Of a DNA stretch of 64,000 nt, positions 1 to 64,000 are shown in pieces. Every line of letters starts with the position of its first letter. Position 1 is the stretch's first letter. The notes beneath the pieces are model-generated. The model ran no database searches and was not told the origin of the DNA. It worked only from the letters and a program-made list of their open reading frames with translations. This stretch comes from Alphaproteobacteria bacterium (lineage in GTDB: Bacteria > Pseudomonadota > Alphaproteobacteria > JANQMY01), in assembly GCA_028289425.1 (NCBI GenBank), contig JANQPL010000005.1:62001-126000 (forward strand), given 5' to 3'. Position numbers and translations under genes: made by a program.

Positions 1-201
1 CTGCGGCACCTATCGCGCCCAGCCGGAGGCCGGTCACGACGGCATGTCGATCGGCTTACCCCAATACCGCGACGAAAATCCAGCGCGGCTTTTGTGGTCT
101 CTTGCACTTCCCTTCCAGGCGGTTAATCTTAGGGATAGTGAGGGGGAAGGCACGGCTCAATCCGGAAGCGGGTCATTGCCGGGGGGCACACGAAAGTCGC
201 C
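1..201. other. left edge, no gene assigned
   Basis: No gene can be assigned here. One forward frame is open from base 2 to a stop at 203-205 and could be the 3' end of a gene that begins before the window, but its translation matches no family I recognise. The last 80 bases look intergenic and would hold the promoter of the next gene; no clear -35/-10 pair stands out. Confidence 0.3.
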
Positions 202-741
202 ATGAAGACGCTCTATTTGCTACGGCATGCCAAGTCCAGCTGGTCCGATCATGCGATCGAAGATCATGATCGGCCTTTGAACCGGCGCGGCCAAGAAAAC
301 GCCCCGCTCATGGGCCAATTCATGCGGAAATCGGGCTTTCTACCCGATATGATCCTGTGTTCCACCTCGCGCCGGACGGCCGAGACCCTGAGCCTGATCG
401 TGCCCTATATCGGTGACCACACGCCCGTTCAATTCGAGCGTAATCTGTATCTGGCGAGCAGCCATTCAATGCTCGACCGCATTAAGAAGGCCGATCCCAA
501 ATGCGACCGGCTGCTCGTGATTGCACATAATCCGGGTATGGAACATCTGGCTGCAGATCTTATTTCACCCAAAAAACTAAACGGCACGGAAAATCTTTTC
601 GACGCTCTCACATCGAAATACCCGACCGCGGCTTTGGCCGTCATTCAATTCGATGTGGAGGATTGGACAGATGTGGAATTGGGCGCAGGCGAGTTGCGCG
701 AATTCAAATGCCCGCGTGATCTTGTTCCTGGGAAAAGCTAA
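202..741 (+). CDS. SixA-like phosphohistidine phosphatase
   Basis: A 179-residue histidine phosphatase superfamily (phosphoglycerate-mutase fold) protein. The catalytic RHAKSSW motif lies at residues 8-14, with His9 the expected phosphate acceptor. A second conserved histidine sits in the IAHNPG segment near residue 107. This short form with RHAKS and no further domains matches SixA, which removes phosphate from phosphohistidine proteins such as phosphotransfer domains and PTS carriers; the substrate here is unknown. There is no signal peptide, so it should be cytoplasmic. It starts at ATG 202 with only a weak upstream purine run. It converges on the acetyltransferase gene, with 9 bases between the two stop codons. 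Confidence 0.85.
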   Translation: MKTLYLLRHAKSSWSDHAIEDHDRPLNRRGQENAPLMGQFMRKSGFLPDMILCSTSRRTAETLSLIVPYIGDHTPVQFERNLYLASSHSMLDRIKKADPKCDRLLVIAHNPGMEHLAADLISPKKLNGTENLFDALTSKYPTAALAVIQFDVEDWTDVELGAGELREFKCPRDLVPGKS

Positions 742-750
742 TCGGCGCTA

Positions 751-1302
751 TTATTTACGGCGCCGGCGCCCGGAGAACCCGCCCATCATGGAGCTTAGGT
801 CCGGCCACCCATAGGCAACTTCGTGAATTGGCACGCCCCATTGCCGGCCCTTGCGTGTTCCGACAATGCCGCCGCCCTGCTGTTTGTAGAATTGGCGATG
901 GGGATTGTCGGCCAACGCCCACACCAGTGCGGAAGAATTGCCGCGTTCGTCCAAACTGTCGAACAGGTTTGACAACATCATTGTGCCGGTCCCCTGACCC
1001 ACATGGTTTGGATGAACATAGAGCGTGTATACCTCGCCGAAATAGGGAAGCACCCGATCCCGTGAAGGACCGCAACTCCCTAAACCGACAATGCCGAAAT
1101 CAGGATCATCGGCGACCAAGATCGCCTCCTTGCGCCCGGCAGTGCGTATTGCACGATCCCAAGCGCGCGTGAGTCGGCGGTACGACATCCCCAACAGCAC
1201 CCAGTCAGGGATGAGGCCCGCATAAGATTCGCGCCACGAGTCGACGTAGACCTTCGCAATATCCGGCGCGTCTTTCCTATTCGCGTTGCGGACAGTGACC
1301 AT
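751..1302 (-). CDS. GNAT family N-acetyltransferase
   Basis: A 183-residue protein with a single GNAT fold. The acetyl-CoA pyrophosphate-binding loop is visible as VGQGTG at about residues 101-106, directly after the beta-4 strand LYVHP, as is usual in GNAT enzymes. The N-terminal part (NANRKDAPDIAKVYVDSW) is the typical alpha1-alpha2 region for acceptor binding. The last dozen residues are basic (GRRRRK). It should transfer an acetyl group from acetyl-CoA to an amine, but the acceptor cannot be read from the sequence. It is transcribed alone from ATG 1302 and converges on the phosphatase gene. Confidence 0.85.
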   Translation of the reverse strand: MVTVRNANRKDAPDIAKVYVDSWRESYAGLIPDWVLLGMSYRRLTRAWDRAIRTAGRKEAILVADDPDFGIVGLGSCGPSRDRVLPYFGEVYTLYVHPNHVGQGTGTMMLSNLFDSLDERGNSSALVWALADNPHRQFYKQQGGGIVGTRKGRQWGVPIHEVAYGWPDLSSMMGGFSGRRRRK

Positions 1303-1401
1303 TGTTCGTTCTTCTCGCCTCAGCCTCCTACCGTACCTGCCACGGCGCTTTGCAGCAAGAGTTCTCCACAGGCGTGGACAACTGGCGCCAGGCGCAGGGC
1401 C

Positions 1402-2964
1402 TTAGTAGAGACCGAGCTCCTTCAATGTTAAGGGACCGGCGACACCGTCGGTTCCCAACTGTTTTGACTTTTGGAACGCTTTTACTGCGTCAGTAAGCGA
1501 CGCATGGTACTGGCCATCAACTGGCCCACTGTAAAACCCCTCTGCCCTTAAGGCCGTCTGAAGCCTTTCGACTTCGAACCCGCGATCGCCTTCTTGGAGC
1601 AGATAATAACCCCGTTGACCTTTCTTAGCCTTATATAGCCTTTGTTTTGTACTTTTCAGGTACTGGTTTTGTTGCTCCGGATCAAGAGCCACTTGCTGCA
1701 TCTGCTCTCGCTCGACGGTCACAACTTCGAGCTTATTCTTCAATCGCAGATCTTCAAAGCGTTGATTTTCGCTTTCAAGCCTATCATAGAGCGAAGCCAT
1801 CAACTTGTCAGCCGCGTCATGTTCACCCGTCTCGAAGAGCTCAACCGCCGATTTGTGCTCCTTTTCCGCTTCGGCCAGCGAGACTTCAACCGCAACGTCT
1901 TTGTTGCGCCGATTCTCGATAGCCGACCTATCCGTGGACACATCCACATTGATCGGAACCGTGATGGATTGGGTTTCACCCGTCTCAGCATCCAAAAAGC
2001 TGAATTCGATGTCCCCCAACGCTAAGATACCCAACTGCTGTGGTGCGATGGACGCTTTGATCAGCATGGAACGCCTCTCACCGGCGTAAATATCTCCAAT
2101 TTCGATGGCGGTTTCGTGAAACTCTTGTGGCACTTTTTGGCCAAAGACTTCGATTCCCCGGACTGTTTGATGCCATTTGAACCGCAAAACGGGTTCCTTC
2201 GCAACAGTTTGATATAACAACTTCAATTCCTGCGCGAATATCCGAGACATTTGGGCCGGGTTCTCCACGTAATAGTAGCGGCCTGCCCCGTTCTCGGCGA
2301 TGGCCTCCATCAGATCCTCGTCATAATCCCTGCCCAGACCGAGCGTGGTGACCGACACCCCTTTAGCGCGCCAGGTTCGAACCCGCGCGGCGATTTCCGC
2401 AGGGTCAGTCACACCCTGATTGGCGAGTCCGTCCGACAACAATAAGACGCGGGAAATGTTTGTACGATCCGCCGGCAAGACGTGGCGGGTCCGGTAGATT
2501 TCTTCCATGCCCGCCTCCATACCGCCGAACAGGTTTGTAGAGCCCCGAGGCGACAAGTCATTGATGAGGCGTTTGACCAGATGCGGTGCCTCGATGGGGC
2601 CGGCCGGCCACAACACATTTATTTGATCGTCATACTCCACCACCGACAGCAGGTCTGTGGGCGCCAATTCATCGATCATCAGGGCTGCGGACCGTTTCAA
2701 GTAATCGAGCTTGCCCCTGTCGGACATGGACCCGGAGCGGTCGAGGACTAAGGAAAGATTGACCCCTGGCCGCCGGCTTTCGTCAATAAGGCGGTCGTCC
2801 CCATGCAATCGCAAGAGCACATAGACGGTCGCCTCATCCCCTTGCAGAACAAGGCTGTTATCCAATGTCGCGGAAAAATCGACGGCCTTCGCCTGCGCCT
2901 CCCCCGATACGATGCCGAGACCAGCGGCGATTAGGCTCATGGCTGCGATAAGGCGCTTGCGCAT
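1402..2964 (-). CDS. exported VWA protein with C-terminal peptidoglycan-binding domain
   Basis: A 520-residue protein starting at ATG 2964, which has GGAGG six bases upstream; the GTG two codons earlier lies too close to that site. Residues 1-25 are a signal peptide ending near GEAQA. A von Willebrand factor A domain follows (about 65-250) with an intact MIDAS motif DRSGSMS and the later LLSDGLAN strand. A beta-rich stretch and a charged helical linker (about 355-440, many Glu/Lys) lead to a C-terminal PG_binding_1 domain (about 455-520, GDRGFEVERLQTALRAEGF). The layout suggests a periplasmic metal-dependent adhesion or scaffold protein held on the cell wall. No MoxR ATPase gene, the common partner of VWA proteins, is adjacent. 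Confidence 0.85.
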   Translation of the reverse strand: MRKRLIAAMSLIAAGLGIVSGEAQAKAVDFSATLDNSLVLQGDEATVYVLLRLHGDDRLIDESRRPGVNLSLVLDRSGSMSDRGKLDYLKRSAALMIDELAPTDLLSVVEYDDQINVLWPAGPIEAPHLVKRLINDLSPRGSTNLFGGMEAGMEEIYRTRHVLPADRTNISRVLLLSDGLANQGVTDPAEIAARVRTWRAKGVSVTTLGLGRDYDEDLMEAIAENGAGRYYYVENPAQMSRIFAQELKLLYQTVAKEPVLRFKWHQTVRGIEVFGQKVPQEFHETAIEIGDIYAGERRSMLIKASIAPQQLGILALGDIEFSFLDAETGETQSITVPINVDVSTDRSAIENRRNKDVAVEVSLAEAEKEHKSAVELFETGEHDAADKLMASLYDRLESENQRFEDLRLKNKLEVVTVEREQMQQVALDPEQQNQYLKSTKQRLYKAKKGQRGYYLLQEGDRGFEVERLQTALRAEGFYSGPVDGQYHASLTDAVKAFQKSKQLGTDGVAGPLTLKELGLY

Positions 2965-3116
2965 CTCCACCCTCCAATACCTGGACGTGAAGCGGCGGGA
3001 TTCTTGTTTTCAAATGGATGGTTCGCACCGCTTCATTGGTAATGCGAACTATTCAGTCGGATTGTGGCGTCCTGTCGGGCAGATTAGGGCCTTATTGGGG
3101 CGCCCCGACCACAGCA

Positions 3117-3956
3117 CTAGTTCATCTGTGCGCCGCCATCCACATTGAGCGTCTGACCGTTGACGTACGAAGCATCGTCCCCCGCGAGGAACGACACGGC
3201 AGCAGCCAGTTCTTCGGCCCGGCCTTGCCGGCCCATGGGCACGCTGCCTTTGAGTTGAGCGCGAAATTGTTCCTCGGTGAGTCCATAGTTTTCGGAAGAC
3301 CTGCCGATCGTGCCATCCATCATGTCCGTATCGTGCGTACCCGGTGCAATGCAATTTGTGCGGATGTCGTATTTGATGAGTTCGAGAGCAAGTTGTTGCG
3401 TCAACCCAACAACGCCAAACTTGCTGGCGCAATAGGAGCCGTAGTCGGGCAAACCACGGCGTCCGGCCAATGACGAAATGTTGATGATGGACCCGCCCCG
3501 ATTCGCATCGCGCATCGCCCGACCCACCGCCTTAGTCACCAGATAGACACCGTTCAAGTTCACGTCGATCGTCTGGTACCAAACGTCGTCATCCATATCC
3601 AAAATGTTCGCGGCACCCGCATCGCTGGGCAGTCCGGCATTGTTCACCAGAATGTCGATGTGGCCTAAGGCTTCGATCCCGGCGTCGACCATTTTTTGGA
3701 CGCTCTCTTTGTTCGTCACATCGCAATCAGCGGAGATCGCACGGCGGCCCATCGATTGGATCTCTTCCGCGGTCGACTGGGACCCTTTCCAATTTGCCTG
3801 CCGCTCATGGTCCGGATAGTTCGAGGGATCGCGGGGATACGCACTGACCACCACGTCAGCACCGTCTTGCGCAAGACGCAACGCTATCGCGCGCCCCAGC
3901 CCGCGTTGCCGTCCAGCCCCCGTTACCAGTGCCACTTTGCCCGAAAGAACCGCCAT
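3117..3956 (-). CDS. SDR family NAD(P)-dependent oxidoreductase
   Basis: A 279-residue classical short-chain dehydrogenase. The cofactor motif TGAGRQRGLG lies near residues 10-19, NNAG follows in the middle, and the active site YCASK carries the catalytic Tyr and Lys. The C-terminus VNGQTLNVDGG is typical of FabG-like members. The Rossmann loop has two extra residues (GRQRGLG), and a long insert before the second strand (YPRDPSNYPDHERQ) is unusual for FabG. ATG 3956 was chosen because GGGAGG sits seven bases before it; the ATG nine codons upstream precedes that site. The substrate is unknown. It is divergent from prkA across a 481-base gap. Confidence 0.85.
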   Translation of the reverse strand: MAVLSGKVALVTGAGRQRGLGRAIALRLAQDGADVVVSAYPRDPSNYPDHERQANWKGSQSTAEEIQSMGRRAISADCDVTNKESVQKMVDAGIEALGHIDILVNNAGLPSDAGAANILDMDDDVWYQTIDVNLNGVYLVTKAVGRAMRDANRGGSIINISSLAGRRGLPDYGSYCASKFGVVGLTQQLALELIKYDIRTNCIAPGTHDTDMMDGTIGRSSENYGLTEEQFRAQLKGSVPMGRQGRAEELAAAVSFLAGDDASYVNGQTLNVDGGAQMN

Positions 3957-4437
3957 CTCATTGCCTCCCTGATGTCTCGTCAATTGCAGTTATCGGAGAT
4001 GCGGCACGGAATGTGAATAACAACTCGCGTGAGAACGACAGATAAACGAATGAATTGGGGGCTTTTTTGCGACGCGTCTTTGGCCGGCAAATCGTTATTC
4101 AGGCTTTTTGCGACATTTATTGCGGCGTTTTTGCATGGATACTGCATTTTTATGCGTCATCCGGCACGCAACTCTGCACATATTTGCCGCAACCAAGAAA
4201 AACAAAACTTGTCCACCTTCATATGCGGTGGCAGACAGCACACATATTAGGGGTGCCAGAGTTTTGTTGAGAATAAACGATCGAACTACTTGTCAGATGA
4301 CTCGCTATACCAGACGCTATTGAGAATTGATTCGCAAAAAAAGATTGGACGAAAGCCATCAGGATTAACGAAAGGTTGTCATTTTAAGGCCATCTTTAGG
4401 CCCTAGTTCCTAATAGGGCTGCAACGCGAGGTACAAC
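3957..4437. other. divergent intergenic region before prkA
   Basis: This 481-base gap is richer in A and T than its surroundings and must carry promoters for the SDR gene (minus) and for prkA (plus). No full-length ORF with a ribosome-binding site is present. A short inverted repeat lies at 4400-4419. I looked for the alphaproteobacterial general-stress promoter GGAAC-N16/17-CGTT and did not find it on the prkA-facing strand. Confidence 0.5.
4400..4419 (+). promoter_or_regulatory. inverted repeat in prkA leader
   Basis: GCCCTA (4400-4405) and TAGGGC (4414-4419) form a perfect 6-base inverted repeat with an 8-base centre. It ends 18 bases before the prkA ATG and just upstream of its GAGGT ribosome-binding site. 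It could be an operator or a small leader hairpin. No U-run follows, so it is not a terminator. Confidence 0.35.
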
Positions 4438-6384
4438 ATGAGTGCGGACCTGGACGTATTTGACCTTTTCTCCGAGGCCTACGGTCGAGAGAAGCTTGAG
4501 GGGATGACGCTTCGAGATTTCCTTCTCGCGTGCAGGGACGACCCGATGATGTACGCCTCGGCACCGGAACGCATGATTGCGGCGATCGGCGAACCGGAAC
4601 ACATCGACACCAGCCAAGATCCTCGCCTGTCCCGCATCTTCTTCAACCGCACCATCAAATCCTATCCCTCGTTCAAAGGCTTTTACGGCATGGAAGACAC
4701 GATCGAACGGATCGTGGGCTACTTCCGTTACGCAGCACAAGGGTTGGAGGAGCGCCGGCAAATTCTCTATCTGCTCGGGCCGGTGGGCGGCGGCAAGTCG
4801 TCCCTTGCGGAACGCTTGAAGGAACTGATGGAGAAGTTCCCGATCTATGTGCTGAAGGCCGGCGATCAAATCAGCCCGGTGTTCGAAAGCCCTCTGGGTC
4901 TTTTCAAGGAAGCACAATTCGGCGACCTGCTGGAAGAAAAATACGGCATCGAGCGCCGGCGTTTGAACGGCATTGTCAGCCCTTGGGCCATCAAACGTCT
5001 GGATGAGTTTGGCGGCGACATCGCTAAATTCGAAGTAGTTCGTCTGTACCCGTCCAAACTACGTCAGATTGCGGTTGCTAAAACGGAACCGGGCGATGAG
5101 AACAACCAGGACATTTCCGCGCTGACCGGCAAGGTGGATATTCGCAAGCTGGAACACTACAGCCAGAATGATCCGGATGCGTACAGTTATTCGGGCGGAT
5201 TGTGCCGGGCCAACCAAGGCCTGCTTGAATTCGTGGAAATGTTCAAGGCACCAATCAAAGTGCTGCACCCGCTGCTGACCGCCACACAGGAAGGCAACTA
5301 TATCGGCACGGAAGCGCTGGGCCCCATTCCGTTCCAAGGCACGATCCTTGCGCACTCGAACGAAGCGGAATGGCAAGTCTTCAAAACCAACAAGAACAAT
5401 GAAGCGTTCTTGGACCGTATCAGCGTGGTCAAAGTGCCGTACTGCCTGCGCGTTACGGAAGAAACCAAGATCTATCAGAAGCTCTTGAACGAGAGTGAGC
5501 TTGGCAGTTCGTCCTGCGCCCCGGAAACGCTGACCATGTTGTCGCGTTTCTGTGTCATGACCCGGCTGAAGGAACATGAGAACTCGAACCTCTATTCCAA
5601 GATGCGTGTCTATGACGGCGAAAAGCTGAAAGACACAGATCCGAAGGCCAAGTCACCGCAGGAATACCGCGACGCGGCCGGGGTCGATGAAGGCATGACC
5701 GGCATCTCTACCCGCTTTGCCTTCAAGGTGCTGTCGGAAACATTCAACTACGACACGGAAGAAGTTGCCGCCGATCCGGTCCACTTGATGTATGTGCTCG
5801 AGCAATCCATTCGCCGCGAACAGTTCGCCGATGATACCGAGAAGAAATATCTGGAATTCATCAAGGCGGAACTTGCGCCGAAATATGCGGAGTTCATCGG
5901 CAAGGAAATCCAGAAGGCCTATCTCGAAAGTTATGGCGAGTACGGACAAAACCTGTTCGACCGTTACATCGCCTATGCGGATGCCTGGATCGAAGATCAG
6001 GATTACAAAGATCCGGACACCGGCCAGATGATGGACCGGCAGGTGATCGATCAAGAGCTTTCGAAGATCGAGAAGCCGGCAGGCATCGCCAATCCGAAAG
6101 ACTTCCGGAACGAAGTAGTCAAGTTCGCGCTCCGCGCCCGCGCCGCCAATGCAGGCAAGAACCCGGCCTGGACCTCGTATGAGAAACTGCGCAACGTCAT
6201 TGAAAAGCGCATGTTCAGCCAGGTCGAGGATCTGCTGCCGGTGATCAGCTTCGAATCGAAGAAAGACAGCGACACACAACAAAAACACAATGACTTCGTG
6301 GATCGCATGGAATCCCGCAACTACACCGAGCGCCAAGTGCGCCGGCTGGTCGAGTGGTATATGCGGGTCAACAAAGCGGGCTGA
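4438..6384 (+). CDS. prkA: PrkA family serine protein kinase (YeaG-like)
   Basis: A 648-residue protein matching PrkA/YeaG from end to end. The N-terminal AAA+ part carries a Walker A motif GPVGGGKSS at about residues 114-122. The C-terminal third holds the kinase-related region found in this family. PrkA kinases phosphorylate Ser/Thr and are linked to nutrient stress and stationary phase in enterobacteria and to sporulation in Bacillus; the target here is unknown. There is no signal peptide, so the protein is cytoplasmic. It starts at ATG 4438 with GAGGT nine bases upstream. It is first of three co-directional genes, prkA-yeaH-spoVR, a trio often kept together in proteobacteria, and its 481-base upstream gap suggests heavy control. 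Confidence 0.95.
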   Translation: MSADLDVFDLFSEAYGREKLEGMTLRDFLLACRDDPMMYASAPERMIAAIGEPEHIDTSQDPRLSRIFFNRTIKSYPSFKGFYGMEDTIERIVGYFRYAAQGLEERRQILYLLGPVGGGKSSLAERLKELMEKFPIYVLKAGDQISPVFESPLGLFKEAQFGDLLEEKYGIERRRLNGIVSPWAIKRLDEFGGDIAKFEVVRLYPSKLRQIAVAKTEPGDENNQDISALTGKVDIRKLEHYSQNDPDAYSYSGGLCRANQGLLEFVEMFKAPIKVLHPLLTATQEGNYIGTEALGPIPFQGTILAHSNEAEWQVFKTNKNNEAFLDRISVVKVPYCLRVTEETKIYQKLLNESELGSSSCAPETLTMLSRFCVMTRLKEHENSNLYSKMRVYDGEKLKDTDPKAKSPQEYRDAAGVDEGMTGISTRFAFKVLSETFNYDTEEVAADPVHLMYVLEQSIRREQFADDTEKKYLEFIKAELAPKYAEFIGKEIQKAYLESYGEYGQNLFDRYIAYADAWIEDQDYKDPDTGQMMDRQVIDQELSKIEKPAGIANPKDFRNEVVKFALRARAANAGKNPAWTSYEKLRNVIEKRMFSQVEDLLPVISFESKKDSDTQQKHNDFVDRMESRNYTERQVRRLVEWYMRVNKAG

Positions 6385-6538
6385 TCGACACTGCTTTGGT
6401 CTTGCGACTTGATGCACAGTGACAGGTTTTTGTGCTTAGATGGACGGGCTGCTTCGTTTTCCGGCAGGCGGGAGACATAAGCCCGTGCCCACATGAATGG
6501 CATACGCTGTAGCAGCAAGCGAGAGACGGCAGAATTAG

Positions 6539-7852
6539 ATGAGTCATTTCATTGACCGACGCCTCAATCCAAAAGGCAAAAGCCTTGGCAATCGCCAACG
6601 GTTTATCCGGCGCGCGCGCACGGAAATCCGCGAGGCCATCCAAAAGTCGCTGAAAGACCGCAAGGTGACGGACACCAGCGGCGGTGAGAAGATCTCCATC
6701 CCCACCCGATCGACCAAAGAGCCGCGGTTCCGTTTGTCGAATCAGGGCGGTCACCGCGAGCGTGTGTTTCCGGGCAACAAAGAATATGTGGCGGGCGATC
6801 AGATCCGCAAACCACGGCAAGGGGCTGGGCAAAGCGGCAAAAAGGCAAGCGATTCGGGCGAAGGCGAAGACGATTTTCAGTTTACACTCACCCGAGACGA
6901 ATTTTTGGACATCTTCTTCGAAGATCTTGAGCTGCCCAATCTGGTCAAGACCACACTCAAGGAAATCACCAATTTCAGCATGCGGCGCGCCGGGATAACC
7001 ACCGACGGTGCACCCACCAACATCAATTTGGTGCGCACCATGCGCAATTCCTATGGCCGCCGGCTGGCGCTGAAGCGGCCAAGCACCAAGGAATTGAATG
7101 CGCTGAAAGAACGGCTGTTCGTGTTGGAAGCTAAGGCAGACAAAAACGACGAAGAACGTGCTGAAGTGCCCCGGCTGCACAAACAAATCGATGAGTTGGA
7201 AGCCAAGCGGCGCTGGATACCGTATATCGATCCGATCGATGTGCGTTTCAATGCATTCGAGCCGCAACCCATCCCCACCGCCCAGGCTGTTATGTTCTGT
7301 CTGATGGACGTGTCGGGCTCCATGGGCGAGCGGGAAAAGGATCTGGCAAAGCGGTTTTTCCTTCTGCTGCACCTATTCCTCATCCGCCGCTATGACAAGG
7401 TGGACGTGGTGTTCATCCGGCACACACATGACGCGCAGGAAGTGGATGAAGAAACCTTCTTCTATTCGCCACAGAGTGGCGGCACGATCGTGTCCACAGC
7501 GCTTGAAGAAATGATCCGCATAGTGGGCGAACGTTATTCGTCGGCCGATTGGAATATTTACGCCGCCCAAGCATCCGATGGTTACACCCAAACGGGCGAT
7601 GCGGAACGCTGTGTGCGCATGCTGCAAAACGACATTATGCCGATTAGTCAGTACTACGCCTATATCGAAATACTCGACGACCGGGAAATGGAAGTGTTCG
7701 CCCATGACGATTCCGGCGCCGAGTTATGGCGGGCTTACGGGCGCGTGCGGCAAGAATGGTCGAACTTCGCCACCAAGCGCATCAGCCAGCCCTCGCACAT
7801 TTTCCCGGTGTTCCGCGAGCTGTTCAACAAACAAACGGCGATACAAAGCTAA
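6539..7852 (+). CDS. YeaH/YhbH family protein (DUF444) with VWA domain
   Basis: A 437-residue member of the YeaH/YhbH family. The N-terminal 100 residues are basic and low in order (many Arg/Lys/Gly). The C-terminal half is a VWA-like domain with the MIDAS motif DVSGSMGE near residue 257 and the following helix rich in basic and hydrophobic residues. Family members are encoded next to PrkA kinases and are thought to work with them; in Bacillus YhbH is linked to sporulation. The gene lies 154 bases after prkA, and its stop is five bases before the spoVR ATG, so the last two genes are surely co-transcribed. No membrane segment is visible. Confidence 0.92.
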   Translation: MSHFIDRRLNPKGKSLGNRQRFIRRARTEIREAIQKSLKDRKVTDTSGGEKISIPTRSTKEPRFRLSNQGGHRERVFPGNKEYVAGDQIRKPRQGAGQSGKKASDSGEGEDDFQFTLTRDEFLDIFFEDLELPNLVKTTLKEITNFSMRRAGITTDGAPTNINLVRTMRNSYGRRLALKRPSTKELNALKERLFVLEAKADKNDEERAEVPRLHKQIDELEAKRRWIPYIDPIDVRFNAFEPQPIPTAQAVMFCLMDVSGSMGEREKDLAKRFFLLLHLFLIRRYDKVDVVFIRHTHDAQEVDEETFFYSPQSGGTIVSTALEEMIRIVGERYSSADWNIYAAQASDGYTQTGDAERCVRMLQNDIMPISQYYAYIEILDDREMEVFAHDDSGAELWRAYGRVRQEWSNFATKRISQPSHIFPVFRELFNKQTAIQS

Positions 7853-7857
7853 CGACT

Positions 7858-9420
7858 ATGACTTCTGCTGTGTCAAAAAGCTCTGACAAATTGCTCTTTG
7901 AAGATTCGGAATGGGATTTCGACCGCCTGCGGATCGTTAGTGATGCGATTGAGGACATCGCCTTCAACGATTTGGGTCTTGACGTCTATCCCAACCAGAT
8001 CGAGATCATCTCGACGGAACAAATGCTGGATGCCTATTCGTCCCATGGCATGCCGCTGATGTATCATCATTGGTCGTTCGGCAAATTGTTCGCTCACCAC
8101 GAAACCATGTACAAGCATGGGTATGCGGGCCTAGCCTACGAAATCGTCATCAATTCGAGCCCCTGCATCAGCTATCTGCTGGAAGAAAACACCATGACCA
8201 TGCAGGCGCTGGTGATCGCCCATGCCGCCTATGGACACAATCATTTTTTCAAGAACAACTATCTGTTCAAGCAGTGGACGAATGCCGAAGCGATTCTGGA
8301 CTATTTGAACTTCGCCAAGAAATACATCGCCCAATGCGAAGAAGAATATGGCACGGAGGCGGTTGAGAACGTTTTGGATTCGGCGCACGCCATCATGGAT
8401 CACGGTGTCTTCCGATATCGCCGACCGCCGCGGCTGAGCGCCGATGCGCTCATCGAGCGGCAACGCAAACGCATCGCCTACGACCAAGCCACGTTCAATG
8501 ATCTCTGGCGCACCCTGCCGGTGCGCGATGAGGATCAGCGAGACGATGAAGAAGACGTGCCCGATTCCGATGCAGCGCATGCGCATATGACTTTGCCGGA
8601 AGAGAACATCATCTATTTCCTAGAAAAGCAAAGTCCCGTGCTGGCGCCATGGCAACGGGAAATTCTGCGCATTGTGCGTAACCTCAGCCAATATTTCTAT
8701 CCGCAGAAACAGACTAAGGTCATGAATGAAGGGTGCGCCACCTTCGTCCACCATTACATCATGTCCGAACTGTTCCAACGGGGGCAGATCGCCGAAGGCT
8801 CAATGCTGGAGTTTCTCCACAGCCATACCAGCGTCGTCTTCCAACCCACTTTTGACGATCCGCGCTATAGCGGCATTAATCCGTATGCGCTGGGTTTTGC
8901 CATGATGGAAGACATTAAACGCATCTGTGAAGACGCCACCGATGAAGACAAGGAATGGTTCCCGGATATCGCCGGATGCGGCGATTGGCGCGGCGTGCTG
9001 AAAGATGCGTGGGCGAATTATCGTGACGAGAGTTTCATACAGCAGTTCCTAAGCCCGAAACTCATGCGGGATTTCAGGTTCTTCTCCCTGTTGGATAAAT
9101 CCGAAGACCCTAATTACATGGTCTCGGCAATCCACAATGAGCAAGGCTATCGCAATGTGCGCACGGTGCTGGCGGAGTCGTACGAATTGTCACGGCTCGA
9201 GCCCAACATTCAGGTGACCGGCGCGGACTTGGCAGGCGACCGGAAACTAACGCTTCAGCACATGCGGCAGGACAGCATTCCCCTGCACGCGGAGTCGCGC
9301 GATCAGGTGGTGACGCATATCCGTAACCTGTGGGGCCATGAAGTGGTTCTGGAGGAGCATGACGAGAATGCGCCGCCGGAGGAAGAAGAAGAACCGAAGA
9401 TCCCCGCTTTCCTCCAATAA
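7858..9420 (+). CDS. SpoVR family protein (YcgB-like)
   Basis: A 520-residue SpoVR/YcgB homologue. Characteristic stretches include the His-rich segment YHHWSFGKLFAHHE near residues 65-78, the HNHFFKNN motif, and MNEGCATFVHHYIM in the middle. The acidic tail (EEEEEP) is common in proteobacterial members. The biochemical role is unknown; the conserved His/Glu residues would allow metal binding, which is inference. It closes the prkA-yeaH-spoVR operon. The frame is open upstream to 7726 inside yeaH, but ATG 7858 gives the usual family length and the expected N-terminus, so the longer form is rejected. Confidence 0.93.
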   Translation: MTSAVSKSSDKLLFEDSEWDFDRLRIVSDAIEDIAFNDLGLDVYPNQIEIISTEQMLDAYSSHGMPLMYHHWSFGKLFAHHETMYKHGYAGLAYEIVINSSPCISYLLEENTMTMQALVIAHAAYGHNHFFKNNYLFKQWTNAEAILDYLNFAKKYIAQCEEEYGTEAVENVLDSAHAIMDHGVFRYRRPPRLSADALIERQRKRIAYDQATFNDLWRTLPVRDEDQRDDEEDVPDSDAAHAHMTLPEENIIYFLEKQSPVLAPWQREILRIVRNLSQYFYPQKQTKVMNEGCATFVHHYIMSELFQRGQIAEGSMLEFLHSHTSVVFQPTFDDPRYSGINPYALGFAMMEDIKRICEDATDEDKEWFPDIAGCGDWRGVLKDAWANYRDESFIQQFLSPKLMRDFRFFSLLDKSEDPNYMVSAIHNEQGYRNVRTVLAESYELSRLEPNIQVTGADLAGDRKLTLQHMRQDSIPLHAESRDQVVTHIRNLWGHEVVLEEHDENAPPEEEEEPKIPAFLQ

Positions 9421-9793
9421 GAAACAAGGCACGCCAAGTATATCTTGCGCGCCACAACTATACCCCAAGTAGAGCGTTCAATATAACGCGCACAGCCTTT
9501 TCTGAACCAAGTCGTTCATCTTAGGTTCAGGCGCATCCACCTATCTAAAGCGGGTCATACCGGTGGTTTCAGGTCTGCGGGGCCGGTATGTCGGCATCGT
9601 TTTTGCCCCCGGCGCCCGTATCGGCCTATGCTCCATACCCAGTCCTACGCCCATGTCGGGGGCATTAATCTCCAAAAACAAAGTCAGCACAGATCTACAA
9701 CTCAGTGCGGCCGCTCTGCATTTTGTTGCCGAAAGCTGGCCGCCGGGCGCGTTTACCGACAGAATTCAATCTGTCGATGGAGGGACGCCCGCA
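9421..9793. other. intergenic region between spoVR and SDR gene
   Basis: No gene is supported in these 373 bases. The frame of the following SDR is open through the second half, but that part encodes nothing family-like and the ribosome-binding site lies at the downstream ATG. I see no strong terminator hairpin after spoVR. Confidence 0.4.
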
Positions 9794-10558
9794 ATGAAGA
9801 TCAATGGGTCGGTTGTTTTGGTGACCGGCGCCAATCGAGGAATTGGCAAAGCATTTGTGGAAACACTTGCGAAAATGGGCGCGGCCAAGATTTACGCGGC
9901 TGCCCGTGACGCTCAAGAGATTGAGGTGGCCTCTCCGGCCGTTACCGCCGTGCCGCTTGATCTCACAAAACCCAATCAAATCGAAGCCGCCGCCCAGAGG
10001 TGTCAGGACGTGACATTGCTGATCAACAATGCGGGCATGACATGCATTGAGAATCTGATGGACCCGCCTGATGACGCCGCCTTTCGGGAGGTGATGGAGG
10101 TCAATTATTTTGGTCCGCTGACCATGTGCCGCGCTTTCGCCCCCGTCCTCAAGCACAATGGTGGTGGCGGCATTTTGAACATTTTGTCCATGGCGGCCAT
10201 GATGTGTGTGCCCGGCGCACCGGCCTATAGCGCAAGCAAGGCCGCAGCCGAAATGATGAGCCATGGTGTTCGTTTCGAGCTGGCCGATCAAGGCACTCAA
10301 GTCTCGATCGTCTATCCCGGCTATGTGAACACCCGCATGTCGGAGACATTTCCGGTAAAGAAGGTAAGCCCCAGCACGATTGCAGCGCGATGTTTGAAAG
10401 CATTTGAGAAGGGTGAGGCCATCATCTATCCCGACCTGTTTTCGCGCATGACGCACGATAAGCTCGTGAACGAAACCGAGTTTGTGCAGACGGAGCCGCA
10501 GGCTGCCGTTGTACAGTTGGTGGAAGCCTTCGTGGAACATCCAGAGGCCGGAACTTAG
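9794..10558 (+). CDS. SDR family oxidoreductase
   Basis: A 254-residue classical SDR. Residues 10-18 give TGANRGIGK (cofactor loop), NNAG lies near residue 78, and YSASK holds the catalytic Tyr/Lys. After the active site the chain follows the Rossmann core with a C-terminal helix and no membrane segment. ATG 9794 is preceded by GGAGGGA at the right distance, so the 77 in-frame upstream codons are not counted. The substrate is not predictable. The aldo-keto reductase follows on the same strand after 88 bases, and the two may be co-transcribed. Confidence 0.85.
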   Translation: MKINGSVVLVTGANRGIGKAFVETLAKMGAAKIYAAARDAQEIEVASPAVTAVPLDLTKPNQIEAAAQRCQDVTLLINNAGMTCIENLMDPPDDAAFREVMEVNYFGPLTMCRAFAPVLKHNGGGGILNILSMAAMMCVPGAPAYSASKAAAEMMSHGVRFELADQGTQVSIVYPGYVNTRMSETFPVKKVSPSTIAARCLKAFEKGEAIIYPDLFSRMTHDKLVNETEFVQTEPQAAVVQLVEAFVEHPEAGT

Positions 10559-10646
10559 ACTTGCGGCATCCAATGAGCGAAGCAGTTTTCACTTCATCGG
10601 AAATCGCATTATGGTGGCGGTTTCCGACATTGAGGGGAGCAGCAGA

Positions 10647-11660
10647 ATGTCAGTAGCCAAACGAAAAATTGGAGCGTTGGACGTACACCCTGTGGGCTTG
10701 GGGTGCATGAATCTCAGCCACGCCTACGGCCCCGCTCAGGACCACGCCGATGCGGTGAAGTTTCTGCAACGTGCCGTCGATATTGGCTACGATTTCCTTG
10801 ATACGGCGACGATTTATGGGATGGGCAAGAACGAAGCGCTGATCGGAGAGGCGCTTAAGGATCGGCGCAACGATATTGTGCTCGCCAGCAAGTGTGTGAT
10901 GGGGTTCAAGGACGGAAAACGGTTTCGCGACGGGCGTCCGGAGAGCATCAAAAAAGCGTGTCATGCCAGTCTGGAGCGACTGCAGACCGACGTGATCGAT
11001 CTGTATTACATGCACCGGCCAGACTTTAATGTGCCCATCGAAGACTCTGTGGGGGCGCTGGCGGAGCTGGTGCAGGAAGGCAAGATCCGGATGATCGGCC
11101 TGTCGGAGATGTCCGCCGACACGTTGCGCAAAGCACATGCAGTGCACCCCATCGCCGCCATGCAGTCGGAATACTCACTCATGACCCGCAATCCCGAAAT
11201 CGCGGTCATTGACGCCTGCAAAGAGCTAGGCACGACCTTCGTGCCGTTCTCACCGGTCGGCCGCGGTTATCTGGCAAACGATCCACCAGAACCCGGCAGC
11301 TATCACGAAAAGGACCTGCGGCGCACCTTCCCGCGATTTAGCGAGCCCCATTTCAGCGCCAATCTGGGACTGCTGGGCACTGCAAAAGAAATCGCGTCCG
11401 AGTTAGGCTGCACGGTTGCGCAACTGGCACTCGCCTGGACACTCGCACGTGGCAGCACATTCGTGCCGATTCCTGGAACGACAAACCTTCAGCATCTGGA
11501 GGACAATTTCAATTCGGCGGAAATTGCGCTGTCGGCAGATGTTCTGGACCGACTCAACGAAACCTTTGCGCCGCAGGCGATTTCGGGGCCACGTTACTCC
11601 CCGCCCGCCCAAGCGACAGTCACGACGGAACAGTTTGAGTTTGAAACGGCATCCGCTTGA
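10647..11660 (+). CDS. aldo/keto reductase
   Basis: A 337-residue (beta/alpha)8 NADPH-dependent reductase of the YakC/AKR13-like type. The catalytic tetrad is readable: Asp and Tyr in DFLDTATIYGMG, Lys in LASKCVM and His in YYMHRPD. The C-terminal cofactor loop reads VPIPGTTNLQHLEDN. It should reduce an aldehyde or ketone to an alcohol in the cytoplasm. ATG 10647 has GGGGAG upstream; an alternative in-frame ATG at 10611 has no such site. It converges on the YceI lipoprotein gene with three bases between the stop codons. Confidence 0.9.
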   Translation: MSVAKRKIGALDVHPVGLGCMNLSHAYGPAQDHADAVKFLQRAVDIGYDFLDTATIYGMGKNEALIGEALKDRRNDIVLASKCVMGFKDGKRFRDGRPESIKKACHASLERLQTDVIDLYYMHRPDFNVPIEDSVGALAELVQEGKIRMIGLSEMSADTLRKAHAVHPIAAMQSEYSLMTRNPEIAVIDACKELGTTFVPFSPVGRGYLANDPPEPGSYHEKDLRRTFPRFSEPHFSANLGLLGTAKEIASELGCTVAQLALAWTLARGSTFVPIPGTTNLQHLEDNFNSAEIALSADVLDRLNETFAPQAISGPRYSPPAQATVTTEQFEFETASA

Positions 11661-11663
11661 GCA

Positions 11664-12260
11664 TCACTGTTCGAACACCAACGACGCGGTGACAGGCACG
11701 GTCGGCGTAATCTCCGGCAGACCGGCGACAACCTTCAGCTCTTCCAGTCCCGGCCCCAAGTCGAACTCATCCACGCTGACCAAAAGTGGCTCGGCTGTTC
11801 CGACGGAGACGCGGCTGTCGGCAATGCGCGTGATGAAAACTTTCGCGTCATATTCGCTGCTTAATCCGTGTAGATCTAGTTGGATTTCAAGCTCCGATTC
11901 AGTGCGCTGACCCACCGCCAATTCCTGAAACGCCGCAAGATCGACTTGCGCGGTCAAAACCGCGGAAGGAAACTTGACGACTTCAAAAAACATATCGCGC
12001 ATGCGTTCGTTGCGAATGTCGATATGGGTTTCAACACTGCCGAGATCTATGTCCACCTGAACCGCGCCCTCGGGCGACACGGATCCCGAAAGCTCCCGAA
12101 AATAGTGCGTTTCTCCGATATCGCCGGCCTTCACCGAAACGAACGATATGCGTGAGTCTTCGCTGACCAGGGTCCACGCCGCATTGGGGTCGACCGTGGG
12201 TTTAGGCTCTTCGCAAGCCGCCAACACCAACAGGACTGCCGGCAAAAGGACGTATCGCAT
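11664..12260 (-). CDS. YceI family lipoprotein
   Basis: A 198-residue protein. MRYVLLPAVLLVLAAC is a lipoprotein signal with the lipobox LAAC, so the mature chain starts at Cys16. The rest is a YceI-like lipocalin-fold domain that opens with WTLVSEDSRISFVSVKAGD, the usual YceI N-terminal strand, and contains the MRDMFFEVVKFP motif. YceI proteins bind isoprenoid-type lipids in the periplasm; the ligand here is unknown. ATG 12260 is preceded by GGGAGAG. A longer in-frame reading to 12536 would bury the lipobox and is rejected. Confidence 0.88.
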   Translation of the reverse strand: MRYVLLPAVLLVLAACEEPKPTVDPNAAWTLVSEDSRISFVSVKAGDIGETHYFRELSGSVSPEGAVQVDIDLGSVETHIDIRNERMRDMFFEVVKFPSAVLTAQVDLAAFQELAVGQRTESELEIQLDLHGLSSEYDAKVFITRIADSRVSVGTAEPLLVSVDEFDLGPGLEELKVVAGLPEITPTVPVTASLVFEQ

Positions 12261-12538
12261 CAGACTCTCCCAGCCATTTTTTGAGGACTCACAATTCTTA
12301 TGGGCGGAGTTTAGCCGGGCGCGTCCCGCCAATCCAATCGGATTCATCAATTGATGGTGAAACCCTACGTTCCAGAAGATTCTCGGTAGTTGGCGCGGTC
12401 GGCCGGGCCGAACGCAGTATGCAGTCGCCCCGGCTGCGTAACAAAGTGACGGGCGCAAAGTTTTAGTGTTCTTTCCGTCCGCAATGCGCCCCACGAATTT
12501 GGGAAAGGCGTTAACCCATCCTTTTGGACTGACCAACC

Positions 12539-13153
12539 CTATTGATAGGCTTTAAGGCCGGCGAAGTCGGTCGCCTCCACATGTTTGATTTTGTCTTCTT
12601 CGCTACAATTTCCGCCATACTGAAGAAAGAAGCTGTTCACAGTCGTCTGAATTTCACCGTTGCTGCTGATCATGACGCGCTCGCCATTGACCCTCTTCAT
12701 AGAATTGCCGGATGCAGAAGCAACCGCAGGATTCGAGAGCATCATGGTGAACGACTGAATCATGGGTGAATCGCCCGTGATGCTGACGGTGCACTCGTCC
12801 GTGCCCTTTGTGTATTTTGCCGACGCACTGATACCGCCGCCGAACATGGCTGCACCCACGGCTTGCGTATCGCCGTCCGTGCGCGTCCAATCATCGCCGA
12901 TAGGTGCCGGAAGAAACGCGCTCAACCCTTGCGCTTTAAGCTGACTGATGAGCTGAACAGCAAATTCCAGCGTCGACTTGGCTTCGGCAATATTGCCGTC
13001 CAAATAGGCCTTGATGCCTGCGACCAACTCTGCCGTGACATCATCTTTCTTATCCGCCGGAATCTCGATTGTTTCCGCTTCTGCGAACGCTGAACCTATG
13101 GCCAGGACCATCGCCAATACCATGGCCCCTAGAACATGCCGCACTTTCGTCAT
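12539..13153 (-). CDS. exported protein of unknown function
   Basis: A 204-residue protein with a clear Sec signal peptide, probably cleaved near AFAEA (residues 22-26). The mature part starts with an acidic segment (PADKKDDVTAELVAG) and a helical stretch, and ends in a beta-rich region with two cysteines (DECTVS and GGNCSEE) that could pair in the periplasm. I do not recognise a family. ATG 13153 has GGGGAG upstream. It lies 278 bases upstream of the YceI gene on the same strand and is divergent from the first SnoaL gene. Confidence 0.75.
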   Translation of the reverse strand: MTKVRHVLGAMVLAMVLAIGSAFAEAETIEIPADKKDDVTAELVAGIKAYLDGNIAEAKSTLEFAVQLISQLKAQGLSAFLPAPIGDDWTRTDGDTQAVGAAMFGGGISASAKYTKGTDECTVSITGDSPMIQSFTMMLSNPAVASASGNSMKRVNGERVMISSNGEIQTTVNSFFLQYGGNCSEEDKIKHVEATDFAGLKAYQ

Positions 13154-13250
13154 CCCATTCTCCCCTAATCTTGAGTCGTATCCATATATTACCAGCGTCA
13201 TATTACGCATGGTAGCATGCCCGTCAAAACGCATGGGAGAGGCCGACCAA

Positions 13251-13802
13251 ATGACCCGTCAAACGACCGTCGCCGACGTCTTAGCGACACACGACATCCA
13301 AAACGTACTTGTCCGCTATTGCCGGGGTATGGACCGCATGGACCGCGCCCTCACGCTGTCCTGTTGGCACGACGGCGGCACCGACGACCATGCCCCGCTA
13401 TATAGCGGATCGGCCGAAGGGTTTGTGGATTGGCTGTGGCCAGTTCATGAAAAAATGATCAGCACACGGCATGAGATCTTCAATGTACAGATCGGCGTCG
13501 ATGGCGATCTTGCGGGTTCCGAATGCTATTACCGCGTGTTCTTGGAAATACCAAAAGATGAACAGGTGTTCTTCCTGATCGGCTCGGGCCGCTATGTAGA
13601 CAATCTTGAAAGACGCAATGGGGTGTGGGCATTTTGCCATCGCCAAGCCGTATTTGATTGGACCCGTGTGGTTGCCCGCGATGCGGAGCTCGACGCGATG
13701 GCCTTAATCACCCCAAACAATCCGGAGGCCCCACCCACTATCGGCACTCGAGACGAGACTGATTATTCGTATGCTGTCCTAAAGCAGTTTTATGCCCAAT
13801 AA
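13251..13802 (+). CDS. nuclear transport factor 2-like (SnoaL) protein
   Basis: A 183-residue SnoaL/NTF2-like alpha+beta cone protein. The N-terminal helix pair (VADVLATHDIQNVLVRYCRGMDRMDRAL) is typical of the SnoaL-4 group, in which members resemble small dehydratases, isomerases or ring-hydroxylating beta subunits. A catalytic role cannot be read here. ATG 13251 has GGGAGAGG eight bases before it. A second SnoaL gene starts 17 bases after its stop, so the two form an operon and may make a heteromeric or two-step unit. Confidence 0.82.
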   Translation: MTRQTTVADVLATHDIQNVLVRYCRGMDRMDRALTLSCWHDGGTDDHAPLYSGSAEGFVDWLWPVHEKMISTRHEIFNVQIGVDGDLAGSECYYRVFLEIPKDEQVFFLIGSGRYVDNLERRNGVWAFCHRQAVFDWTRVVARDAELDAMALITPNNPEAPPTIGTRDETDYSYAVLKQFYAQ

Positions 13803-13819
13803 AAAATTGGAGGCCCCAA

Positions 13820-14293
13820 TTGGTTGAGAAGAACTTGCAATGGCTGATCGACCGGACCGACATCGTCGATACAATCAACAAATATGCCACTGGAATAGAC
13901 TTGCGGGATTGGGAACTTTACCGGTCGATTTTCGCCGATGAAGCGGAGTTTGATTTTTCAACGTTTGAGGGTCAGCCACCAAGTGTCATGAAAGCGGACG
14001 ACTGGGTGGCGCAGGTGCGATCGGTTTTGTCTGGCTTCGATTCCACTCAGCACGTTTTGACAAATCATGTGGTGGAAATTGACGGCGATCGCGCGACAAC
14101 AACGGTCTACATGAAGGCCGAACATTTCTTGGCGAACAAACTCGGCGACAACAGCATCGCTCTTGGCGGGTATTACAACCATGCTCTTACCCGCACCGCG
14201 GATGGCTGGAAGATCACCAAGTGCAAGCTTACCGTTACTTGGAATCGGGGCAATCGTCAGCTCTTCCACATGGCCGCAACGGCAAACACATAA
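13820..14293 (+). CDS. SnoaL-like protein, TTG start
   Basis: A 157-residue SnoaL-4 type protein whose N-terminus (LQWLIDRTDIVDTINKYATGIDLRDWEL) aligns by eye with the helix pair of the gene before it. No ATG is available near the expected start. TTG 13820 follows GGAGG by six bases, so I take it as the initiation codon. The partly conserved His/Asp positions of SnoaL cyclases are not obvious, so the function is unknown. It ends just before a hairpin whose U-run serves the opposite strand. Confidence 0.8.
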   Translation: MVEKNLQWLIDRTDIVDTINKYATGIDLRDWELYRSIFADEAEFDFSTFEGQPPSVMKADDWVAQVRSVLSGFDSTQHVLTNHVVEIDGDRATTTVYMKAEHFLANKLGDNSIALGGYYNHALTRTADGWKITKCKLTVTWNRGNRQLFHMAATANT

Positions 14294-14325
14294 AAAAGGG
14301 CCGCCACTGCAAAACAGTGGCGGCC
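14292..14325 (-). terminator. intrinsic terminator of the 14430-14774 gene
   Basis: GGCCGCCACTG (14299-14309) and CAGTGGCGGCC (14315-14325) form a perfect 11-bp stem with a 5-base loop. On the minus strand it is followed by a U-run (the A-run at 14292-14297), so it terminates the minus-strand gene. It may also stop the forward SnoaL transcript less well. Confidence 0.85.
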
Positions 14326-14429
14326 TATGGATGAGAGCAAGGCCAGCCGGGTCGGGAGGATCCGGACTGATATGGGCGCTTACTCTCTCTCGGCAACAGC
14401 CGACTTAGATCCGTTGGTCAGACGGATCG

Positions 14430-14774
14430 TCAGCGTGCTGCCACATTGCTGTACGGAGCGGCCGAATAGTTACCGGCCCATCTGCCCGGCGCAGATTCGA
14501 GCGCAATCAACTCTCCAGAGGTTGTCGCCGTGCAAAAACTCCGCACATAGGTGCGATCTTGCATCCGGCTGTCGATCCACAATTGTACTCTACCTCCTGC
14601 CCGGCTCTTTACCTTCTGCATCCTGTGCGACCGAATGCCTTCTGCCTCGGATTCGATCTGGGCATAACAGGCATTAAGCGCATTTGTGTAGCTGGCGGCA
14701 GAGGCCGGCACCGCAAAACTTATCGACAACGGCAAAACAATTGCCGCCGCGGCCAACACATCAATCGTTCTCAT
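14430..14774 (-). CDS. small exported protein of unknown function
   Basis: A 114-residue protein with a Sec signal peptide ending near PASAAS (about residue 27). The mature part has two cysteines (NACYAQ and SFCTATT) and many Arg, Ser and Ala residues, so a small disulfide-bonded periplasmic protein is likely. I do not recognise a family. ATG 14774 has GAGGAGGG upstream, a strong site; a TTG five codons earlier does not. It is monocistronic and ends in the terminator at 14292-14325. Confidence 0.7.
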   Translation of the reverse strand: MRTIDVLAAAAIVLPLSISFAVPASAASYTNALNACYAQIESEAEGIRSHRMQKVKSRAGGRVQLWIDSRMQDRTYVRSFCTATTSGELIALESAPGRWAGNYSAAPYSNVAAR

Positions 14775-15096
14775 CTCAACCCTCCTCAAGGTACGACATT
14801 GCAGCGTGAACCCTTGATGATTTGGGTTTTGAGTCGGATGAAAAAACTGATGCTATTCGCACGCCCGCCAATCAAAAATGCACAATCTGTCACCGCTTCT
14901 TCAAAAGATTTTATCTTCCGGCGAATTTCCAAATGAATTAAATGGCTTATGTGACAGCCACAAGTCGATCATCAATTGTTTTTCCCAATCCCGAAAAAAA
15001 TGCTCAGTGCCACTGGAAAAATGCACGCGAATACACCATCTAGCAAAAGGGTTTGCGGTCAGTCGGGTATTTGAGTTGGAACATCTTGGGGGTGTT
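14775..15096. other. divergent promoter region
   Basis: A 322-base gap between the small exported protein (minus) and the LysR regulator (plus). It is A+T-rich and has no supported gene. The LysR frame is open through much of it, but without a start that fits the family. Confidence 0.4.
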
Positions 15097-16038
15097 ATGA
15101 AGACCTGGATGCATCTGCCCTATTTCCTGGCTGTGATCCGCCGCGGATCAATGGAAGCGGCAGCAAAAGAACTTGGGGTTAACCGAACGACGGTTGCCCG
15201 ACACATTGCCGCGCTGGAAGCGGAACTCGGCGAAAAAGCGTTACAAAGAGACTCAGACGGCTACCACCCAACGGAAGTGGGCGCAGAAGTATTGGCAATC
15301 GCTCAAGAAGTGGAAGACCGCGTGGTCACCATCGAGCGCCGAATCTCGGGAAAAGACCAATCACTGCAGGGCGAGATCCGTATCAGTGCGCCGCAAGCGA
15401 TGACAGCGGGACATTTGGGACCCATCCTCCTCGATTTTGCAAAGGAATATCCGGACATCGTCTTAAACGTTCAGGGTACAAACGACCTGATTAACCTAAA
15501 CCGCGGCGAAGGTGACGTGGTGCTGCGTGTCACGCGTCAACCCCCCTTAAGTTGGGTTGGGCGCAAGTTGGCTGATTTTCGCTGGGCTTTGTATGGCGCG
15601 GATTGCAAATATTCGAAATCGGAAGCAGCGACCACTGATCGGCCGATCACCGACCCGACACCTGTCATCACCGGATTGACCGACGATTCTATTATCAGTT
15701 CGCTTGCGCCGTATCTGTCCCAACCCGTGGTGGCGGCCCGATGTGACGACATCATGACCGTTCGGGAGATGACGGCGGCCGGATTTGGTGTTGCGAAGAT
15801 GCCGTGCGCAATGGGCGAACCCGACCCCAGGCTCGTGCGTCTGTCGCCGGTGTTTGAAGATGACGGATGGGATTTGTGGATTCTCACACATGAAGACACT
15901 TATGCCTCCAATCGGGTCAAGGTGTTCATGCGTTTCGTGGGCGATCGCATGCGAGGACATCGCCATATGTACGCGGGCGAGGAAGCCGCTGATCAAAGTT
16001 CCTCTGCAACGCCAGAGAAAGAATCAGTGACCCAGTGA
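15097..16038 (+). CDS. LysR family transcriptional regulator
   Basis: A 313-residue LysR-type regulator. The N-terminal winged helix-turn-helix covers residues 5-62 (FLAVIRRGSMEAAAKELGVNRTTVARHIAALEAELG), and a periplasmic-binding-like effector domain follows. The wing Arg-Thr pair of the recognition helix is kept. The last 25 residues are polar and poorly ordered. ATG 15097 follows GGGGG by five bases, and the 73 in-frame codons upstream are not used. The tRNA-Gly gene follows on the other strand. No target operon is clear; the Rieske oxygenase 375 bases downstream is a candidate by position only. Confidence 0.88.
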   Translation: MKTWMHLPYFLAVIRRGSMEAAAKELGVNRTTVARHIAALEAELGEKALQRDSDGYHPTEVGAEVLAIAQEVEDRVVTIERRISGKDQSLQGEIRISAPQAMTAGHLGPILLDFAKEYPDIVLNVQGTNDLINLNRGEGDVVLRVTRQPPLSWVGRKLADFRWALYGADCKYSKSEAATTDRPITDPTPVITGLTDDSIISSLAPYLSQPVVAARCDDIMTVREMTAAGFGVAKMPCAMGEPDPRLVRLSPVFEDDGWDLWILTHEDTYASNRVKVFMRFVGDRMRGHRHMYAGEEAADQSSSATPEKESVTQ

Positions 16039-16098
16039 CAACTGGCCAATGATTGGGACGCTCTTGACCGGAGTGGCAGACGTATTGCCGAGAAACCT

Positions 16099-16172
16099 TG
16101 GAGCGGGTGAAGGGAGTCGAACCCTCGTCGCCTGCTTGGGAAGCAGGAGCTCTACCGTTGAGCTACACCCGC
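16099..16172 (-). tRNA. tRNA-Gly (anticodon CCC)
   Basis: Read on the minus strand the gene folds as a full cloverleaf. The acceptor stem pairs GCGGGTG with CACCCGC. The D-arm is AGCTC..GAGCT, and the anticodon stem is CCTGC/GCAGG around the loop TTCCCAA, giving anticodon CCC. The T-arm carries GGTTCGACTCC. The 3' CCA is encoded (16099-16101). It reads GGG codons. It sits alone between the LysR gene and the Rieske gene, a spot where integration would be possible, but no integrase or repeated 3' end is nearby. Confidence 0.96.
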
Positions 16173-16412
16173 CTGCGTAAAGAATGGCGCACCTTAAGCC
16201 GCCTACGCCGCTTCGCCAACCCGTCCGTCACCGCCCATATTTTCCAACGAACAAACGTCCAAATGAAAAAGTTTAACGGCTTTGTCAAAAAACATGCCGA
16301 ATCCCCGGTTCGCAAGGGTATGACCGCCTGATTGGGGTGTATGTGGCTGTTCTTCTCGTATATTTTTTCCACCATATTGGTCGCTAAAGATACGAAAACG
16401 AGGCAAGGGCCT

Positions 16413-17798
16413 ATGGGAGAACATGTCACGCTGAAACCTGGCGAAGCGCGTTGCGACGCGCCGTCTTATCAGGACATTCTGGACAACGACACGCGGGAAG
16501 CACCGGCGGCACTGCGTGCCCAGTCTGCACCGTTCTTGGGCGACGAAGGAATTCCGGTCGAGCACTACACATCCCAGGAGTTTTTCAATCTGGAGGCCCA
16601 CAAACTATGGCCGCGGATTTGGCAGATGGCCTGCCGGGAAGAGGAGATTCCAGAAGTCGGCGACTACATCACTTACGAGATCGTCGGCAAATCGTTCCTC
16701 ATCGTGCGGACGAAAGAGGACGAAATCAAAGCCTTCTACAATTCGTGCCTTCACCGCGGAACAAAGCTGAAGCACGACCAAGGGTGCGCCAACCAGTTTC
16801 GCTGCCCATTCCACGGATTTACCTGGAATCTGGACGGTTCGTTCAAGGAAAACCCGACTGCATGGGACTTTCCCCACTTGACGCCGGACAAGCTTCAGCT
16901 TCCGGAAGCTCTGGTGGACACCTGGGGCGGGTTCGTCTTCATCAATATGGATAAGAATGCGCGACCACTTTACGAAGTGCTGGACATTTTACCGGAGCAT
17001 TTCGAGCGCTGGAAAGTGGAAGACTGTTACAAGTTCGTCCACGTGGCGAAGGTGATCAAAGCCAATTGGAAGGCTGTTGCCGAAGCGTTCATGGAATCCT
17101 GGCATACCATCGACACGCATCCGCAAATCATGCCTTACCTGGCCTGCGCCAACTCCCAATACGATGTCTTTAGCGACCACGTCACGCGTCAGATCAGCGC
17201 CACCGGCGAGCCAAGTCCGCACGTTTACCACAAGAACCATACGGAGCAGGAGATCCTGAACTCCATGACCGCCACGTCAGGCCGTGTGGAAGACGACAGC
17301 GGCTTGAAGGTTCCGGAGGGCCAGAAAGCGCGGGCGTTCATGGCGGAGGTGAGCCGCCAGGCATTCACCGCCGAAGACGGTCACGATTATTCCGATAAGT
17401 CGGATGCGGAAATGCTGGATGCGTTACTATACAACGTTTTCCCCAATTTCTCCGTATGGGCTGGATTCTTGCCAAACCTAGTTTACCGCTGGCGGCCCAA
17501 CGGCATGGACGTCAATTCGGCGATCATGGAGGTTATGTGGCTGAAACGCTGTCCGAAAGATAAGCCGCGCCCGGAACCCGTGCGCTGCAACTTCCTAACG
17601 GAAGACCAGAAGTGGACGGACGCGCCGGAACTGGGCGGCCTTGCGGACATTTTCGAGCAGGACATGGGCAATCTGCCCTATGTGCAGGAAGGCATGCATG
17701 CCTCTGGCACCGGTGTTGTCAATTTCGGCAACTACCAAGAGATGCGTATACGGCAGCACCACATCACGCTCAGAAAATATCTCAACGACGAGATTTGA
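16413..17798 (+). CDS. Rieske aromatic ring-hydroxylating dioxygenase, alpha subunit
   Basis: A 461-residue oxygenase component. The Rieske [2Fe-2S] site reads CLHRG then CPFHG with 16 residues between the second ligand and the third. The mononuclear iron site is ESWHTIDTH, giving two His four residues apart, with a downstream Asp expected. The chain is the usual length for a homomeric alpha subunit of the phthalate/benzoate type. It needs electrons from a ferredoxin and reductase, and neither lies near. No beta subunit gene follows; the tandem SnoaL proteins 2.1 kb upstream have the beta-subunit fold but are not adjacent. ATG 16413 follows AAGGG. A strong terminator closes the gene. Confidence 0.93.
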   Translation: MGEHVTLKPGEARCDAPSYQDILDNDTREAPAALRAQSAPFLGDEGIPVEHYTSQEFFNLEAHKLWPRIWQMACREEEIPEVGDYITYEIVGKSFLIVRTKEDEIKAFYNSCLHRGTKLKHDQGCANQFRCPFHGFTWNLDGSFKENPTAWDFPHLTPDKLQLPEALVDTWGGFVFINMDKNARPLYEVLDILPEHFERWKVEDCYKFVHVAKVIKANWKAVAEAFMESWHTIDTHPQIMPYLACANSQYDVFSDHVTRQISATGEPSPHVYHKNHTEQEILNSMTATSGRVEDDSGLKVPEGQKARAFMAEVSRQAFTAEDGHDYSDKSDAEMLDALLYNVFPNFSVWAGFLPNLVYRWRPNGMDVNSAIMEVMWLKRCPKDKPRPEPVRCNFLTEDQKWTDAPELGGLADIFEQDMGNLPYVQEGMHASGTGVVNFGNYQEMRIRQHHITLRKYLNDEI

Positions 17799-17820
17799 GC
17801 GCAGTAACCTGAATCAAAAG

Positions 17821-17846
17821 GGGCGCCAAATCGGCGCCCTTTTTTA
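17821..17846 (+). terminator. intrinsic terminator after the Rieske oxygenase
   Basis: GGGCGCC (17821-17827) pairs with GGCGCCC (17833-17839) around a 5-base loop and is followed by six T residues. It ends the forward Rieske transcript 22 bases after the stop and overlaps the 3' end of the convergent CMD gene. Confidence 0.88.
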
Positions 17847-18395
17847 TTTGGGGAAGCCCGACAGCCGCTCGTCGAGCTGGACGCCGAATGTGTTCAAGGC
17901 CATGGACACCAGCGTGTACTGACCAACGGCAAAAACCAAATCCATGATCTGCTTGTCAGAGAAGTGCTCCTTCAGCTGATCCCAGGTGCCGTCCGATATG
18001 TCCTTGTTTTGATGGAGCTCATCCACCGCCTGCATCAAAGCGCGGTCGGCCGGCGACCAATCCGCGTCGGGACCCGTGACAATTTTATCGATTTCCTCAT
18101 CCGTGAGGCCTGCGCGCTTGCCGATCTCCACATGCTGGCCCCATTCATACTCGGCCTGGCACAGCCACCCCACCCGCAGAATGGCGATTTCCCGCTCCCG
18201 GGCCGGCAGCGTGGATTTAAAAAGCACGTGATTGGCAAAAACGATCCAACGTTTATAGAGCTTCGGATGTCGGATCATTGTGCGGAACACATTATCGACC
18301 CAGCCTTGCTCAATCAGCGGGGCCAACAGTTTTTTCTGCTCGTCCGACATTTGGTCGTCGGAAACCGGCGCGACACGGGGCTCGCTGCGTCTCAT
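17844..18395 (-). CDS. carboxymuconolactone decarboxylase family protein
   Basis: A 183-residue AhpD-like helical protein. The CMD core lies at about 60-150, with ILRVGWLCQAEYEWGQH carrying the conserved region where true AhpD members have CxxC. Only one of the two cysteines is present here, so peroxidase relay activity is unlikely. Family members include gamma-carboxymuconolactone decarboxylases of the beta-ketoadipate pathway and many uncharacterised proteins, and I cannot choose among them. ATG 18395 has GAGGAT upstream. It is convergent with the Rieske gene, and its last bases overlap that gene's terminator. Confidence 0.85.
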   Translation of the reverse strand: MRRSEPRVAPVSDDQMSDEQKKLLAPLIEQGWVDNVFRTMIRHPKLYKRWIVFANHVLFKSTLPAREREIAILRVGWLCQAEYEWGQHVEIGKRAGLTDEEIDKIVTGPDADWSPADRALMQAVDELHQNKDISDGTWDQLKEHFSDKQIMDLVFAVGQYTLVSMALNTFGVQLDERLSGFPK

Positions 18396-18730
18396 CTGCG
18401 GACATCCTCGAGATTAACACTTTCATTACCCTAAGAGGTCCTTTCACCCATGGCAAACGTGCTGCATTGCGAAAATTAGAACGGTGTTCGTATGCCGATT
18501 TTTCTAGATTTCATGACCCACACGTCCTATTGTGCGGGCCTCCAATTTGGACAGACACGAGCGCCCGAGCGGCGCCTTAACGATGTAACAAGATTAAATA
18601 AGCTTTAAGAAAATCGCGTTCTGCCGCCGTATCCAAGTAGCGTTATTGACAAGAAAATGCCGCAAACAAGCGGCAGGATATGATGGTTGAATTAGGGCCC
18701 AACAACGGCCCGCACGCAGGGAGGCCTTTG
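18396..18730. other. divergent intergenic region
   Basis: A 335-base gap between the CMD gene (minus) and the next unknown gene (plus). It is A+T-rich. A small hairpin TGCCGC-N6-GCGGCA lies at about 18658-18675, near the right end, and may sit in the leader of the forward gene. No ORF is supported. Confidence 0.4.
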
Positions 18731-19189
18731 ATGAAACCGGAACACCGAGTCACGCTTTTTCCTCCGTCTGCTGATCTATTGTCGGCAGAAAATCGAACAC
18801 CGTCCCTGGACGAAACGGAAGCGTGGTTGCACGTTCATCTAGCAAAGTGGTCGCTTGTCAACCGCATCCAACACGACCACGCCCTCATGACAATTCGTAT
18901 GAACACGGAACAAATTTGCATCGATTTCCGTTTTCCTCTGTCGCATTTTCACGTCTCGACAGAGGACAAACACCCAAGCCTGATCTTGTTCTTCGATGGT
19001 TTTGCCGTCAAGCAACGACCGGCCAAAGCCGCATCAGAAGCGAATACGGTTTACGACGACCACGTGACCCTTCCCATGGCGACCGACGTTTCAGAAACAG
19101 ACATGCTCAGGCTGGGCAATGCGTTTCAAACGCTGTCGCAGCACTTTGCCCACGCGTCGCTTGGCAACACAGAGCTATTCGGCACCTAA
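18731..19189 (+). CDS. protein of unknown function
   Basis: A 152-residue cytoplasmic protein that I do not recognise. It has no signal peptide or membrane segment and is rich in His (such as RIQHDHAL and PLSHFHVS). Two beta-rich segments (LMTIRMNTEQICIDFRF and HPSLILFFDGFAV) suggest a small alpha/beta fold. ATG 18731 is preceded by the strong site AGGGAGG at six bases, which supports a real gene. It is convergent with the VOC gene, leaving 17 bases between the stops. Confidence 0.6.
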   Translation: MKPEHRVTLFPPSADLLSAENRTPSLDETEAWLHVHLAKWSLVNRIQHDHALMTIRMNTEQICIDFRFPLSHFHVSTEDKHPSLILFFDGFAVKQRPAKAASEANTVYDDHVTLPMATDVSETDMLRLGNAFQTLSQHFAHASLGNTELFGT

Positions 19190-19206
19190 CCCATATCGAG
19201 TTGTCG

Positions 19207-19746
19207 TTACTGCAGCATCCGAATCGGATCGCTGCCGTCCCATTTGTCGGCGGCTGCACGCACCATGTCATAAAAGCCGGTTAACATCGGCGATGGCTCG
19301 TAGAGCTCCAGCATATGGCCAAGCTTTGGGCGGGCATCCAAGAAATTGAAGTCGACCCCGCCTTCGGTCGATGCGGCTTGTACCAGAGGGAAACCGGCTG
19401 AGGTGTACTGGTTGGTGGCCGCCGCCAAATCGTCCACAAAACAAGCCACATGATGCAGCCCTTCGTCAGACGGGCCGTACATTTCCCGAATGGCAGATGC
19501 GCCGTCGCCGTGCTGTTGGATGAGTTCGACCATCACATTGCCCATTTGCCCGTAGGCGGAGGAATGATCGAATACGATCTCTGCGCCACGATAGACGCAA
19601 GAGGTAAGCGGAATGTGCTCTGCAACGAAGAACGGTCCCGCACCGATATCCGCCGCCATGCGCTCGGCAGCGGCTTGTACATCCGCCACGTGATAGGCGA
19701 TTTGAACGACGTGGAGCGAAAGCCCTGTGGACGCGCCAGCGGTCAC
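19207..19746 (-). CDS. VOC family protein (glyoxalase/epimerase-like)
   Basis: A 179-residue vicinal oxygen chelate protein. The opening strand reads LHVVQIAYHVADVQAAAERM with the first metal-ligand His. A second module begins at EGLHHVACFVDDLAAA with another His, and the C-terminal Glu lies in HMLELYEP. This is the layout of methylmalonyl-CoA epimerase-like and glyoxalase I-like enzymes. The GTG at 19746 lies five bases after the stop of the LLM gene and has GGGGA upstream, so I start there; the frame is open further inside that gene. The tight spacing implies joint expression with the flavin enzyme. Confidence 0.82.
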   Translation of the reverse strand: MTAGASTGLSLHVVQIAYHVADVQAAAERMAADIGAGPFFVAEHIPLTSCVYRGAEIVFDHSSAYGQMGNVMVELIQQHGDGASAIREMYGPSDEGLHHVACFVDDLAAATNQYTSAGFPLVQAASTEGGVDFNFLDARPKLGHMLELYEPSPMLTGFYDMVRAAADKWDGSDPIRMLQ

Positions 19747-19751
19747 ACCCG

Positions 19752-20729
19752 CTATTTCCCCTGCAAGCGTTCCACGACCGGGGCGAAGGCTTCGGCCGTA
19801 TCGTTCGGCACGCACACATAGCTGATGCCGAACTCCTCACGCCGCCGTTCGAGCTCCTCGCAGATGCCGTCCACAGTCCCAAACAAGGCATGGGGATGGC
19901 GCAGCATTTCGTCCGTCGACAGACCAAACATGCCGCCAAACTGTTCGGCGACAGCTTGCGCCTGGTCCGTCACCACCGTGAAGTAGGCCCCGATCTCCAA
20001 TTCAATATCGCCGAAGCGGTCGCCGGCCCCTTCCTCGATCCATTTCACTTTCTGCTGCGTTTCGGCGTGGGTCGAATTGCCCACACCGTCTTGACCGATC
20101 ATGCCTGCCCGATTGTTGAAGTTGATGCTCACAATATCCGCTTCCCGGCCCGCAAGCTTGAGTACTTTCGGGCCGCCCCCACCGATCATGATCGGCACGC
20201 CCGATTTGTTCGCCGGTTTGGGTACAGGTTCATAGTCCCGAACCTGAACATAGTCGCCTTGAACGTTGAACGGCCCCTCCCCCATGGCCTGCTTGGCCAG
20301 AGTGATCGTTTCTTCCAGGCGCTTGATCCGTTTGCCCGGGCTGTCAAATTCGATGCCCATGGCATCGTATTCCGAGGTGATCCATCCTGCTCCCAAGCCC
20401 AGCTCCAAACGTCCTTCCGACAGAAAGTCTATCGTCATGGCTTCCTTGACCAACACAGGTGCAGGCCGATAGCCGGTGCAGAAGACGCGGCAACCGATCT
20501 TGATGGTGCTGGTGGCTTCCGCGGCCATGGCCATGGCGGGCACGGCAGCAATGTCCTGCACGGGATGCGCTGCCTTCTCGAGTGCCGGGCCGGGGCCAAG
20601 ATAGTGATCGGCAAGATGGAACGCGGAATAGCCGAGACTTTCCGCTTTCTGCACCGTCTCGCGCCAGGCACTAGCGGAGGTGGTGTTGAAACATTGCACT
20701 GAAAATCGAAACGGCTTCTTGGTCGCCAT
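19752..20729 (-). CDS. LLM class flavin-dependent oxidoreductase (F420-type)
   Basis: A 325-residue luciferase-like (beta/alpha)8 protein. Typical stretches are HLADHYLGPGP near the front, TIDFLSEGRLELGLGAGW, and the C-terminal half with IMIGGGGPKVLKLAGREADI. The sequence resembles the group annotated as F420-dependent oxidoreductases rather than FMNH2 monooxygenases, but cofactor choice cannot be read reliably. ATG 20729 has GGGGAGG upstream. It is the first gene of a two-gene unit with the VOC protein. Confidence 0.88.
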   Translation of the reverse strand: MATKKPFRFSVQCFNTTSASAWRETVQKAESLGYSAFHLADHYLGPGPALEKAAHPVQDIAAVPAMAMAAEATSTIKIGCRVFCTGYRPAPVLVKEAMTIDFLSEGRLELGLGAGWITSEYDAMGIEFDSPGKRIKRLEETITLAKQAMGEGPFNVQGDYVQVRDYEPVPKPANKSGVPIMIGGGGPKVLKLAGREADIVSINFNNRAGMIGQDGVGNSTHAETQQKVKWIEEGAGDRFGDIELEIGAYFTVVTDQAQAVAEQFGGMFGLSTDEMLRHPHALFGTVDGICEELERRREEFGISYVCVPNDTAEAFAPVVERLQGK

Positions 20730-20913
20730 CAATTGCCTCCCCGGACGTCACATGGGTTGTCGTTGCGGGCATTTAAGCGCGACGGGGCGCACGCATCAAT
20801 GCGCGGAGCACACTTTGCATGACCGCTAGCGCGCGTGAGACTTTTCACGGATTATTTCCTGGTGCCGCACGAAACAACGCGTAACAATTGCCCAAACCAT
20901 AATGGAGGGGCCC

Positions 20914-21702
20914 TTGGCTTACCCGCTCTCGCTGGCTGCAGGAAACGTACAGGAATTCGATCCACCCGACATGGTATCGGCTGCGCAAGCGACGGGCTTT
21001 GACATGACGGGGTTGTGGGTCGACATGGACCAGTGGAACGCCCAGACCACGCGTGACGTGAAGAGCCGCCTTGCAGACGGCACAGTGACCGTTTTGGACG
21101 TGGAGGTGGTGTGGATTCAGCCCGGCGATCATGATCCCGCCCATGATGCCGCTATCGACATTGGTGGTGAGGTGGGCGCTCAATTCGTCCTTATCGTGAG
21201 CAGCGATCCGGACAGGTCGGCGACAAAAAAAAGATTTGAGCGGCTGTGCGACCGCGCACAAAGGGCCGGCCTTACGGCGGTGCTTGAATTCCTTCCGATC
21301 ACGGAGATTAAGTCATTGGAGGACGCGCTTGACGTGGTGACGGATGTGGCGCACCCGTCCTCTGGCATCCTCGTTGACACGCTGCATCTCATCCGGTCCG
21401 GTGGCAGTGCCAACGCGCTCCACCAGGCGGACCCGGCGCTCTTTCCTTATTGCCAAATCGCCGATGCGCCGGCAGCGTTGTCTGAAGAAACCTATGAGAA
21501 CTTCTTATCGGAGGCGATCGACGGCAGGCTGCTGCCCGGCGAGGGAAAGCTGCCCCTTGTGGACATTATGGACGCCCTTCCGAAGGACCTTCCCGTGAGC
21601 CCCGAGATCCGATCGCTTGCCCTGCGGAAATCCCACACGGATATCACTAGCCGGGCCCAAGCGATTTACGACGCAAGCCGCCGCTTCGTCGACTCTCTTT
21701 GA
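20914..21702 (+). CDS. sugar phosphate isomerase/epimerase-like TIM barrel
   Basis: A 262-residue protein of the AP-endonuclease-2/xylose isomerase-like barrel family. It keeps barrel strands such as VTVLDVEVVWI, the Glu in AVLEFLPI, and the C-terminal VDTLHLIRSGG with Asp/His for a divalent metal. It likely isomerises or epimerises a sugar or polyol, but the substrate is unknown. TTG 20914 follows GGAGGGG at a usable distance, while ATG 20902 four codons earlier overlaps that site and has none of its own; both keep the same frame. The MFS gene follows after 110 bases. Confidence 0.78.
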   Translation: MAYPLSLAAGNVQEFDPPDMVSAAQATGFDMTGLWVDMDQWNAQTTRDVKSRLADGTVTVLDVEVVWIQPGDHDPAHDAAIDIGGEVGAQFVLIVSSDPDRSATKKRFERLCDRAQRAGLTAVLEFLPITEIKSLEDALDVVTDVAHPSSGILVDTLHLIRSGGSANALHQADPALFPYCQIADAPAALSEETYENFLSEAIDGRLLPGEGKLPLVDIMDALPKDLPVSPEIRSLALRKSHTDITSRAQAIYDASRRFVDSL

Positions 21703-21812
21703 TCATCTGCGGCAAGGACTTTTCAGTGACGGACAAGCCCCCTTCCGCTGTTGCGCCGGAACACAAAGTAGACGCATAGCCAGCTCCGGAAGCTGTGACT
21801 CAAAAGGCCGCA

Positions 21813-23237
21813 ATGAGCACCGCCTCAACCAGCGTGCTGTCGCAGTCTGACCAGAGGGGTTATTCGAAGGGCGAACTGGCATGGGCGCTTTTTGAATGGG
21901 CACGAACCCCTTACGTCATCCTCATCACCATTTACGTTTTTGCGCCTTACTTCACCAACACGGTGGTAGGTGACCCGGTGCGCGGACAGTCCATCTGGGG
22001 CTACACCAACGGCATTGCCGGTTTCTTTATCGCTGCGTTTGCCCCGTTGTTCGGAGCCATCGCGGACAAGGGCGGCAGCCGGAAGCCCTGGATCGCTGTT
22101 TTCGTGGCCATTATGGCGCCGAGCCTATTTTTGCTGTGGTGGGCCATGCCCGGCGCCGATGGAGGTCTGTCCATCTGGATGATCGCGGTGCTGATCATCG
22201 TGATCGCAATCGCCTTTGAATACTCATCAGTGTTCCACAATTCCATGTTGCCCCATGTAACGACGCCCGCCAAGTTGGGAGGATTGTCGGGGCTGGGCCT
22301 AGCGTCCGGGAATGCGGGCGCTTTGATCATCCTGATCACAATGCTCTTCTGCTTCGCCCTGCCGGGCACGATCGATTGGAGTTTCCTGCCCGAAGCCCCC
22401 CTGTTCGGGCTTGATCAGTCGAGCTACCAGCACGCCCGCATTTCCGGGCCCATCCTGGCGGTTTGGCTCGTGCTGTTTTCCATTCCGCTTTTTCTTTACA
22501 CGCCGGATGCTAAGCGCAGTCCGCAACCCATGAGTGAGCTTGTGATTCAGGGCCTGCAAACCCTCATCGCGACACTGCGCAAGCTTAAACACTTTCGAAA
22601 TGTGGCCACCTATCTGCTCGCACGCATGTTCTACAATGACGGCAAGACCGCCATTCTCATCTTCGGCGGCGTCTATGCAGTGGGTATATTCGGCTGGGAT
22701 GAGGTCCGCATGCTGATTTACGGCATCTTCCTCAGCACATTTGCTGTGCTGGGCGGTTTCGTCGGCGGCTGGCTAGACAATACCTTTGGCTCAAAGAAAG
22801 CTATTCTGACCTCGATCGGGGTAACAACAATTGGCGTGATTGCCACCGTCTCAACGACGCCAACGCAAATCCTCTTCTTCATTCCTTATGATCCGGTAAC
22901 AGCCCCGCCGGTATGGTCCTTCCCCTATTTCAACACTTGGCCTGAAATCATCTTCATGAGCATGATGACCGTGCTGGCGATTGCCATCACTGCCGCCTAT
23001 GCCAACAGCCGCACCATGATGGCGCGCCTGGCGCCGCCGTCCATGACCACAGAGTTTTTCGGCCTTTACGCCCTCTCAGGCACCGCCACGGCGTTTCTTG
23101 CGCCAATGACCGTCGGGTTCTTTACAGACCTGTTTGAGAGCCAGCGCGCAGGATATGCCTCGATCCTGCTTCTCTTAGGAACAGGATTGGCCTTGATGCT
23201 GTTCGTCAAACAGGAACAAGCCAAAGCCATTCATTGA
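21813..23237 (+). CDS. MFS transporter (UMF1/Atg22-like)
   Basis: A 474-residue inner-membrane carrier with about 12 membrane segments. The opening ELAWALFEWARTPYVILITIYVFAPYF and the loop GAIADKGGSRKPW are typical of the UMF1 group, whose members in eukaryotes move amino acids out of vacuoles. The bacterial substrates are unknown. ATG 21813 is preferred to GTG 21795, which has weaker upstream pairing. The neighbouring isomerase-like gene suggests uptake or efflux of a small polar solute, but that is inference. No terminator is obvious after it. Confidence 0.88.
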   Translation: MSTASTSVLSQSDQRGYSKGELAWALFEWARTPYVILITIYVFAPYFTNTVVGDPVRGQSIWGYTNGIAGFFIAAFAPLFGAIADKGGSRKPWIAVFVAIMAPSLFLLWWAMPGADGGLSIWMIAVLIIVIAIAFEYSSVFHNSMLPHVTTPAKLGGLSGLGLASGNAGALIILITMLFCFALPGTIDWSFLPEAPLFGLDQSSYQHARISGPILAVWLVLFSIPLFLYTPDAKRSPQPMSELVIQGLQTLIATLRKLKHFRNVATYLLARMFYNDGKTAILIFGGVYAVGIFGWDEVRMLIYGIFLSTFAVLGGFVGGWLDNTFGSKKAILTSIGVTTIGVIATVSTTPTQILFFIPYDPVTAPPVWSFPYFNTWPEIIFMSMMTVLAIAITAAYANSRTMMARLAPPSMTTEFFGLYALSGTATAFLAPMTVGFFTDLFESQRAGYASILLLLGTGLALMLFVKQEQAKAIH

Positions 23238-23306
23238 TGACGCATTCTAAAAACTACGCCGCATATCTTTGTCAAAGAAAGAGAAACGCAAAGAGTGTTT
23301 CATCAA

Positions 23307-23510
23307 TCATTTTCGATTGGCTTTACCGTTTCGAAGATTGTCAAATGAATAGAGTAACAACCAGCCTCCGACACACAGTGCCGACACTGCCATAGATAGC
23401 AAAAGGACGTGAATGTAAGGCACACCGGCAAAATTTACCGCGGTGAAAAGTGCGGCAAACATGATTGCCACACCAATGAACGCTCCGGAAACACGCGCGA
23501 TAGCTCTCAT
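23307..23510 (-). CDS. small membrane protein
   Basis: A 67-residue protein with two hydrophobic segments (about 8-28 and 34-55) separated by a short polar turn and ended by a basic tail (RNGKANRK). I do not recognise a family. It starts 24 bases after the amidohydrolase stop on the same strand, so it probably rides on that transcript; a TTG four codons upstream is another possible start. The ribosome-binding site is weak. Confidence 0.5.
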   Translation of the reverse strand: MRAIARVSGAFIGVAIMFAALFTAVNFAGVPYIHVLLLSMAVSALCVGGWLLLYSFDNLRNGKANRK

Positions 23511-23534
23511 TGCCGAGGGCAAGTGACCTAAACC

Positions 23535-25283
23535 CTACTCAGCCGCCAGATAGGTCTCTGCCGCTGCCGGTCGCGGCCGTGCACCGCGAATAAGTCTGCC
23601 CTGGAGCGGCACATCCGTCGGTTCCCCATTCCGGAATGCGACCACGCCATTGACGATCGTGGCCGTGTAGCCGTCCGCCTTTTGAATAAGGCGTTTGCCG
23701 CCGGCGGGCAGATCATAAACGATCTCCGGCGCGTGCAGCTTCATGTGGTCGAATTCGATCACGTTCACATCGGCGCGCATACCGGGTGCCAACACACCCC
23801 GGTCGTTTAACCCCAGTAGCTCCGCACTGTCCTTTGTCTGTTTACGGATCAGCCATTCCAGAGGCAGCTTTTCACCGCGGGTCCGGTCGCGGCCCCAATG
23901 AATGAGCAGGGTTGACGGGAAACTTGCGTCGCACAACACGCCGCAATGGGCGCCGCCATCCCCCAAACCGAAGGTGGTGTGGGGGTGTGTCATCATGGTG
24001 CGCACATCTTCCAGATTGCCGTGCTGGTAATTCATCAGTGGGAAGAAGATAAAGGCCCGACCCTCGTCCTTCACCATAATGTCGCACACCACATCCAGCG
24101 GGTGGCGTCCTTCCCGTTCGGCGATGGCGGCAACGCTATCTTTCGGATCCGGTTCGTAATTGGGCGGATTGCCCATTTCGAACATCTTGTGATAGGCGGT
24201 GAGCAAGAAAGAGACGATGCTGTCGGGATCGAGCTCCACCTCTTCGGCGATCAGCCGGGCCCGGAAATCCGGATCATTGAGCGCCTTGACCTTCTCTTCC
24301 AGCGGCAAGTGGAAGATTTCCCGATAGTTCTTGTGGAAGGTGAAGGGACACAACGTTGTCGTGAACCCTTGTAAGACGCAGGTGGGCCGCGGCGGCACTT
24401 GTCCCTTAATGGGCAGGCCACTTTCTGCAGCCTGGTTGATACCGCCCAGCACCTGTTTCCAAATTTCCGGGTGCCGGTCATCTTGCTCGATGGTCATGGA
24501 CAAAGGCCGTCCCGACACTTCCACCATGCCTTTGATCATGTCGAATTCAGGTTCGAAGTCCCAGAAATCGGCAATCAACTGAATAACGCCTTTGCCCGTT
24601 TCTCCCATCGCTTTGGCGATGGTGTGGAGCTCTTGCTGCTCAGCCTTGAAAGTGGGCGTGTGTTTGCCGTCCTTGTCCCGGTGTTTTTCGGTGCGCGACG
24701 TGGAAAACCCAAGGGCGCCGGCGTCCAATGCTTCTTGGACAAGCGTGCCCATCTTTTGCGCTTCGTCCAGCGTGGCGGGCTCAAGATCGGCGGCGCGATC
24801 CCCCATGACATAGCCGCGCAAGGCGCCGTGGGGCACTTGCAGGCCCACATCGATGGCCAACGGTGACGCGTCGATTGCGTCCATGAACTCAGGAAAGCTT
24901 TCCCAGTTCCATTTAATGCCCTCGGCAAGCGCCGTCCCCGGAATATCTTCCACCCCCTCCATCAGGCCGATCAGCCATTGATGGCGTTCGGGGGCACACG
25001 GTGCAAACCCGACGCCGCAATTGCCCATGACCACTGTCGTCACGCCGTGAAAAGTAGAGGGTTGAAGATAAGGATCCCAGGTGACTTGGCCGTCATAATG
25101 GGTATGCACATCGACGAAGCCGGGTGTCACGATCTGCCCGTCCGCATCCAATTCTTCCTTCCCCGGATCAGCTACCGTGCCGACCTTGGAAATCAGGCCG
25201 TTGTCGATCGCCACATCGGCCTTGCGCCCGGCAGTGCCGGTGCCGTCATAAACCAGGCCGTTGCGTATCACGATGTCATGCAT
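23535..25283 (-). CDS. N-acyl-D-amino-acid deacylase family amidohydrolase
   Basis: A 582-residue member of the amidohydrolase superfamily, D-aminoacylase branch. Residues 1-60 are the composite beta-sandwich (DIVIRNGLVYDGTG). The first metal site is VDVHTHYDGQ, and CGVGFAPC contains the conserved Cys of D-aminoacylases. The second part has GLGDGGAHCG with the catalytic Asp, and the C-terminal APGMRADVNVIEFD closes the sandwich. It should hydrolyse an N-acyl or cyclic amide. ATG 25283 has CCGGAGGG upstream. It is divergent from the radical SAM gene, and a small membrane protein follows it. Confidence 0.92.
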   Translation of the reverse strand: MHDIVIRNGLVYDGTGTAGRKADVAIDNGLISKVGTVADPGKEELDADGQIVTPGFVDVHTHYDGQVTWDPYLQPSTFHGVTTVVMGNCGVGFAPCAPERHQWLIGLMEGVEDIPGTALAEGIKWNWESFPEFMDAIDASPLAIDVGLQVPHGALRGYVMGDRAADLEPATLDEAQKMGTLVQEALDAGALGFSTSRTEKHRDKDGKHTPTFKAEQQELHTIAKAMGETGKGVIQLIADFWDFEPEFDMIKGMVEVSGRPLSMTIEQDDRHPEIWKQVLGGINQAAESGLPIKGQVPPRPTCVLQGFTTTLCPFTFHKNYREIFHLPLEEKVKALNDPDFRARLIAEEVELDPDSIVSFLLTAYHKMFEMGNPPNYEPDPKDSVAAIAEREGRHPLDVVCDIMVKDEGRAFIFFPLMNYQHGNLEDVRTMMTHPHTTFGLGDGGAHCGVLCDASFPSTLLIHWGRDRTRGEKLPLEWLIRKQTKDSAELLGLNDRGVLAPGMRADVNVIEFDHMKLHAPEIVYDLPAGGKRLIQKADGYTATIVNGVVAFRNGEPTDVPLQGRLIRGARPRPAAAETYLAAE

Positions 25284-25460
25284 GGAATCCCTCCGGAAAA
25301 GTGTTTGTTTTCCTAAGTTTATGCGATTTGACCGGGGATGAACAGCGTCCGGGCCCGGCACACGGCCGCCTCACATTCGCTTGAGCACATGCCTCCCGAA
25401 TTGACACGGGCGCCGCGCTCCCTAATGTCTCCGCCAAAAGGCGGTATCGAAGGCGCGCTC

Positions 25461-26432
25461 ATGGACAAGACTGTTGAGGTTTGGGAAAAAACCCGGCTTC
25501 ACCCCAAAAAATTTGCCGATCCTTTGGCGACGGCCGATGGCAACCAGCGGGCGTTCGTCAACCTCCAAAAGCTCGACACGCTTTGGTTCAACACGGGCAG
25601 CCTGTGCAACATCACCTGCGCCAATTGCTACATTGAGTCGAGCCCCACCAACGACCGGCTGATCTACCTTTCGGCAGACGAGGTCACATCCTATCTGGAT
25701 GAAATCGACGCGTTGGGCTGGGATGTGAAGGAGATTGGCTTCACCGGCGGCGAGCCGTTCATGAATCCCGACTTCGGCGACATGCTGGCGGAGAGTTTGG
25801 CCCGCGGCTATCAAGTCTTGGTCCTGACCAATGCCATGCAACCCATGCTGCGTCCCAACGTAAAAGCACGTCTTCTCGACTTGAATGCGCAGCATGGTGA
25901 GCGGCTGGTGCTACGCGTGAGCCTCGACCACTACGGCCGCGATCTTCACGAACAGGAACGCGGTGCCGGCACGTGGGAGAAGGCACTCGAAGGGTTGAGG
26001 TGGTTATCTCAAAACGGCTTTACACTGAACATTGCGGGTCGGACCACTTCCGGAGAACCGGAAGCGTTGGAACGCGAGGGATACGCGCGGCTGTTCGCGG
26101 AAGAAAAGCTCAACATCGACGCCGACAATCCGGTTCAACTAGTGCTGTTTCCCGAATTGAACGAGGCGGTCGATGTGCCCGAAATCACCGTTGATTGTTG
26201 GGACATTCTGAATGTCTCGCCCACCAGTGTTATGTGTTCCAACAGCCGGATGGTCGTGAAACGCAAAGGCGAAGCCCAACCGGTTGTCTTGCCGTGTACG
26301 CTGCTACCCTATGACCGGCAGTTCGAGTTGGGGCAAACGCTGACGGACGCCGCGAAGACGGTGCACCTTAATCATCCGCACTGCGCCAAGTTCTGCGTGC
26401 TGGGTGGCGCAAGCTGCAGCGTCGGTGATTGA
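25461..26432 (+). CDS. radical SAM enzyme with C-terminal cysteine cluster
   Basis: A 323-residue radical SAM protein. Cys49, Cys53 and Cys56 (CNITCANC) bind the [4Fe-4S] cluster, and GFTGGEPFMNPD is the SAM-binding GGE motif. The C-terminus has further cysteines (VMCSNSR, LPCTLLPY, then Cys308, Cys312 and Cys319), enough for an auxiliary cluster of the SPASM/twitch kind. ATG 25461 has GAAGG seven bases upstream; two earlier in-frame ATGs have no site. I cannot name the product. It is divergent from the D-aminoacylase-like gene, and no precursor peptide gene is seen beside it. Confidence 0.85.
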   Translation: MDKTVEVWEKTRLHPKKFADPLATADGNQRAFVNLQKLDTLWFNTGSLCNITCANCYIESSPTNDRLIYLSADEVTSYLDEIDALGWDVKEIGFTGGEPFMNPDFGDMLAESLARGYQVLVLTNAMQPMLRPNVKARLLDLNAQHGERLVLRVSLDHYGRDLHEQERGAGTWEKALEGLRWLSQNGFTLNIAGRTTSGEPEALEREGYARLFAEEKLNIDADNPVQLVLFPELNEAVDVPEITVDCWDILNVSPTSVMCSNSRMVVKRKGEAQPVVLPCTLLPYDRQFELGQTLTDAAKTVHLNHPHCAKFCVLGGASCSVGD

Positions 26433-26449
26433 ACGAAAGCGGCTTTTGT

Positions 26450-27580
26450 TTACTGCTTAAAGTGCTTTGAAAGCTTGAGGCCTTGCGCCTGGTAGTGGGA
26501 ACCAATGCGGTCGCCATAAATCTGCACGGGCTCGCCCATCAGCGGTTCGTAGATCAAATGGCCGATAATCTGGCCATGCTCCAAGATGAACGGTACATCA
26601 TGGCTGCGCACTTCAAGAACGGCCCGTGACCGGGCCCCATGGCCAAAGCCGGGATCAAAGAAACCCGCATAATGCACACGAAACTCCCCCACCAGCGGAT
26701 TGAAGGGCACCATTTCGGCAGCATGTGTCGGTGGTACATGAACCGCCTCTCTTGAGGCCAAAATGTAAAATTCATCCGGATCCAGAATAAGGTTACCCGC
26801 GCCGCGAGCCATAAGAGGCTCCCAATAGTCCGCCACCTCATAGGCGCCGATTTTCTCAAGATCGATCAGCCCTGCATGCCGCTTGGCGCGGTAGCCGATC
26901 AGCCCGTTGGCCGCTTCACCACGCAAATCGACCGAAAGCGCAAGACCGTTATCGATCACCGCCGGAAGATCCACCAGTTTTTCTTTTTCGTGCAGCCGCG
27001 TAAGGGCTGCATCCGTGTGCGAGGGAGAACCCCGGCGAAACCGGATTTGATTGAGGCACACGCCGGTGCGCACCAGTACGCTGAATGTCCGTGGTGAGAT
27101 TTCCGCAAAAAGCGGGCCGGCGTAGCCTGAGGCCACTTGGTCAAATTCCGTCGCACCGTCCGTTATTAGCCGGGTAAATACGTCGATGCGGCCGGTGGAG
27201 CTTTTTGGATTTGCCGCCGCTGACACCCGTTCCGGCAGGTTCAGCGTTTCTTGCAGCGGCACCAGATAGACGCAGCCCGTTTCCAGCACAGCGCCTTTGG
27301 TCAAGTCGATCTCATGAAGGCTCAGCGTGCCCAGCTTCTCTTCGACGGTACAATCCCGCCCCGGCAGGAAGCTTGCGCGGATGCGATAAGCCACTTGGCC
27401 GAGCCGCAAATCCAAACTGGCCGGTTGCACTTGGGCGTCTTCAACCGGCGTTGCGCTCGTAATCGCCTGTTCGCGTACGAGGGTACGAATGGCATGGGAG
27501 GGCAAGATGCCCGTATTGACGGACGCAACCGATGCAGATGACGCGGCGGCTGATGCGGCAGAAGACGAATGAGCTGTCAT
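26450..27580 (-). CDS. dcd: dCTP deaminase, double-domain form
   Basis: A 376-residue protein made of two fused dCTP deaminase/dUTPase-like halves, the form found in alphaproteobacteria, about twice the length of E. coli Dcd. The first half has KSSTGRIDVFTRLITDG (substrate-binding Ser/Arg), and the second repeats the fold with GHGARSRAVLEVRSHDVPF. It converts dCTP to dUTP for thymidylate synthesis in the cytoplasm. The N-terminal 30 residues are Ala/Ser-rich and probably disordered. ATG 27580 has AAAGGG upstream. It is divergent from metZ. Confidence 0.93.
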   Translation of the reverse strand: MTAHSSSAASAAASSASVASVNTGILPSHAIRTLVREQAITSATPVEDAQVQPASLDLRLGQVAYRIRASFLPGRDCTVEEKLGTLSLHEIDLTKGAVLETGCVYLVPLQETLNLPERVSAAANPKSSTGRIDVFTRLITDGATEFDQVASGYAGPLFAEISPRTFSVLVRTGVCLNQIRFRRGSPSHTDAALTRLHEKEKLVDLPAVIDNGLALSVDLRGEAANGLIGYRAKRHAGLIDLEKIGAYEVADYWEPLMARGAGNLILDPDEFYILASREAVHVPPTHAAEMVPFNPLVGEFRVHYAGFFDPGFGHGARSRAVLEVRSHDVPFILEHGQIIGHLIYEPLMGEPVQIYGDRIGSHYQAQGLKLSKHFKQ

Positions 27581-27828
27581 GATCAACCCTTTACATAAGG
27601 TCTCGTCGATTTCTGCGAGACTTTATGCCTATGCAACAGAGACGACTCGCAACGCTAAGTCAATTCCGGCGCCGACGCATCCACAGAGTTTTCCACAGGG
27701 ATCAGCCGCGCAGACAGCCAAATCCCCTGACAATCAGCCCTGCCACAAGACCTATTCAAAACCATCCAACACTTATCCACAGAAAAATCCACGGTTGACG
27801 ATGTCGGTGGAACTGCCTAAAACCAAGC
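27581..27828. other. intergenic region with DnaA-box-like repeats
   Basis: This is the first part of the 390-base gap before metZ. It holds no gene. It contains TTATCCACA at 27773-27781 (a perfect DnaA box), TTTTCCACA at 27690-27698 (one mismatch) and GCATCCACA at 27678-27686 (two mismatches). It must also carry the dcd promoter and the start of the metZ leader. Confidence 0.5.
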
Positions 27829-27890
27829 CCACGTGGTGATTTGTGCCGACCGGCTTGCGGCCACGTAAAACAAACTCGCTAAAAGGTCGC
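27829..27890 (+). promoter_or_regulatory. SAM-II riboswitch aptamer
   Basis: The bases fold as the SAM-II pseudoknot. P1 is ACGTGG (27831-27836) with CCACGT (27861-27866). The loop begins TGATTT, as in known SAM-II RNAs, and its CGACC (27847-27851) pairs with GGTCG (27885-27889) to make P2. The conserved 3' GCTAAAAGG lies at 27879-27887. It sits just upstream of metZ, the usual place in alphaproteobacteria. Bound S-adenosylmethionine should lower metZ expression. Confidence 0.88.
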
Positions 27891-27938
27891 GGCGGAACCC
27901 CGACCTTCAAGAGGCCGGGGATTTTTTTTGGGTTCCGC
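27891..27938 (+). terminator. riboswitch expression platform (regulated terminator)
   Basis: CCCCGACCT (27898-27906) and AGGCCGGGG (27912-27920) form a stem with one mismatch, followed by eight T residues (27922-27929). The terminator strand CGACC (27901-27905) is identical to the aptamer strand and can pair with the same GGTCG (27885-27889), which would break the terminator when SAM is absent. An outer repeat GCGGAACCC / GGGTTCCGC (27892-27900, 27930-27938) flanks it and may help the alternative fold. Confidence 0.8.
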
Positions 27939-27970
27939 TTAGCAAAGCGCAGCCGCGCGAAGGATCCGCA

Positions 27971-29164
27971 ATGACCAAGGACGCGACAGGTCAAAATTGG
28001 CGCCCCAAGACCAGGGCCGTGCGCAGCGGGACCAACCGGTCCCAGTTTCAGGAAACCTCCGAGGCCATGTTCGTCACATCGGGCTATGCCTATGAAAGCG
28101 CTGAACAGGCGGAGCGCCGGTTCAAGGACGAGGAAGCCGGGTTTATCTATAGCCGCTTCGGCAACCCCACGGTGGCCATGTTCGAAGAACGCATGGCGGC
28201 GCTGGAGGGAGCGCCCGCGGCGCGGGCGACCGCCACAGGTATGGCTGCCGTGACGGCGACCATGCTCTGCCACCTCAACAAAGGCGATCACGTAGTGTCG
28301 GCAAAAGCACTGTTTGGCAGCTGCCGCTTCATCATCGACAACGTCCTGCCGCGATACGGCATCGAAACAACCCTGGTGGATGGACCCGACCTCCACCAAT
28401 GGGCGGATGCAGTGCGGCCGAACACGAAAGCACTGTTCCTGGAAACGCCTGCCAACCCGACCTTGGAAATCATCGATCTGAAGGCGGTGGCGGACATTGC
28501 CCACAATGCGGGCGCGCGGCTCATCGTGGACAATGTGTTTGCCACCCCCATCCTGCAGCGGCCGCGAGAATTCGGTGCCGACATCACCGTCTATTCAGCG
28601 ACCAAACACATCGACGGTCAGGGCCGGTGCTTGGGCGGTGTCATCTTGTGCGATGAAGATTTCCTTACGGATTATCTCCATACGTTTCTACGTAACACCG
28701 GACCGGCCTTAAGTCCGTTCAACGCTTGGGTATTGGTAAAGGCGCTCGAAACACTGGACCTTCGGGTGCGGGAACATTGCCGGTCCGCCGTTGAGGTTGC
28801 CGACTTTCTCGCCAAGCAGCCGCAAATCGAAAAAGTGGTTTACCCGCACCGCGAGGACCACCCCCAATACAAACTCGCGAAGGCGCAGATGGAACTGGGG
28901 GGAAATGTGGTCACTTTTGAGGTTAACGGCGGCAAAGAAGCGGCCTTTCGTTTCGAGAACGCTCTGTCGCTCATCGACATTTCCAATAACCTTGGGGATG
29001 CCAAGAGCTTGATCACCCATCCGGCCACCACCACCCATTCGCGCCTCACGCCAGAGGCGCGCTCGGAACTGGGCATTACAGACAGTATGGTGCGGCTGTC
29101 GGTCGGATTAGAGGACACACGGGATATTTGCGAGGACCTTGCGGCGGCCATTGCGACAATCTGA
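27971..29164 (+). CDS. metZ: O-succinylhomoserine sulfhydrylase
   Basis: A 397-residue PLP enzyme of the Cys/Met metabolism family. The Schiff-base lysine is Lys212 in SATKHIDGQGR. The front Tyr/Arg pair appears in IYSRFGNPT and the late substrate loop in THPATTTHSRL. It joins sulfide to O-succinylhomoserine to give homocysteine in methionine synthesis; a cystathionine gamma-synthase reading is less likely given the position after a SAM-II riboswitch and the MetZ-like length. ATG 27971 is preceded by AAGGAT. It is the direct target of the upstream riboswitch. Confidence 0.95.
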   Translation: MTKDATGQNWRPKTRAVRSGTNRSQFQETSEAMFVTSGYAYESAEQAERRFKDEEAGFIYSRFGNPTVAMFEERMAALEGAPAARATATGMAAVTATMLCHLNKGDHVVSAKALFGSCRFIIDNVLPRYGIETTLVDGPDLHQWADAVRPNTKALFLETPANPTLEIIDLKAVADIAHNAGARLIVDNVFATPILQRPREFGADITVYSATKHIDGQGRCLGGVILCDEDFLTDYLHTFLRNTGPALSPFNAWVLVKALETLDLRVREHCRSAVEVADFLAKQPQIEKVVYPHREDHPQYKLAKAQMELGGNVVTFEVNGGKEAAFRFENALSLIDISNNLGDAKSLITHPATTTHSRLTPEARSELGITDSMVRLSVGLEDTRDICEDLAAAIATI

Positions 29165-29335
29165 GCCAATCGCGACGCGTTTCGTAACCATAACTGCAAA
29201 AACCCCGCCCATCGGCGGCAGAAGACGTGGGTTTGCACTAGACATCTCGCCGAATTGCCGGGATAGTCAGAATTCCCCCGACTAAAAAACTAGATTGCCA
29301 AGAAACTACTTCAGTAGTTCGTATTGAGTGGGGTG

Positions 29336-29734
29336 ATGGGGATGTATGACGGAACCACGCGGAACATAAGGATTTCAGTGGAACCAAGCTTCATGGATGA
29401 CCAATCCATGCCCAACGAAAATCTGTTCGTGTGGGTCTATCATATTGAAATCGAAAATCATGGTGAAGAAGCGGTCCAATTGAGGCACCGCCATTGGCAC
29501 ATCACGGATTCCCTCGGGCGGGTGCAGGAGGTCCACGGAGAGGGTGTCGTAGGGAAACAGCCGATCCTGAGACCCGGAGAAGCATTTCGGTACACCAGTG
29601 GGGTCCACCTATCGGCCGGTTCCGGCATCATGGCAGGCACTTATGAAATGGAAACGGACCGCGGAGAACTGTTCGAAGTGGTCATCCCGGCGTTTTCCCT
29701 CGATAGTCCCCACGAAAATCAGCTTATCCAATAA
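29336..29734 (+). CDS. apaG: ApaG protein (Co2+/Mg2+ efflux-associated)
   Basis: A 132-residue ApaG-domain protein, an Ig-like beta sandwich. The typical core reads FVWVYHIEIENHGEEAVQLRHRHWHITDS, followed by GEGVVGKQPILRPGE and the AGTYEM strand. ApaG is linked to cobalt and magnesium tolerance in enterobacteria, but its biochemical role is open. Three possible starts lie within 20 bases (TTG 29324, ATG 29336, ATG 29342); I take 29336. It follows metZ after 171 bases, a pairing common in alphaproteobacteria. Confidence 0.9.
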   Translation: MGMYDGTTRNIRISVEPSFMDDQSMPNENLFVWVYHIEIENHGEEAVQLRHRHWHITDSLGRVQEVHGEGVVGKQPILRPGEAFRYTSGVHLSAGSGIMAGTYEMETDRGELFEVVIPAFSLDSPHENQLIQ

Positions 29735-29924
29735 TTTACTGCAAAGTTGATCAACGAGGATGGTTTCCGTCCGGTCCCGATGGCATATAGGCCATTGACG
29801 TGGCCGTTCGCAGACGCCATGTGGTTCGTCTGCGAGGTTATGATCCAGGTGCAGGCCAGTATCGTAAACCGAATGTCCGCTTCGAAAGGGCGGTTGCCCG
29901 ACAACAAAATAGGAGAAGCCATCG

Positions 29925-30551
29925 ATGAGTGCCGTCGATACCGCCCCCCCTCAGATAATGGAACCCAGACCCACTTTTGAAGAGGCGGAAGACGCCGTCA
30001 GGACACTGCTTAAATGGGCCGGCGATGATCCCGATCGCGAGGGCCTTAAAGATACGCCGAAGCGGGTCGCCAAAGCTTATCGCGACTGGTTCAGCGGCTA
30101 TGAGCAGGATCCGGTGGAATACCTTGCCCGCACCTTTGAAGAGGTGGAGGGCTACGATGAGATGATCGTCCTGAAGGACATTCGCTTTGAATCTCATTGT
30201 GAGCATCATTTGGCGCCCATCATAGGCAAAGCGCATGTGGCATATTTGCCAACCAACAAAGTCGTCGGCATTTCGAAACTCGCGCGAGTGGTAGAAGTAT
30301 TCGCGCGGCGCTTGCAAGTTCAGGAAAAGATGACGGCGCAAATCGCCAACAGCATTCAGGATGTGCTTGAGCCTCAAGGCGTCGCCGTGGTGATTGAAGC
30401 CTCGCACCAATGCATGACGACGCGCGGCGTGCATAAGCCCGGCGTGACCATGGTGACCAGCACGATGCTGGGCTCGTTCAGACGCGATCCGATGACCCGC
30501 AGAGAGTTTCTGACGATCATCGGCAATCCGGCCAGCACCATGGAAAGCTAA
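29925..30551 (+). CDS. folE: GTP cyclohydrolase I
   Basis: A 208-residue FolE. The zinc and substrate region reads [19 protein letters not shown], and the catalytic C-terminal part includes [12 protein letters not shown]. It converts GTP to dihydroneopterin triphosphate, the first step to tetrahydrofolate. The N-terminal 30 residues are a family-typical extension. ATG 29925 has AGGAGA eight bases before it. The gene stands alone between apaG and trkH. Confidence 0.96.
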
Positions 30552-30633
30552 GATCCGGCCCACTTGACGGAATCATCCGGCGTCATTAGCCATAGGATCG
30601 TTTCAACGACAGTCGGCGGACGAATGGCCGGCG

Positions 30634-32118
30634 TTGGTGAGGCGATCCAACACCTATTTTGGTGCCGACTTGTTCGACCTCCGCCCCATCTTTCTTGTTG
30701 CCGGACTTTTGCTGACCACCCTGGGCGCAGCCATGTTCATTCCGGCGCTCGCCGACATTGTCGCCGGCAATCGGGATTGGCAGGTCTTCTTCGGCAGCGC
30801 TTCCTTGACATTGTTCGTCGGCGGCAGTTTGACGCTCATTAATTGGGGGCATGCGGGCAAGCTGAGCTTGCAGCAGGCCTTCATCATGACGATCTTTTCT
30901 TGGATCGCGCTGACCGCCTTTGCGGCCATGCCGCTGGCCCTGTCGCAGCTCAATATGTCCTATACGGACGCTTTTTTTGAAGCGATGTCTGGGCTGACCA
31001 CCACAGGGTCGACCGTCATTGTGGGCCTGGATTCAGCGCCGCCCGGAATCTTGCTGTGGCGCGCGCTGCTGCAATGGCTCGGCGGCGTCGGCATTGTGGT
31101 GATGGCGGTTGCCATGCTGCCTATGCTGCAAATCGGCGGCATGCAGTTGTTCAAAGTGGAAGCATTCGACACGCCGGAGAAAGTGCTTCCGAGCGCTGCA
31201 CGGTTCGCCTTTTCGATCACCATCATATACCTGGTGCTGACCATTATCTGTGCTGCGAGCCTGCGGGCCGCCGGGATGAATTGGTTCGACAGCGTTGCGC
31301 ACGCGATGACGACCATTGCAACCGGCGGCTTTTCCACCAAGGACGCTTCCATCGGCGGGTTCGACAGTGCACTGATTGACTATATCGTCATCGTGTTCAT
31401 GCTGGTGGGCTCGTTGCCCTTCGCCCTTTACCTGCAAACCGTTCAGGGGAAAACCACAGCGCTGTGGAATGACCCTCAGGTACGGGTTTTTCTGGCTGCC
31501 GTGGTTTTTCTGGTTGCCATGATGACCAGCTATCAGCTTTATGCGGACATCAATCAGGACTGGGATACGCTGCGCTATTCGGCCTTCAATCTCATTTCGG
31601 TAATGACGGGCACCGGCTACTCATCGCAAAACTACAATGAGTGGGGCCCGTTTGCGGTTGTTGCGCTGTTTTGGATCATGTTCATCGGTGGATGCGCCGG
31701 TTCCACCTCTTGCGGGATCAAGATCTTTCGGTTTCATGTGGTGTGGGCGGCGATGGTGGCTTATGTGGGTCGGACGCTGTATCCCCATGGCGTGTTCACG
31801 CCCCGTTACAATAGCCGCCCCATCGATCAAGCGGTCATTACCTCAGTAATGAGTTTCTTTTTCCTGTTTTTCGCCAGTATATTCGTGCTCGCCATGGCCC
31901 TTAGTTTCACGGGCCTTGAATTCGTCACCGCCCTGTCATCCGCGGCCACGTCAATCGCCAATGTGGGCCCGGGACTTGGGAACATTGTCGGCCCGGCCGG
32001 GACATTCCATGACCTGTCCGACGAAGCGAAGTGGCTTATGGCCGGGGGAATGCTTTTGGGCCGTTTGGAATTATTCACGGTACTGATTATCTTCACGCCC
32101 GGCTTCTGGCGCATGTAG
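30634..32118 (+). CDS. trkH: TrkH family potassium uptake protein
   Basis: A 494-residue membrane protein with four pore loops typical of TrkH/KtrB: TTTGST, TTIATGGFS, MTGTGYSS and SIANVGPGLG. About ten membrane segments can be counted. It imports K+ in concert with a cytoplasmic TrkA ring, and no trkA gene is in the window. The start is uncertain: TTG 30634 and GTG 30637 are the only early options, and neither has a strong ribosome-binding site. argE follows after 14 bases and is probably co-transcribed. Confidence 0.93.
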   Translation: MVRRSNTYFGADLFDLRPIFLVAGLLLTTLGAAMFIPALADIVAGNRDWQVFFGSASLTLFVGGSLTLINWGHAGKLSLQQAFIMTIFSWIALTAFAAMPLALSQLNMSYTDAFFEAMSGLTTTGSTVIVGLDSAPPGILLWRALLQWLGGVGIVVMAVAMLPMLQIGGMQLFKVEAFDTPEKVLPSAARFAFSITIIYLVLTIICAASLRAAGMNWFDSVAHAMTTIATGGFSTKDASIGGFDSALIDYIVIVFMLVGSLPFALYLQTVQGKTTALWNDPQVRVFLAAVVFLVAMMTSYQLYADINQDWDTLRYSAFNLISVMTGTGYSSQNYNEWGPFAVVALFWIMFIGGCAGSTSCGIKIFRFHVVWAAMVAYVGRTLYPHGVFTPRYNSRPIDQAVITSVMSFFFLFFASIFVLAMALSFTGLEFVTALSSAATSIANVGPGLGNIVGPAGTFHDLSDEAKWLMAGGMLLGRLELFTVLIIFTPGFWRM

Positions 32119-32132
32119 AAAACGAGTTTGTT

Positions 32133-33320
32133 ATGTCGGATCAATTTAGTAAGACGCTTGAAATTCTCAACCAGCTGATCGCGTTCGATACCACGTCGCG
32201 CAACAGCAATATGGAATTGATCGACTATGTGTCCGATTACCTTGGCCAATGGAACATCGAACCTCTGGTCATCCACAATGAGGACCGCACCAAAGCGAAC
32301 CTTTATGCGACGATCGGCCCCGATGTGGCGGGCGGCATTGTCTTGTCCGGACATACGGATGTGGTGCCGATCGACGGCCAACCCTGGACCACCGAGCCCT
32401 TCAGACTGACTCAAAAAGACGGCAAGCTGTTCGGCCGCGGCACGTCAGACATGAAGAGCTTTGTTGCTTTGTGCTTGGCGTATGTCCCGCGTTTCATGGA
32501 GCGCCCCCTTCGCCGCCCCATTCATCTTGCCTTCTCCCATGACGAGGAGGTGGGCTGCGTAGGTGTGGGGTCGATGATCGAGCGGATCGTCAATCATCTC
32601 CCAATGCCCGAAATCGTCATCGTCGGCGAACCGAGCGACATGAAGGTGGTTAATCGCCATAAGGGCATTCGCACCTTTGTCACCTCCATAACCGGGCGCG
32701 AGGCCCATTCCAGTAAACAAAATCTCGGAGCCAACGCGATCACCGCAGCGTCTCAACTCATAGAGTATTTGGGTGAGCTGTCGCTTGAAATGCAGGCCCC
32801 TGACCTGCAAGACGCCGCCTTTGACCCGCCCTACACCACCATCAATGTGGGTACGATCAAGGGCGGCAACGCCATCAACATCATCCCGCGAGAGTGCAAA
32901 TTCGGATGGGAGTACCGGTGCATGCCGGGCGTCGATGAACTGGCGATCCTGACCAAATTCGAAGCCTTCGCCGAACAAACCGTCTTGCCAGATCTGAGAA
33001 AGAAAGCACCCGACGCAGCGATTGAGACGAAATGCTATTCGGTCGTACCTGTTTTCAACGTGAGCGACGGGTCGCCGGCGGAAAGCCTGGTCCTTGCCCT
33101 GGCGGAACAGAACGAAACTCACGCCGTATCTTACACAACGGAAGCAGGCTTATTCGAAGGCGCCGGCCTTAACACTGTCGTGTGCGGCCCGGGCAGCATT
33201 GAGCAAGCCCACAAGCCCGATGAGTTTATTGAGATTGAACAGATCAAGCTCGGCCTTCGGTTCATGGATCGGCTGTGCAACCATGTGCACACCCAAACGT
33301 CGCAGCCAAACCCGACTTAG
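32133..33320 (+). CDS. argE: acetylornithine deacetylase
   Basis: A 395-residue M20 family metallopeptidase-fold enzyme. The metal ligands are visible in SGHTDVVP (first His/Asp), the bridging Asp in GTSDMKSF, and Glu-Glu in HDEEVGCVG; a late His lies near QAHKPDE. It matches ArgE, which removes acetate from N-acetylornithine to give ornithine; succinyl-diaminopimelate desuccinylase (DapE) is the main alternative. ATG 32133 has a weak GAG upstream. Its last four bases overlap the convergent lipoprotein gene. Confidence 0.88.
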   Translation: MSDQFSKTLEILNQLIAFDTTSRNSNMELIDYVSDYLGQWNIEPLVIHNEDRTKANLYATIGPDVAGGIVLSGHTDVVPIDGQPWTTEPFRLTQKDGKLFGRGTSDMKSFVALCLAYVPRFMERPLRRPIHLAFSHDEEVGCVGVGSMIERIVNHLPMPEIVIVGEPSDMKVVNRHKGIRTFVTSITGREAHSSKQNLGANAITAASQLIEYLGELSLEMQAPDLQDAAFDPPYTTINVGTIKGGNAINIIPRECKFGWEYRCMPGVDELAILTKFEAFAEQTVLPDLRKKAPDAAIETKCYSVVPVFNVSDGSPAESLVLALAEQNETHAVSYTTEAGLFEGAGLNTVVCGPGSIEQAHKPDEFIEIEQIKLGLRFMDRLCNHVHTQTSQPNPT

Positions 33321-33895
33321 GGGGCAAACACTTCTCTCAAGCGGGCTTGCATCTGTGTGTCGAGCTGCTCGCCGAGGGCTTCCAGCATCTTAAAATAAGC
33401 CGTATCGATTTCTGCCAATGTCATGCCTTCCAATAAAGTGGTTGTCGACTCGGCGCTAACGGAAATCTTCCCGGTACGGACTTCCTGGTTCCACGGCACG
33501 TCGTATTCCAGATCTACATCCAGCGTCGCAATCAGCTCGCGCGACTGTTCCTTGTAGATGAAGTCTTTCAACCCCGTTTGTGTCGGAAGCTCTTTTTCAA
33601 TGACACTGGCATCCTCTATACGGAAAACGAAACTTCCTTGCGGGCCACCTTTTTCGAGGCGGGCGCGCGCCCAAGAACGCGCAACTTGCGTTGGAACCGC
33701 CCTAAACTCATGCTCTACATTGGGGGCCTTTAGTGGCGGCTTGTATTCATTGATGATGTCGACCGACGCCACGGCAACCCCTATGGGCGGGCGATCATCG
33801 AAAGCGAAATCGGGAACGGGCGGTGGCTCTACGCGCGGGCTGCAGGCCAAGGCAAAAAGCAGCAAGGGCATCAACAAATGAAATCGTGTCGGCAT
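33317..33895 (-). CDS. lipoprotein of unknown function
   Basis: A 192-residue lipoprotein. The signal MPTRFHLLMPLLLFALAC ends in a lipobox ALAC, so Cys18 is the lipidated residue. The mature chain is mixed alpha/beta, with Pro-rich spacers (PRVEPPPVPDF) near the anchor and a helical C-terminal third. I do not recognise a family. ATG 33895 has GGGA upstream. It follows hslO after 83 bases on the same strand and overlaps the stop of argE by four bases at its 3' end. Confidence 0.75.
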   Translation of the reverse strand: MPTRFHLLMPLLLFALACSPRVEPPPVPDFAFDDRPPIGVAVASVDIINEYKPPLKAPNVEHEFRAVPTQVARSWARARLEKGGPQGSFVFRIEDASVIEKELPTQTGLKDFIYKEQSRELIATLDVDLEYDVPWNQEVRTGKISVSAESTTTLLEGMTLAEIDTAYFKMLEALGEQLDTQMQARLREVFAP

Positions 33896-33978
33896 GGGCG
33901 TTCCCAAAGTGATTCGTTCGCTTGTAATCAGACCTATCGCGGGCCGATCTTCCAAGCAAGCGATTGATGCGCCGTTGA

Positions 33979-34944
33979 TCAATCTTGTTCAAGATCCGCC
34001 GGATCGAATTCGTAAACGGTTTTACAGAATTCACACGTCACCCGGATGACACCACCGTCTTCCGCCGCCATGTCTTTAAGCTCCACCTGATCGTATTTTC
34101 TCAGAACATGCTCCACCCGTTCGCGCTCGCAGCGGCACCCGGATTGAATGGGGACGGCCGTGAAAACCCGCACGCCATCTTCATGAAAAAGGCTGTACAA
34201 AAGATCTTCCGGTTTCAATGTGGGATCTGTCAGTTCGTCATCGCTGACCGTTTGCATCAAGAGGCCCGCGCGCCGCCATTGATCCTCCATCTCCTCGCGT
34301 TCACGGCGGGAGATTGGCCGCGGCGGATCACCGCCCAGTTCGGGTAAGTTTTGAATCATGATGCCCCCCGCCCGCCATACGGACTCAAAAGCAGCGCCCC
34401 GCGCCGTCGGCTGAAAAAGACCGGCGACGCTCAGCATCACACTGGTCTCAATTTGCTCGGATTGATGGAAGTATTTGTGGGCGCATTCGGCAATTGTCTG
34501 ACCTGCCAACTCCACCACACCCTGATACCGCTCGGTCTCGGTGCCTTGATCCACCGTAAGCGCGAGATGCCCCTTCCCCAGCAGATTTTCGTTTGAGCCA
34601 GCAGCCTTTTCCACCGCGGTTTCGTCGTATGCGGCATAGCCCCGCAATATGCCAGGCGTAAAGAAATCGGCTACCAGCATCTTGACCGGCCCATCGCTGC
34701 GTGTCTGAAGCGAAAACGTGCCGTCAAACTTGAGGGAAGACCCGAGCATGGCGACCAGTGTCAGAGCTTCGCCAAGAAGGCGGGACACCGGCTCCGGATA
34801 ATCGTGAATGCGCAGCACCTGGTCGACCGCATCGCCTAGGCGGACAAACCGCCCCCTTATGTCCGCCGTTTCGATCTTGAACGGCACGACAACGTCGTCT
34901 TTGGGGCCGTCCCGAAGAAGGTCAAGGGCAGAAACCTCGGGCAT
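33979..34944 (-). CDS. hslO: Hsp33 redox-regulated chaperone
   Basis: A 321-residue Hsp33. The N-terminal chaperone core runs to about residue 230. The C-terminal zinc switch is intact: CRC near residue 268 and CEFC near 304-307, giving the four Cys ligands (CxC then CxxC). On oxidation the Cys residues release zinc and the chaperone becomes active against unfolded proteins. It starts immediately after the argF stop with no bases between, so it is translationally coupled to argD-argF. This argDF-hslO order is common in alphaproteobacteria. Confidence 0.95.
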   Translation of the reverse strand: MPEVSALDLLRDGPKDDVVVPFKIETADIRGRFVRLGDAVDQVLRIHDYPEPVSRLLGEALTLVAMLGSSLKFDGTFSLQTRSDGPVKMLVADFFTPGILRGYAAYDETAVEKAAGSNENLLGKGHLALTVDQGTETERYQGVVELAGQTIAECAHKYFHQSEQIETSVMLSVAGLFQPTARGAAFESVWRAGGIMIQNLPELGGDPPRPISRREREEMEDQWRRAGLLMQTVSDDELTDPTLKPEDLLYSLFHEDGVRVFTAVPIQSGCRCERERVEHVLRKYDQVELKDMAAEDGGVIRVTCEFCKTVYEFDPADLEQD

Positions 34945-35874
34945 TTAGGCAAGACACCAGGACAGCACACCCTTCTGCGCATGCAGTCGGTTTTCGGCAG
35001 CGTCCCAAACCACCGATTGGGGGCCGTCGATCACCGATGCGGAAACTTCTTCGCCGCGATGGGCGGGAAGGCAATGGGTGAAAACTGCATCTTTTTTCGC
35101 CAAGCTCATGAGCCGGTCATCAACCCGGTAAGGCGCGAGCAGATTGTGACGCGTTTCCCTTTCCGTATCGCCCATGGACACCCAGGTGTCTGTGACGACG
35201 CAATCAGCATTCTTAACGGCCACTTCAGGATTGTCCGTAATCGTCACATTGGCGTCTTCGCGGGCAATCCAATCGAGCACGCGTTTGTGGGGACGTAAGC
35301 TGTCCGGACAGGCTATCCGAAATTCAAAGTCGAAACGTGCGGCCGCTTCGGCCCAAGTGGCCGCCACATTGTTACCGTCGCCCGACCATGCCACGACGCG
35401 ATCCTTAATCGGTCCGCGATGTTCTTCAAACGTCAGCACATCCGCCATGAGCTGACAGGGGTGAGACCGGTCGGTCAGTCCGTTTATGACCGGGACGGTG
35501 GCGTGTTCTGCCAACTCCAACAGCTTTTCGTGAGAGGTGGTGCGCAGCATGATCGCATCCACATACCTGGACAAGACGCGTGCGGTGTCGGCAATGGTCT
35601 CCCCCCGGCCAAGCTGCATTTCACTGCCGTTGAGCAGCACGGTTTGTCCTCCCAACTGCCGCATGGCCACGTCAAACGAAACCCGCGTGCGGGTCGATGG
35701 TTTTTCGAAGATCATAGCGAGCAGCTTGCCCGTCAGCGGCTGGTCTTCGTCCGGTTCGGCTTGGCCCTTGCCTTGCCGCGCCACTTTCACCCGGCGCGAA
35801 TGATCGATAATGCCGCGCAGCGTCTTGGTGTCCAGCACACCGATATCCAGGAAATGACGCACGTCGCCGGTCAT
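34945..35874 (-). CDS. argF: ornithine carbamoyltransferase
   Basis: A 309-residue OTCase. Carbamoyl-phosphate is held by STRTR ([10 protein letters not shown]), and ornithine by DGNNVAATW and [10 protein letters not shown]. It makes citrulline from ornithine and carbamoyl phosphate in arginine synthesis. The start is ATG 35874, which overlaps the argD TGA as TGATG, so argD and argF are coupled. The next gene hslO starts directly after its stop. This is the anabolic type; no arc genes are nearby. Confidence 0.96.
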
Positions 35875-37067
35875 CACGCGGCACCCTTTTCCTGCTTTTC
35901 ACGCAACGTCGCGCATGCCGCCTCAATTTTTTGAAGCGCCGCGTCTATGTGATCGGCGGTGATGGTGAGCGGCGGCAGGAAGCGCACCACATTTTCACCG
36001 GCACCAATGGCGAGCAGTTTTTGATCGAACAGCGCATTGACCACATCCGTGTTGGGCACTTTGCATTTAAGGCCCAACATCAGGCCCTCGCCCCGAAGTT
36101 CTTCAAAAATGTCGCCGTTCTCATCGACAATCCGCGCCATCCGTTGACGGAGGATCTTCGATATCTCCAACACATGATCAAGGAAGTCGTTGGCGGTTAC
36201 GACGTCGAGCACCGCATTGCCCACGGCCATCGCTAACGGATTGCCGCCGAATGTGGATCCGTGGGTTCCCGCAACCATGCCGGCGGCCGCAGCTTCCGTC
36301 GCAAGACAGGCGCCGAGGGGAAAGCCACCGCCGATCGCTTTTGCGATCGCCATAATATCCGGTTTGATACCTGCCCATTCGTGTGCGAACAGTTTTCCGG
36401 TGCGGCCAACGCCGCACTGAATCTCGTCCAGAACAAGCAATAATCCGTGTTCGTCACACAGCTTCCTCAGATCCCGCAGAAACGATGCCTCTGCCGCCCG
36501 AATGCCCCCTTCGCCTTGAATGGGCTCAATGAGAATGCCGGCCGTTGCAGGCGTGATGGCGGCCTTGACCGCTTTTAAATCGCCCAAGGGCACTTGGTCG
36601 AAACCGTCCGTTTTCGGACCAAACCCTTCAAGATACTTTTCCTGCCCGCCGGCCGCGATGGTCGCAAGGGTCCGTCCGTGAAAGGCGCCTTCGAAGGTGA
36701 TGAGCCTAAACCTTTCCGGATGCCCAAGGGCGGCGTGGTGCTTACGCGCCATTTTGATGGCGCACTCCATCGCTTCCGCACCGGAATTGTTGAAGAAAAC
36801 CGTGTCCGCGAAAGTGAGCTGGGTGAGGCGTTCGGCCAGTTTCTCTTGACCCGGAATTTTGTACAGATTTGACGTGTGCCACAACTTGCCGGCCTGGTCG
36901 GTCAGCGCGCGCACCAGGTCAGGATGCGCATGGCCGAGACTGTTCACAGCAACGCCTGCGCCAAAATCCAAAAACTGTTCGCCTTCCGTCGAAAAAACAA
37001 AAGGCCCTTCGCCGCGATCAAAGGCGATAGGCGCCCTCGCATAGGTCGGCAATACTGGTGTAATCAC
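35874..37067 (-). CDS. argD: acetylornithine aminotransferase
   Basis: A 397-residue class III PLP aminotransferase. The PLP lysine lies in [14 protein letters not shown] after [18 protein letters not shown], and the front of the fold reads [18 protein letters not shown]. It interconverts N-acetylornithine and N-acetylglutamate semialdehyde and can serve in lysine synthesis as well. The chosen GTG 37067 is preceded by GGGAG seven bases away; a GTG six codons earlier has no such site. It is the first gene of the coupled argD-argF-hslO unit. Confidence 0.95.
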
Positions 37068-37204
37068 GATTTTACTCCCGATCACCGGCTGTTGGGCGCC
37101 GCGGGATTTGTCCCCTTCAGGCGATGCCGGTCCTGATCAAAGAAGCGTTGGAGTATGGTGGCTGGGACCACCGCTTGTCAACGCAGATCCCTGCAAATCG
37201 GCCG

Positions 37205-38014
37205 TTAAGCCTTTAATTTGTAGCCTTTTTTGAAGATTTGATGACTGATGATCCACAGCGCGATGATCAGACCGGTGATCAGCAACATACCCGTGGTCAA
37301 GTCTCCGCTGGCGCTTCCGATGAAGCCGTATCGGAACCCGTCAATCAGGTAAAAGAAGGGGTTCCACTGACTAATTTCGTACCAGGGCGCCGGCAATCGA
37401 TCCACCGCATAGAACGTGCCCGACAAGAACGCCAATGGTGTGACGATGAAATTGGTTACGAACGCCATATGGTCGAATTTTTCTGCCCAAACCCCAGCGA
37501 TGACGCCCAGCAATGACAGCAAAAGGGACGCGGCCACCACAAAGAACAGAACTGCCCATAAATGGCTGATGTACAGGCTGGCAAAGGGCATCATGACAAG
37601 CCCGGTCCCAGCCGCCACAACAAGGCCACGGGTCACGCCGCCCATAACGAACGCAAATGTCAGCTCGCCCGGCGATAGAGGGGGCATCAGAAAATCGACC
37701 ACATTCCCTTGGACCTTTGAGACCAGCAGCGAGGACGATGTGTTCATGAAGGCGTTTTGAATGACAGCCATCATGATAAGCCCCGGTGCCAAAAAGACCT
37801 CAAAGGGAACCCCCGCCGACACTCTCCGTGTGCCGCCCAATGCCACGGAAAAGATGACCAAAAACAGCAATGTTGTGACCACCGGCGCCAAGACCGTCTG
37901 GGTGATGACTTTCAGAAAACGCTGCACTTCCTTTCGGTAGAGGGTCCAAACGCCCAGCCAATTGAACCGGCCAAAACGGCGGATCCCCGCCGATGGAAAA
38001 TGATCGACTGCCAT
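37205..38014 (-). CDS. ABC-2 type transporter permease
   Basis: A 269-residue inner-membrane protein with six predicted membrane segments and the ABC2_membrane pattern. The N-terminal coupling helix (LYRKEVQRFLKV) leads into TLLFLVIFSVALG, and the late segment reads FIVTPLAFLSGTFYAVDRLP, close to YadH-type permeases. It would need an ATP-binding partner, and none is adjacent. The substrate is unknown; exporters of this type often carry polysaccharides, lipids or drugs. It starts at ATG 38014 with a weak GAGAAAG upstream and is divergent from gcrA. Confidence 0.88.
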   Translation of the reverse strand: MAVDHFPSAGIRRFGRFNWLGVWTLYRKEVQRFLKVITQTVLAPVVTTLLFLVIFSVALGGTRRVSAGVPFEVFLAPGLIMMAVIQNAFMNTSSSLLVSKVQGNVVDFLMPPLSPGELTFAFVMGGVTRGLVVAAGTGLVMMPFASLYISHLWAVLFFVVAASLLLSLLGVIAGVWAEKFDHMAFVTNFIVTPLAFLSGTFYAVDRLPAPWYEISQWNPFFYLIDGFRYGFIGSASGDLTTGMLLITGLIIALWIISHQIFKKGYKLKA

Positions 38015-38326
38015 AATGATGCTTTCTCAAGGTGGGTCGAGGTCTTGCAGCGTGTGAAAACGCAAGCGCTTTCAATAGGACAGTCGTCCAGAGGGGACAA
38101 GCGGCGAATCTGCCCTGGCGCAGATGCACAATAAACGCAAGCGAAAAAGAACATATTGTGTGTCTTGACAGCTCAGCCACGATATGTTGTTTCTCTCGAA
38201 CGTTAACGATTTTTTAAGGTTAACTTTCTTTAATTTTTTCCTAACAGCGGGGCCCCAGGGTTCGACGAAGGGGACGCCAAAAACTGGCGGAAAAGTGCGG
38301 TTTAGGCAAAACGCGAGGTAATTGCC
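38015..38326. other. intergenic control region of gcrA
   Basis: A 312-base A+T-rich gap. It contains the CtrA-type site (38203-38217), a second half-site pair (38220-38233) and a GANTC methylation site (GAATC at 38105-38109). No ORF is supported. Confidence 0.6.
38203..38217 (+). promoter_or_regulatory. predicted CtrA-binding site upstream of gcrA
   Basis: TTAA at 38203-38206 and 38214-38217 are separated by seven bases, the exact CtrA consensus TTAA-N7-TTAA. A second pair, TTAA at 38220-38223 and 38230-38233, has six-base spacing. Both lie about 110 bases before the gcrA start. CtrA is known to repress gcrA in Caulobacter, so the placement fits. Confidence 0.65.
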
Positions 38327-38776
38327 ATGTCTTGGACAGATGAGCGGGTGGAGCAGCTGAAGAAACTGTGGGCCGAAGGCCTCAGTGCCAGCCAAATCGC
38401 CCGCACAATGGGTGGTGTAACGCGTAACGCAGTGATTGGTAAGGTACACCGGCTCGGTCTTTCAGGACGTGCCGTATCGACCCGCTCCGAGCGGCCCCGT
38501 TATACGTCGCACGCCCGCCCCCGGCCCAGCCGCCCGGCCCTTCCCGAGCCCGTCGTGGTTGACGAGCCGGAACCGGCACCGGGAGAGTTTTCGACGGTTC
38601 TTTCGCTGAACGACCGGATCTGCAAATGGCCCATTGGCAATCCCGGCGAACCGGGGTTCAGATTTTGCGGGCATAAGGCCGTTGACGGTACGCCCTATTG
38701 CGCCGATCACGCGCGCAAGGCCTATCAACCGTCTCAACCAAAACGGGATCGTGCTAACCGTTTAGGGGCTGCATAA
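38327..38776 (+). CDS. gcrA: GcrA family cell cycle regulator
   Basis: A 149-residue GcrA. The N-terminal 45 residues form the helix-turn-helix (SWTDERVEQLKKLWAEGL, then SASQIARTMGG and TRNAVIGKVHRLGL), nearly the family consensus. A proline-rich linker (residues 60-85) follows. The C-terminal part holds CKWPIG and FCGHK, then the CADH motif, which binds sigma70 in Caulobacter. GcrA recruits RNA polymerase to methylated GANTC promoters. ATG 38327 has GAGGT upstream. The gene is monocistronic and ends in a strong terminator. Confidence 0.95.
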   Translation: MSWTDERVEQLKKLWAEGLSASQIARTMGGVTRNAVIGKVHRLGLSGRAVSTRSERPRYTSHARPRPSRPALPEPVVVDEPEPAPGEFSTVLSLNDRICKWPIGNPGEPGFRFCGHKAVDGTPYCADHARKAYQPSQPKRDRANRLGAA

Positions 38777-38820
38777 CGACGCCTCTCATCATCCAAAGCA
38801 CGCATGACCATCGTTGCCTC

Positions 38821-38857
38821 GGCCCCATCGCAGCCATCCGATGGGGCCAATTTTTTT
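38821..38857 (+). terminator. intrinsic terminator after gcrA
   Basis: GGCCCCATCG (38821-38830) pairs with CGATGGGGCC (38839-38848) in a perfect 10-bp stem, followed by AA and seven T residues. It ends the gcrA transcript just before the convergent phoB gene. Confidence 0.92.
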
Positions 38858-38874
38858 GAAGGGACGCGGTTTAC

Positions 38875-39582
38875 CTAGGCCAGGGAGTCGTTAAGGGCAT
38901 ATCCGGCGGACCGTACCGTCCGGATCGGGTCCGTTTCACCGGACACATTGAGCGCTTTGCGTAGACGGCCAATGTGTACGTCGACAGTCCGTGCTTCCAC
39001 ATAGACGTCCGAGCCCCAGACAGCATCCAGCAATTGCTCGCGACTGTAGACCCGCCCAGGAAACTGCATGAGATGATCGAGAAGCCGGTATTCGGTCGGT
39101 CCCAAGTGAATGTCACGTCCGGCCCGGCGCACTCGGTGAGCCGTACGGTCGACCGAAATATCGCCGAACGTCACCAGATCCTCCACCAAAGCGGGGCGGA
39201 TACGGCGCATCACGGCCCGCACCCGCGCTAAAAGCTCGGTGACGCTGAACGGCTTTGAGACATAATCGTCCGCGCCGGTATCCAGTCCCCGGATCCGATC
39301 CGCTTCCTCGCCGCGCGCCGTCAACATGATGATGGGCACATTCCGCGTCTCGGGCCGGCTGCGCAATTGGCGGCACACTTCGATGCCCGAGAGTTGGGGC
39401 AGCATCCAGTCCAGTAGCACCAGGTCAGGCTGCTTCTCCGACGCCAACATCATGGCCTCTTCGCCGTCATTGGCCTCTGTGACGTCATATCCTTCTTTCT
39501 CCAGATTGTACCGGAGCAAAGTTACGATCTCTTTTTCGTCTTCAACGACCAAAACGGCTGGTGCTGTCGAAACTGAACTCAC
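38875..39582 (-). CDS. phoB: phosphate regulon response regulator PhoB
   Basis: A 235-residue OmpR/PhoB-type regulator. The receiver domain (residues 8-125) has the acidic pocket Glu14/Asp15, phospho-acceptor Asp58 in LLDWMLP, and Lys110 in SKPF. The C-terminal winged helix (about 135-230) carries the recognition segment EARTVDVHIGRLRKAL. It should bind PHO boxes when phosphorylated by PhoR. GTG 39582 follows GAGGAT by six bases. It is the last of pstB-phoU-phoB, nine bases after phoU. Confidence 0.96.
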   Translation of the reverse strand: MSSVSTAPAVLVVEDEKEIVTLLRYNLEKEGYDVTEANDGEEAMMLASEKQPDLVLLDWMLPQLSGIEVCRQLRSRPETRNVPIIMLTARGEEADRIRGLDTGADDYVSKPFSVTELLARVRAVMRRIRPALVEDLVTFGDISVDRTAHRVRRAGRDIHLGPTEYRLLDHLMQFPGRVYSREQLLDAVWGSDVYVEARTVDVHIGRLRKALNVSGETDPIRTVRSAGYALNDSLA

Positions 39583-39591
39583 TGTTTATCC

Positions 39592-40314
39592 TCATTGGTT
39601 GGTTGCCAGTGTGTAATCCACTTTGGTTTCGCTGGTGACATCCCCCTTCGGCCGCTGGTCGCTTATGTAAGTGCCGTCGACCATGAAGTGGACTGTCTCT
39701 GCGATATTGGTTGCATGATCGCCAATCCGTTCCAGGTTCTTGGCGATAAACAGCAAATGGGTGCAGCTGCCGATGGTGCGCGGGTCTTCCATCATGTAAG
39801 TGAGAAGCTCACGGAACAGGCTGTTGTAGAGTTCGTCAAGCTCTTCGTCACTGCGCCAAACCGCCAACGCCAGAGCGGCGTCTTTCCTGATGTAGGCGTC
39901 GAGCACATCTTTCAAGAGGCGCAGGCCGAACAAACCCATGCGGGAAAGCCCCTGGGTGAGCGGCACCGGACGTTCCCGGTTGAGCACCAACGCGCGTTTG
40001 GACAGGTTCTTTGCTAGATCGCCGATCCGCTCAATGTCGCTGCAGATCTTGATGGCTGCCAACACCTCACGCAAATCGGATCCCAAAGGCTGTCGCAACG
40101 CCAGAAGGCGCACCGCTTGGTCTTCGACTTCATGCTCAAAATCGTCGATCTGGGCATCCGCCGCAACCGTCCGCTCCGCAAGAGCGTTGTCGCGCTTGCT
40201 TAGGGCTTCGATGGCGGCCGCCAATTGGGCTTCGGCCAAACCTCCCATTTGCATGAGCTTTGTCGAGAGTTCTTCGAGTTCGTGGCCATAGGCCTTAACA
40301 GTATGTTCCGTCAT
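39592..40314 (-). CDS. phoU: phosphate signalling protein PhoU
   Basis: A 240-residue PhoU with two three-helix repeats. The metal-binding motifs are readable in ICSDIERIGDLAKN (first repeat) and ARNLERIGDHATNI-like FIAKNLERIGDHATN (second repeat). PhoU links PstB to PhoR and keeps the pho regulon off when phosphate is plentiful. It lies 39 bases after pstB and nine bases before phoB on one strand, so the three are co-transcribed. Confidence 0.96.
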   Translation of the reverse strand: MTEHTVKAYGHELEELSTKLMQMGGLAEAQLAAAIEALSKRDNALAERTVAADAQIDDFEHEVEDQAVRLLALRQPLGSDLREVLAAIKICSDIERIGDLAKNLSKRALVLNRERPVPLTQGLSRMGLFGLRLLKDVLDAYIRKDAALALAVWRSDEELDELYNSLFRELLTYMMEDPRTIGSCTHLLFIAKNLERIGDHATNIAETVHFMVDGTYISDQRPKGDVTSETKVDYTLATNQ

Positions 40315-40353
40315 CGGGATCTTTTGTATCTTCCTGGTATCCCGTTGATTTTA

Positions 40354-41190
40354 TCACCCAAAGCGGCCCGTAATATAGTCCTGAGTGCGCTGATCGTCCG
40401 GATTGGTAAACAGCTTCTCCGTAGGCCCGACTTCCACCAAAACCCCTAGGTGAAAGAAAGCCGTACGCTGAGAAACACGGGCTGCTTGCTGCATGGAGTG
40501 GGTGACGATGATGATAGTGTAGTTTTCGCGTAGTTCATCGATTAGTTCTTCGATTTTTGCGGTGGCGATGGGGTCAAGCGCCGAACAAGGTTCATCCATC
40601 AGCACGATTTCCGGATTTACGGCAATCGCGCGGGCGATGCACAAACGCTGCTGCTGGCCACCTGACAGCCCGGTCCCGCTTTCTTTCAGGCGGTCCTTTA
40701 CCTCCTCAAAAAGGCCTGCGCGCTGCAAACTCTTCATAACAATTTCGTCCAGTTCTTCCTTGCTGGACGCAATGCCATGAATGCGCGGCCCATAAGCGAT
40801 GTTTTCGTAGATCGATTTGGGAAACGGGTTCGGCTTCTGAAAAACCATGCCCACTTTCGCACGAAGCTCAACCGGGTCAATGGCCGGGTCATAAATGTCT
40901 TCGCCATCGATGGTCATCAGTCCACGGACTTGTGCGCCCGGAATCACATCGTTCATGCGATTGATGCAGCGCAAAAAGGTCGATTTTCCGCACCCTGACG
41001 GTCCGATAAAGGATGTCACCTGATTGGGATAAATCTCGATATCCACACCGAACAGCGCCTGCTTTTCGCCGTAATACATATCCAGCTTTTCCGCCACGAT
41101 CTGAGGATCGCCTCGAGTGAGCGCGTCCAGCTCCTCCTGCGAGGAATGCTTCGTTTCCGGCGCGTGTACAAGTGTTGCTTCTTCGGACAT
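40354..41190 (-). CDS. pstB: phosphate ABC transporter ATP-binding protein
   Basis: A 278-residue PstB. Walker A reads GPSGCGKST, the signature LSGGQQQRL, and Walker [15 protein letters not shown]; the KMNDVIPGA-like segment after Walker A ([12 protein letters not shown]) is specific for PstB. It powers phosphate import through PstA/PstC, which are not encoded in this window. The N-terminal 20 residues are a polar extension. It starts at ATG 41190, 119 bases downstream of the PHO box. Confidence 0.96.
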
Positions 41191-41309
41191 CGACTTTACT
41201 GGTTCCTCAATTGCCCACCACGGCAGGCCCCCACTTCATTGGACGGAATGGCATGACGCTTTTCGTGATTCCGGCCTCACTCGCGGACCGTACACAGGCG
41301 TGATCCCCA

Positions 41310-41342
41310 CTCCATGACATTTATGTGACAGTTTTATGAAGC
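41310..41342 (-). promoter_or_regulatory. PHO box of three tandem 11-bp units
   Basis: On the minus strand the bases read as three 11-base units: GCTTCATAAAA, CTGTCACATAA and ATGTCATGGAG. The last two give CTGTCAC-N4-ATGTCAT, close to the PhoB consensus CTGTCAT-N4-CTGTCAT. It lies between the RidA gene and pstB and should drive pstB-phoU-phoB. Confidence 0.75.
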
Positions 41343-41362
41343 CACTCCGAGGCTCGGACCCA

Positions 41363-41821
41363 CTATTTGAATGCAGCGATGCACTCAATTTCGAGCCGCG
41401 CGTTCAGCGCAAGACCGTTGACGCCAAGGGCGCTTCGCGCGGGCTTCGGATGACCCTCAAAATAGGGCACGTAGAACTCGTTGAACTGAGGCCACTCCGC
41501 CATGTCTGCAAGAAACGCCGTACATTTGACGAGATCCCCATATCCAAGCCCATACGCCGACAAGATCTGACCGATCTGATCCATGGCCGCGGTGGTTTCG
41601 GGCCCAATACCGCCGTCCACTACCTCGGCCTTGCTCGGTTTTGTCCCGATCACACCCGACAGATAGAGAGTATCACCATGACGCACAGCCTCCGAGAACG
41701 GCAGACCCAGCACCGCAATTTCCGGTCGCGTGAAATGGGACGGTGGCTCTTCAGCGGCGCTTGCCGGCCACATCATGCCGGCAAAAAAGGACAACAGTAA
41801 AAGGCCTGAGACAATATTCAT
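41363..41821 (-). CDS. exported RidA family protein
   Basis: A 152-residue RidA/YjgF protein with a Sec signal peptide (cleavage near ASAAEE, about residue 23). The mature domain keeps the family core: YLSGVIG, TTAAMDQIGQIL, KCTAFLADM, and the Arg and Glu of RLEIECIA at the C-terminus. Cytoplasmic RidA proteins hydrolyse reactive enamines; a periplasmic copy must meet a different substrate. It starts nine bases after the phoR stop, so it is on the phoR transcript. ATG 41821 has no strong upstream site. Confidence 0.85.
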   Translation of the reverse strand: MNIVSGLLLLSFFAGMMWPASAAEEPPSHFTRPEIAVLGLPFSEAVRHGDTLYLSGVIGTKPSKAEVVDGGIGPETTAAMDQIGQILSAYGLGYGDLVKCTAFLADMAEWPQFNEFYVPYFEGHPKPARSALGVNGLALNARLEIECIAAFK

Positions 41822-41830
41822 TTGAGGATT

Positions 41831-43234
41831 TCAGTTCGCAACGCGTTCAAATGGAATCACCTTTCCCGTCTCATCCTCCAGCCCCTGATCCGCCGGGGCA
41901 GGCAAGATGACCGTAAAACAGCTGCCTTCATTCTCTTCGCTTTTGATATGGAGACGGCCGCGGTGACGGCTGACAATGTGCTTGACAATGGCAAGCCCCA
42001 AACCGGTTCCGCCGGATTCTCGGCTGTGTTTGACGTCAATCCGGTAGAACCGCTCCGTAAGTCGAGGGATGTGTTCGCGCGCAATCCCGACCCCGTGATC
42101 CCGGACCACAACGAAACTAGTGGGTCCTTCCGTCTGGTGGTGGATACCCGCAGGGCTGCCCCGGCCAATCTCAATCTCTACACACCCACCGGTCGCACCA
42201 TATTTGAGCGCATTATCCACCAGATTTTGAACCACTTGGATCAGTTCGTCCCGGTCCCCTACGGCGTGTACGCTGCCGTCGAACGTTTCCACTTCTATTT
42301 TCGCCCCGGTGGTCTCCGCCAGGGGAGCAGCCGCATCCACGACGTCGCTCACCACACTTGCGAGATCGATCGTGTCCGACGGCGCCACATGCTCATTCAG
42401 CTCAATCCGGCTCAGGGACAACAGATCGTCGATTAGGCGTCGCATACGTCCCGCTTGCTCGTGCATGATCTGCAGAAAGCGGTCCTGTGCTTCCGGATCA
42501 TCCCGCGCATGTCCTTTGAGCGTTTCGATAAAGCCCGCCAGCGACGACAAGGGTGTGCGCAATTCGTGGCTTGCATTCGCCACAAAGTCGGCACGCATGC
42601 GTTCTGATCGCTTTATTGCTGTCAGGTCCCGCAACATGAGCACGCAAGCGATGGGATTTTCTTGGTGGTCATGGATTGGGCAGACAATCGCCATATGGCT
42701 TCGCTCAACGGGCACGTGGTCGGTGAACTCCACTTCTCTTAGATTCCCGTGTGCCATAGCATCGTCAATGGCCTCGACGATGGGGGGGCGGCGGAAGACG
42801 GTCCCAATCACTTTGCCGGTGACCGCATCGGAAACGAATTCGTCTCGCGCGGCTGCGTTTGCATCAAGGATGCGCTTGTCACGATCCAACAACACCACCG
42901 CATCAGGAAAAGCATCAATAATCGTTCGGGCATTTTCCACAGGGTCCACCATGGGGGCGGCGGCTTCTGCCTCCGGCTCGGATTCCTCCAGAGCCTGCTC
43001 CGTCCGTATGGCCGCGAGCCTGCCCACACCGAGTCCGGCAAAGATGATGACGCCGGCAAAGAGGATGGACAGGCCGGCTTCCATCGCACCGCTCAGGCCC
43101 GTGGCCAATACCAGTCCGGCGGAGATGCCGGTCAGCACGAACAAGTCGCGCCGGTGCTGCGCGTTGAGGCCGGCTAAAAACGACCTCGTTTTCGAACCGC
43201 TCCCGTGTTCCGCCTTTTTTTCCGACGTTTCCAT
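41831..43234 (-). CDS. phoR: phosphate regulon sensor histidine kinase PhoR
   Basis: A 467-residue kinase. Two membrane segments lie at about 30-70, without a large periplasmic loop. A PAS domain (about 105-200) follows, then HisKA with the phospho-acceptor His in ASHELRTPLSSL. The ATPase part carries NLVDNALKYG (N box) and GTGLGLAIVKH (G box). This layout is PhoR, which phosphorylates PhoB when PstB/PhoU relieve inhibition. ATG 43234 leaves 37 in-frame upstream codons unused. RidA follows, and the pst/phoB unit lies beyond on the same strand. Confidence 0.93.
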   Translation of the reverse strand: METSEKKAEHGSGSKTRSFLAGLNAQHRRDLFVLTGISAGLVLATGLSGAMEAGLSILFAGVIIFAGLGVGRLAAIRTEQALEESEPEAEAAAPMVDPVENARTIIDAFPDAVVLLDRDKRILDANAAARDEFVSDAVTGKVIGTVFRRPPIVEAIDDAMAHGNLREVEFTDHVPVERSHMAIVCPIHDHQENPIACVLMLRDLTAIKRSERMRADFVANASHELRTPLSSLAGFIETLKGHARDDPEAQDRFLQIMHEQAGRMRRLIDDLLSLSRIELNEHVAPSDTIDLASVVSDVVDAAAPLAETTGAKIEVETFDGSVHAVGDRDELIQVVQNLVDNALKYGATGGCVEIEIGRGSPAGIHHQTEGPTSFVVVRDHGVGIAREHIPRLTERFYRIDVKHSRESGGTGLGLAIVKHIVSRHRGRLHIKSEENEGSCFTVILPAPADQGLEDETGKVIPFERVAN

Positions 43235-43514
43235 CGACAAGATTTCCGCCTCGCCCGACCCCTTTGGGGAGTCGCTGGGATCTAGTATAGCAGCGAAGCA
43301 TCGCCATTGGTTTTTTACTGGACGATCCCCCTCACAAATCTGCAAGACCGGGCCCCAAATCCTACGGTTCCGCTAGGTCAGCTTGGACGCTAGGTATTTT
43401 GGGGTTGTTTGTCGCTCTATACTCTGGCCATTAGTGCGAGCCGAAGAACATAAATCGCCTCGATGAACGCACAGAAAATGGTGCGGCATGCAGCCGGGGC
43501 GCGAGGAGGACTAA

Positions 43515-44306
43515 ATGGGACGACTGGACAAAAAATGCGCGTTGGTGACGGGCGCCGGCAGCGGTATCGGCCGCGCAAGTGCGAAACTGTTTGCGCAAGA
43601 AGGTGCCAAAGTCCTGATCGCCGACGTCAACCAAGACGGCATCGAACAGACGAAGGCGGAGATCGAAGAGGCCGGTGGTACGGTCATTGCGGCGCGTGTC
43701 GACATCGCCGACGAGGAAAATGTTAAGGGCCTTATCGACCGCTGCGCCCTCGAGTTGGACGGTTTGGATGTGATTTACGCGAATGCGGGCATTTCGGGTG
43801 GACGCGTGCCGTTGCTGGAGGGCTCACCGGAGGAATGGCTGGAAATCCTGCGTATCAATTTGATTGGTCCCTTCTTGGCGATCAAATACGGCGCACCGCG
43901 CATGGTCGCCAACGGCGGCGGTTCCATTATTTGCACGGCTTCCGTTGCGGGCCTGCGGTCCGGCGCGGGCGCAACGCCGTACAGCGCCAGCAAAGCCGGC
44001 GTGATCAGTCTGGTGCAAACCTCCGCAAATCAATTGGCCGGCACCAAGGTGCGGGTGAACGCAATCTGTCCCGGTCTTATCGAAACCGGGATGACCAAAC
44101 CGGTTTTCGACCGTGCCCGGGAAAAGGGAACCGAGAACAAGATCGGCCAGCTCAATCCGCTGAAGCGCGCGGGAGAACCCATCGAAATTGCCAACACCGC
44201 GCTTTTCCTGGCCAGCGACGAAAGCTCTTATGTGAACGGCCAAGCCATTGCCGTCGACGGCGGCCTCTCCAGTTCGCATCCTGTGGTGTTGGGCCACATG
44301 GCGTAA
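43515..44306 (+). CDS. SDR family oxidoreductase
   Basis: A 263-residue classical SDR with TGAGSGIGR near residues 12-20, NAGIS in the middle and YSASK as the catalytic Tyr/Lys. The C-terminal [11 protein letters not shown] is FabG-like. The substrate is unknown; many close relatives act on hydroxy fatty acyl-CoA or alcohols. ATG 43515 has GGAGG six bases upstream. The nitronate monooxygenase-like gene follows after 31 bases on the same strand, so the two are one operon. Confidence 0.88.
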
Positions 44307-44337
44307 ACTGTTCAATCACTCAAAAAACGAGAACAAG

Positions 44338-45273
44338 ATGAATCGCGTCCTGAAGCACACCGGTGCCAAATATCCGATTATTCAAGCCCCCATGGGGTGG
44401 ATTGCCAGATCCCAACTCGCGTCTGCCGTTTCTAATGCGGGCGCCATGGGGATTATCGAAACGTCGTCCGGCGAAACCGAAGCCTGCATCAAGGAAATCA
44501 AGAAGATGGCGGAGCTGACGGACAATCCGTTCGGGATCAATTTGCCGCTGCTGTTCTTGCGCGATGAAGCCATGGTCGATTTCGTTGCGAATTGCGGCGT
44601 CAAGTTTGTCACCACATCGGCCGGAAGCCCGTCAAAACTGCTGGATCGTCTGAAGTCGAAGGACATTATCGTCTATCACGCGGTTCCAACGGTCAAAGCG
44701 GCGCTGAAGGCGGCGGAAGCAGGCGTGGATGGGCTTGTGGTGGAAGGGGCCGAAGGCGGCGGTTTCAAGAATCCAGAGGAAGTGTCCACCTTGGTTTTGC
44801 TCCAGGCGATCCGTGAGCGGACGGATGTTCCCATGATCGCCGCGGGTGGCATTTGCGACGGGCGCGGCATGGCTGCCGCCTTTGCTCTTGGGGCTGAAGG
44901 CATTCAAATGGGCACACGTTTTGTCTCGTCACAAGAAAGTCCGGTTCACGGGAATTTTAAAGATGCTATTCTGGGTGCGGACGAAGCCGGCACCTGGGTC
45001 CTCAACAAAAAATCGACGCCGTGCATCCGTGCGCTAAAGTCGGAACGCACGAAAGAAATTCATGAAGCGGGGTTGATGCCGCCCGACACGTTCGGGAATA
45101 TCAAGGATCTGTATTTCGGCGGCGACATGGAAGCCAGCGTTGCCTTGGCGGGCCAAAGCGCCGGCCTCATCGACGCGGTCAAGCCGGTCGCGCAGATTGT
45201 CGAAGAAACGATCGCGGGCTTCCACGAAATCGCCGGTCGAATGGGCGGTTTGGCGAGCGCCAGGGGTTTCTAA
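44338..45273 (+). CDS. nitronate monooxygenase-like flavoprotein
   Basis: A 311-residue NMO/2-nitropropane dioxygenase fold protein, an FMN-binding TIM barrel. The N-terminal IIQAPMGWIARSQLASAVS, the middle VEGAEGGGF and the later AAGGICDGRG with ALGAEGIQMGTRF give the FMN phosphate site. The family includes true nitronate oxidases and enoyl-acyl reductase (FabK)-like enzymes; the short length and GAEGG pattern do not decide. Joint expression with the SDR suggests a lipid or nitro substrate. ATG 44338 has a weak GAG upstream. Confidence 0.85.
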   Translation: MNRVLKHTGAKYPIIQAPMGWIARSQLASAVSNAGAMGIIETSSGETEACIKEIKKMAELTDNPFGINLPLLFLRDEAMVDFVANCGVKFVTTSAGSPSKLLDRLKSKDIIVYHAVPTVKAALKAAEAGVDGLVVEGAEGGGFKNPEEVSTLVLLQAIRERTDVPMIAAGGICDGRGMAAAFALGAEGIQMGTRFVSSQESPVHGNFKDAILGADEAGTWVLNKKSTPCIRALKSERTKEIHEAGLMPPDTFGNIKDLYFGGDMEASVALAGQSAGLIDAVKPVAQIVEETIAGFHEIAGRMGGLASARGF

Positions 45274-45319
45274 AACCCGGGAATTGCCCGCAATCGGCCT
45301 TTCAGTACGTGCCGGCACC

Positions 45320-45338
45320 GTGGAACAATCCACTTTTT
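45320..45338 (+). terminator. possible weak terminator
   Basis: GTGGA (45320-45324) and TCCAC (45329-45333) form a 5-bp stem with a 4-base loop before five T residues. It lies 47 bases after the flavoprotein stop. The stem is short, so the call is tentative. Confidence 0.4.
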
Positions 45339-45496
45339 AACCATATTTCTGTCATGAGGTGAGGTTCACTGCCGGTTCGTGCCGAATACCGCAGTATAAA
45401 ACAAGCTCTGGCGGGGTTGGGCCGCAAAATTAGACTGTGTGCACGCGTTGTCTGCTAGAATGAGACCTGGGGAAACAACTCAATAACAATAGTAGA

Positions 45497-46363
45497 ATGC
45501 CATTAGTCTTACGCAAGATGAATCGTCTCACCGGAGCTTGGGGCCACTTCCAACGCATTTTGATTGCCGCAGCTCTTCTTATTCAAATCAGCTCAAGCCT
45601 TGCCCAAGCCGAGGAGAGCCGAGACAATCCCGCCTTGTTTGGCTTGGAAATCGCGGAGAGAACAAAGCAACAAGAATCGGGCTTTATAAGCAGTGAAGCC
45701 CGATTGATCATGACACTGATGGATGCCTCCGGTAATACCAGCACACGGGAGCTGCGCCAAAAAGTGCTTGAGATGTCTGAGCCAGACATCGGCGACAAAT
45801 CCTTGCTGGTGTTCGACCGGCCGCGCGACGTGTCCGGCACAGCATTGTTGACGCATGCGAAAATTATCGAACCGGACGATCAGTGGCTTTATCTGCCTTC
45901 GCTGCGGCGCGTAAAGCGCATCGCATCCGCCAACAAATCGGGGCCATTCGTTGGAAGCGAGTTTGCCTTTGAAGATCTCTCAAGCCAGGAAGTGGGCAAG
46001 TTTGAGTATCTTTGGCTGCGCGACGAAGCATGCCCGGCGCCGGTTGACGACCGGACTTGCTTTGTCATCGAACGGAAACCCCTGTATCCAAATTCCGGGT
46101 ATGTAAGACAGGTCGCCTGGGTTGACCAACAGGATTTTCTCATCCGGCAGATCGACTATTACAATCGCCGCAACGTACATAGCAAATCGCTGACGCTCAG
46201 CGACTATCGTCAGTATGGCGACACGTTTTGGCGTTCCCATGATTTGTTTATGATCAATCTTGTGTCCGGCAAAAAAACCCGATTGACATGGCAAAGTTTC
46301 GAATTTGATACCGGTCTTACGGAATCCGATTTCGATCAAGCAAGCTTGCGACAAGTACGTTAG
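45497..46363 (+). CDS. outer membrane lipoprotein-sorting protein (LolA-like)
   Basis: A 288-residue exported protein. The signal peptide ends near LAQAEES (about residue 39 from ATG 45497; a second ATG at 45518 gives a more usual signal). The mature domain is the LolA-like beta half-barrel, with LLVFDRPRDVSGTALLTH and WLYLPSLRRVKRI typical of the PF17131-like group. These proteins are often found with RND/MMPL exporters and may carry lipids or hopanoids between membranes; no exporter is adjacent here. It converges on the diiron protein gene. Confidence 0.82.
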   Translation: MPLVLRKMNRLTGAWGHFQRILIAAALLIQISSSLAQAEESRDNPALFGLEIAERTKQQESGFISSEARLIMTLMDASGNTSTRELRQKVLEMSEPDIGDKSLLVFDRPRDVSGTALLTHAKIIEPDDQWLYLPSLRRVKRIASANKSGPFVGSEFAFEDLSSQEVGKFEYLWLRDEACPAPVDDRTCFVIERKPLYPNSGYVRQVAWVDQQDFLIRQIDYYNRRNVHSKSLTLSDYRQYGDTFWRSHDLFMINLVSGKKTRLTWQSFEFDTGLTESDFDQASLRQVR

Positions 46364-46390
46364 AAAAAAGGGCCGCGCAATTGGCGGCCC
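46364..46390 (-). terminator. intrinsic terminator of the diiron protein gene
   Basis: GGGCCGC (46370-46376) and GCGGCCC (46384-46390) pair around a 7-base loop. On the minus strand a U-run follows (A-run 46364-46369), so it ends the 46416-47537 gene and sits directly after the stop of the convergent gene. Confidence 0.82.
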
Positions 46391-46415
46391 TTCCTCATTC
46401 GGTTGGGAAAGAAAA

Positions 46416-47537
46416 CTATTCGGCAGCGAGGATCTGGCCCGCAAGCCCTTCCGCACCCCCATTGATACTCTTCAAATAATGGATTCCCGCTTCGGCAATG
46501 GAATCGCCCGGCATGGTGTCGCCCTCGGCGTGAAGTTCTTCCATGTCCACATAGGCTGCATATTTCGGGGCCGTGCGTTCCGTAATGATTCCGGCCCGCA
46601 GCAAGGTGCGGATAAGAACCCTGAAAATGTTTGTGCTGCTTTGCATGCGCGTACGCATATGATCGTCCGTCATCGCTTCCATGATGGCCCCCTGAGCCCA
46701 CTGCCAATCGATGCCAAATTCTTCGTAGATATACGCTTTCTGCTTGGGGTCCGCGCTATTGTGAAGGAGCGTCAAGAAGACTTGGCAGGCCCAATCTTCG
46801 ATTAGCTCACGTTCCGCAGGATCCAGCTTCGGCACGGTACGATCCGCCCAGATCTTGCCGAATTTGTGATGGAAAGCCTCATCGGTCATGACTAATTGGA
46901 TCATGCGTTTCAACACAGGGTCGTGCGTCTTCTCATACAGGGTCGAGAAGATGCCCATGGCGAGACCTTCCAAAACCATCTGCATGCCAACCAGTTTCTT
47001 CCAAACCAACGGGCTGCCGACCATATCGACCAACAAATCCTTCAGCACCGGGCCGATCGGCCGCGGCTTCCCCCAGCGCGATTTGATGTATTGGGTGAAG
47101 GCGGTGACGTGGCGCGCCTCTTCCCGCGTTTGGTTGGCAGCGTATTCCTGCGCGCCCGGATCTTTCAAAATATGGCACAGGCTGGCGGACAAGTTCAGCG
47201 CACCTTGTTCACCGTGTAGAATGCCGGACATGGTAATCCGAACGCTTTCATTGAGCAGCCGCGTCTTCTGCTTCTGATCAAGCTTGTCCACGATCGCAGA
47301 CGAAAAATCGATCACGAAGGTTTCCGGCATCAGATATTCGTTCTCGAGATCGAACGGCTGGCCAAAGTCCACATACTTCGGATCGAGCGGATCCCAAAAA
47401 TGATCGTGGGTGGCGGAGATAATCTTATCGAAGGCGGTCGACCGCGCACCATATCGATCCACTTCCATCATGGCGGCAAAGTCATCCGGGTGAACGGCTT
47501 CGTATGCGGGATCGATCGTCAAATTCGACTGGGTCAT
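46416..47537 (-). CDS. ferritin-like diiron-site protein
   Basis: A 373-residue all-helical protein. Glu and His ligands can be seen in GEQGAL, REEARHVTAF (ExxH), the middle EGLAMG and DEAFHHKFG (ExxH), a pattern of two EX2H helices with extra Glu, as in ferritin-like diiron oxygenases. It resembles acyl-ACP desaturase-like and AurF-like proteins only in outline, so the reaction (hydroxylation, desaturation or N-oxidation) is open. ATG 47537 has GGAGGAA upstream. It is divergent from the acyl-CoA synthetase and may act on the same acyl substrate. Confidence 0.8.
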   Translation of the reverse strand: MTQSNLTIDPAYEAVHPDDFAAMMEVDRYGARSTAFDKIISATHDHFWDPLDPKYVDFGQPFDLENEYLMPETFVIDFSSAIVDKLDQKQKTRLLNESVRITMSGILHGEQGALNLSASLCHILKDPGAQEYAANQTREEARHVTAFTQYIKSRWGKPRPIGPVLKDLLVDMVGSPLVWKKLVGMQMVLEGLAMGIFSTLYEKTHDPVLKRMIQLVMTDEAFHHKFGKIWADRTVPKLDPAERELIEDWACQVFLTLLHNSADPKQKAYIYEEFGIDWQWAQGAIMEAMTDDHMRTRMQSSTNIFRVLIRTLLRAGIITERTAPKYAAYVDMEELHAEGDTMPGDSIAEAGIHYLKSINGGAEGLAGQILAAE

Positions 47538-47769
47538 GAGAATTCCTCCAAATGCCAGCGGCTTGGGCGTGTCTTTGGCGCCCTTATTTTTTCAACGCTG
47601 GTCTATTCCGTTCGCCACCATAGTCCCGCATGACTGACAAATTATCAATAAGAATTCCTATTGAATCCCCGCGCGATTTCCTGTTGACCTAGCGAAATCT
47701 GAGGATTTGATAACCCAATAGATCGCCAATCAAAGGCGGCTTCCACACGTTACAATTCAGGGAGGCATC

Positions 47770-49407
47770 ATGGTCGACTACCATTTCGCGACGGCTTGGG
47801 AAGCTTTGGCCGACGCACACAAAGACAAGACGGTTCTGGTACATGGCGACAGATCGGTCTCCTGGGCCGATTACGACGCCCGCGCGGCGCGCATCGCGAC
47901 AGCGCTTATTGAGGCCGGTCTTAAGCCCGACTCCAAATTCGGCCTTTACCTCTACAACAGTCCGGAATATTTGGAAGCCCAATATGGCGGCTTCAAAATG
48001 CGCGGCGTACCAATCAATGTGAATTATCGGTATACGGAGGATGAGCTTGTTTATCTTCTGGAAAATTCGGATTCAGAGGCGTTGTTCTTCCACGCGACTT
48101 TTGCCGACCGTGTGGCGGCAATAAAACACAAGCTAAGCGGCATCAAGCTTTTCGTTGAGGTAGCGGACGGTTCCGGCCAGCATCTTGACGATGCTGTTGA
48201 GTTTGAGAAGCTCATTGAGTCAAATGATCCCATGCCGCGCATCGAGCGGCCGGCATCTGACATCTACATGTTATACACGGGCGGCACCACCGGCATGCCC
48301 AAAGGCGTCATGTACACGCAAGGTACGTTGGCGGAAGGGTTTATGCTTGGATACGATTTCCGCGGCTTTCCCAGACCCGAAACGCTTGAAGACCTGGTTG
48401 ATGCGTCTCAGAAAGTGCATGAGGCGGGCGCAAAACCAACCAGCCTTGTTTGTTGTCCGCTGATGCATGGCACGGGCATGTGGGTCGGCGCCATGATCCC
48501 CATGATGTTGGGGGGGACCGTCATCACCATGCCAAACGTCCATTTCGATGCCGATCTCGTTTGGCGAAATGTGGAACACCACAAGGCAACCGACGTGACG
48601 ATTGTGGGCGATGCCTTTGCAAAACCCATGTTGCAGGCGCTGGACACTGCGGTTGAGAGCGGAACGCCGTATGACATCTCTTCCGTGGGGCTCATCATCA
48701 GCTCCGGCGTGATGTGGACGGCCCCGGTCAAGGAGGGATTGCTGAAACATGGCGCCATGATGCTTGCCGACATGATGGGGTCGACAGAAGGCGCCATGGG
48801 CCAGCAAATCACGTCCCGCGACATGCCTGCCAAAACGGCCAAGTTCGAGCTGGGCGAAAACGTGCGCGTCTTCACCGAGGACGGCAAAGAGGTCACCCCC
48901 GGTTCCGGAGAAATCGGAATGATCGCCACATCCGGAAATGTGCCCGTGGGCTATTACAAAGATCCCGAAAAAAGTGCGCGCACCTTCAAAGAATTGAACG
49001 GGGTGCGCTACAGTTTCCCGGGCGACTTCGCGCAAGTGGAAGCCGATGGCACCATCACCCTTCTTGGGCGGGGTTCTGTTTGTATCAACACGGCCGGCGA
49101 AAAGGTTTTTCCCGAAGAGGTGGAAGAAGCCCTTAAATCTCATCCCAGCGTAGACGACTGCCTGGTGGTGGGCATTCCCGATGACCGGTTTGGCGAGCGG
49201 GTGACGGCTGTCGCGTCATGCAATGAGGGCGGGACAATCAATGTCGAGACATTGATCGAACACTCCCGAACCAAACTGGCTGGATACAAACTGCCCAAAT
49301 CAATCATTCCCGTCGACACCGTAAAGCGTGCGCCCAACGGCAAGGCTGACTACAAATGGGCAAAGCGGACGGCAGCAGAAGCGTTGGGCGTCAGGTTGCC
49401 GGGCTAG
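47770..49407 (+). CDS. acyl-CoA synthetase (AMP-forming)
   Basis: A 545-residue ANL superfamily ligase. The P-loop YTGGTTGMPKGV lies near residues 175-186. The A8 hinge follows GDFAQVEADGTITLLGRG, and Lys of APNGKADYKW near the end is the adenylation lysine. It should activate a fatty or aromatic acid to its CoA thioester; FadD3-like and FcsA-like enzymes are the closest types. ATG 47770 follows GGGAGG. It is divergent from the diiron protein and convergent with the Rieske-ThDP gene. Confidence 0.92.
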   Translation: MVDYHFATAWEALADAHKDKTVLVHGDRSVSWADYDARAARIATALIEAGLKPDSKFGLYLYNSPEYLEAQYGGFKMRGVPINVNYRYTEDELVYLLENSDSEALFFHATFADRVAAIKHKLSGIKLFVEVADGSGQHLDDAVEFEKLIESNDPMPRIERPASDIYMLYTGGTTGMPKGVMYTQGTLAEGFMLGYDFRGFPRPETLEDLVDASQKVHEAGAKPTSLVCCPLMHGTGMWVGAMIPMMLGGTVITMPNVHFDADLVWRNVEHHKATDVTIVGDAFAKPMLQALDTAVESGTPYDISSVGLIISSGVMWTAPVKEGLLKHGAMMLADMMGSTEGAMGQQITSRDMPAKTAKFELGENVRVFTEDGKEVTPGSGEIGMIATSGNVPVGYYKDPEKSARTFKELNGVRYSFPGDFAQVEADGTITLLGRGSVCINTAGEKVFPEEVEEALKSHPSVDDCLVVGIPDDRFGERVTAVASCNEGGTINVETLIEHSRTKLAGYKLPKSIIPVDTVKRAPNGKADYKWAKRTAAEALGVRLPG

Positions 49408-49442
49408 CGAGGTATTTGCGGCAGACTGTAAAGCAGCCGTTG

Positions 49443-51431
49443 CTACACCAGGTCAGCGTCCGTGATGATTTCAACCAAGGCTGGACCTTTGTAGTCGAGC
49501 GCCTTCTTGATCGCGTCTTCCAATGCGGCGGCCTCTGTTACCCGCTCACCATGGCCACCACAGGCACGGGCGAACGCGGAGAAGCTTAGATTGTGGAGTG
49601 ACGTTTGCCAGACCGGCCATTCGCCAGCCTTCTGCTCCTTCGTAATTTTACCCAGCTCGCTGTTGTTCAACAGGATGTGCGTGATGTCCATGCCGTATTT
49701 GACGGCCGTAGTGAATTCCATCGCATACTGACCAAACCCGCCGTCGCCGCTGACCGAAATCACCTTCCGTTCCTTCATGTCGTCGAAATCCTGGGTCGCA
49801 GCCCAGGCACCCATGGCTGCCGGAAACCCAAATCCGATCGATCCCAGATAACCGGACATAAGAACCGATTGCCCACTGCATTCGAAGTACCGCCCGAAAG
49901 AATAGGTGTTGTTGCCCACATCCACCGAAATGATTGCATCGGCGGGCGCCAGCTTAGTCAAGGCGGCGAAGATCGACGACGAATTAACCCCATGGCCGTG
50001 ATCGTCAGACAGACGGCTTGCTTTTTCATCACGCCAGATTGACCAGCGCTCCGCAATTTCCCGCAGTTGATCTTCCACCTGCAATTTTTTGGGCAGCTGG
50101 TGGCAAATCATCTCGGCCGTGGCCCCGATTTCACCCCAGACCGGCACATCGACGGCGTGAAACTTGCCTAGATGCATACGGTCGAAGTCCACCTGAACGA
50201 TCCGTTTCGACGGTTCGATGCCCGTATGGTTGGAGAACGATGTACCGAACGCCAAAATCAGATCGCACTCATTCATGAACCAACTGGCAATCGGCGTGCC
50301 CGAACGTCCCAACACGCCGGCGGCATGGGGGTGAGTGTCCGGGATCTGCCCTTTCGCTTTGAACGTTGTCAGAACCGGCGCCTTTAGCGCTTCGGCCAGT
50401 TCAATGACCTTTGCCATCGCGCCCTTCGCGCCATAGCCCACAACGATGATGGGCCGCTTGGCCCGCCCGATTTCCTCAAGCGCCGCATCGAGAGACTCCT
50501 TTGGCGGGCTGATATCCACAGGTCCGATGCGCCCATCGGGACCGGAGGCCGGCGTTTCACCGGCCGGAACGGTCTGCACATCGTCGGGGAAAATCAAATG
50601 GGCCACATCGCGGTTCACGATGGCATTCTTGCAAGCCAGCGTCATCAGCTCTGCATGGTTGGAGCTATGAAGCACCGTCTGACTGAACTGGGCAACCGGC
50701 GCGAAAGCCGCCGCTAGATCGATATCTTGAAATGCGCCTGGACCGAACACCTGCACCTGGACTTGACCGGTCAGTGCCAGCACCGGCGCCCGGTCCACCT
50801 TCGCATCCCACAGACCCGTGATGAGATTTGTCGCCCCCGGTCCTGCAATTGTGAGGCACGATGCGGGCCGCCCCGACGCTTTTGCATAACCGGAACAGGC
50901 AAAGGCTGCGGCGCCTTCGTGACGAATGCCGTAATAGCTTAGATTCCCGGCCGCCTCTTGCAAACGCAGCGCATCCGCCAGGCCCAAATTAGAGTGCCCC
51001 ACCATGCCGAAAGTGGTCCGTACACCCCAATTCACCATGGTCTCGGCCATCACATCGGTGACGGTGCGTTCATGGGGCGGCTCCGCCGGAATACCCACAT
51101 AGATGCCGTCCGGCCGTACATCCGTCGCGAACATTTCCTGGCCCGTATCTTCATGGCCACCAGGCGGCTTGCCCGTCAGCGGATCGAAATCCCACCCATG
51201 CCACGGACAGCGCAACCAGCATTGGTCCTCGATCCCTTCTTCGATTGATCCTTCGCCCAACGGTCCGCCCTGATGCGGGCAACGATTGTCCATGGCCGCG
51301 TATTGACCTTGGAAATGCACCAGCGCCAGTGTTTTCGTGCCGGCCGTAACCGTCATCACCCGGCCGTCCGGCAGACTGTCCGGCTCCGCGACTTTGTGCC
51401 AGTCCAAATCCTGTTGAGCCGTTGCGGTCAT
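49443..51431 (-). CDS. Rieske [2Fe-2S] - ThDP-dependent enzyme fusion
   Basis: A 662-residue protein that joins two domains. Residues 1-118 form a Rieske ferredoxin-type domain with Cys51/His53 (CPHQG) and Cys75/His78 (CPWHG). Residues 125-662 are a complete thiamine diphosphate enzyme of the acetolactate synthase/pyruvate oxidase family, with the activating Glu172 in RHEGAAAF, a middle domain, and GDGG (562-565) to NN (589-590) binding ThDP-Mg. One reading frame covers both without a stop. ATG 51431 has GGGGAAG upstream. The fusion suggests electron transfer from or to the ThDP intermediate. The PaaI thioesterase gene lies downstream of its promoter side on the same strand. Confidence 0.88.
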   Translation of the reverse strand: MTATAQQDLDWHKVAEPDSLPDGRVMTVTAGTKTLALVHFQGQYAAMDNRCPHQGGPLGEGSIEEGIEDQCWLRCPWHGWDFDPLTGKPPGGHEDTGQEMFATDVRPDGIYVGIPAEPPHERTVTDVMAETMVNWGVRTTFGMVGHSNLGLADALRLQEAAGNLSYYGIRHEGAAAFACSGYAKASGRPASCLTIAGPGATNLITGLWDAKVDRAPVLALTGQVQVQVFGPGAFQDIDLAAAFAPVAQFSQTVLHSSNHAELMTLACKNAIVNRDVAHLIFPDDVQTVPAGETPASGPDGRIGPVDISPPKESLDAALEEIGRAKRPIIVVGYGAKGAMAKVIELAEALKAPVLTTFKAKGQIPDTHPHAAGVLGRSGTPIASWFMNECDLILAFGTSFSNHTGIEPSKRIVQVDFDRMHLGKFHAVDVPVWGEIGATAEMICHQLPKKLQVEDQLREIAERWSIWRDEKASRLSDDHGHGVNSSSIFAALTKLAPADAIISVDVGNNTYSFGRYFECSGQSVLMSGYLGSIGFGFPAAMGAWAATQDFDDMKERKVISVSGDGGFGQYAMEFTTAVKYGMDITHILLNNSELGKITKEQKAGEWPVWQTSLHNLSFSAFARACGGHGERVTEAAALEDAIKKALDYKGPALVEIITDADLV

Positions 51432-51689
51432 GGCATCTTCCCCTTTCAACTGCGCCGCAGGGCGGCCGTGGTCAGCACCCGGCACCAATCGGTAGCGCTT
51501 ACGGAAACGTGAAAAAAATCCGGAAACCATCCGGCCCCCAACAGATTGCCGTGTGAACACGGCTATTGCTTGAATGGGGGCGACACTAGCGTAGCGAATT
51601 TCGCACGCCAAAACACATTTAGTTGGGTTTTCTTGACTGCGTCACAGGGGACGGGTTGCGCAAAAACTAGGCAGCCGACCGGTCCGTCA

Positions 51690-52106
51690 CTAGCGCGGGT
51701 TGATCCATTGTCCGGTCGCTGATCCTTTGGCGATCAGAGTGCCGTCCGGATCGGTGAGGCGCCCTTCCATGAACATGACGCTCTTGCCGGTGCGTACCAC
51801 GCACCCTTCTGCGCGGTAGGTGGTGCCCGGTTGGGCAGATTTAAGGAAAGAGATTTTGATTTCCAGAGTCGTCATGGAGCGTTCGCCTTTGGCGGACGCA
51901 ATCGCCGCCCGCGCCATGGCCGTATCGAGCCAGCCGGTGACAAATCCGCCTTGCACCACGCCGCCCGAATGGCACATTTCGGGCCGCGGGGTGAACTCGA
52001 CAACCGCGCGGCCATTGTCTGCGTCGTATTCAATGACACGGCCGTCCCCCATCGCCGTAAGCAGAGAGTCGTCGATCGCCTTGATTTCGTCGTCAATTGT
52101 CGTCAT
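51690..52106 (-). CDS. PaaI family thioesterase
   Basis: A 138-residue hotdog-fold protein. The characteristic stretch reads CHSGGVVQGGFVTGWLDTAMARAA, with the helix that holds the catalytic Asp in PaaI enzymes, and the later LEIKISFLKSAQPG strand. It hydrolyses an acyl- or aryl-CoA. It starts at ATG 52106 and lies 258 bases upstream of the Rieske-ThDP gene on the same strand, so co-transcription is possible but not shown. It is divergent from the small unknown gene at 52255. Confidence 0.88.
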   Translation of the reverse strand: MTTIDDEIKAIDDSLLTAMGDGRVIEYDADNGRAVVEFTPRPEMCHSGGVVQGGFVTGWLDTAMARAAIASAKGERSMTTLEIKISFLKSAQPGTTYRAEGCVVRTGKSVMFMEGRLTDPDGTLIAKGSATGQWINPR

Positions 52107-52254
52107 TTGACCGATCCCCTGTTCGGATTTTTGTTGGATGTTGCGTTCGGTAAATATTTCGCTTGCGCAATTTCAAAAGTCTCTATTGTTTAACTGTCGC
52201 ACTGGCGTTGGTCTCAGATCCAACGCTCTCCGAAACGACAATTTTGGTGATGCG

Positions 52255-52584
52255 ATGAAACCCAAAAAATCAACCGACATCTATGTGGACCTTCCCGACG
52301 GTATTTCACGAAAGCAAATCATGGGCGTGGTGGAGCGCGCGGCCGCTGCCGCTGGGCTCTACATTTCTCATATCGGCGGCTATTCCCGGCGTAAATATCC
52401 GGGTTCTGTCCATTGGCATTTCAAACGGGACAAATCCGAACGCGGCTTGATCGACGCCACCTATTGGGATGTTAAATCCTTGCTGTGGCTCATGATCCGC
52501 CACCGGGAACCCGAATGGGTTCACAAGACGGCACCCAGGCTCAAGCGGGCCCTTCAAGCCGAGCTGAAGACACTGATGCTTTGA
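52255..52584 (+). CDS. small protein of unknown function
   Basis: A 109-residue basic, cytoplasmic protein that I do not recognise. The N-terminus (TDIYVDLPDGISRKQIMGVVERAAAAAGLYI) looks like a beta-strand followed by a long helix. The middle has a GGYSRRKYPGSVHWHFKRDK segment with many Arg/His/Lys, which could bind nucleic acid; this is inference. It starts at ATG 52255 with GGTGA upstream. It converges on the aldehyde dehydrogenase gene, with a hairpin between the two. Confidence 0.6.
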   Translation: MKPKKSTDIYVDLPDGISRKQIMGVVERAAAAAGLYISHIGGYSRRKYPGSVHWHFKRDKSERGLIDATYWDVKSLLWLMIRHREPEWVHKTAPRLKRALQAELKTLML

Positions 52585-52644
52585 TGGGTCACACGATCTC
52601 ATAGACTTAATCTGTATGGGATAGGAATCACTCCCTACACGATT

Positions 52645-52673
52645 GGGGCAGCCTCTTGTTCAGAGGCCGCCCC
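52645..52673. terminator. hairpin between convergent genes
   Basis: GGGGC-A-GCCTCT and AGAGGC-C-GCCCC pair over 11 bp with one mismatch and a 5-base loop. No U-run follows on either strand, so it may be a weak or Rho-assisted terminator for the convergent genes around it. Confidence 0.45.
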
Positions 52674-52706
52674 GACGCGATCTGTCAATGTTTCAGAGTT
52701 GGACGA

Positions 52707-54137
52707 TTACGCCGCTTCGTAGCCCAGCACGGCCTTCACTTCCAGGAATTCCTCGAGGCCAAACTCGCCCCATTCCCTGCCATTGCCGGATTGCTTGTAA
52801 CCGCCGAACGGAGCGTTGAAGTCCGGGCCCGCACCGTTCAAGTGAACGTTGCCGGTGCGCAGTTTCGAAGCAACTTCCCGCGCATGATCGATGCTGCCCG
52901 ATTGCACGTAGCCGGACAAACCGTAGACCGTATCGTTCGCCATACGGATGGCTTCTTCTTCCGACTTATAGGGCAGGATCGACAGCACAGGACCGAAGAT
53001 TTCTTCCCGCGCAATCGTCATGTCATTGGTGACATTGGCGAACACGGTCGGGCGCACGAAGTAGCCCTTGTTCAAACCATCGGGACGCCCAGTGCCGCCG
53101 GCAACCAGCGTTGCACCTTCGTCGATGCCCTTCTGGATTAGGTCCTGGATCTTGTTGTACTGCACTTCGCTGACAACCGGTCCGATGTTGGTGCCTTCCG
53201 CGAACGGATCGCCGACCTGAACGCCTTCGGCCGCCACTTTGGCAATCTGCATTGCTTCATCATGCTGCTTTTCGGAAACGAACATGCGTGTCGGGGCGTT
53301 ACAGGATTGGCCGCTGTTCATCACCACCTGCTGTACGCCACCGGAGACCGCTGCGTTCAAATCAGCATCTTCGAGGACAATGTTGGCCGATTTGCCGCCA
53401 AGCTCCTGAGCCACACGCTTGACCGTATCGGCGGCGGACTTGGCAACCAAAATGCCCGCGCGCGTCGATCCGGTAAATGACATCATGTCGATTCCGGGGT
53501 GCGCTGACAGGGCTTCGCCGACGGTCGGGCCGTCGCCGTTCACCAGATTGAACACGCCTTTCGGAACGCCTGCATCATCCAAGATCTCGGTGAGCAGGAT
53601 GGCGTTAAGGGGAGCAACGTCGCTTGGCTTCAAGACCATGGTGCATCCCACGGCCAGGGCCGGCGCGACCTTACAGGCGATCTGATTGATCGGCCAATTC
53701 CAAGGCGTGATGAAACCGCAAACGCCGACCGGTTCTTTGGCGATCAGCGTTTTGCCCTTCACTTCCTCAAATTGGTAGTCGCTGAGGATCTGTGCCGCAG
53801 TCCCAAAATGCGCCGCGCCTAATGTTGCTTGTGCTGCTTTGGAGAGCCAAATCGGCGCGCCCATTTCCGTAGAGATAACTTCGGCGATGTCGTCCTGTCT
53901 TTTCTGATAAGCGCCGATGATGCTTTGCAGCAGTTCTAGTCGCTCATTCTTGGAGGTCCGGGAGAAGCTCTCGAACGCCTTTCGCGCTGCATCGACCGCT
54001 TTGTCTACGTCGGCCTTGCTGCCCAGGCTAATCTTGCCACAAGGTTCCTCGGTCGCCGGGTTAATCACATCCAGCGTTTTTGGCGTTGCGGGATCGACCC
54101 ATTCGCCATTGATATAGAATTGGAGATGTTCCCTCAT
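52707..54137 (-). CDS. aldehyde dehydrogenase family protein
   Basis: A 476-residue NAD(P)+-dependent aldehyde dehydrogenase. The catalytic Cys lies in SGQSCNAPTRM, the general-base Glu in QELGGKSANIV, the oxyanion Asn in FITPWNWPINQ, and the cofactor site in FTGSTRAGI. The aldehyde substrate is unknown. ATG 54137 has GAGGAA upstream; an in-frame extension to 54302 is rejected. It is followed upstream by the SDR gene (54341-55129) on the same strand, 203 bases away, so an alcohol-to-aldehyde-to-acid pair is plausible. Confidence 0.93.
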   Translation of the reverse strand: MREHLQFYINGEWVDPATPKTLDVINPATEEPCGKISLGSKADVDKAVDAARKAFESFSRTSKNERLELLQSIIGAYQKRQDDIAEVISTEMGAPIWLSKAAQATLGAAHFGTAAQILSDYQFEEVKGKTLIAKEPVGVCGFITPWNWPINQIACKVAPALAVGCTMVLKPSDVAPLNAILLTEILDDAGVPKGVFNLVNGDGPTVGEALSAHPGIDMMSFTGSTRAGILVAKSAADTVKRVAQELGGKSANIVLEDADLNAAVSGGVQQVVMNSGQSCNAPTRMFVSEKQHDEAMQIAKVAAEGVQVGDPFAEGTNIGPVVSEVQYNKIQDLIQKGIDEGATLVAGGTGRPDGLNKGYFVRPTVFANVTNDMTIAREEIFGPVLSILPYKSEEEAIRMANDTVYGLSGYVQSGSIDHAREVASKLRTGNVHLNGAGPDFNAPFGGYKQSGNGREWGEFGLEEFLEVKAVLGYEAA

Positions 54138-54340
54138 GGTCTTCCTCTCTTTCGGCCTCGAGTTTGGTTGGTGAAATCGGCGGGTCTCTGTCCTGATGAT
54201 CCCTCGGATCTGCCCGTTGACCGAGGTTATAGCAGCACTTCGCCCGCCACTAGAAGCCCCAATTCCGAACAGACATGCAGAGCACGCGGGCGCGATTGTC
54301 AAATCCGATCAAATCGAAAATCTGGCAAAGGAACGCTACG

Positions 54341-55129
54341 TCACTGTGCGGTATAGCCGCCATCCACCACCAACTCTGTCCCGGTCACGAAGGACGCCTC
54401 GTCGGATGCCAAGAACAGCACAGCGTTGGCGATCTCCGATGCCTGGCCCATACGTCCGATTGGGTGCCTAAGAGTGATCATCTCCAACACTTCTTCCGGC
54501 GTTTGTTCGCCTTCTCGCGCGGCAATGCTCACCACGCCATCTGTCACCAGTGGCGTCTTGATATAGCCGGGGTGAATCGAATTGACCCGAATGGCATACC
54601 CGTTCTGCGCACATTCCAATGCCACCACCTTGGTCAGCAAGCGTACGCCCCCCTTGGCTGCATTGTAGGACCCGCTGCCCGGATTCCCCACAATCCCCAT
54701 GATCGAGGACACGTTGATGATGCTGCCCCCATGAGTTTTCATCGCTCGCACACCGTGTTTGCAGCCGAGAAAAACGCTGTCGAGATCCACGGCGATCACG
54801 TGGCGCCACTCTTCGAAGTCCATTTCCTCAACATGCTCGCCATTGGGTGCGATGCCTGCGTTGTTCACCAGAATGGAAACCTCCCCGAAAGCTTCCCTCG
54901 TCTGCGCAAGCACTGACTCCCATTGCGCCTCGACGACAACGTCCTGTGCAAGACTGATCGCACGGCCGCCGTCGCTTGTTATCTCGCTGGCCACCCGCGC
55001 AACTGCGTCCGCATCAAGATCGGTCAGGGCAACAGCCGCTCCTTCGCGCGCCATGAGACGTGCACATTCCGCACCGATACCACTACCCGCCCCCGTAATA
55101 AGCCCAACTTTGTTCTTCAGCCTTGCCAT
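54341..55129 (-). CDS. SDR family oxidoreductase
   Basis: A 262-residue classical SDR with [10 protein letters not shown] near residues 11-20, NNAGIAP in the middle and YNAAK as the catalytic Tyr/Lys. The C-terminus VTGTELVVDGGYTAQ matches the cyclohexanol/3-beta-hydroxysteroid-type group. ATG 55129 has a weak GAG upstream. It is placed just before an aldehyde dehydrogenase on the same strand and is divergent from the MDR oxidoreductase, which suggests one catabolic set. Confidence 0.88.
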   Translation of the reverse strand: MARLKNKVGLITGAGSGIGAECARLMAREGAAVALTDLDADAVARVASEITSDGGRAISLAQDVVVEAQWESVLAQTREAFGEVSILVNNAGIAPNGEHVEEMDFEEWRHVIAVDLDSVFLGCKHGVRAMKTHGGSIINVSSIMGIVGNPGSGSYNAAKGGVRLLTKVVALECAQNGYAIRVNSIHPGYIKTPLVTDGVVSIAAREGEQTPEEVLEMITLRHPIGRMGQASEIANAVLFLASDEASFVTGTELVVDGGYTAQ

Positions 55130-55290
55130 GTCGTTGTCTCGCTTCTTGGATGATGCGGCTGCGTGGATTACGCCAATGGCCATTGGCGGAACGCATTCGA
55201 CGCTTTAAGTTGATGTCAACCAGAAAGCGGGTCCGCATGAAATCGAGATGCGGGTAAACGGAATCTCAGGAAGATGCAAGAGGCGCGGCA

Positions 55291-56304
55291 ATGACCACAT
55301 CCAACAAACAGATCCTTTTGGCCGAAAAACCTACCGACAAACTGTCGGTGGACCATTTTAAATTGTCCGAAGGCCCGATGCCGGCAGCCGGCGACGGCGA
55401 GGTCTTATGCCGCACCCTTATCATCTCGCAAGATGCGGCGAACCGCGCCTGGATGCAGGGCAAGACCTACCGGGATGAAATCGGCGCCGGCCAGGTCATG
55501 GCCGGCGGTGTGTTGGCGGAAGTAGTCCAGTCGAATGATGCGAAATTTAGCCCAGGCGATTTGGTTGAAGCCGATGGGGGCTGGCAGGAATACTTTGCAA
55601 AGCCCGCAAAAGAACTGCAGAAGCGTTCCCCTCACGATCCGCTCACCAATTTATTGAGTGTGCTGGGCGTCACGGGAAAGACCGCCTATTTCGGCTTGCT
55701 GAAAATCGGCGACCCGCAGCCCGGCGAGACGGTTGTGGTCTCGGCAGCCGCTGGTGCGGTCGGAAATGTGGTCGGTCAGATCGCCAAAATTAAAGGCGCG
55801 CGCACGGTGGGAATTGCCGGCGGAGCTGAAAAGTGCAACTGGCTGACGTCGGAACTTGGGTTTGATGCGGCTATCGACTACCGGGAAGAAAATTTGTTTC
55901 AAGCCCTTAAGGAGAAATGTCCGGACGGAATCGACGTCTATTTCGACAATGTGGGCGGCGACATATTGGGCGCGGTCCTGTTCCGTATGAACATGCATGG
56001 CCGCATCGCTTGTTGCGGGGCCGTCTCGCAATATGACACGGGCAATCCTGCACCGGGGCCTCGCGGTGTGCCCGGCTTGCTCGTGACCAAGCGACTAAAA
56101 ATGCAGGGCTTTATCGTCATGGATTACTACAAAGAGCTCGAAAAGGCCGAGGCAGACCTGACTCAATGGGTCAATGAGGGCAAATTGAAAGTCGTCGAAG
56201 ATGTACTGGACGGTATCGAAAGCGCACCGGAGGGGCTAGTTGGCCTGCTTGCAGGCAAGAACCGGGGTAAACGGATGATCAGGGTGGCTGAACCTTCAAG
56301 TTAG
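55291..56304 (+). CDS. NADP-dependent oxidoreductase (zinc-less MDR, PTGR-like)
   Basis: A 337-residue medium-chain reductase of the prostaglandin reductase/leukotriene-B4 dehydrogenase group, without structural or catalytic zinc. The cofactor motif AAAGAVGNVVGQ and the following VGIAGGAEKC give the Rossmann fold, and YFDNVGG is typical of the group. It reduces alpha,beta-unsaturated ketones or aldehydes. ATG 55291 lies 161 bases from the divergent SDR start. It converges on the large hybrid kinase, with five bases between the stops. Confidence 0.92.
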   Translation: MTTSNKQILLAEKPTDKLSVDHFKLSEGPMPAAGDGEVLCRTLIISQDAANRAWMQGKTYRDEIGAGQVMAGGVLAEVVQSNDAKFSPGDLVEADGGWQEYFAKPAKELQKRSPHDPLTNLLSVLGVTGKTAYFGLLKIGDPQPGETVVVSAAAGAVGNVVGQIAKIKGARTVGIAGGAEKCNWLTSELGFDAAIDYREENLFQALKEKCPDGIDVYFDNVGGDILGAVLFRMNMHGRIACCGAVSQYDTGNPAPGPRGVPGLLVTKRLKMQGFIVMDYYKELEKAEADLTQWVNEGKLKVVEDVLDGIESAPEGLVGLLAGKNRGKRMIRVAEPSS

Positions 56305-56309
56305 ATCAG

Positions 56310-59159
56310 CTAACTCGCTTCTAGATCTCGCAGCAGATCATCCAAATCATCTGTGTCGGACTCGTCCACAGACTCAGGTTCGACATCGTTTCCGTCAATT
56401 GTGGCTGCTTCAGATGTTGCCCCGGTCCACCAATCAATCTTTTCGAACAGCAAAGCTGCGTCGACCGGTTTCGCCACATAGTCGTTCATACCACCTTGAA
56501 TGAATCGCTCTCGATCCCCCTTCATCGCATTCGCTGTCAGGGCAATGATGGGAATTTTGGATACGTCGCCGGACATATTCCGTATGCGCTGTGTCGCTTC
56601 AAGGCCGCCCATTTCAGGCATGTGGACGTCCATTAGCACAATGTCATAAGGCCGGTTTCGAATGGCTTCGACGGCTTCTAGCCCATTCCCCGCCACATCA
56701 ACGGAATGCCCAGCGCGGGTAAGCATAGCGACGAAGAGCAATTGATTTGCGGAGTTATCTTCGGCCAACAAAATGCGAACATTGCTGTCAGCACGCAATC
56801 TTATCTCTTCGTCCGACGCATCCCGATCAGGGGCGATTGCGTGGTCGCTGACGAGTTGAGCAATCTGTTTGTAGAGGGCTTCCTGACGAACAGGCTTCGG
56901 CAACAGGGCATCGAAACCGAACTCGGCCGCACTCTCCATAGTCATCAATCCGGACGACGACGAGAGAATGAGTTTGGGAATCCGGTCCGCGGCCATATTT
57001 CGGATCGAAAGTGCCAGCGATGAGCCGTCTTCTTCCGGCATCATGTGATCGATGATGATCACATCGAATGGCCGCTCGGTTTTAGCAACACTCTTGATCA
57101 ACGCGATCGCTTCTTTGGCGCTGTTCGCCAGTGTCACGTCGGCCTCCACCGCTTCCAATTGAAGCTTGAAGATAGAGCGGTTTACCTCGCTATCGTCCAC
57201 CACCAATATGTTGGCGTTTCCGCATATCTGGCGGGATTGCTCGAGGGTCGCGCGATCTTCAGAACGCACTGGCTGAAAATCAAGAACAAACCAGAACTCG
57301 CTTCCCTGGCCGGTTTGGCTTCTGACATCTATAGATCCGCCCATCAGCTCGACGATCTGCTTACAGATGGAAAGTCCAAGACCGGTGCCGCCATATTTGC
57401 GCGTTATGGAAGCGTCTGCCTGGGTAAACCGATTGAACAGTTCGTCGACCTTGTCCTTTGACACACCGATGCCTGTATCGGTGACCGAGAACTTAAGCCT
57501 GCACTGGGCGTCCGTCATTTGCTCTGGTGTTATCTCGATGGTAATGCCGCCCAGATGCGTGAACTTTATGGCGTTGTTGACCAGGTTGAGGAGAACCTGG
57601 CGCAAACGGCCCGGATCGCCCTTGAGCGAAACCGGTATGCGGGGATCCGTATAGGCCGCCAGCTCGATACCTTTTCCGTAGGCATGTGCGCCCATAAGGT
57701 CCACCACGCTATCAATCACCTCTGCCAAGCTAAACTCGGTGACCTCCAACTCCAGCGCGCCGGACTCAATCTTCGTAAGGTCGAGCACGTCATTGAGAAT
57801 GGACAGGAGCGACTCGCCGGAGTTCTTAATCGTTTCTGCGTATTCACGCTGCGAAGCGGACAGTTTTGAATCCAACAGCAGCCCGACAAATCCAAGAACG
57901 CTGTTCATCGGTGTACGGATTTCATGACTCATTGTTGCAAGAAACTGCGATTTCGCTCTGTCCGCCTCTTTGGCGTACTCCACATCGCGTTCGAGCCAAT
58001 TGATGCGCGCCGCCAGCGCGGCCGCCAATGTAATCATCTGCAACGAGGCGGCAGCAAAGATCACGTGCTGCCACCGATCAATCTCCGGTACAATCCCTTT
58101 GGAAATCAGCAACCAATAGGCCAGCGCCGCCAGAAAAAACGACGCAGACAGCAGATAGTAGCGTGCATTCCGGGAACCATGCTTTAGGCCGAGCCAGCAC
58201 GTCCCAAAGATGTGCGCCAGCGAAAGCAGCAACAGTACCTCAAAGATCTGATAAGGAATGCTTGCGGATATAGGCGCGATGGAAAGCGGCAAGAAGACGA
58301 ACCATGCGATGGTGATCCATTTCCCGATGCGGTACCAATTCGGCGAAATGGCCTTCAGATTCATGAAAGCCATTGAAAACAGGACGCCAAAACCCGAGGA
58401 CAAAAATGTGCTGAATAAGTTGATCTGCTGGGCCAATAGTCCGTCGCCCGACCAGTACCAAATCATTCCGAACTGTCCCGACCAAACCCCAAAGGCGCCC
58501 AGCGTATAACCGGCATAGTAAGCGTAGGTGCGGTCACTGATCGCGCCCGCGAGGAACCCGTGATAGGCGCCAAGACCGAAAATCACACCCAAAAGCATGA
58601 TGGACAGAATGCCCAGCCACTTTTGTTGACCTCGGAACGTTTCGGGCTTGGTTAGCTGCACGTGAAACTCATCGAACGAAAAGGTTTCGAAACGCGCGAC
58701 CAAATAGTGTTCCTCACCGAAAGGCAGATCGATCTCGAAAAACTCATCGGCTCCGGCAATGTAGTCTTTTGGCAAAGGCCGCAATCGGCCGCCGGAAAAT
58801 GTGCGGACGCCATCGGCGGACACTTGCCACAGATCAACCTTCTGAACGGCACGGCCTTGCCAATAGAAGGAAGCCGCGTCACTGGGCGAGGTGTTGGTTA
58901 TTTTCGTGATTAGCCAGTAGGTCTTGCCGTATTGCCGAATTCGATCGCCAATGCCGGACCACAGATCCGCGTCACCGAGCGTGATATAGGTCGCAACGAC
59001 CTCATCGAAGGTGAGACGATTGTCCGCATCATGAACAATCGTGCCCGATTTGAGCAGATCGACTTCGGTGCCGGAATAGAAGATCTCGGCGGAACTTGGT
59101 GACACTGTCGCCGAGAGATACACCAGCACGCAAAGAATTGGTAACAGCCGCGCGCACAT
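56310..59159 (-). CDS. hybrid histidine kinase with 7TMR-DISM sensor and two receivers
   Basis: A 949-residue membrane kinase. Residues 1-24 are a signal peptide, and a 7TMR-DISM extracellular beta domain (about 25-175) follows. Seven membrane segments (about 185-400) lead to a coiled linker, then HisKA with His in TMSHEIRTPMNS, HATPase (NLVNNAIKF, GTGLGLSICKQ), and two receivers: LVVDDSEVNRS with Asp in IIIDHMMPEEDG, and LLAEDNSANQ with Asp in LMDVHMPEMGG. The tail is acidic and ends DDLDDLLRDLEAS. There is no Hpt or output domain, so a separate phosphotransfer partner must exist. The ligand is probably a carbohydrate or lipid. Confidence 0.93.
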   Translation of the reverse strand: MCARLLPILCVLVYLSATVSPSSAEIFYSGTEVDLLKSGTIVHDADNRLTFDEVVATYITLGDADLWSGIGDRIRQYGKTYWLITKITNTSPSDAASFYWQGRAVQKVDLWQVSADGVRTFSGGRLRPLPKDYIAGADEFFEIDLPFGEEHYLVARFETFSFDEFHVQLTKPETFRGQQKWLGILSIMLLGVIFGLGAYHGFLAGAISDRTYAYYAGYTLGAFGVWSGQFGMIWYWSGDGLLAQQINLFSTFLSSGFGVLFSMAFMNLKAISPNWYRIGKWITIAWFVFLPLSIAPISASIPYQIFEVLLLLSLAHIFGTCWLGLKHGSRNARYYLLSASFFLAALAYWLLISKGIVPEIDRWQHVIFAAASLQMITLAAALAARINWLERDVEYAKEADRAKSQFLATMSHEIRTPMNSVLGFVGLLLDSKLSASQREYAETIKNSGESLLSILNDVLDLTKIESGALELEVTEFSLAEVIDSVVDLMGAHAYGKGIELAAYTDPRIPVSLKGDPGRLRQVLLNLVNNAIKFTHLGGITIEITPEQMTDAQCRLKFSVTDTGIGVSKDKVDELFNRFTQADASITRKYGGTGLGLSICKQIVELMGGSIDVRSQTGQGSEFWFVLDFQPVRSEDRATLEQSRQICGNANILVVDDSEVNRSIFKLQLEAVEADVTLANSAKEAIALIKSVAKTERPFDVIIIDHMMPEEDGSSLALSIRNMAADRIPKLILSSSSGLMTMESAAEFGFDALLPKPVRQEALYKQIAQLVSDHAIAPDRDASDEEIRLRADSNVRILLAEDNSANQLLFVAMLTRAGHSVDVAGNGLEAVEAIRNRPYDIVLMDVHMPEMGGLEATQRIRNMSGDVSKIPIIALTANAMKGDRERFIQGGMNDYVAKPVDAALLFEKIDWWTGATSEAATIDGNDVEPESVDESDTDDLDDLLRDLEAS

Positions 59160-59247
59160 AGACGGCGTTATAAAGGAACAGGGTTAATGCTCCTTTTCGT
59201 TGAGGCGCACGGCGTTCGCGCGTCTGGCTAAACCCCTTCAGATACGA

Positions 59248-59271
59248 TTGGGGGCGCTTTTGCGCCCCCAA
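59248..59271. terminator. GC-rich hairpin
   Basis: TTGGGGGCGC and GCGCCCCCAA form a perfect 10-bp stem with a TTTT loop. It lies between two minus-strand genes (after the LLM gene and before the kinase start). No clear U-run follows, so termination is likely but not certain. Confidence 0.55.
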
Positions 59272-59303
59272 TTATGGTTTCAAATTCCTTACTCTCAGGC
59301 GGG

Positions 59304-60347
59304 CTAGAGCATTTCTTCAGCGACCAATTGGAGCGCTTCTTTGGGTGCATTGGACGACAGCAACATGGACCCGACCTCACCGCTCTTGCCGGCCTCTTTC
59401 CAGGCCTGCAAGCGGTCGCGAATACGATCGGCAGATCCCACAAGCGCACATTCATCCACAAGTTGGTTCGGCACGGCGTCTGCCGCCGCTGCTTTGTCGC
59501 CCCCTAAAAAGAGGTCTTGAATCTTCACCGCCGCTTCTTCAAACCCAAGGCGCTTCGCATAGTCATTGTAGAAGTTCTTTTCCCGCGCGCCCATGCCGCC
59601 AATGTATAGCGCCATCATGTGTTTGACCGGCATGCGGCATTGGTCCAAATCATCGCCCATCACCAATGTAACGAAGGGGGCTATGTCGAACTTCTTAAGA
59701 TCTTTGCTACCGCCCGCGCGGCCAAACCCTTTGTCCAAATCGTCTTTGAACAGATCATATTTCTCCGGATTCATCCAAATCGGAAACACGCCATCCGCAA
59801 CTTCGGCCGCGCAGCGCAAGCCGGCCGGCGTAATCGCCGCCGTGTAGATGGGCGTGTTGGGGTCGCCGTGCAAAATACTTTTGAGCGGCTTGCCCAACCC
59901 GGTCGACCCTTCGCCGGTAAAGGGAATTTGATAATACTCGCCCTCAAAGGTCAGCCTGTCCTTCCGCTCTAGAATCTGTCGGATGATGGCGATGTATTCT
60001 TTTGTGCGCGTCACCGACTTGCCGTAAGCCTGGCCGTACCAGCCTTCGGCGACCTGCGGACCCGAGGGGCCAAGGCCGATGAGAAACCGTCCGCCCGACA
60101 TGGCTTGCAGGGTCATTGCCGTCATGGCCGTGCAGCTTGGCGTTCTGGCCGGCATTTGCATAATCGCCGTGCCTACTTTGATCTTCGTTGTCTGCGCCAG
60201 CATCCAAGCGGCGGGCGTCACCGCATCCGAGCCATAGGCCTCCGCAGTCCAAACGGAATCATACCCCAGGCGCTCCGCTTCCAGCACTTTGTCCATGGGG
60301 ACATTCATCTCCGCAGGTGAATACCCCGCAAGCAATCCCAGTTTCAT
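59304..60347 (-). CDS. LLM class F420-dependent oxidoreductase
   Basis: A 347-residue luciferase-like barrel protein. Key stretches are the TAEAYGSDAVTPAAW front, the middle MSGGRFLIGLGPSGPQVAEGWYGQ, and a late LKPADGV-like segment (AEVADGVFPIWMNPEKY). It resembles mycobacterial Rv3520c-type F420 enzymes, so it should transfer hydride from a deazaflavin or FMN to an unknown substrate. It starts at ATG 60347. It shares no operon with the other LLM gene at 19752 and is probably not a recent copy, as the two differ in length and motifs. Confidence 0.88.
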   Translation of the reverse strand: MKLGLLAGYSPAEMNVPMDKVLEAERLGYDSVWTAEAYGSDAVTPAAWMLAQTTKIKVGTAIMQMPARTPSCTAMTAMTLQAMSGGRFLIGLGPSGPQVAEGWYGQAYGKSVTRTKEYIAIIRQILERKDRLTFEGEYYQIPFTGEGSTGLGKPLKSILHGDPNTPIYTAAITPAGLRCAAEVADGVFPIWMNPEKYDLFKDDLDKGFGRAGGSKDLKKFDIAPFVTLVMGDDLDQCRMPVKHMMALYIGGMGAREKNFYNDYAKRLGFEEAAVKIQDLFLGGDKAAAADAVPNQLVDECALVGSADRIRDRLQAWKEAGKSGEVGSMLLSSNAPKEALQLVAEEML

Positions 60348-60445
60348 CTTCTCAAATCCTTGTTTTTGGTTGTTCCTGTAACTCCGGCAATGCGTTGCCG
60401 GTTGTTGTATCAGATCGTTTGCTATTTGCCAGCCACACGCGCCTT

Positions 60446-60618
60446 AGAGCGCGATCAGGTGAAGTGGAATCCGGTTCACCGTCCGATCGCCTGCCTTCGC
60501 CGAACGCCCCGTCGCCCGAAGGGCTTTGGCCCGCAGGGCGAAGCTCCGGCTTCGCGCAGGCAGGCGCGAAAACCCAAGATTCACGGCATGATCGTATTCA
60601 AGAAAACACGATCATGCC
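60446..60618. repeat. structured intergenic repeat region
   Basis: Nested inverted repeats fill the gap upstream of the LLM gene and reach the GST stop. They include GCGATC/GATCGC (60451-60456, 60485-60490), GGTGAA/TTCACC, CGCCTGCC/GGCAGGCG (60488-60495, 60559-60566), CGAAGC/GCTTCG and, last, GGCATGATCGT/ACGATCATGCC (60585-60595, 60608-60618), which overlaps the GST stop. The pattern looks like a dispersed alphaproteobacterial repeat; one copy is seen here. Confidence 0.5.
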
Positions 60619-61769
60619 GCAGGGCGCCCCCAGATGCTGCCACCGCGCGCCGCTGTTTTTCGTATGCGCGCGGCGTCTTCGGCCAAGGCAGCGCCCAGCG
60701 GCAGGCGATTTTCGGGATCGTAATGAGAGTCCGTTGCGTCAACTTCCGTAAAAGGTGCCCACAATCGATGGGTCTCCATGGTCTGCCGCACTTTTGTAGC
60801 GGTGTCTTCCGGCAATTTGGTAAAGTGCCACCGTAGACGCTCCAGGCACCAAACCCGGTATTGCGACGTGGGCAGTTTCTTGTACGCAACTCCCTCGATC
60901 TCCGCGTCAAACTTCCGCCGGCCATCGGTCCACGCCCGTGCATTGGCATTGAGATAGGGCAAATAGGCCGACCCGATGTCTTTGAGAAATGCCGCCCAAG
61001 CCGGCGGGATGCCGGTTGCAGGCTCGAAGGCGCCGGTCACACGGCTCGCCCGCGCATTCCAAAGCCGCGCCGTCCATTCGTATACGGCCGGCGCTCTGTC
61101 CCGCATGATGCGGGCTGGCGTCGGGTCAATGCCGAAATGGCGAAACATAGAGGCAAAGAAGCCAAAATCGGCAAGGCACGGCCGCCCACCAAGCAAGAAC
61201 GGCGTGACCGACAATTGCCGCTGCAGGGTGTCCAGTGTCTTCAAATAGATCTCCTCCACATGCCGGCGGGTGTCGGACGTTATTCCGTCGCCAGCAACAT
61301 ATTCTTTTATCTGGCGCTGCTTGATCATGCGGGTTTTCAGCCACAGGGGCCCCGGAACATCATGCATCATCTCTTGCGCAATCCGCCGGGCCATGAGTTG
61401 CGCATCGTTTGGAAAGCTCCACCGGTAGTGCAGCGCCGGCCGCCAGAGCCATTCATCCGCGTAGTCTTCGAGAAGGCGGCAGAAAAACGCGGCATACGGA
61501 TCATCGGGCAAAACCGAATGGTCCGGATATTTTTCCTCGAACCAATCGATCATCGGCGTTGTGTCGGTGAGCCATTGACCGTCGGGGGTTGCCACCGCCG
61601 GCATTTTCTGAAGCCCCGTGTTTTCCAGTACCGTGTCGCGAAAGGTCTTTGTGGACAGCTCTTCGCGCTGATACGGGATCTCCTTGTACCGCAGATAGGC
61701 CTCCAGCTTGCCGGTAAAGTAGGATAGGTCGAGGCCGTAGACTTTGTAGGGTGCGTTGGGCGTGCTCAT
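60612..61769 (-). CDS. glutathione S-transferase with C-terminal extension
   Basis: A 385-residue protein, longer than the usual 200-230 residues. The N-terminal thioredoxin fold (YGLDLSYFTGKLEAYLRYKEIPY, then KMPAVATPDGQWLTDTTPMIDW) is clear, and the helical domain holds LGGRPCLADFGFFASM. The extra C-terminal 140 residues (about 245-385) are Arg- and Trp-rich and match no domain I know. It probably conjugates or isomerises a hydrophobic compound with glutathione. The start at ATG 61769 fits the fold. Its stop lies inside a hairpin shared with the repeat region. Confidence 0.85.
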   Translation of the reverse strand: MSTPNAPYKVYGLDLSYFTGKLEAYLRYKEIPYQREELSTKTFRDTVLENTGLQKMPAVATPDGQWLTDTTPMIDWFEEKYPDHSVLPDDPYAAFFCRLLEDYADEWLWRPALHYRWSFPNDAQLMARRIAQEMMHDVPGPLWLKTRMIKQRQIKEYVAGDGITSDTRRHVEEIYLKTLDTLQRQLSVTPFLLGGRPCLADFGFFASMFRHFGIDPTPARIMRDRAPAVYEWTARLWNARASRVTGAFEPATGIPPAWAAFLKDIGSAYLPYLNANARAWTDGRRKFDAEIEGVAYKKLPTSQYRVWCLERLRWHFTKLPEDTATKVRQTMETHRLWAPFTEVDATDSHYDPENRLPLGAALAEDAARIRKTAARGGSIWGRPAA

Positions 61770-61974
61770 GAGGATCGTTCGGTTTCAATGAAGTGATGTG
61801 GCGCGCACTTTAAGTGGCGCCCAAGGCCCCCACAAGACGTGCGCCAAGGCCTCCTGTCATGCGACGGCAATAGTGAGGCAACATGATGTGGCACGAATGG
61901 GGGCATGTGGTGTAGCGTCCCGACGGGCGGGCCTTCGCTCACCCATTGCGATCTGCAACGGTTAACGAGGGAGT

Positions 61975-62370
61975 ATGCGGTACGTCTTGTCCGTAATGTT
62001 GGCATTCGTGTTAGCCGCCTGTGACGGTCGGCTTTCGACCGTGGAAGTGCTTGACGGCGACACGTTGCGGCTTGACGGCCGACTGCTCCAATTGGACGGC
62101 GTACAGGCCCCCGATATGAACAGCTTGGCCGCCTGCGAGCAAGAAATGGTGCTTGGGGCCGCCGCCCAACGTCATTTGTACGACTATGTGAAGGCCGGTG
62201 TGACCTTGGAACCCACCGGCGTACGCGCAGAACCGAACGCCTATTTCGTCCGCCTCTATACCCAGGACGGCAAATCCGTGTCACGTCTAATGCTCGATTT
62301 GGGGCTGGTTGCCGAATGGCGGGGCGCTGAACATGATTGGTGCGGCGCAACCCACCATCCGTCGCCATAG
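61975..62370 (+). CDS. thermonuclease-like lipoprotein
   Basis: A 131-residue lipoprotein. The lipobox LAAC ends the signal at about residue 16. The mature part follows the staphylococcal nuclease fold (VEVLDGDTLRLDGRLLQLDGVQAPD), keeping the first Asp, but where active SNases carry RxxxIDxPE, this one has QLDGVQAPD, so the catalytic Arg and Glu are missing. A non-catalytic or altered role is likely. ATG 61975 has GAGGGAG upstream. Cys residues near 54 and 122 may form a disulfide. Confidence 0.75.
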   Translation: MRYVLSVMLAFVLAACDGRLSTVEVLDGDTLRLDGRLLQLDGVQAPDMNSLAACEQEMVLGAAAQRHLYDYVKAGVTLEPTGVRAEPNAYFVRLYTQDGKSVSRLMLDLGLVAEWRGAEHDWCGATHHPSP

Positions 62371-62448
62371 TTTCGCCGTTTCCGTTGTCTTTACTATGTT
62401 GCGTATAGTACGCCAGTTGATGTCTTCGGGCTGTGGGAGTGGTGTGTC

Positions 62449-63084
62449 GTGTTTGGTAAAGCGTATGGAGGGTTGAGAAACCTTCTTTCAGGGGGTGTAT
62501 GGACAACCCTATTGTTGTGCGCGGCCTTGTTGGCAGCGTGTGCCACACCGCCGGACAATCCCGGCAATATCTGCGCGATCTTCGAAGAAAAACGCCATTG
62601 GTACAAGGCCGCCAAGCGCTCGGAAAAGCGCTGGGGCGTACCGATCGCCTTGCAGCTTGCGATCCTGCGCGTGGAAAGCAGTTTCGACAATAATGCACGG
62701 CCCAAACGGGACTGGTTTCTGTTTGTGCCGCTGGGACGTCCGTCAAGCGCCTATGGCTACGCCCAGGCCGTCGACGGCACCTGGGAGCAATACAAACGAG
62801 CCACCGGCCGCCGCGGCGCCGACCGGGACGATTTTCGAGATGCGGTCGATTTTGTCGGCTGGTACGTAAATCGCAGCTCGCGCGAATTGGGCATCTCAAA
62901 ATCGGACGCCTACGCACAATATCTCGCCTATCACGAAGGCATTGGCGGCTACAAACGGCGCTCTTATCGAAACAAAAGCGGCGTGCGCCAGACAGCGCGT
63001 CGCGTGCAGCGGCAAACCTCATCCTACGCACGCCAGCTGCGCGGCTGCCGCAGAGACCTCGAGCGGGGCGGCTGGTTCTTCTAA
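62449..63084 (+). CDS. lytic transglycosylase lipoprotein (SLT fold)
   Basis: A 211-residue lipoprotein. A membrane segment and lipobox LAAC (about residues 28-31) lead to a transglycosylase SLT domain, with the catalytic Glu in ILRVESSFDN and the later GYAQAVDGTWEQY. The C-terminal 40 residues are very basic (many Arg). It should cleave peptidoglycan glycan strands from the periplasmic face. GTG 62449 has GGGAG nine bases upstream. It follows the nuclease-like lipoprotein after 78 bases, and both are exported and on one strand. Confidence 0.85.
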   Translation: MFGKAYGGLRNLLSGGVWTTLLLCAALLAACATPPDNPGNICAIFEEKRHWYKAAKRSEKRWGVPIALQLAILRVESSFDNNARPKRDWFLFVPLGRPSSAYGYAQAVDGTWEQYKRATGRRGADRDDFRDAVDFVGWYVNRSSRELGISKSDAYAQYLAYHEGIGGYKRRSYRNKSGVRQTARRVQRQTSSYARQLRGCRRDLERGGWFF

Positions 63085-63235
63085 GCAGCATGCGCAAGCG
63101 GCGAGGCGTCCCCTGGGGAAATCTTCTCCGTACGTGATGAGTCACAAGGGGCGCTTGCCAGTACCGGTACGTCGCGGCATAACCTTTCCCAACAGCCGAC
63201 TTGGAACGGACACAGGCAAGAGAAAGGGGCTTCCC

Positions 63236-64000
63236 ATGACCATCAACGAAGAACGCGTGCGCGTTACCATCGAAGACGGGGTAGCCGATGTGCGCCTGGT
63301 GCGCGGCGACAAGATGAACGCGCTCGATCCCGCCATGTTCGATGCGTTGCTGTCGACCGGCGAACAACTCAAGGAAGACAAGAACGTCCGCGCCGTCGTG
63401 CTGTCCGGCGAAGGCCGCGCTTTTTGCGCCGGTCTCGACATGGCCAATTTCGGCAAAATGGCCGAGGGCGGGTCGCGGGCCGGCAACGACAACAAAGGCG
63501 ATGGCCTGGGGCGCCTGGAAAAGCGCAGCCATGGAATTGCGAACAACGCGCAATATGCGGTTTGGGTATGGCGCGACATTCCCGTGCCGGTCATCGCGGC
63601 GGTTCACGGCGTCGCTTTCGGCGGCGGCTTCCAACTGGCGCTCGGCGCAGACATGCGCTATGCGGCGCCCGACACGCGCTTTTGCGTCATGGAGATCAAA
63701 TGGGGCTTGGTGCCGGATATGGCCGGCACTCAACTGATGCGCCATTTGGCCCGGGAAGATATCGTCCGTGAACTGAGCTATACCGGACGGATCTTCGAAA
63801 CCGACGAAGCGCTCACCCATGGGTTCATTACCCGCAAATGCGACGACCCCCATGCCGACGCGTTGGCGGCCGCGCGGGAAATCGCCTCTAAAAACCCCGA
63901 TGCCATCCGCGCCAATAAGCGGATCTTCAATCAGGCGGTCTATACCGATGCCGCCGGTGGCCTGCTGTCCGAATCCGTCGAACAGGACAAGTTGATCGGC
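63236..64000 (+). CDS. crotonase/enoyl-CoA hydratase family protein, cut by window end
   Basis: The first 255 codons of a crotonase-fold protein run open to the window end. GRAFCAGLDMANF is the oxyanion-hole strand, and HGVAFGGGFQLALGADMRYAAPD holds the second oxyanion Gly and active-site region. Glu-type catalytic residues lie in the expected helices, but the exact reaction (hydratase, isomerase or hydrolase) cannot be read. ATG 63236 follows AAAGGGGC. The 3' end lies beyond base 64000. Its job fits the lipid-catabolic context. Confidence 0.9.
   Translation, partial: MTINEERVRVTIEDGVADVRLVRGDKMNALDPAMFDALLSTGEQLKEDKNVRAVVLSGEGRAFCAGLDMANFGKMAEGGSRAGNDNKGDGLGRLEKRSHGIANNAQYAVWVWRDIPVPVIAAVHGVAFGGGFQLALGADMRYAAPDTRFCVMEIKWGLVPDMAGTQLMRHLAREDIVRELSYTGRIFETDEALTHGFITRKCDDPHADALAAAREIASKNPDAIRANKRIFNQAVYTDAAGGLLSESVEQDKLIG

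Follow-up and report, generated by a model that had tools for sequence, protein, structure and literature searches.

The analysed window comprises 64,000 nucleotides of an alphaproteobacterial genome (contig JANQPL010000005.1) and carries a gene in which a Rieske iron-sulfur domain is followed by a complete thiamine diphosphate (ThDP) dependent enzyme (Table 1). The open reading frame is unbroken from its ATG at 51431 to the stop at 49443, and GC3 is equal in the two halves of the gene (0.68 and 0.67). A promoter scan at the gene found no match and terminator-like matches there did not exceed the number expected by chance. In the Pfam analysis the Rieske domain scored 61.5 bits (E 7e-17) against a gathering cut-off of 20.3, and the three TPP domains were matched with E-values of 3e-30 to 3e-35. 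With all four domains above cut-off, the presence of both enzyme parts in one frame, as proposed in a first-pass annotation, could be confirmed. The residues C51, H53, C75, H78, E172, GDG 562–564 and NN 589–590 were likewise all found at the positions given there.

Table 1. Coordinates of the fusion gene, its domains and the genes discussed in the text. Plain positions refer to the window, those with an L number to further loci.
Feature	Position	Strand	Remarks
Rieske-ThDP fusion gene (P0001)	49443..51431	minus	662 aa
Shine-Dalgarno-like AAAGGGG	51440..51446	minus	8 nt 5' of the fusion ATG, from sequence
Rieske [2Fe-2S] domain	51168..51401	minus	Residues 11-88; ligands C51, H53, C75, H78; Rieske-ferredoxin type; Pfam PF00355
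TPP_enzyme_N (PYR)	50712..51065	minus	Residues 123-240; activating E172; family-specific H146-S147-N148; Pfam PF02776
TPP_enzyme_M (FAD/ADP-type)	50112..50489	minus	Residues 315-440; signature G396-[TSA]-S-F-x-N-H-T-G-I405; Pfam PF00205
TPP_enzyme_C (PP)	49467..49922	minus	Residues 504-655; GDG...N motif; signature LGKIxKEQ (593-600); Pfam PF02775
Acyl-CoA synthetase	47770..49407	plus	Convergent neighbour, outside the conserved system; genus-specific position
Hotdog thioesterase	51690..52106	minus	Upstream of the fusion, separated from it by 258 bp; neighbourhood not conserved
Rieske-GltS	L049:6154-7773; L099:9004-10647 (= G000:C19)	minus; minus	Commonest fusion neighbour
FRD-Rieske	L073:10433-11500; L125:8512-9573	plus; plus	Third Rieske fusion, weakly MsrQ-like haem domain
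Uncharacterised membrane-anchored protein	L088:11503-12267; L026:3911-4708; L125:9506-10378	plus; minus; plus	
DUF5996 proteins	L034:760-1623; L074:9989-10837; L131:9840-10688		Beside Rieske-ThDP or Rieske-GltS genes
zf-CDGSH GltS-like relatives	L122:6713-8263; L128:7608-9140; L129:7232-8827		

Distribution of the fusion family

A search for the spread of this domain combination, suggested in the first-pass annotation, revealed that the fusion is widely distributed. One genome per species was scanned for 84,980 species, and 568 of the 580 pattern matches encode a relative. Eighty of these loci were retained, with near full-length proteins of 68–76% identity; the copy of a congener is 92% identical. 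The Rieske domain and all three TPP domains were matched in each of 54 aligned members. This alignment, and likewise one of 12 members with haloarchaea included, shows no variation at the four Rieske ligands, E172 and D563; the haloarchaeal fusions have SDG/ND variants of GDG/NN with D563 kept. A frame break or an assembly artefact is ruled out by the nearly identical congener protein, the number of loci and the occurrence of both domains in all 54 members.

By tblastn of plasmids, four haloarchaeal copies with 59–62% identity and one copy on a Mycobacteroides plasmid with 53% identity were found, all with intact ligands. Among the plasmid matches listed, identity then falls from 53% to about 35%, and no Rieske domain was present in the four matches scanned at this lower level (Skermanella, Granulicella, Tistrella and Paraburkholderia D15, with Streptomyces H6/L113 left out). 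Due to this gap and the missing Rieske domain beyond it, the family appears discrete as far as sampled. The fusion is real, widely conserved across many bacteria and salt-loving archaea, and apparently uncharacterised. In the open-access literature searched, no description of the fusion was found, in accordance with the earlier remark that such an enzyme is absent from textbooks.

Relationship of the two halves to known proteins

The Rieske ligand set follows the pattern C-x-H...C-x2-H. In the predicted structure of the fusion (pLDDT 86.3, pTM 0.82) the N-terminal domain is mainly beta. Among solved structures, Rieske ferredoxins and the Rieske domain-containing protein 3d89 come closest to it. 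The domain resembles the soluble ferredoxin type, with 3d89 and dioxygenase ferredoxins as the nearest representatives, and not the bc1 type. Closest in sequence are the Rieske ferredoxins of dioxygenases and NirD, which share the ligand pattern; these are free-standing carriers or nitrite-reductase subunits, whereas the domain described here is attached to a ThDP enzyme. Sequence and structure searches found no PDB match uniting the two. In Rieske proteins of bc1 and b6f complexes the motifs read CTHLGC...CPCHGS and include additional cysteines that form a disulfide, and the N-terminus is anchored in the membrane. Membership in this group is ruled out, as the fusion has CPHQGG...CPWHGW, motifs without the extra cysteines, and no N-terminal hydrophobic anchor. 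A Rieske non-haem iron oxygenase is ruled out as well, since only Rieske and TPP domains and no catalytic mononuclear-iron domain are present.

With TPP_enzyme_N/M/C, an activating Glu and the GDG...N motif, the larger part of the protein belongs to the ThDP POX/AHAS superfamily. Pyruvate oxidase PRK08611 is the best NCBIfam model, and its score of 369 bits is half of the equivalog cut-off (742), so that the substrate may not be pyruvate. PRK09124 reached 291 against a cut-off of 792 and acetolactate synthase TIGR00118 293 against 538. In the phylogenetic tree the ThDP parts of 11 fusions form a single clade (100/100), and a branch with 96/91 support sets fusions and pyruvate oxidases apart from IlvB. 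The long stem of the fusion clade indicates a position as sister to the characterised pyruvate oxidases and not inside them. An acetolactate synthase large subunit is ruled out by the TIGR00118 score below cut-off and by the position outside the IlvB branch. The best structure match of the predicted model was C-terminally truncated E. coli PoxB (3eya, target TM 0.89), followed by further strong matches to AHAS and 2-hydroxyacyl-CoA synthases. Tree, NCBIfam ranking and structure match agree in supporting the kinship to pyruvate oxidases that had been assumed earlier.

Enzymes of the PoxB type (E. coli PoxB 3ey9/3eya; C. glutamicum PQO 9ev3–9ev6) share with the fusion the full-length three-domain ThDP fold, the activating Glu, the GDG..N motif and F112, which is retained as F234. 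With 28% identity to PoxB, the fusion differs by the additional N-terminal Rieske domain, by the absence of the membrane-binding C-terminal tail, the protein ending where this tail starts, and by two residues that are invariant in the fusion family: K595 aligns with F465, the mobile Phe on the electron path from ThDP to FAD, and H146 with D27. Both exchanges indicate an active site altered compared to PoxB, and the lost tail together with K595 is consistent with a changed electron exit. In the middle domain, where FAD may be bound, G396-x-S-F and D415 align with the pyruvate oxidase positions, a match that ADP-binding relatives share in part. The closest unfused sequences found are PRK08611-type pyruvate oxidases of Bacillales (plasmid copies of Priestia and Metabacillus; 34–35% identity over the ThDP part), which have the GTSF and E-Q motifs in common with the fusion but carry no Rieske domain and differ in active-site residues. 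The core of the fusion is a pyruvate-oxidase relative in which the parts used by PoxB for reaching the membrane and shuttling electrons are lost or changed and a Rieske domain is added at the opposite end. This domain may take the place of the quinone outlet of PoxB.

Conserved neighbourhood and the GltS-like partner

The acyl-CoA synthetase and the thioesterase next to the window copy had been taken as a hint at an acyl substrate, which was not supported by the neighbourhood survey. The synthetase gene is convergent with the fusion gene, therefore no operon is shared, and it lies beside the fusion only in the two genomes of the window's genus; the thioesterase was found near the fusion in no other locus, congener included. 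What is conserved around the fusion gene is a set of further Rieske fusions together with a cation/proton antiporter. A diiron-type protein of 373 aa with an AurF-like domain (PF11583, just above cut-off) is also encoded in the window (46416–47537, minus strand), unlinked to the fusion.

For the survey, all genes lying up to about 8 kb from the fusion were clustered for 85 loci and identified by Pfam and NCBIfam. A Rieske domain joined to an FMN/[3Fe-4S] glutamate-synthase-like protein (Rieske-GltS) occurred in 41 loci, mostly directly upstream of the fusion, the antiporter in 29, and a membrane protein that resembles ferric reductases, is weakly similar to MsrQ and carries a Rieske domain at its C-terminus (FRD-Rieske) in 28. 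An uncharacterised membrane-anchored protein was present in 23 loci and DUF5996, possibly linked functionally to the Rieske module, in 21. Fifty-one loci span 15 kb or more, and in 43 of these the fusion is accompanied by at least one module member. In L072 and G251 antiporter, Rieske-GltS, FRD-Rieske, uncharacterised protein (cl4), a small TM protein and the Rieske-ThDP fusion follow each other on one strand. The fusion is also found near Rieske-GltS on Halorarius and Salinirubellus plasmids, in Halorarius with an adjacent antiporter, and near an antiporter on the mycobacterial plasmid. The window's genome holds antiporter and Rieske-GltS on contig 19 (L099), and FRD-Rieske with a relative of the uncharacterised protein on contig 14 (L125). 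This multi-Rieske module was previously unremarked, and the neighbourhood points to a conserved, undescribed electron-transfer or stress pathway. Current generic annotations such as 'thiamine pyrophosphate-binding protein' and 'glutamate synthase-related protein' would mask it.

Further observations were made at these loci. The uncharacterised membrane-anchored protein gave no Pfam or NCBIfam match; it shows the cysteine pattern KCYFGxMxPGxGxxHKxCAxxC...GGxPP and its gene lies beside that of FRD-Rieske. About nine Woeseia-type loci (L016:3015-3913 and similar) carry a sigma-factor-like gene upstream of the row of antiporter, Rieske-GltS and Rieske-ThDP genes, accompanied by a short zinc-finger-like (anti-sigma-type) gene, both assigned by eye. 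Near the Rieske-GltS/antiporter pair of the window's genome a LutB-like lactate-utilisation iron-sulfur protein is encoded (L099:14675-16087), which might hint at pyruvate or lactate metabolism.

The association with Rieske-GltS was also seen at the genome level. Among 289 genomes of the class, 12 contain the fusion, eight a full-length Rieske-GltS and six both (hypergeometric p 3e-8, such p-values overstating independence because the genomes are related). Among 399 genomes of the phylum the fusion occurred in five, two of them also part of the class sample, and all five contain Rieske-GltS. Outside Pseudomonadota co-occurrence was observed in plasmid records only. Since several genomes have Rieske-GltS alone and half of the class-sample fusion genomes (6/12) lack it, the link is strong, not obligate.

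In the alignment of Rieske-GltS the three cluster cysteines are invariant. GltS-like relatives without a Rieske domain (on a Vibrio plasmid and in genomes G023 and G211) carry tandem CDGSH [2Fe-2S] motifs instead. Members of one genus of the phylum sample (g288) differ in their match to the Rieske part of the GltS-like protein, suggesting repeated N-terminal swaps. CDGSH-GltS fusions are known as type 5 CISDs from a paper in which the word Rieske is absent (PMC3174974). With 54–58% overall identity, these proteins have the same GltS-like catalytic domain as Rieske-GltS and likewise an N-terminal [2Fe-2S] domain, with CDGSH at the place of Rieske; the likeness is to the partner and not to the ThDP fusion. 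The replacement suggests that the GltS-like enzyme requires a His-ligated [2Fe-2S] domain, and the alternation represents a natural experiment on the role of such a domain.

Similar to the fused pair, on a Priestia megaterium plasmid the gene of an ordinary pyruvate oxidase immediately precedes that of an ordinary FMN-GltS, both unfused (L110:5965-9310). In B. subtilis, YdaP presumably belongs to the pyruvate-oxidase family (PRK08611-type) and YerD to the GltS relatives. Both ydaP and yerD belong to the genes controlled by SigB (PMC7824861), and YerD appears in a list of proteins for osmotic resistance (PMC7522486). The Priestia pair and the putative B. subtilis counterparts indicate that a functional pairing of pyruvate oxidase and GltS may predate or parallel the Rieske fusions.

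Proposed electron path and alternative explanations

We propose, with confidence and doubt evenly balanced, that the fusion is a soluble pyruvate-oxidase-like 2-oxoacid dehydrogenase in which electrons leave ThDP, perhaps by way of FAD, for the protein's own Rieske cluster and not for a membrane quinone, and which feeds a multi-Rieske module for redox or ion homeostasis. Electron transfer between cluster and ThDP intermediate, as put forward in the first-pass annotation, is plausible. The model is based on the tree position, PRK08611 as best model, the 3eya match, the lost tail, K595 and the invariant ligands, and on the neighbour counts, the gene row on one strand, the co-occurrence, the recurrence in haloarchaea, the exchange with CDGSH and the Priestia pair. 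ThDP would be activated by E172 and a 2-oxoacid, most likely pyruvate, decarboxylated. The resulting carbanion/enamine would be oxidised in one-electron steps by the assembled N-terminal [2Fe-2S] cluster, directly or via FAD in the middle domain. From there, electrons would be transferred to protein partners in place of the PoxB-style docking to membrane quinone, with the FMN/[3Fe-4S] Rieske-GltS and the ferric-reductase-like membrane haem Rieske protein as likely acceptors. Salt, pH or redox stress may be the condition under which the fusion matters, as the neighbouring antiporter and the unfused Bacillus counterparts suggest.

One-electron oxidation of a ThDP intermediate by Fe-S clusters is established for PFOR, and the fusion is proposed to work alike. 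The architectures are not homologous: PFOR differs in the sequence and in the order of its ThDP domains, contains [4Fe-4S] clusters and uses CoA. If this mechanism is true, the cluster would be a new kind of electron acceptor for ThDP chemistry, and the fusion an example of a membrane-quinone enzyme rewired by an added domain.

More tentatively, and on balance doubtful to us, the three Rieske enzymes might form one path from the cytoplasm to the membrane, coupled to the cation/proton antiporter and common at least partly to proteobacteria and haloarchaea. The ThDP enzyme with its attached Rieske outlet would be the entry, as a third solution beside the FAD/quinone of pyruvate oxidase and the [4Fe-4S]/ferredoxin of PFOR, followed by the GltS-like and the ferric-reductase-like enzymes. 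Three Rieske-fused enzymes would then make up one redox module that is spread over bacteria and partly haloarchaea, and through the conserved antiporter a connection of 2-oxoacid oxidation with Fe-S redox state and ion or pH homeostasis becomes concrete and testable.

The cluster might instead be a redox or pH sensor or gate, its protonatable His ligands switching the ThDP enzyme and the GltS-like partner in step with the antiporter. His-ligated [2Fe-2S] clusters have pH-dependent potentials, and Rieske and CDGSH, alternating at the GltS N-terminus, both bind such clusters. The antiporter as conserved neighbour in proteobacteria, also near the fusion in a haloarchaeon and on the mycobacterial plasmid, would fit as well, as would the SigB control of ydaP/yerD (PMC7824861) and the osmotic resistance connected with YerD (PMC7522486). 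Nevertheless, we regard this explanation as unlikely, since pure sensing would not call for several redox enzymes that all bear one type of carrier, nor for a ferric-reductase-like membrane protein.

Rather improbable is a non-oxidative ThDP half, a carboligase, lyase or synthase comparable to acetolactate synthase or 2-hydroxyacyl-CoA lyase, with the Rieske domain only docking or delivering the protein to a redox complex. The FAD that acetolactate synthase retains in this fold is redox-inactive, AHAS and 2-hydroxyacyl-CoA synthases are among the strong matches of the predicted structure, and H146, N148, K595 and K598 in the active site differ from PoxB. These points are opposed by the tree, which sets the fusion on the pyruvate-oxidase side, by the retained F112 (F234) and by the invariant Rieske ligands, which imply that the cluster is needed.

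Compared to the oxidative outlet that we prefer, an inward flow, in which the Rieske domain feeds ThDP-bound substrate for reductive decarboxylation or reductive carboxylation, is highly improbable: although Rieske ferredoxins, the type found here, usually donate to their enzymes (dioxygenase systems, NirD), their potentials around −0.15 V are too high for acyl-ThDP reduction, and no NAD(P)H-ferredoxin reductase was found among the conserved neighbours. Of the oxidative or reductive decarboxylase envisaged in the first-pass annotation, the reductive direction is thus the less likely one on energetic grounds.
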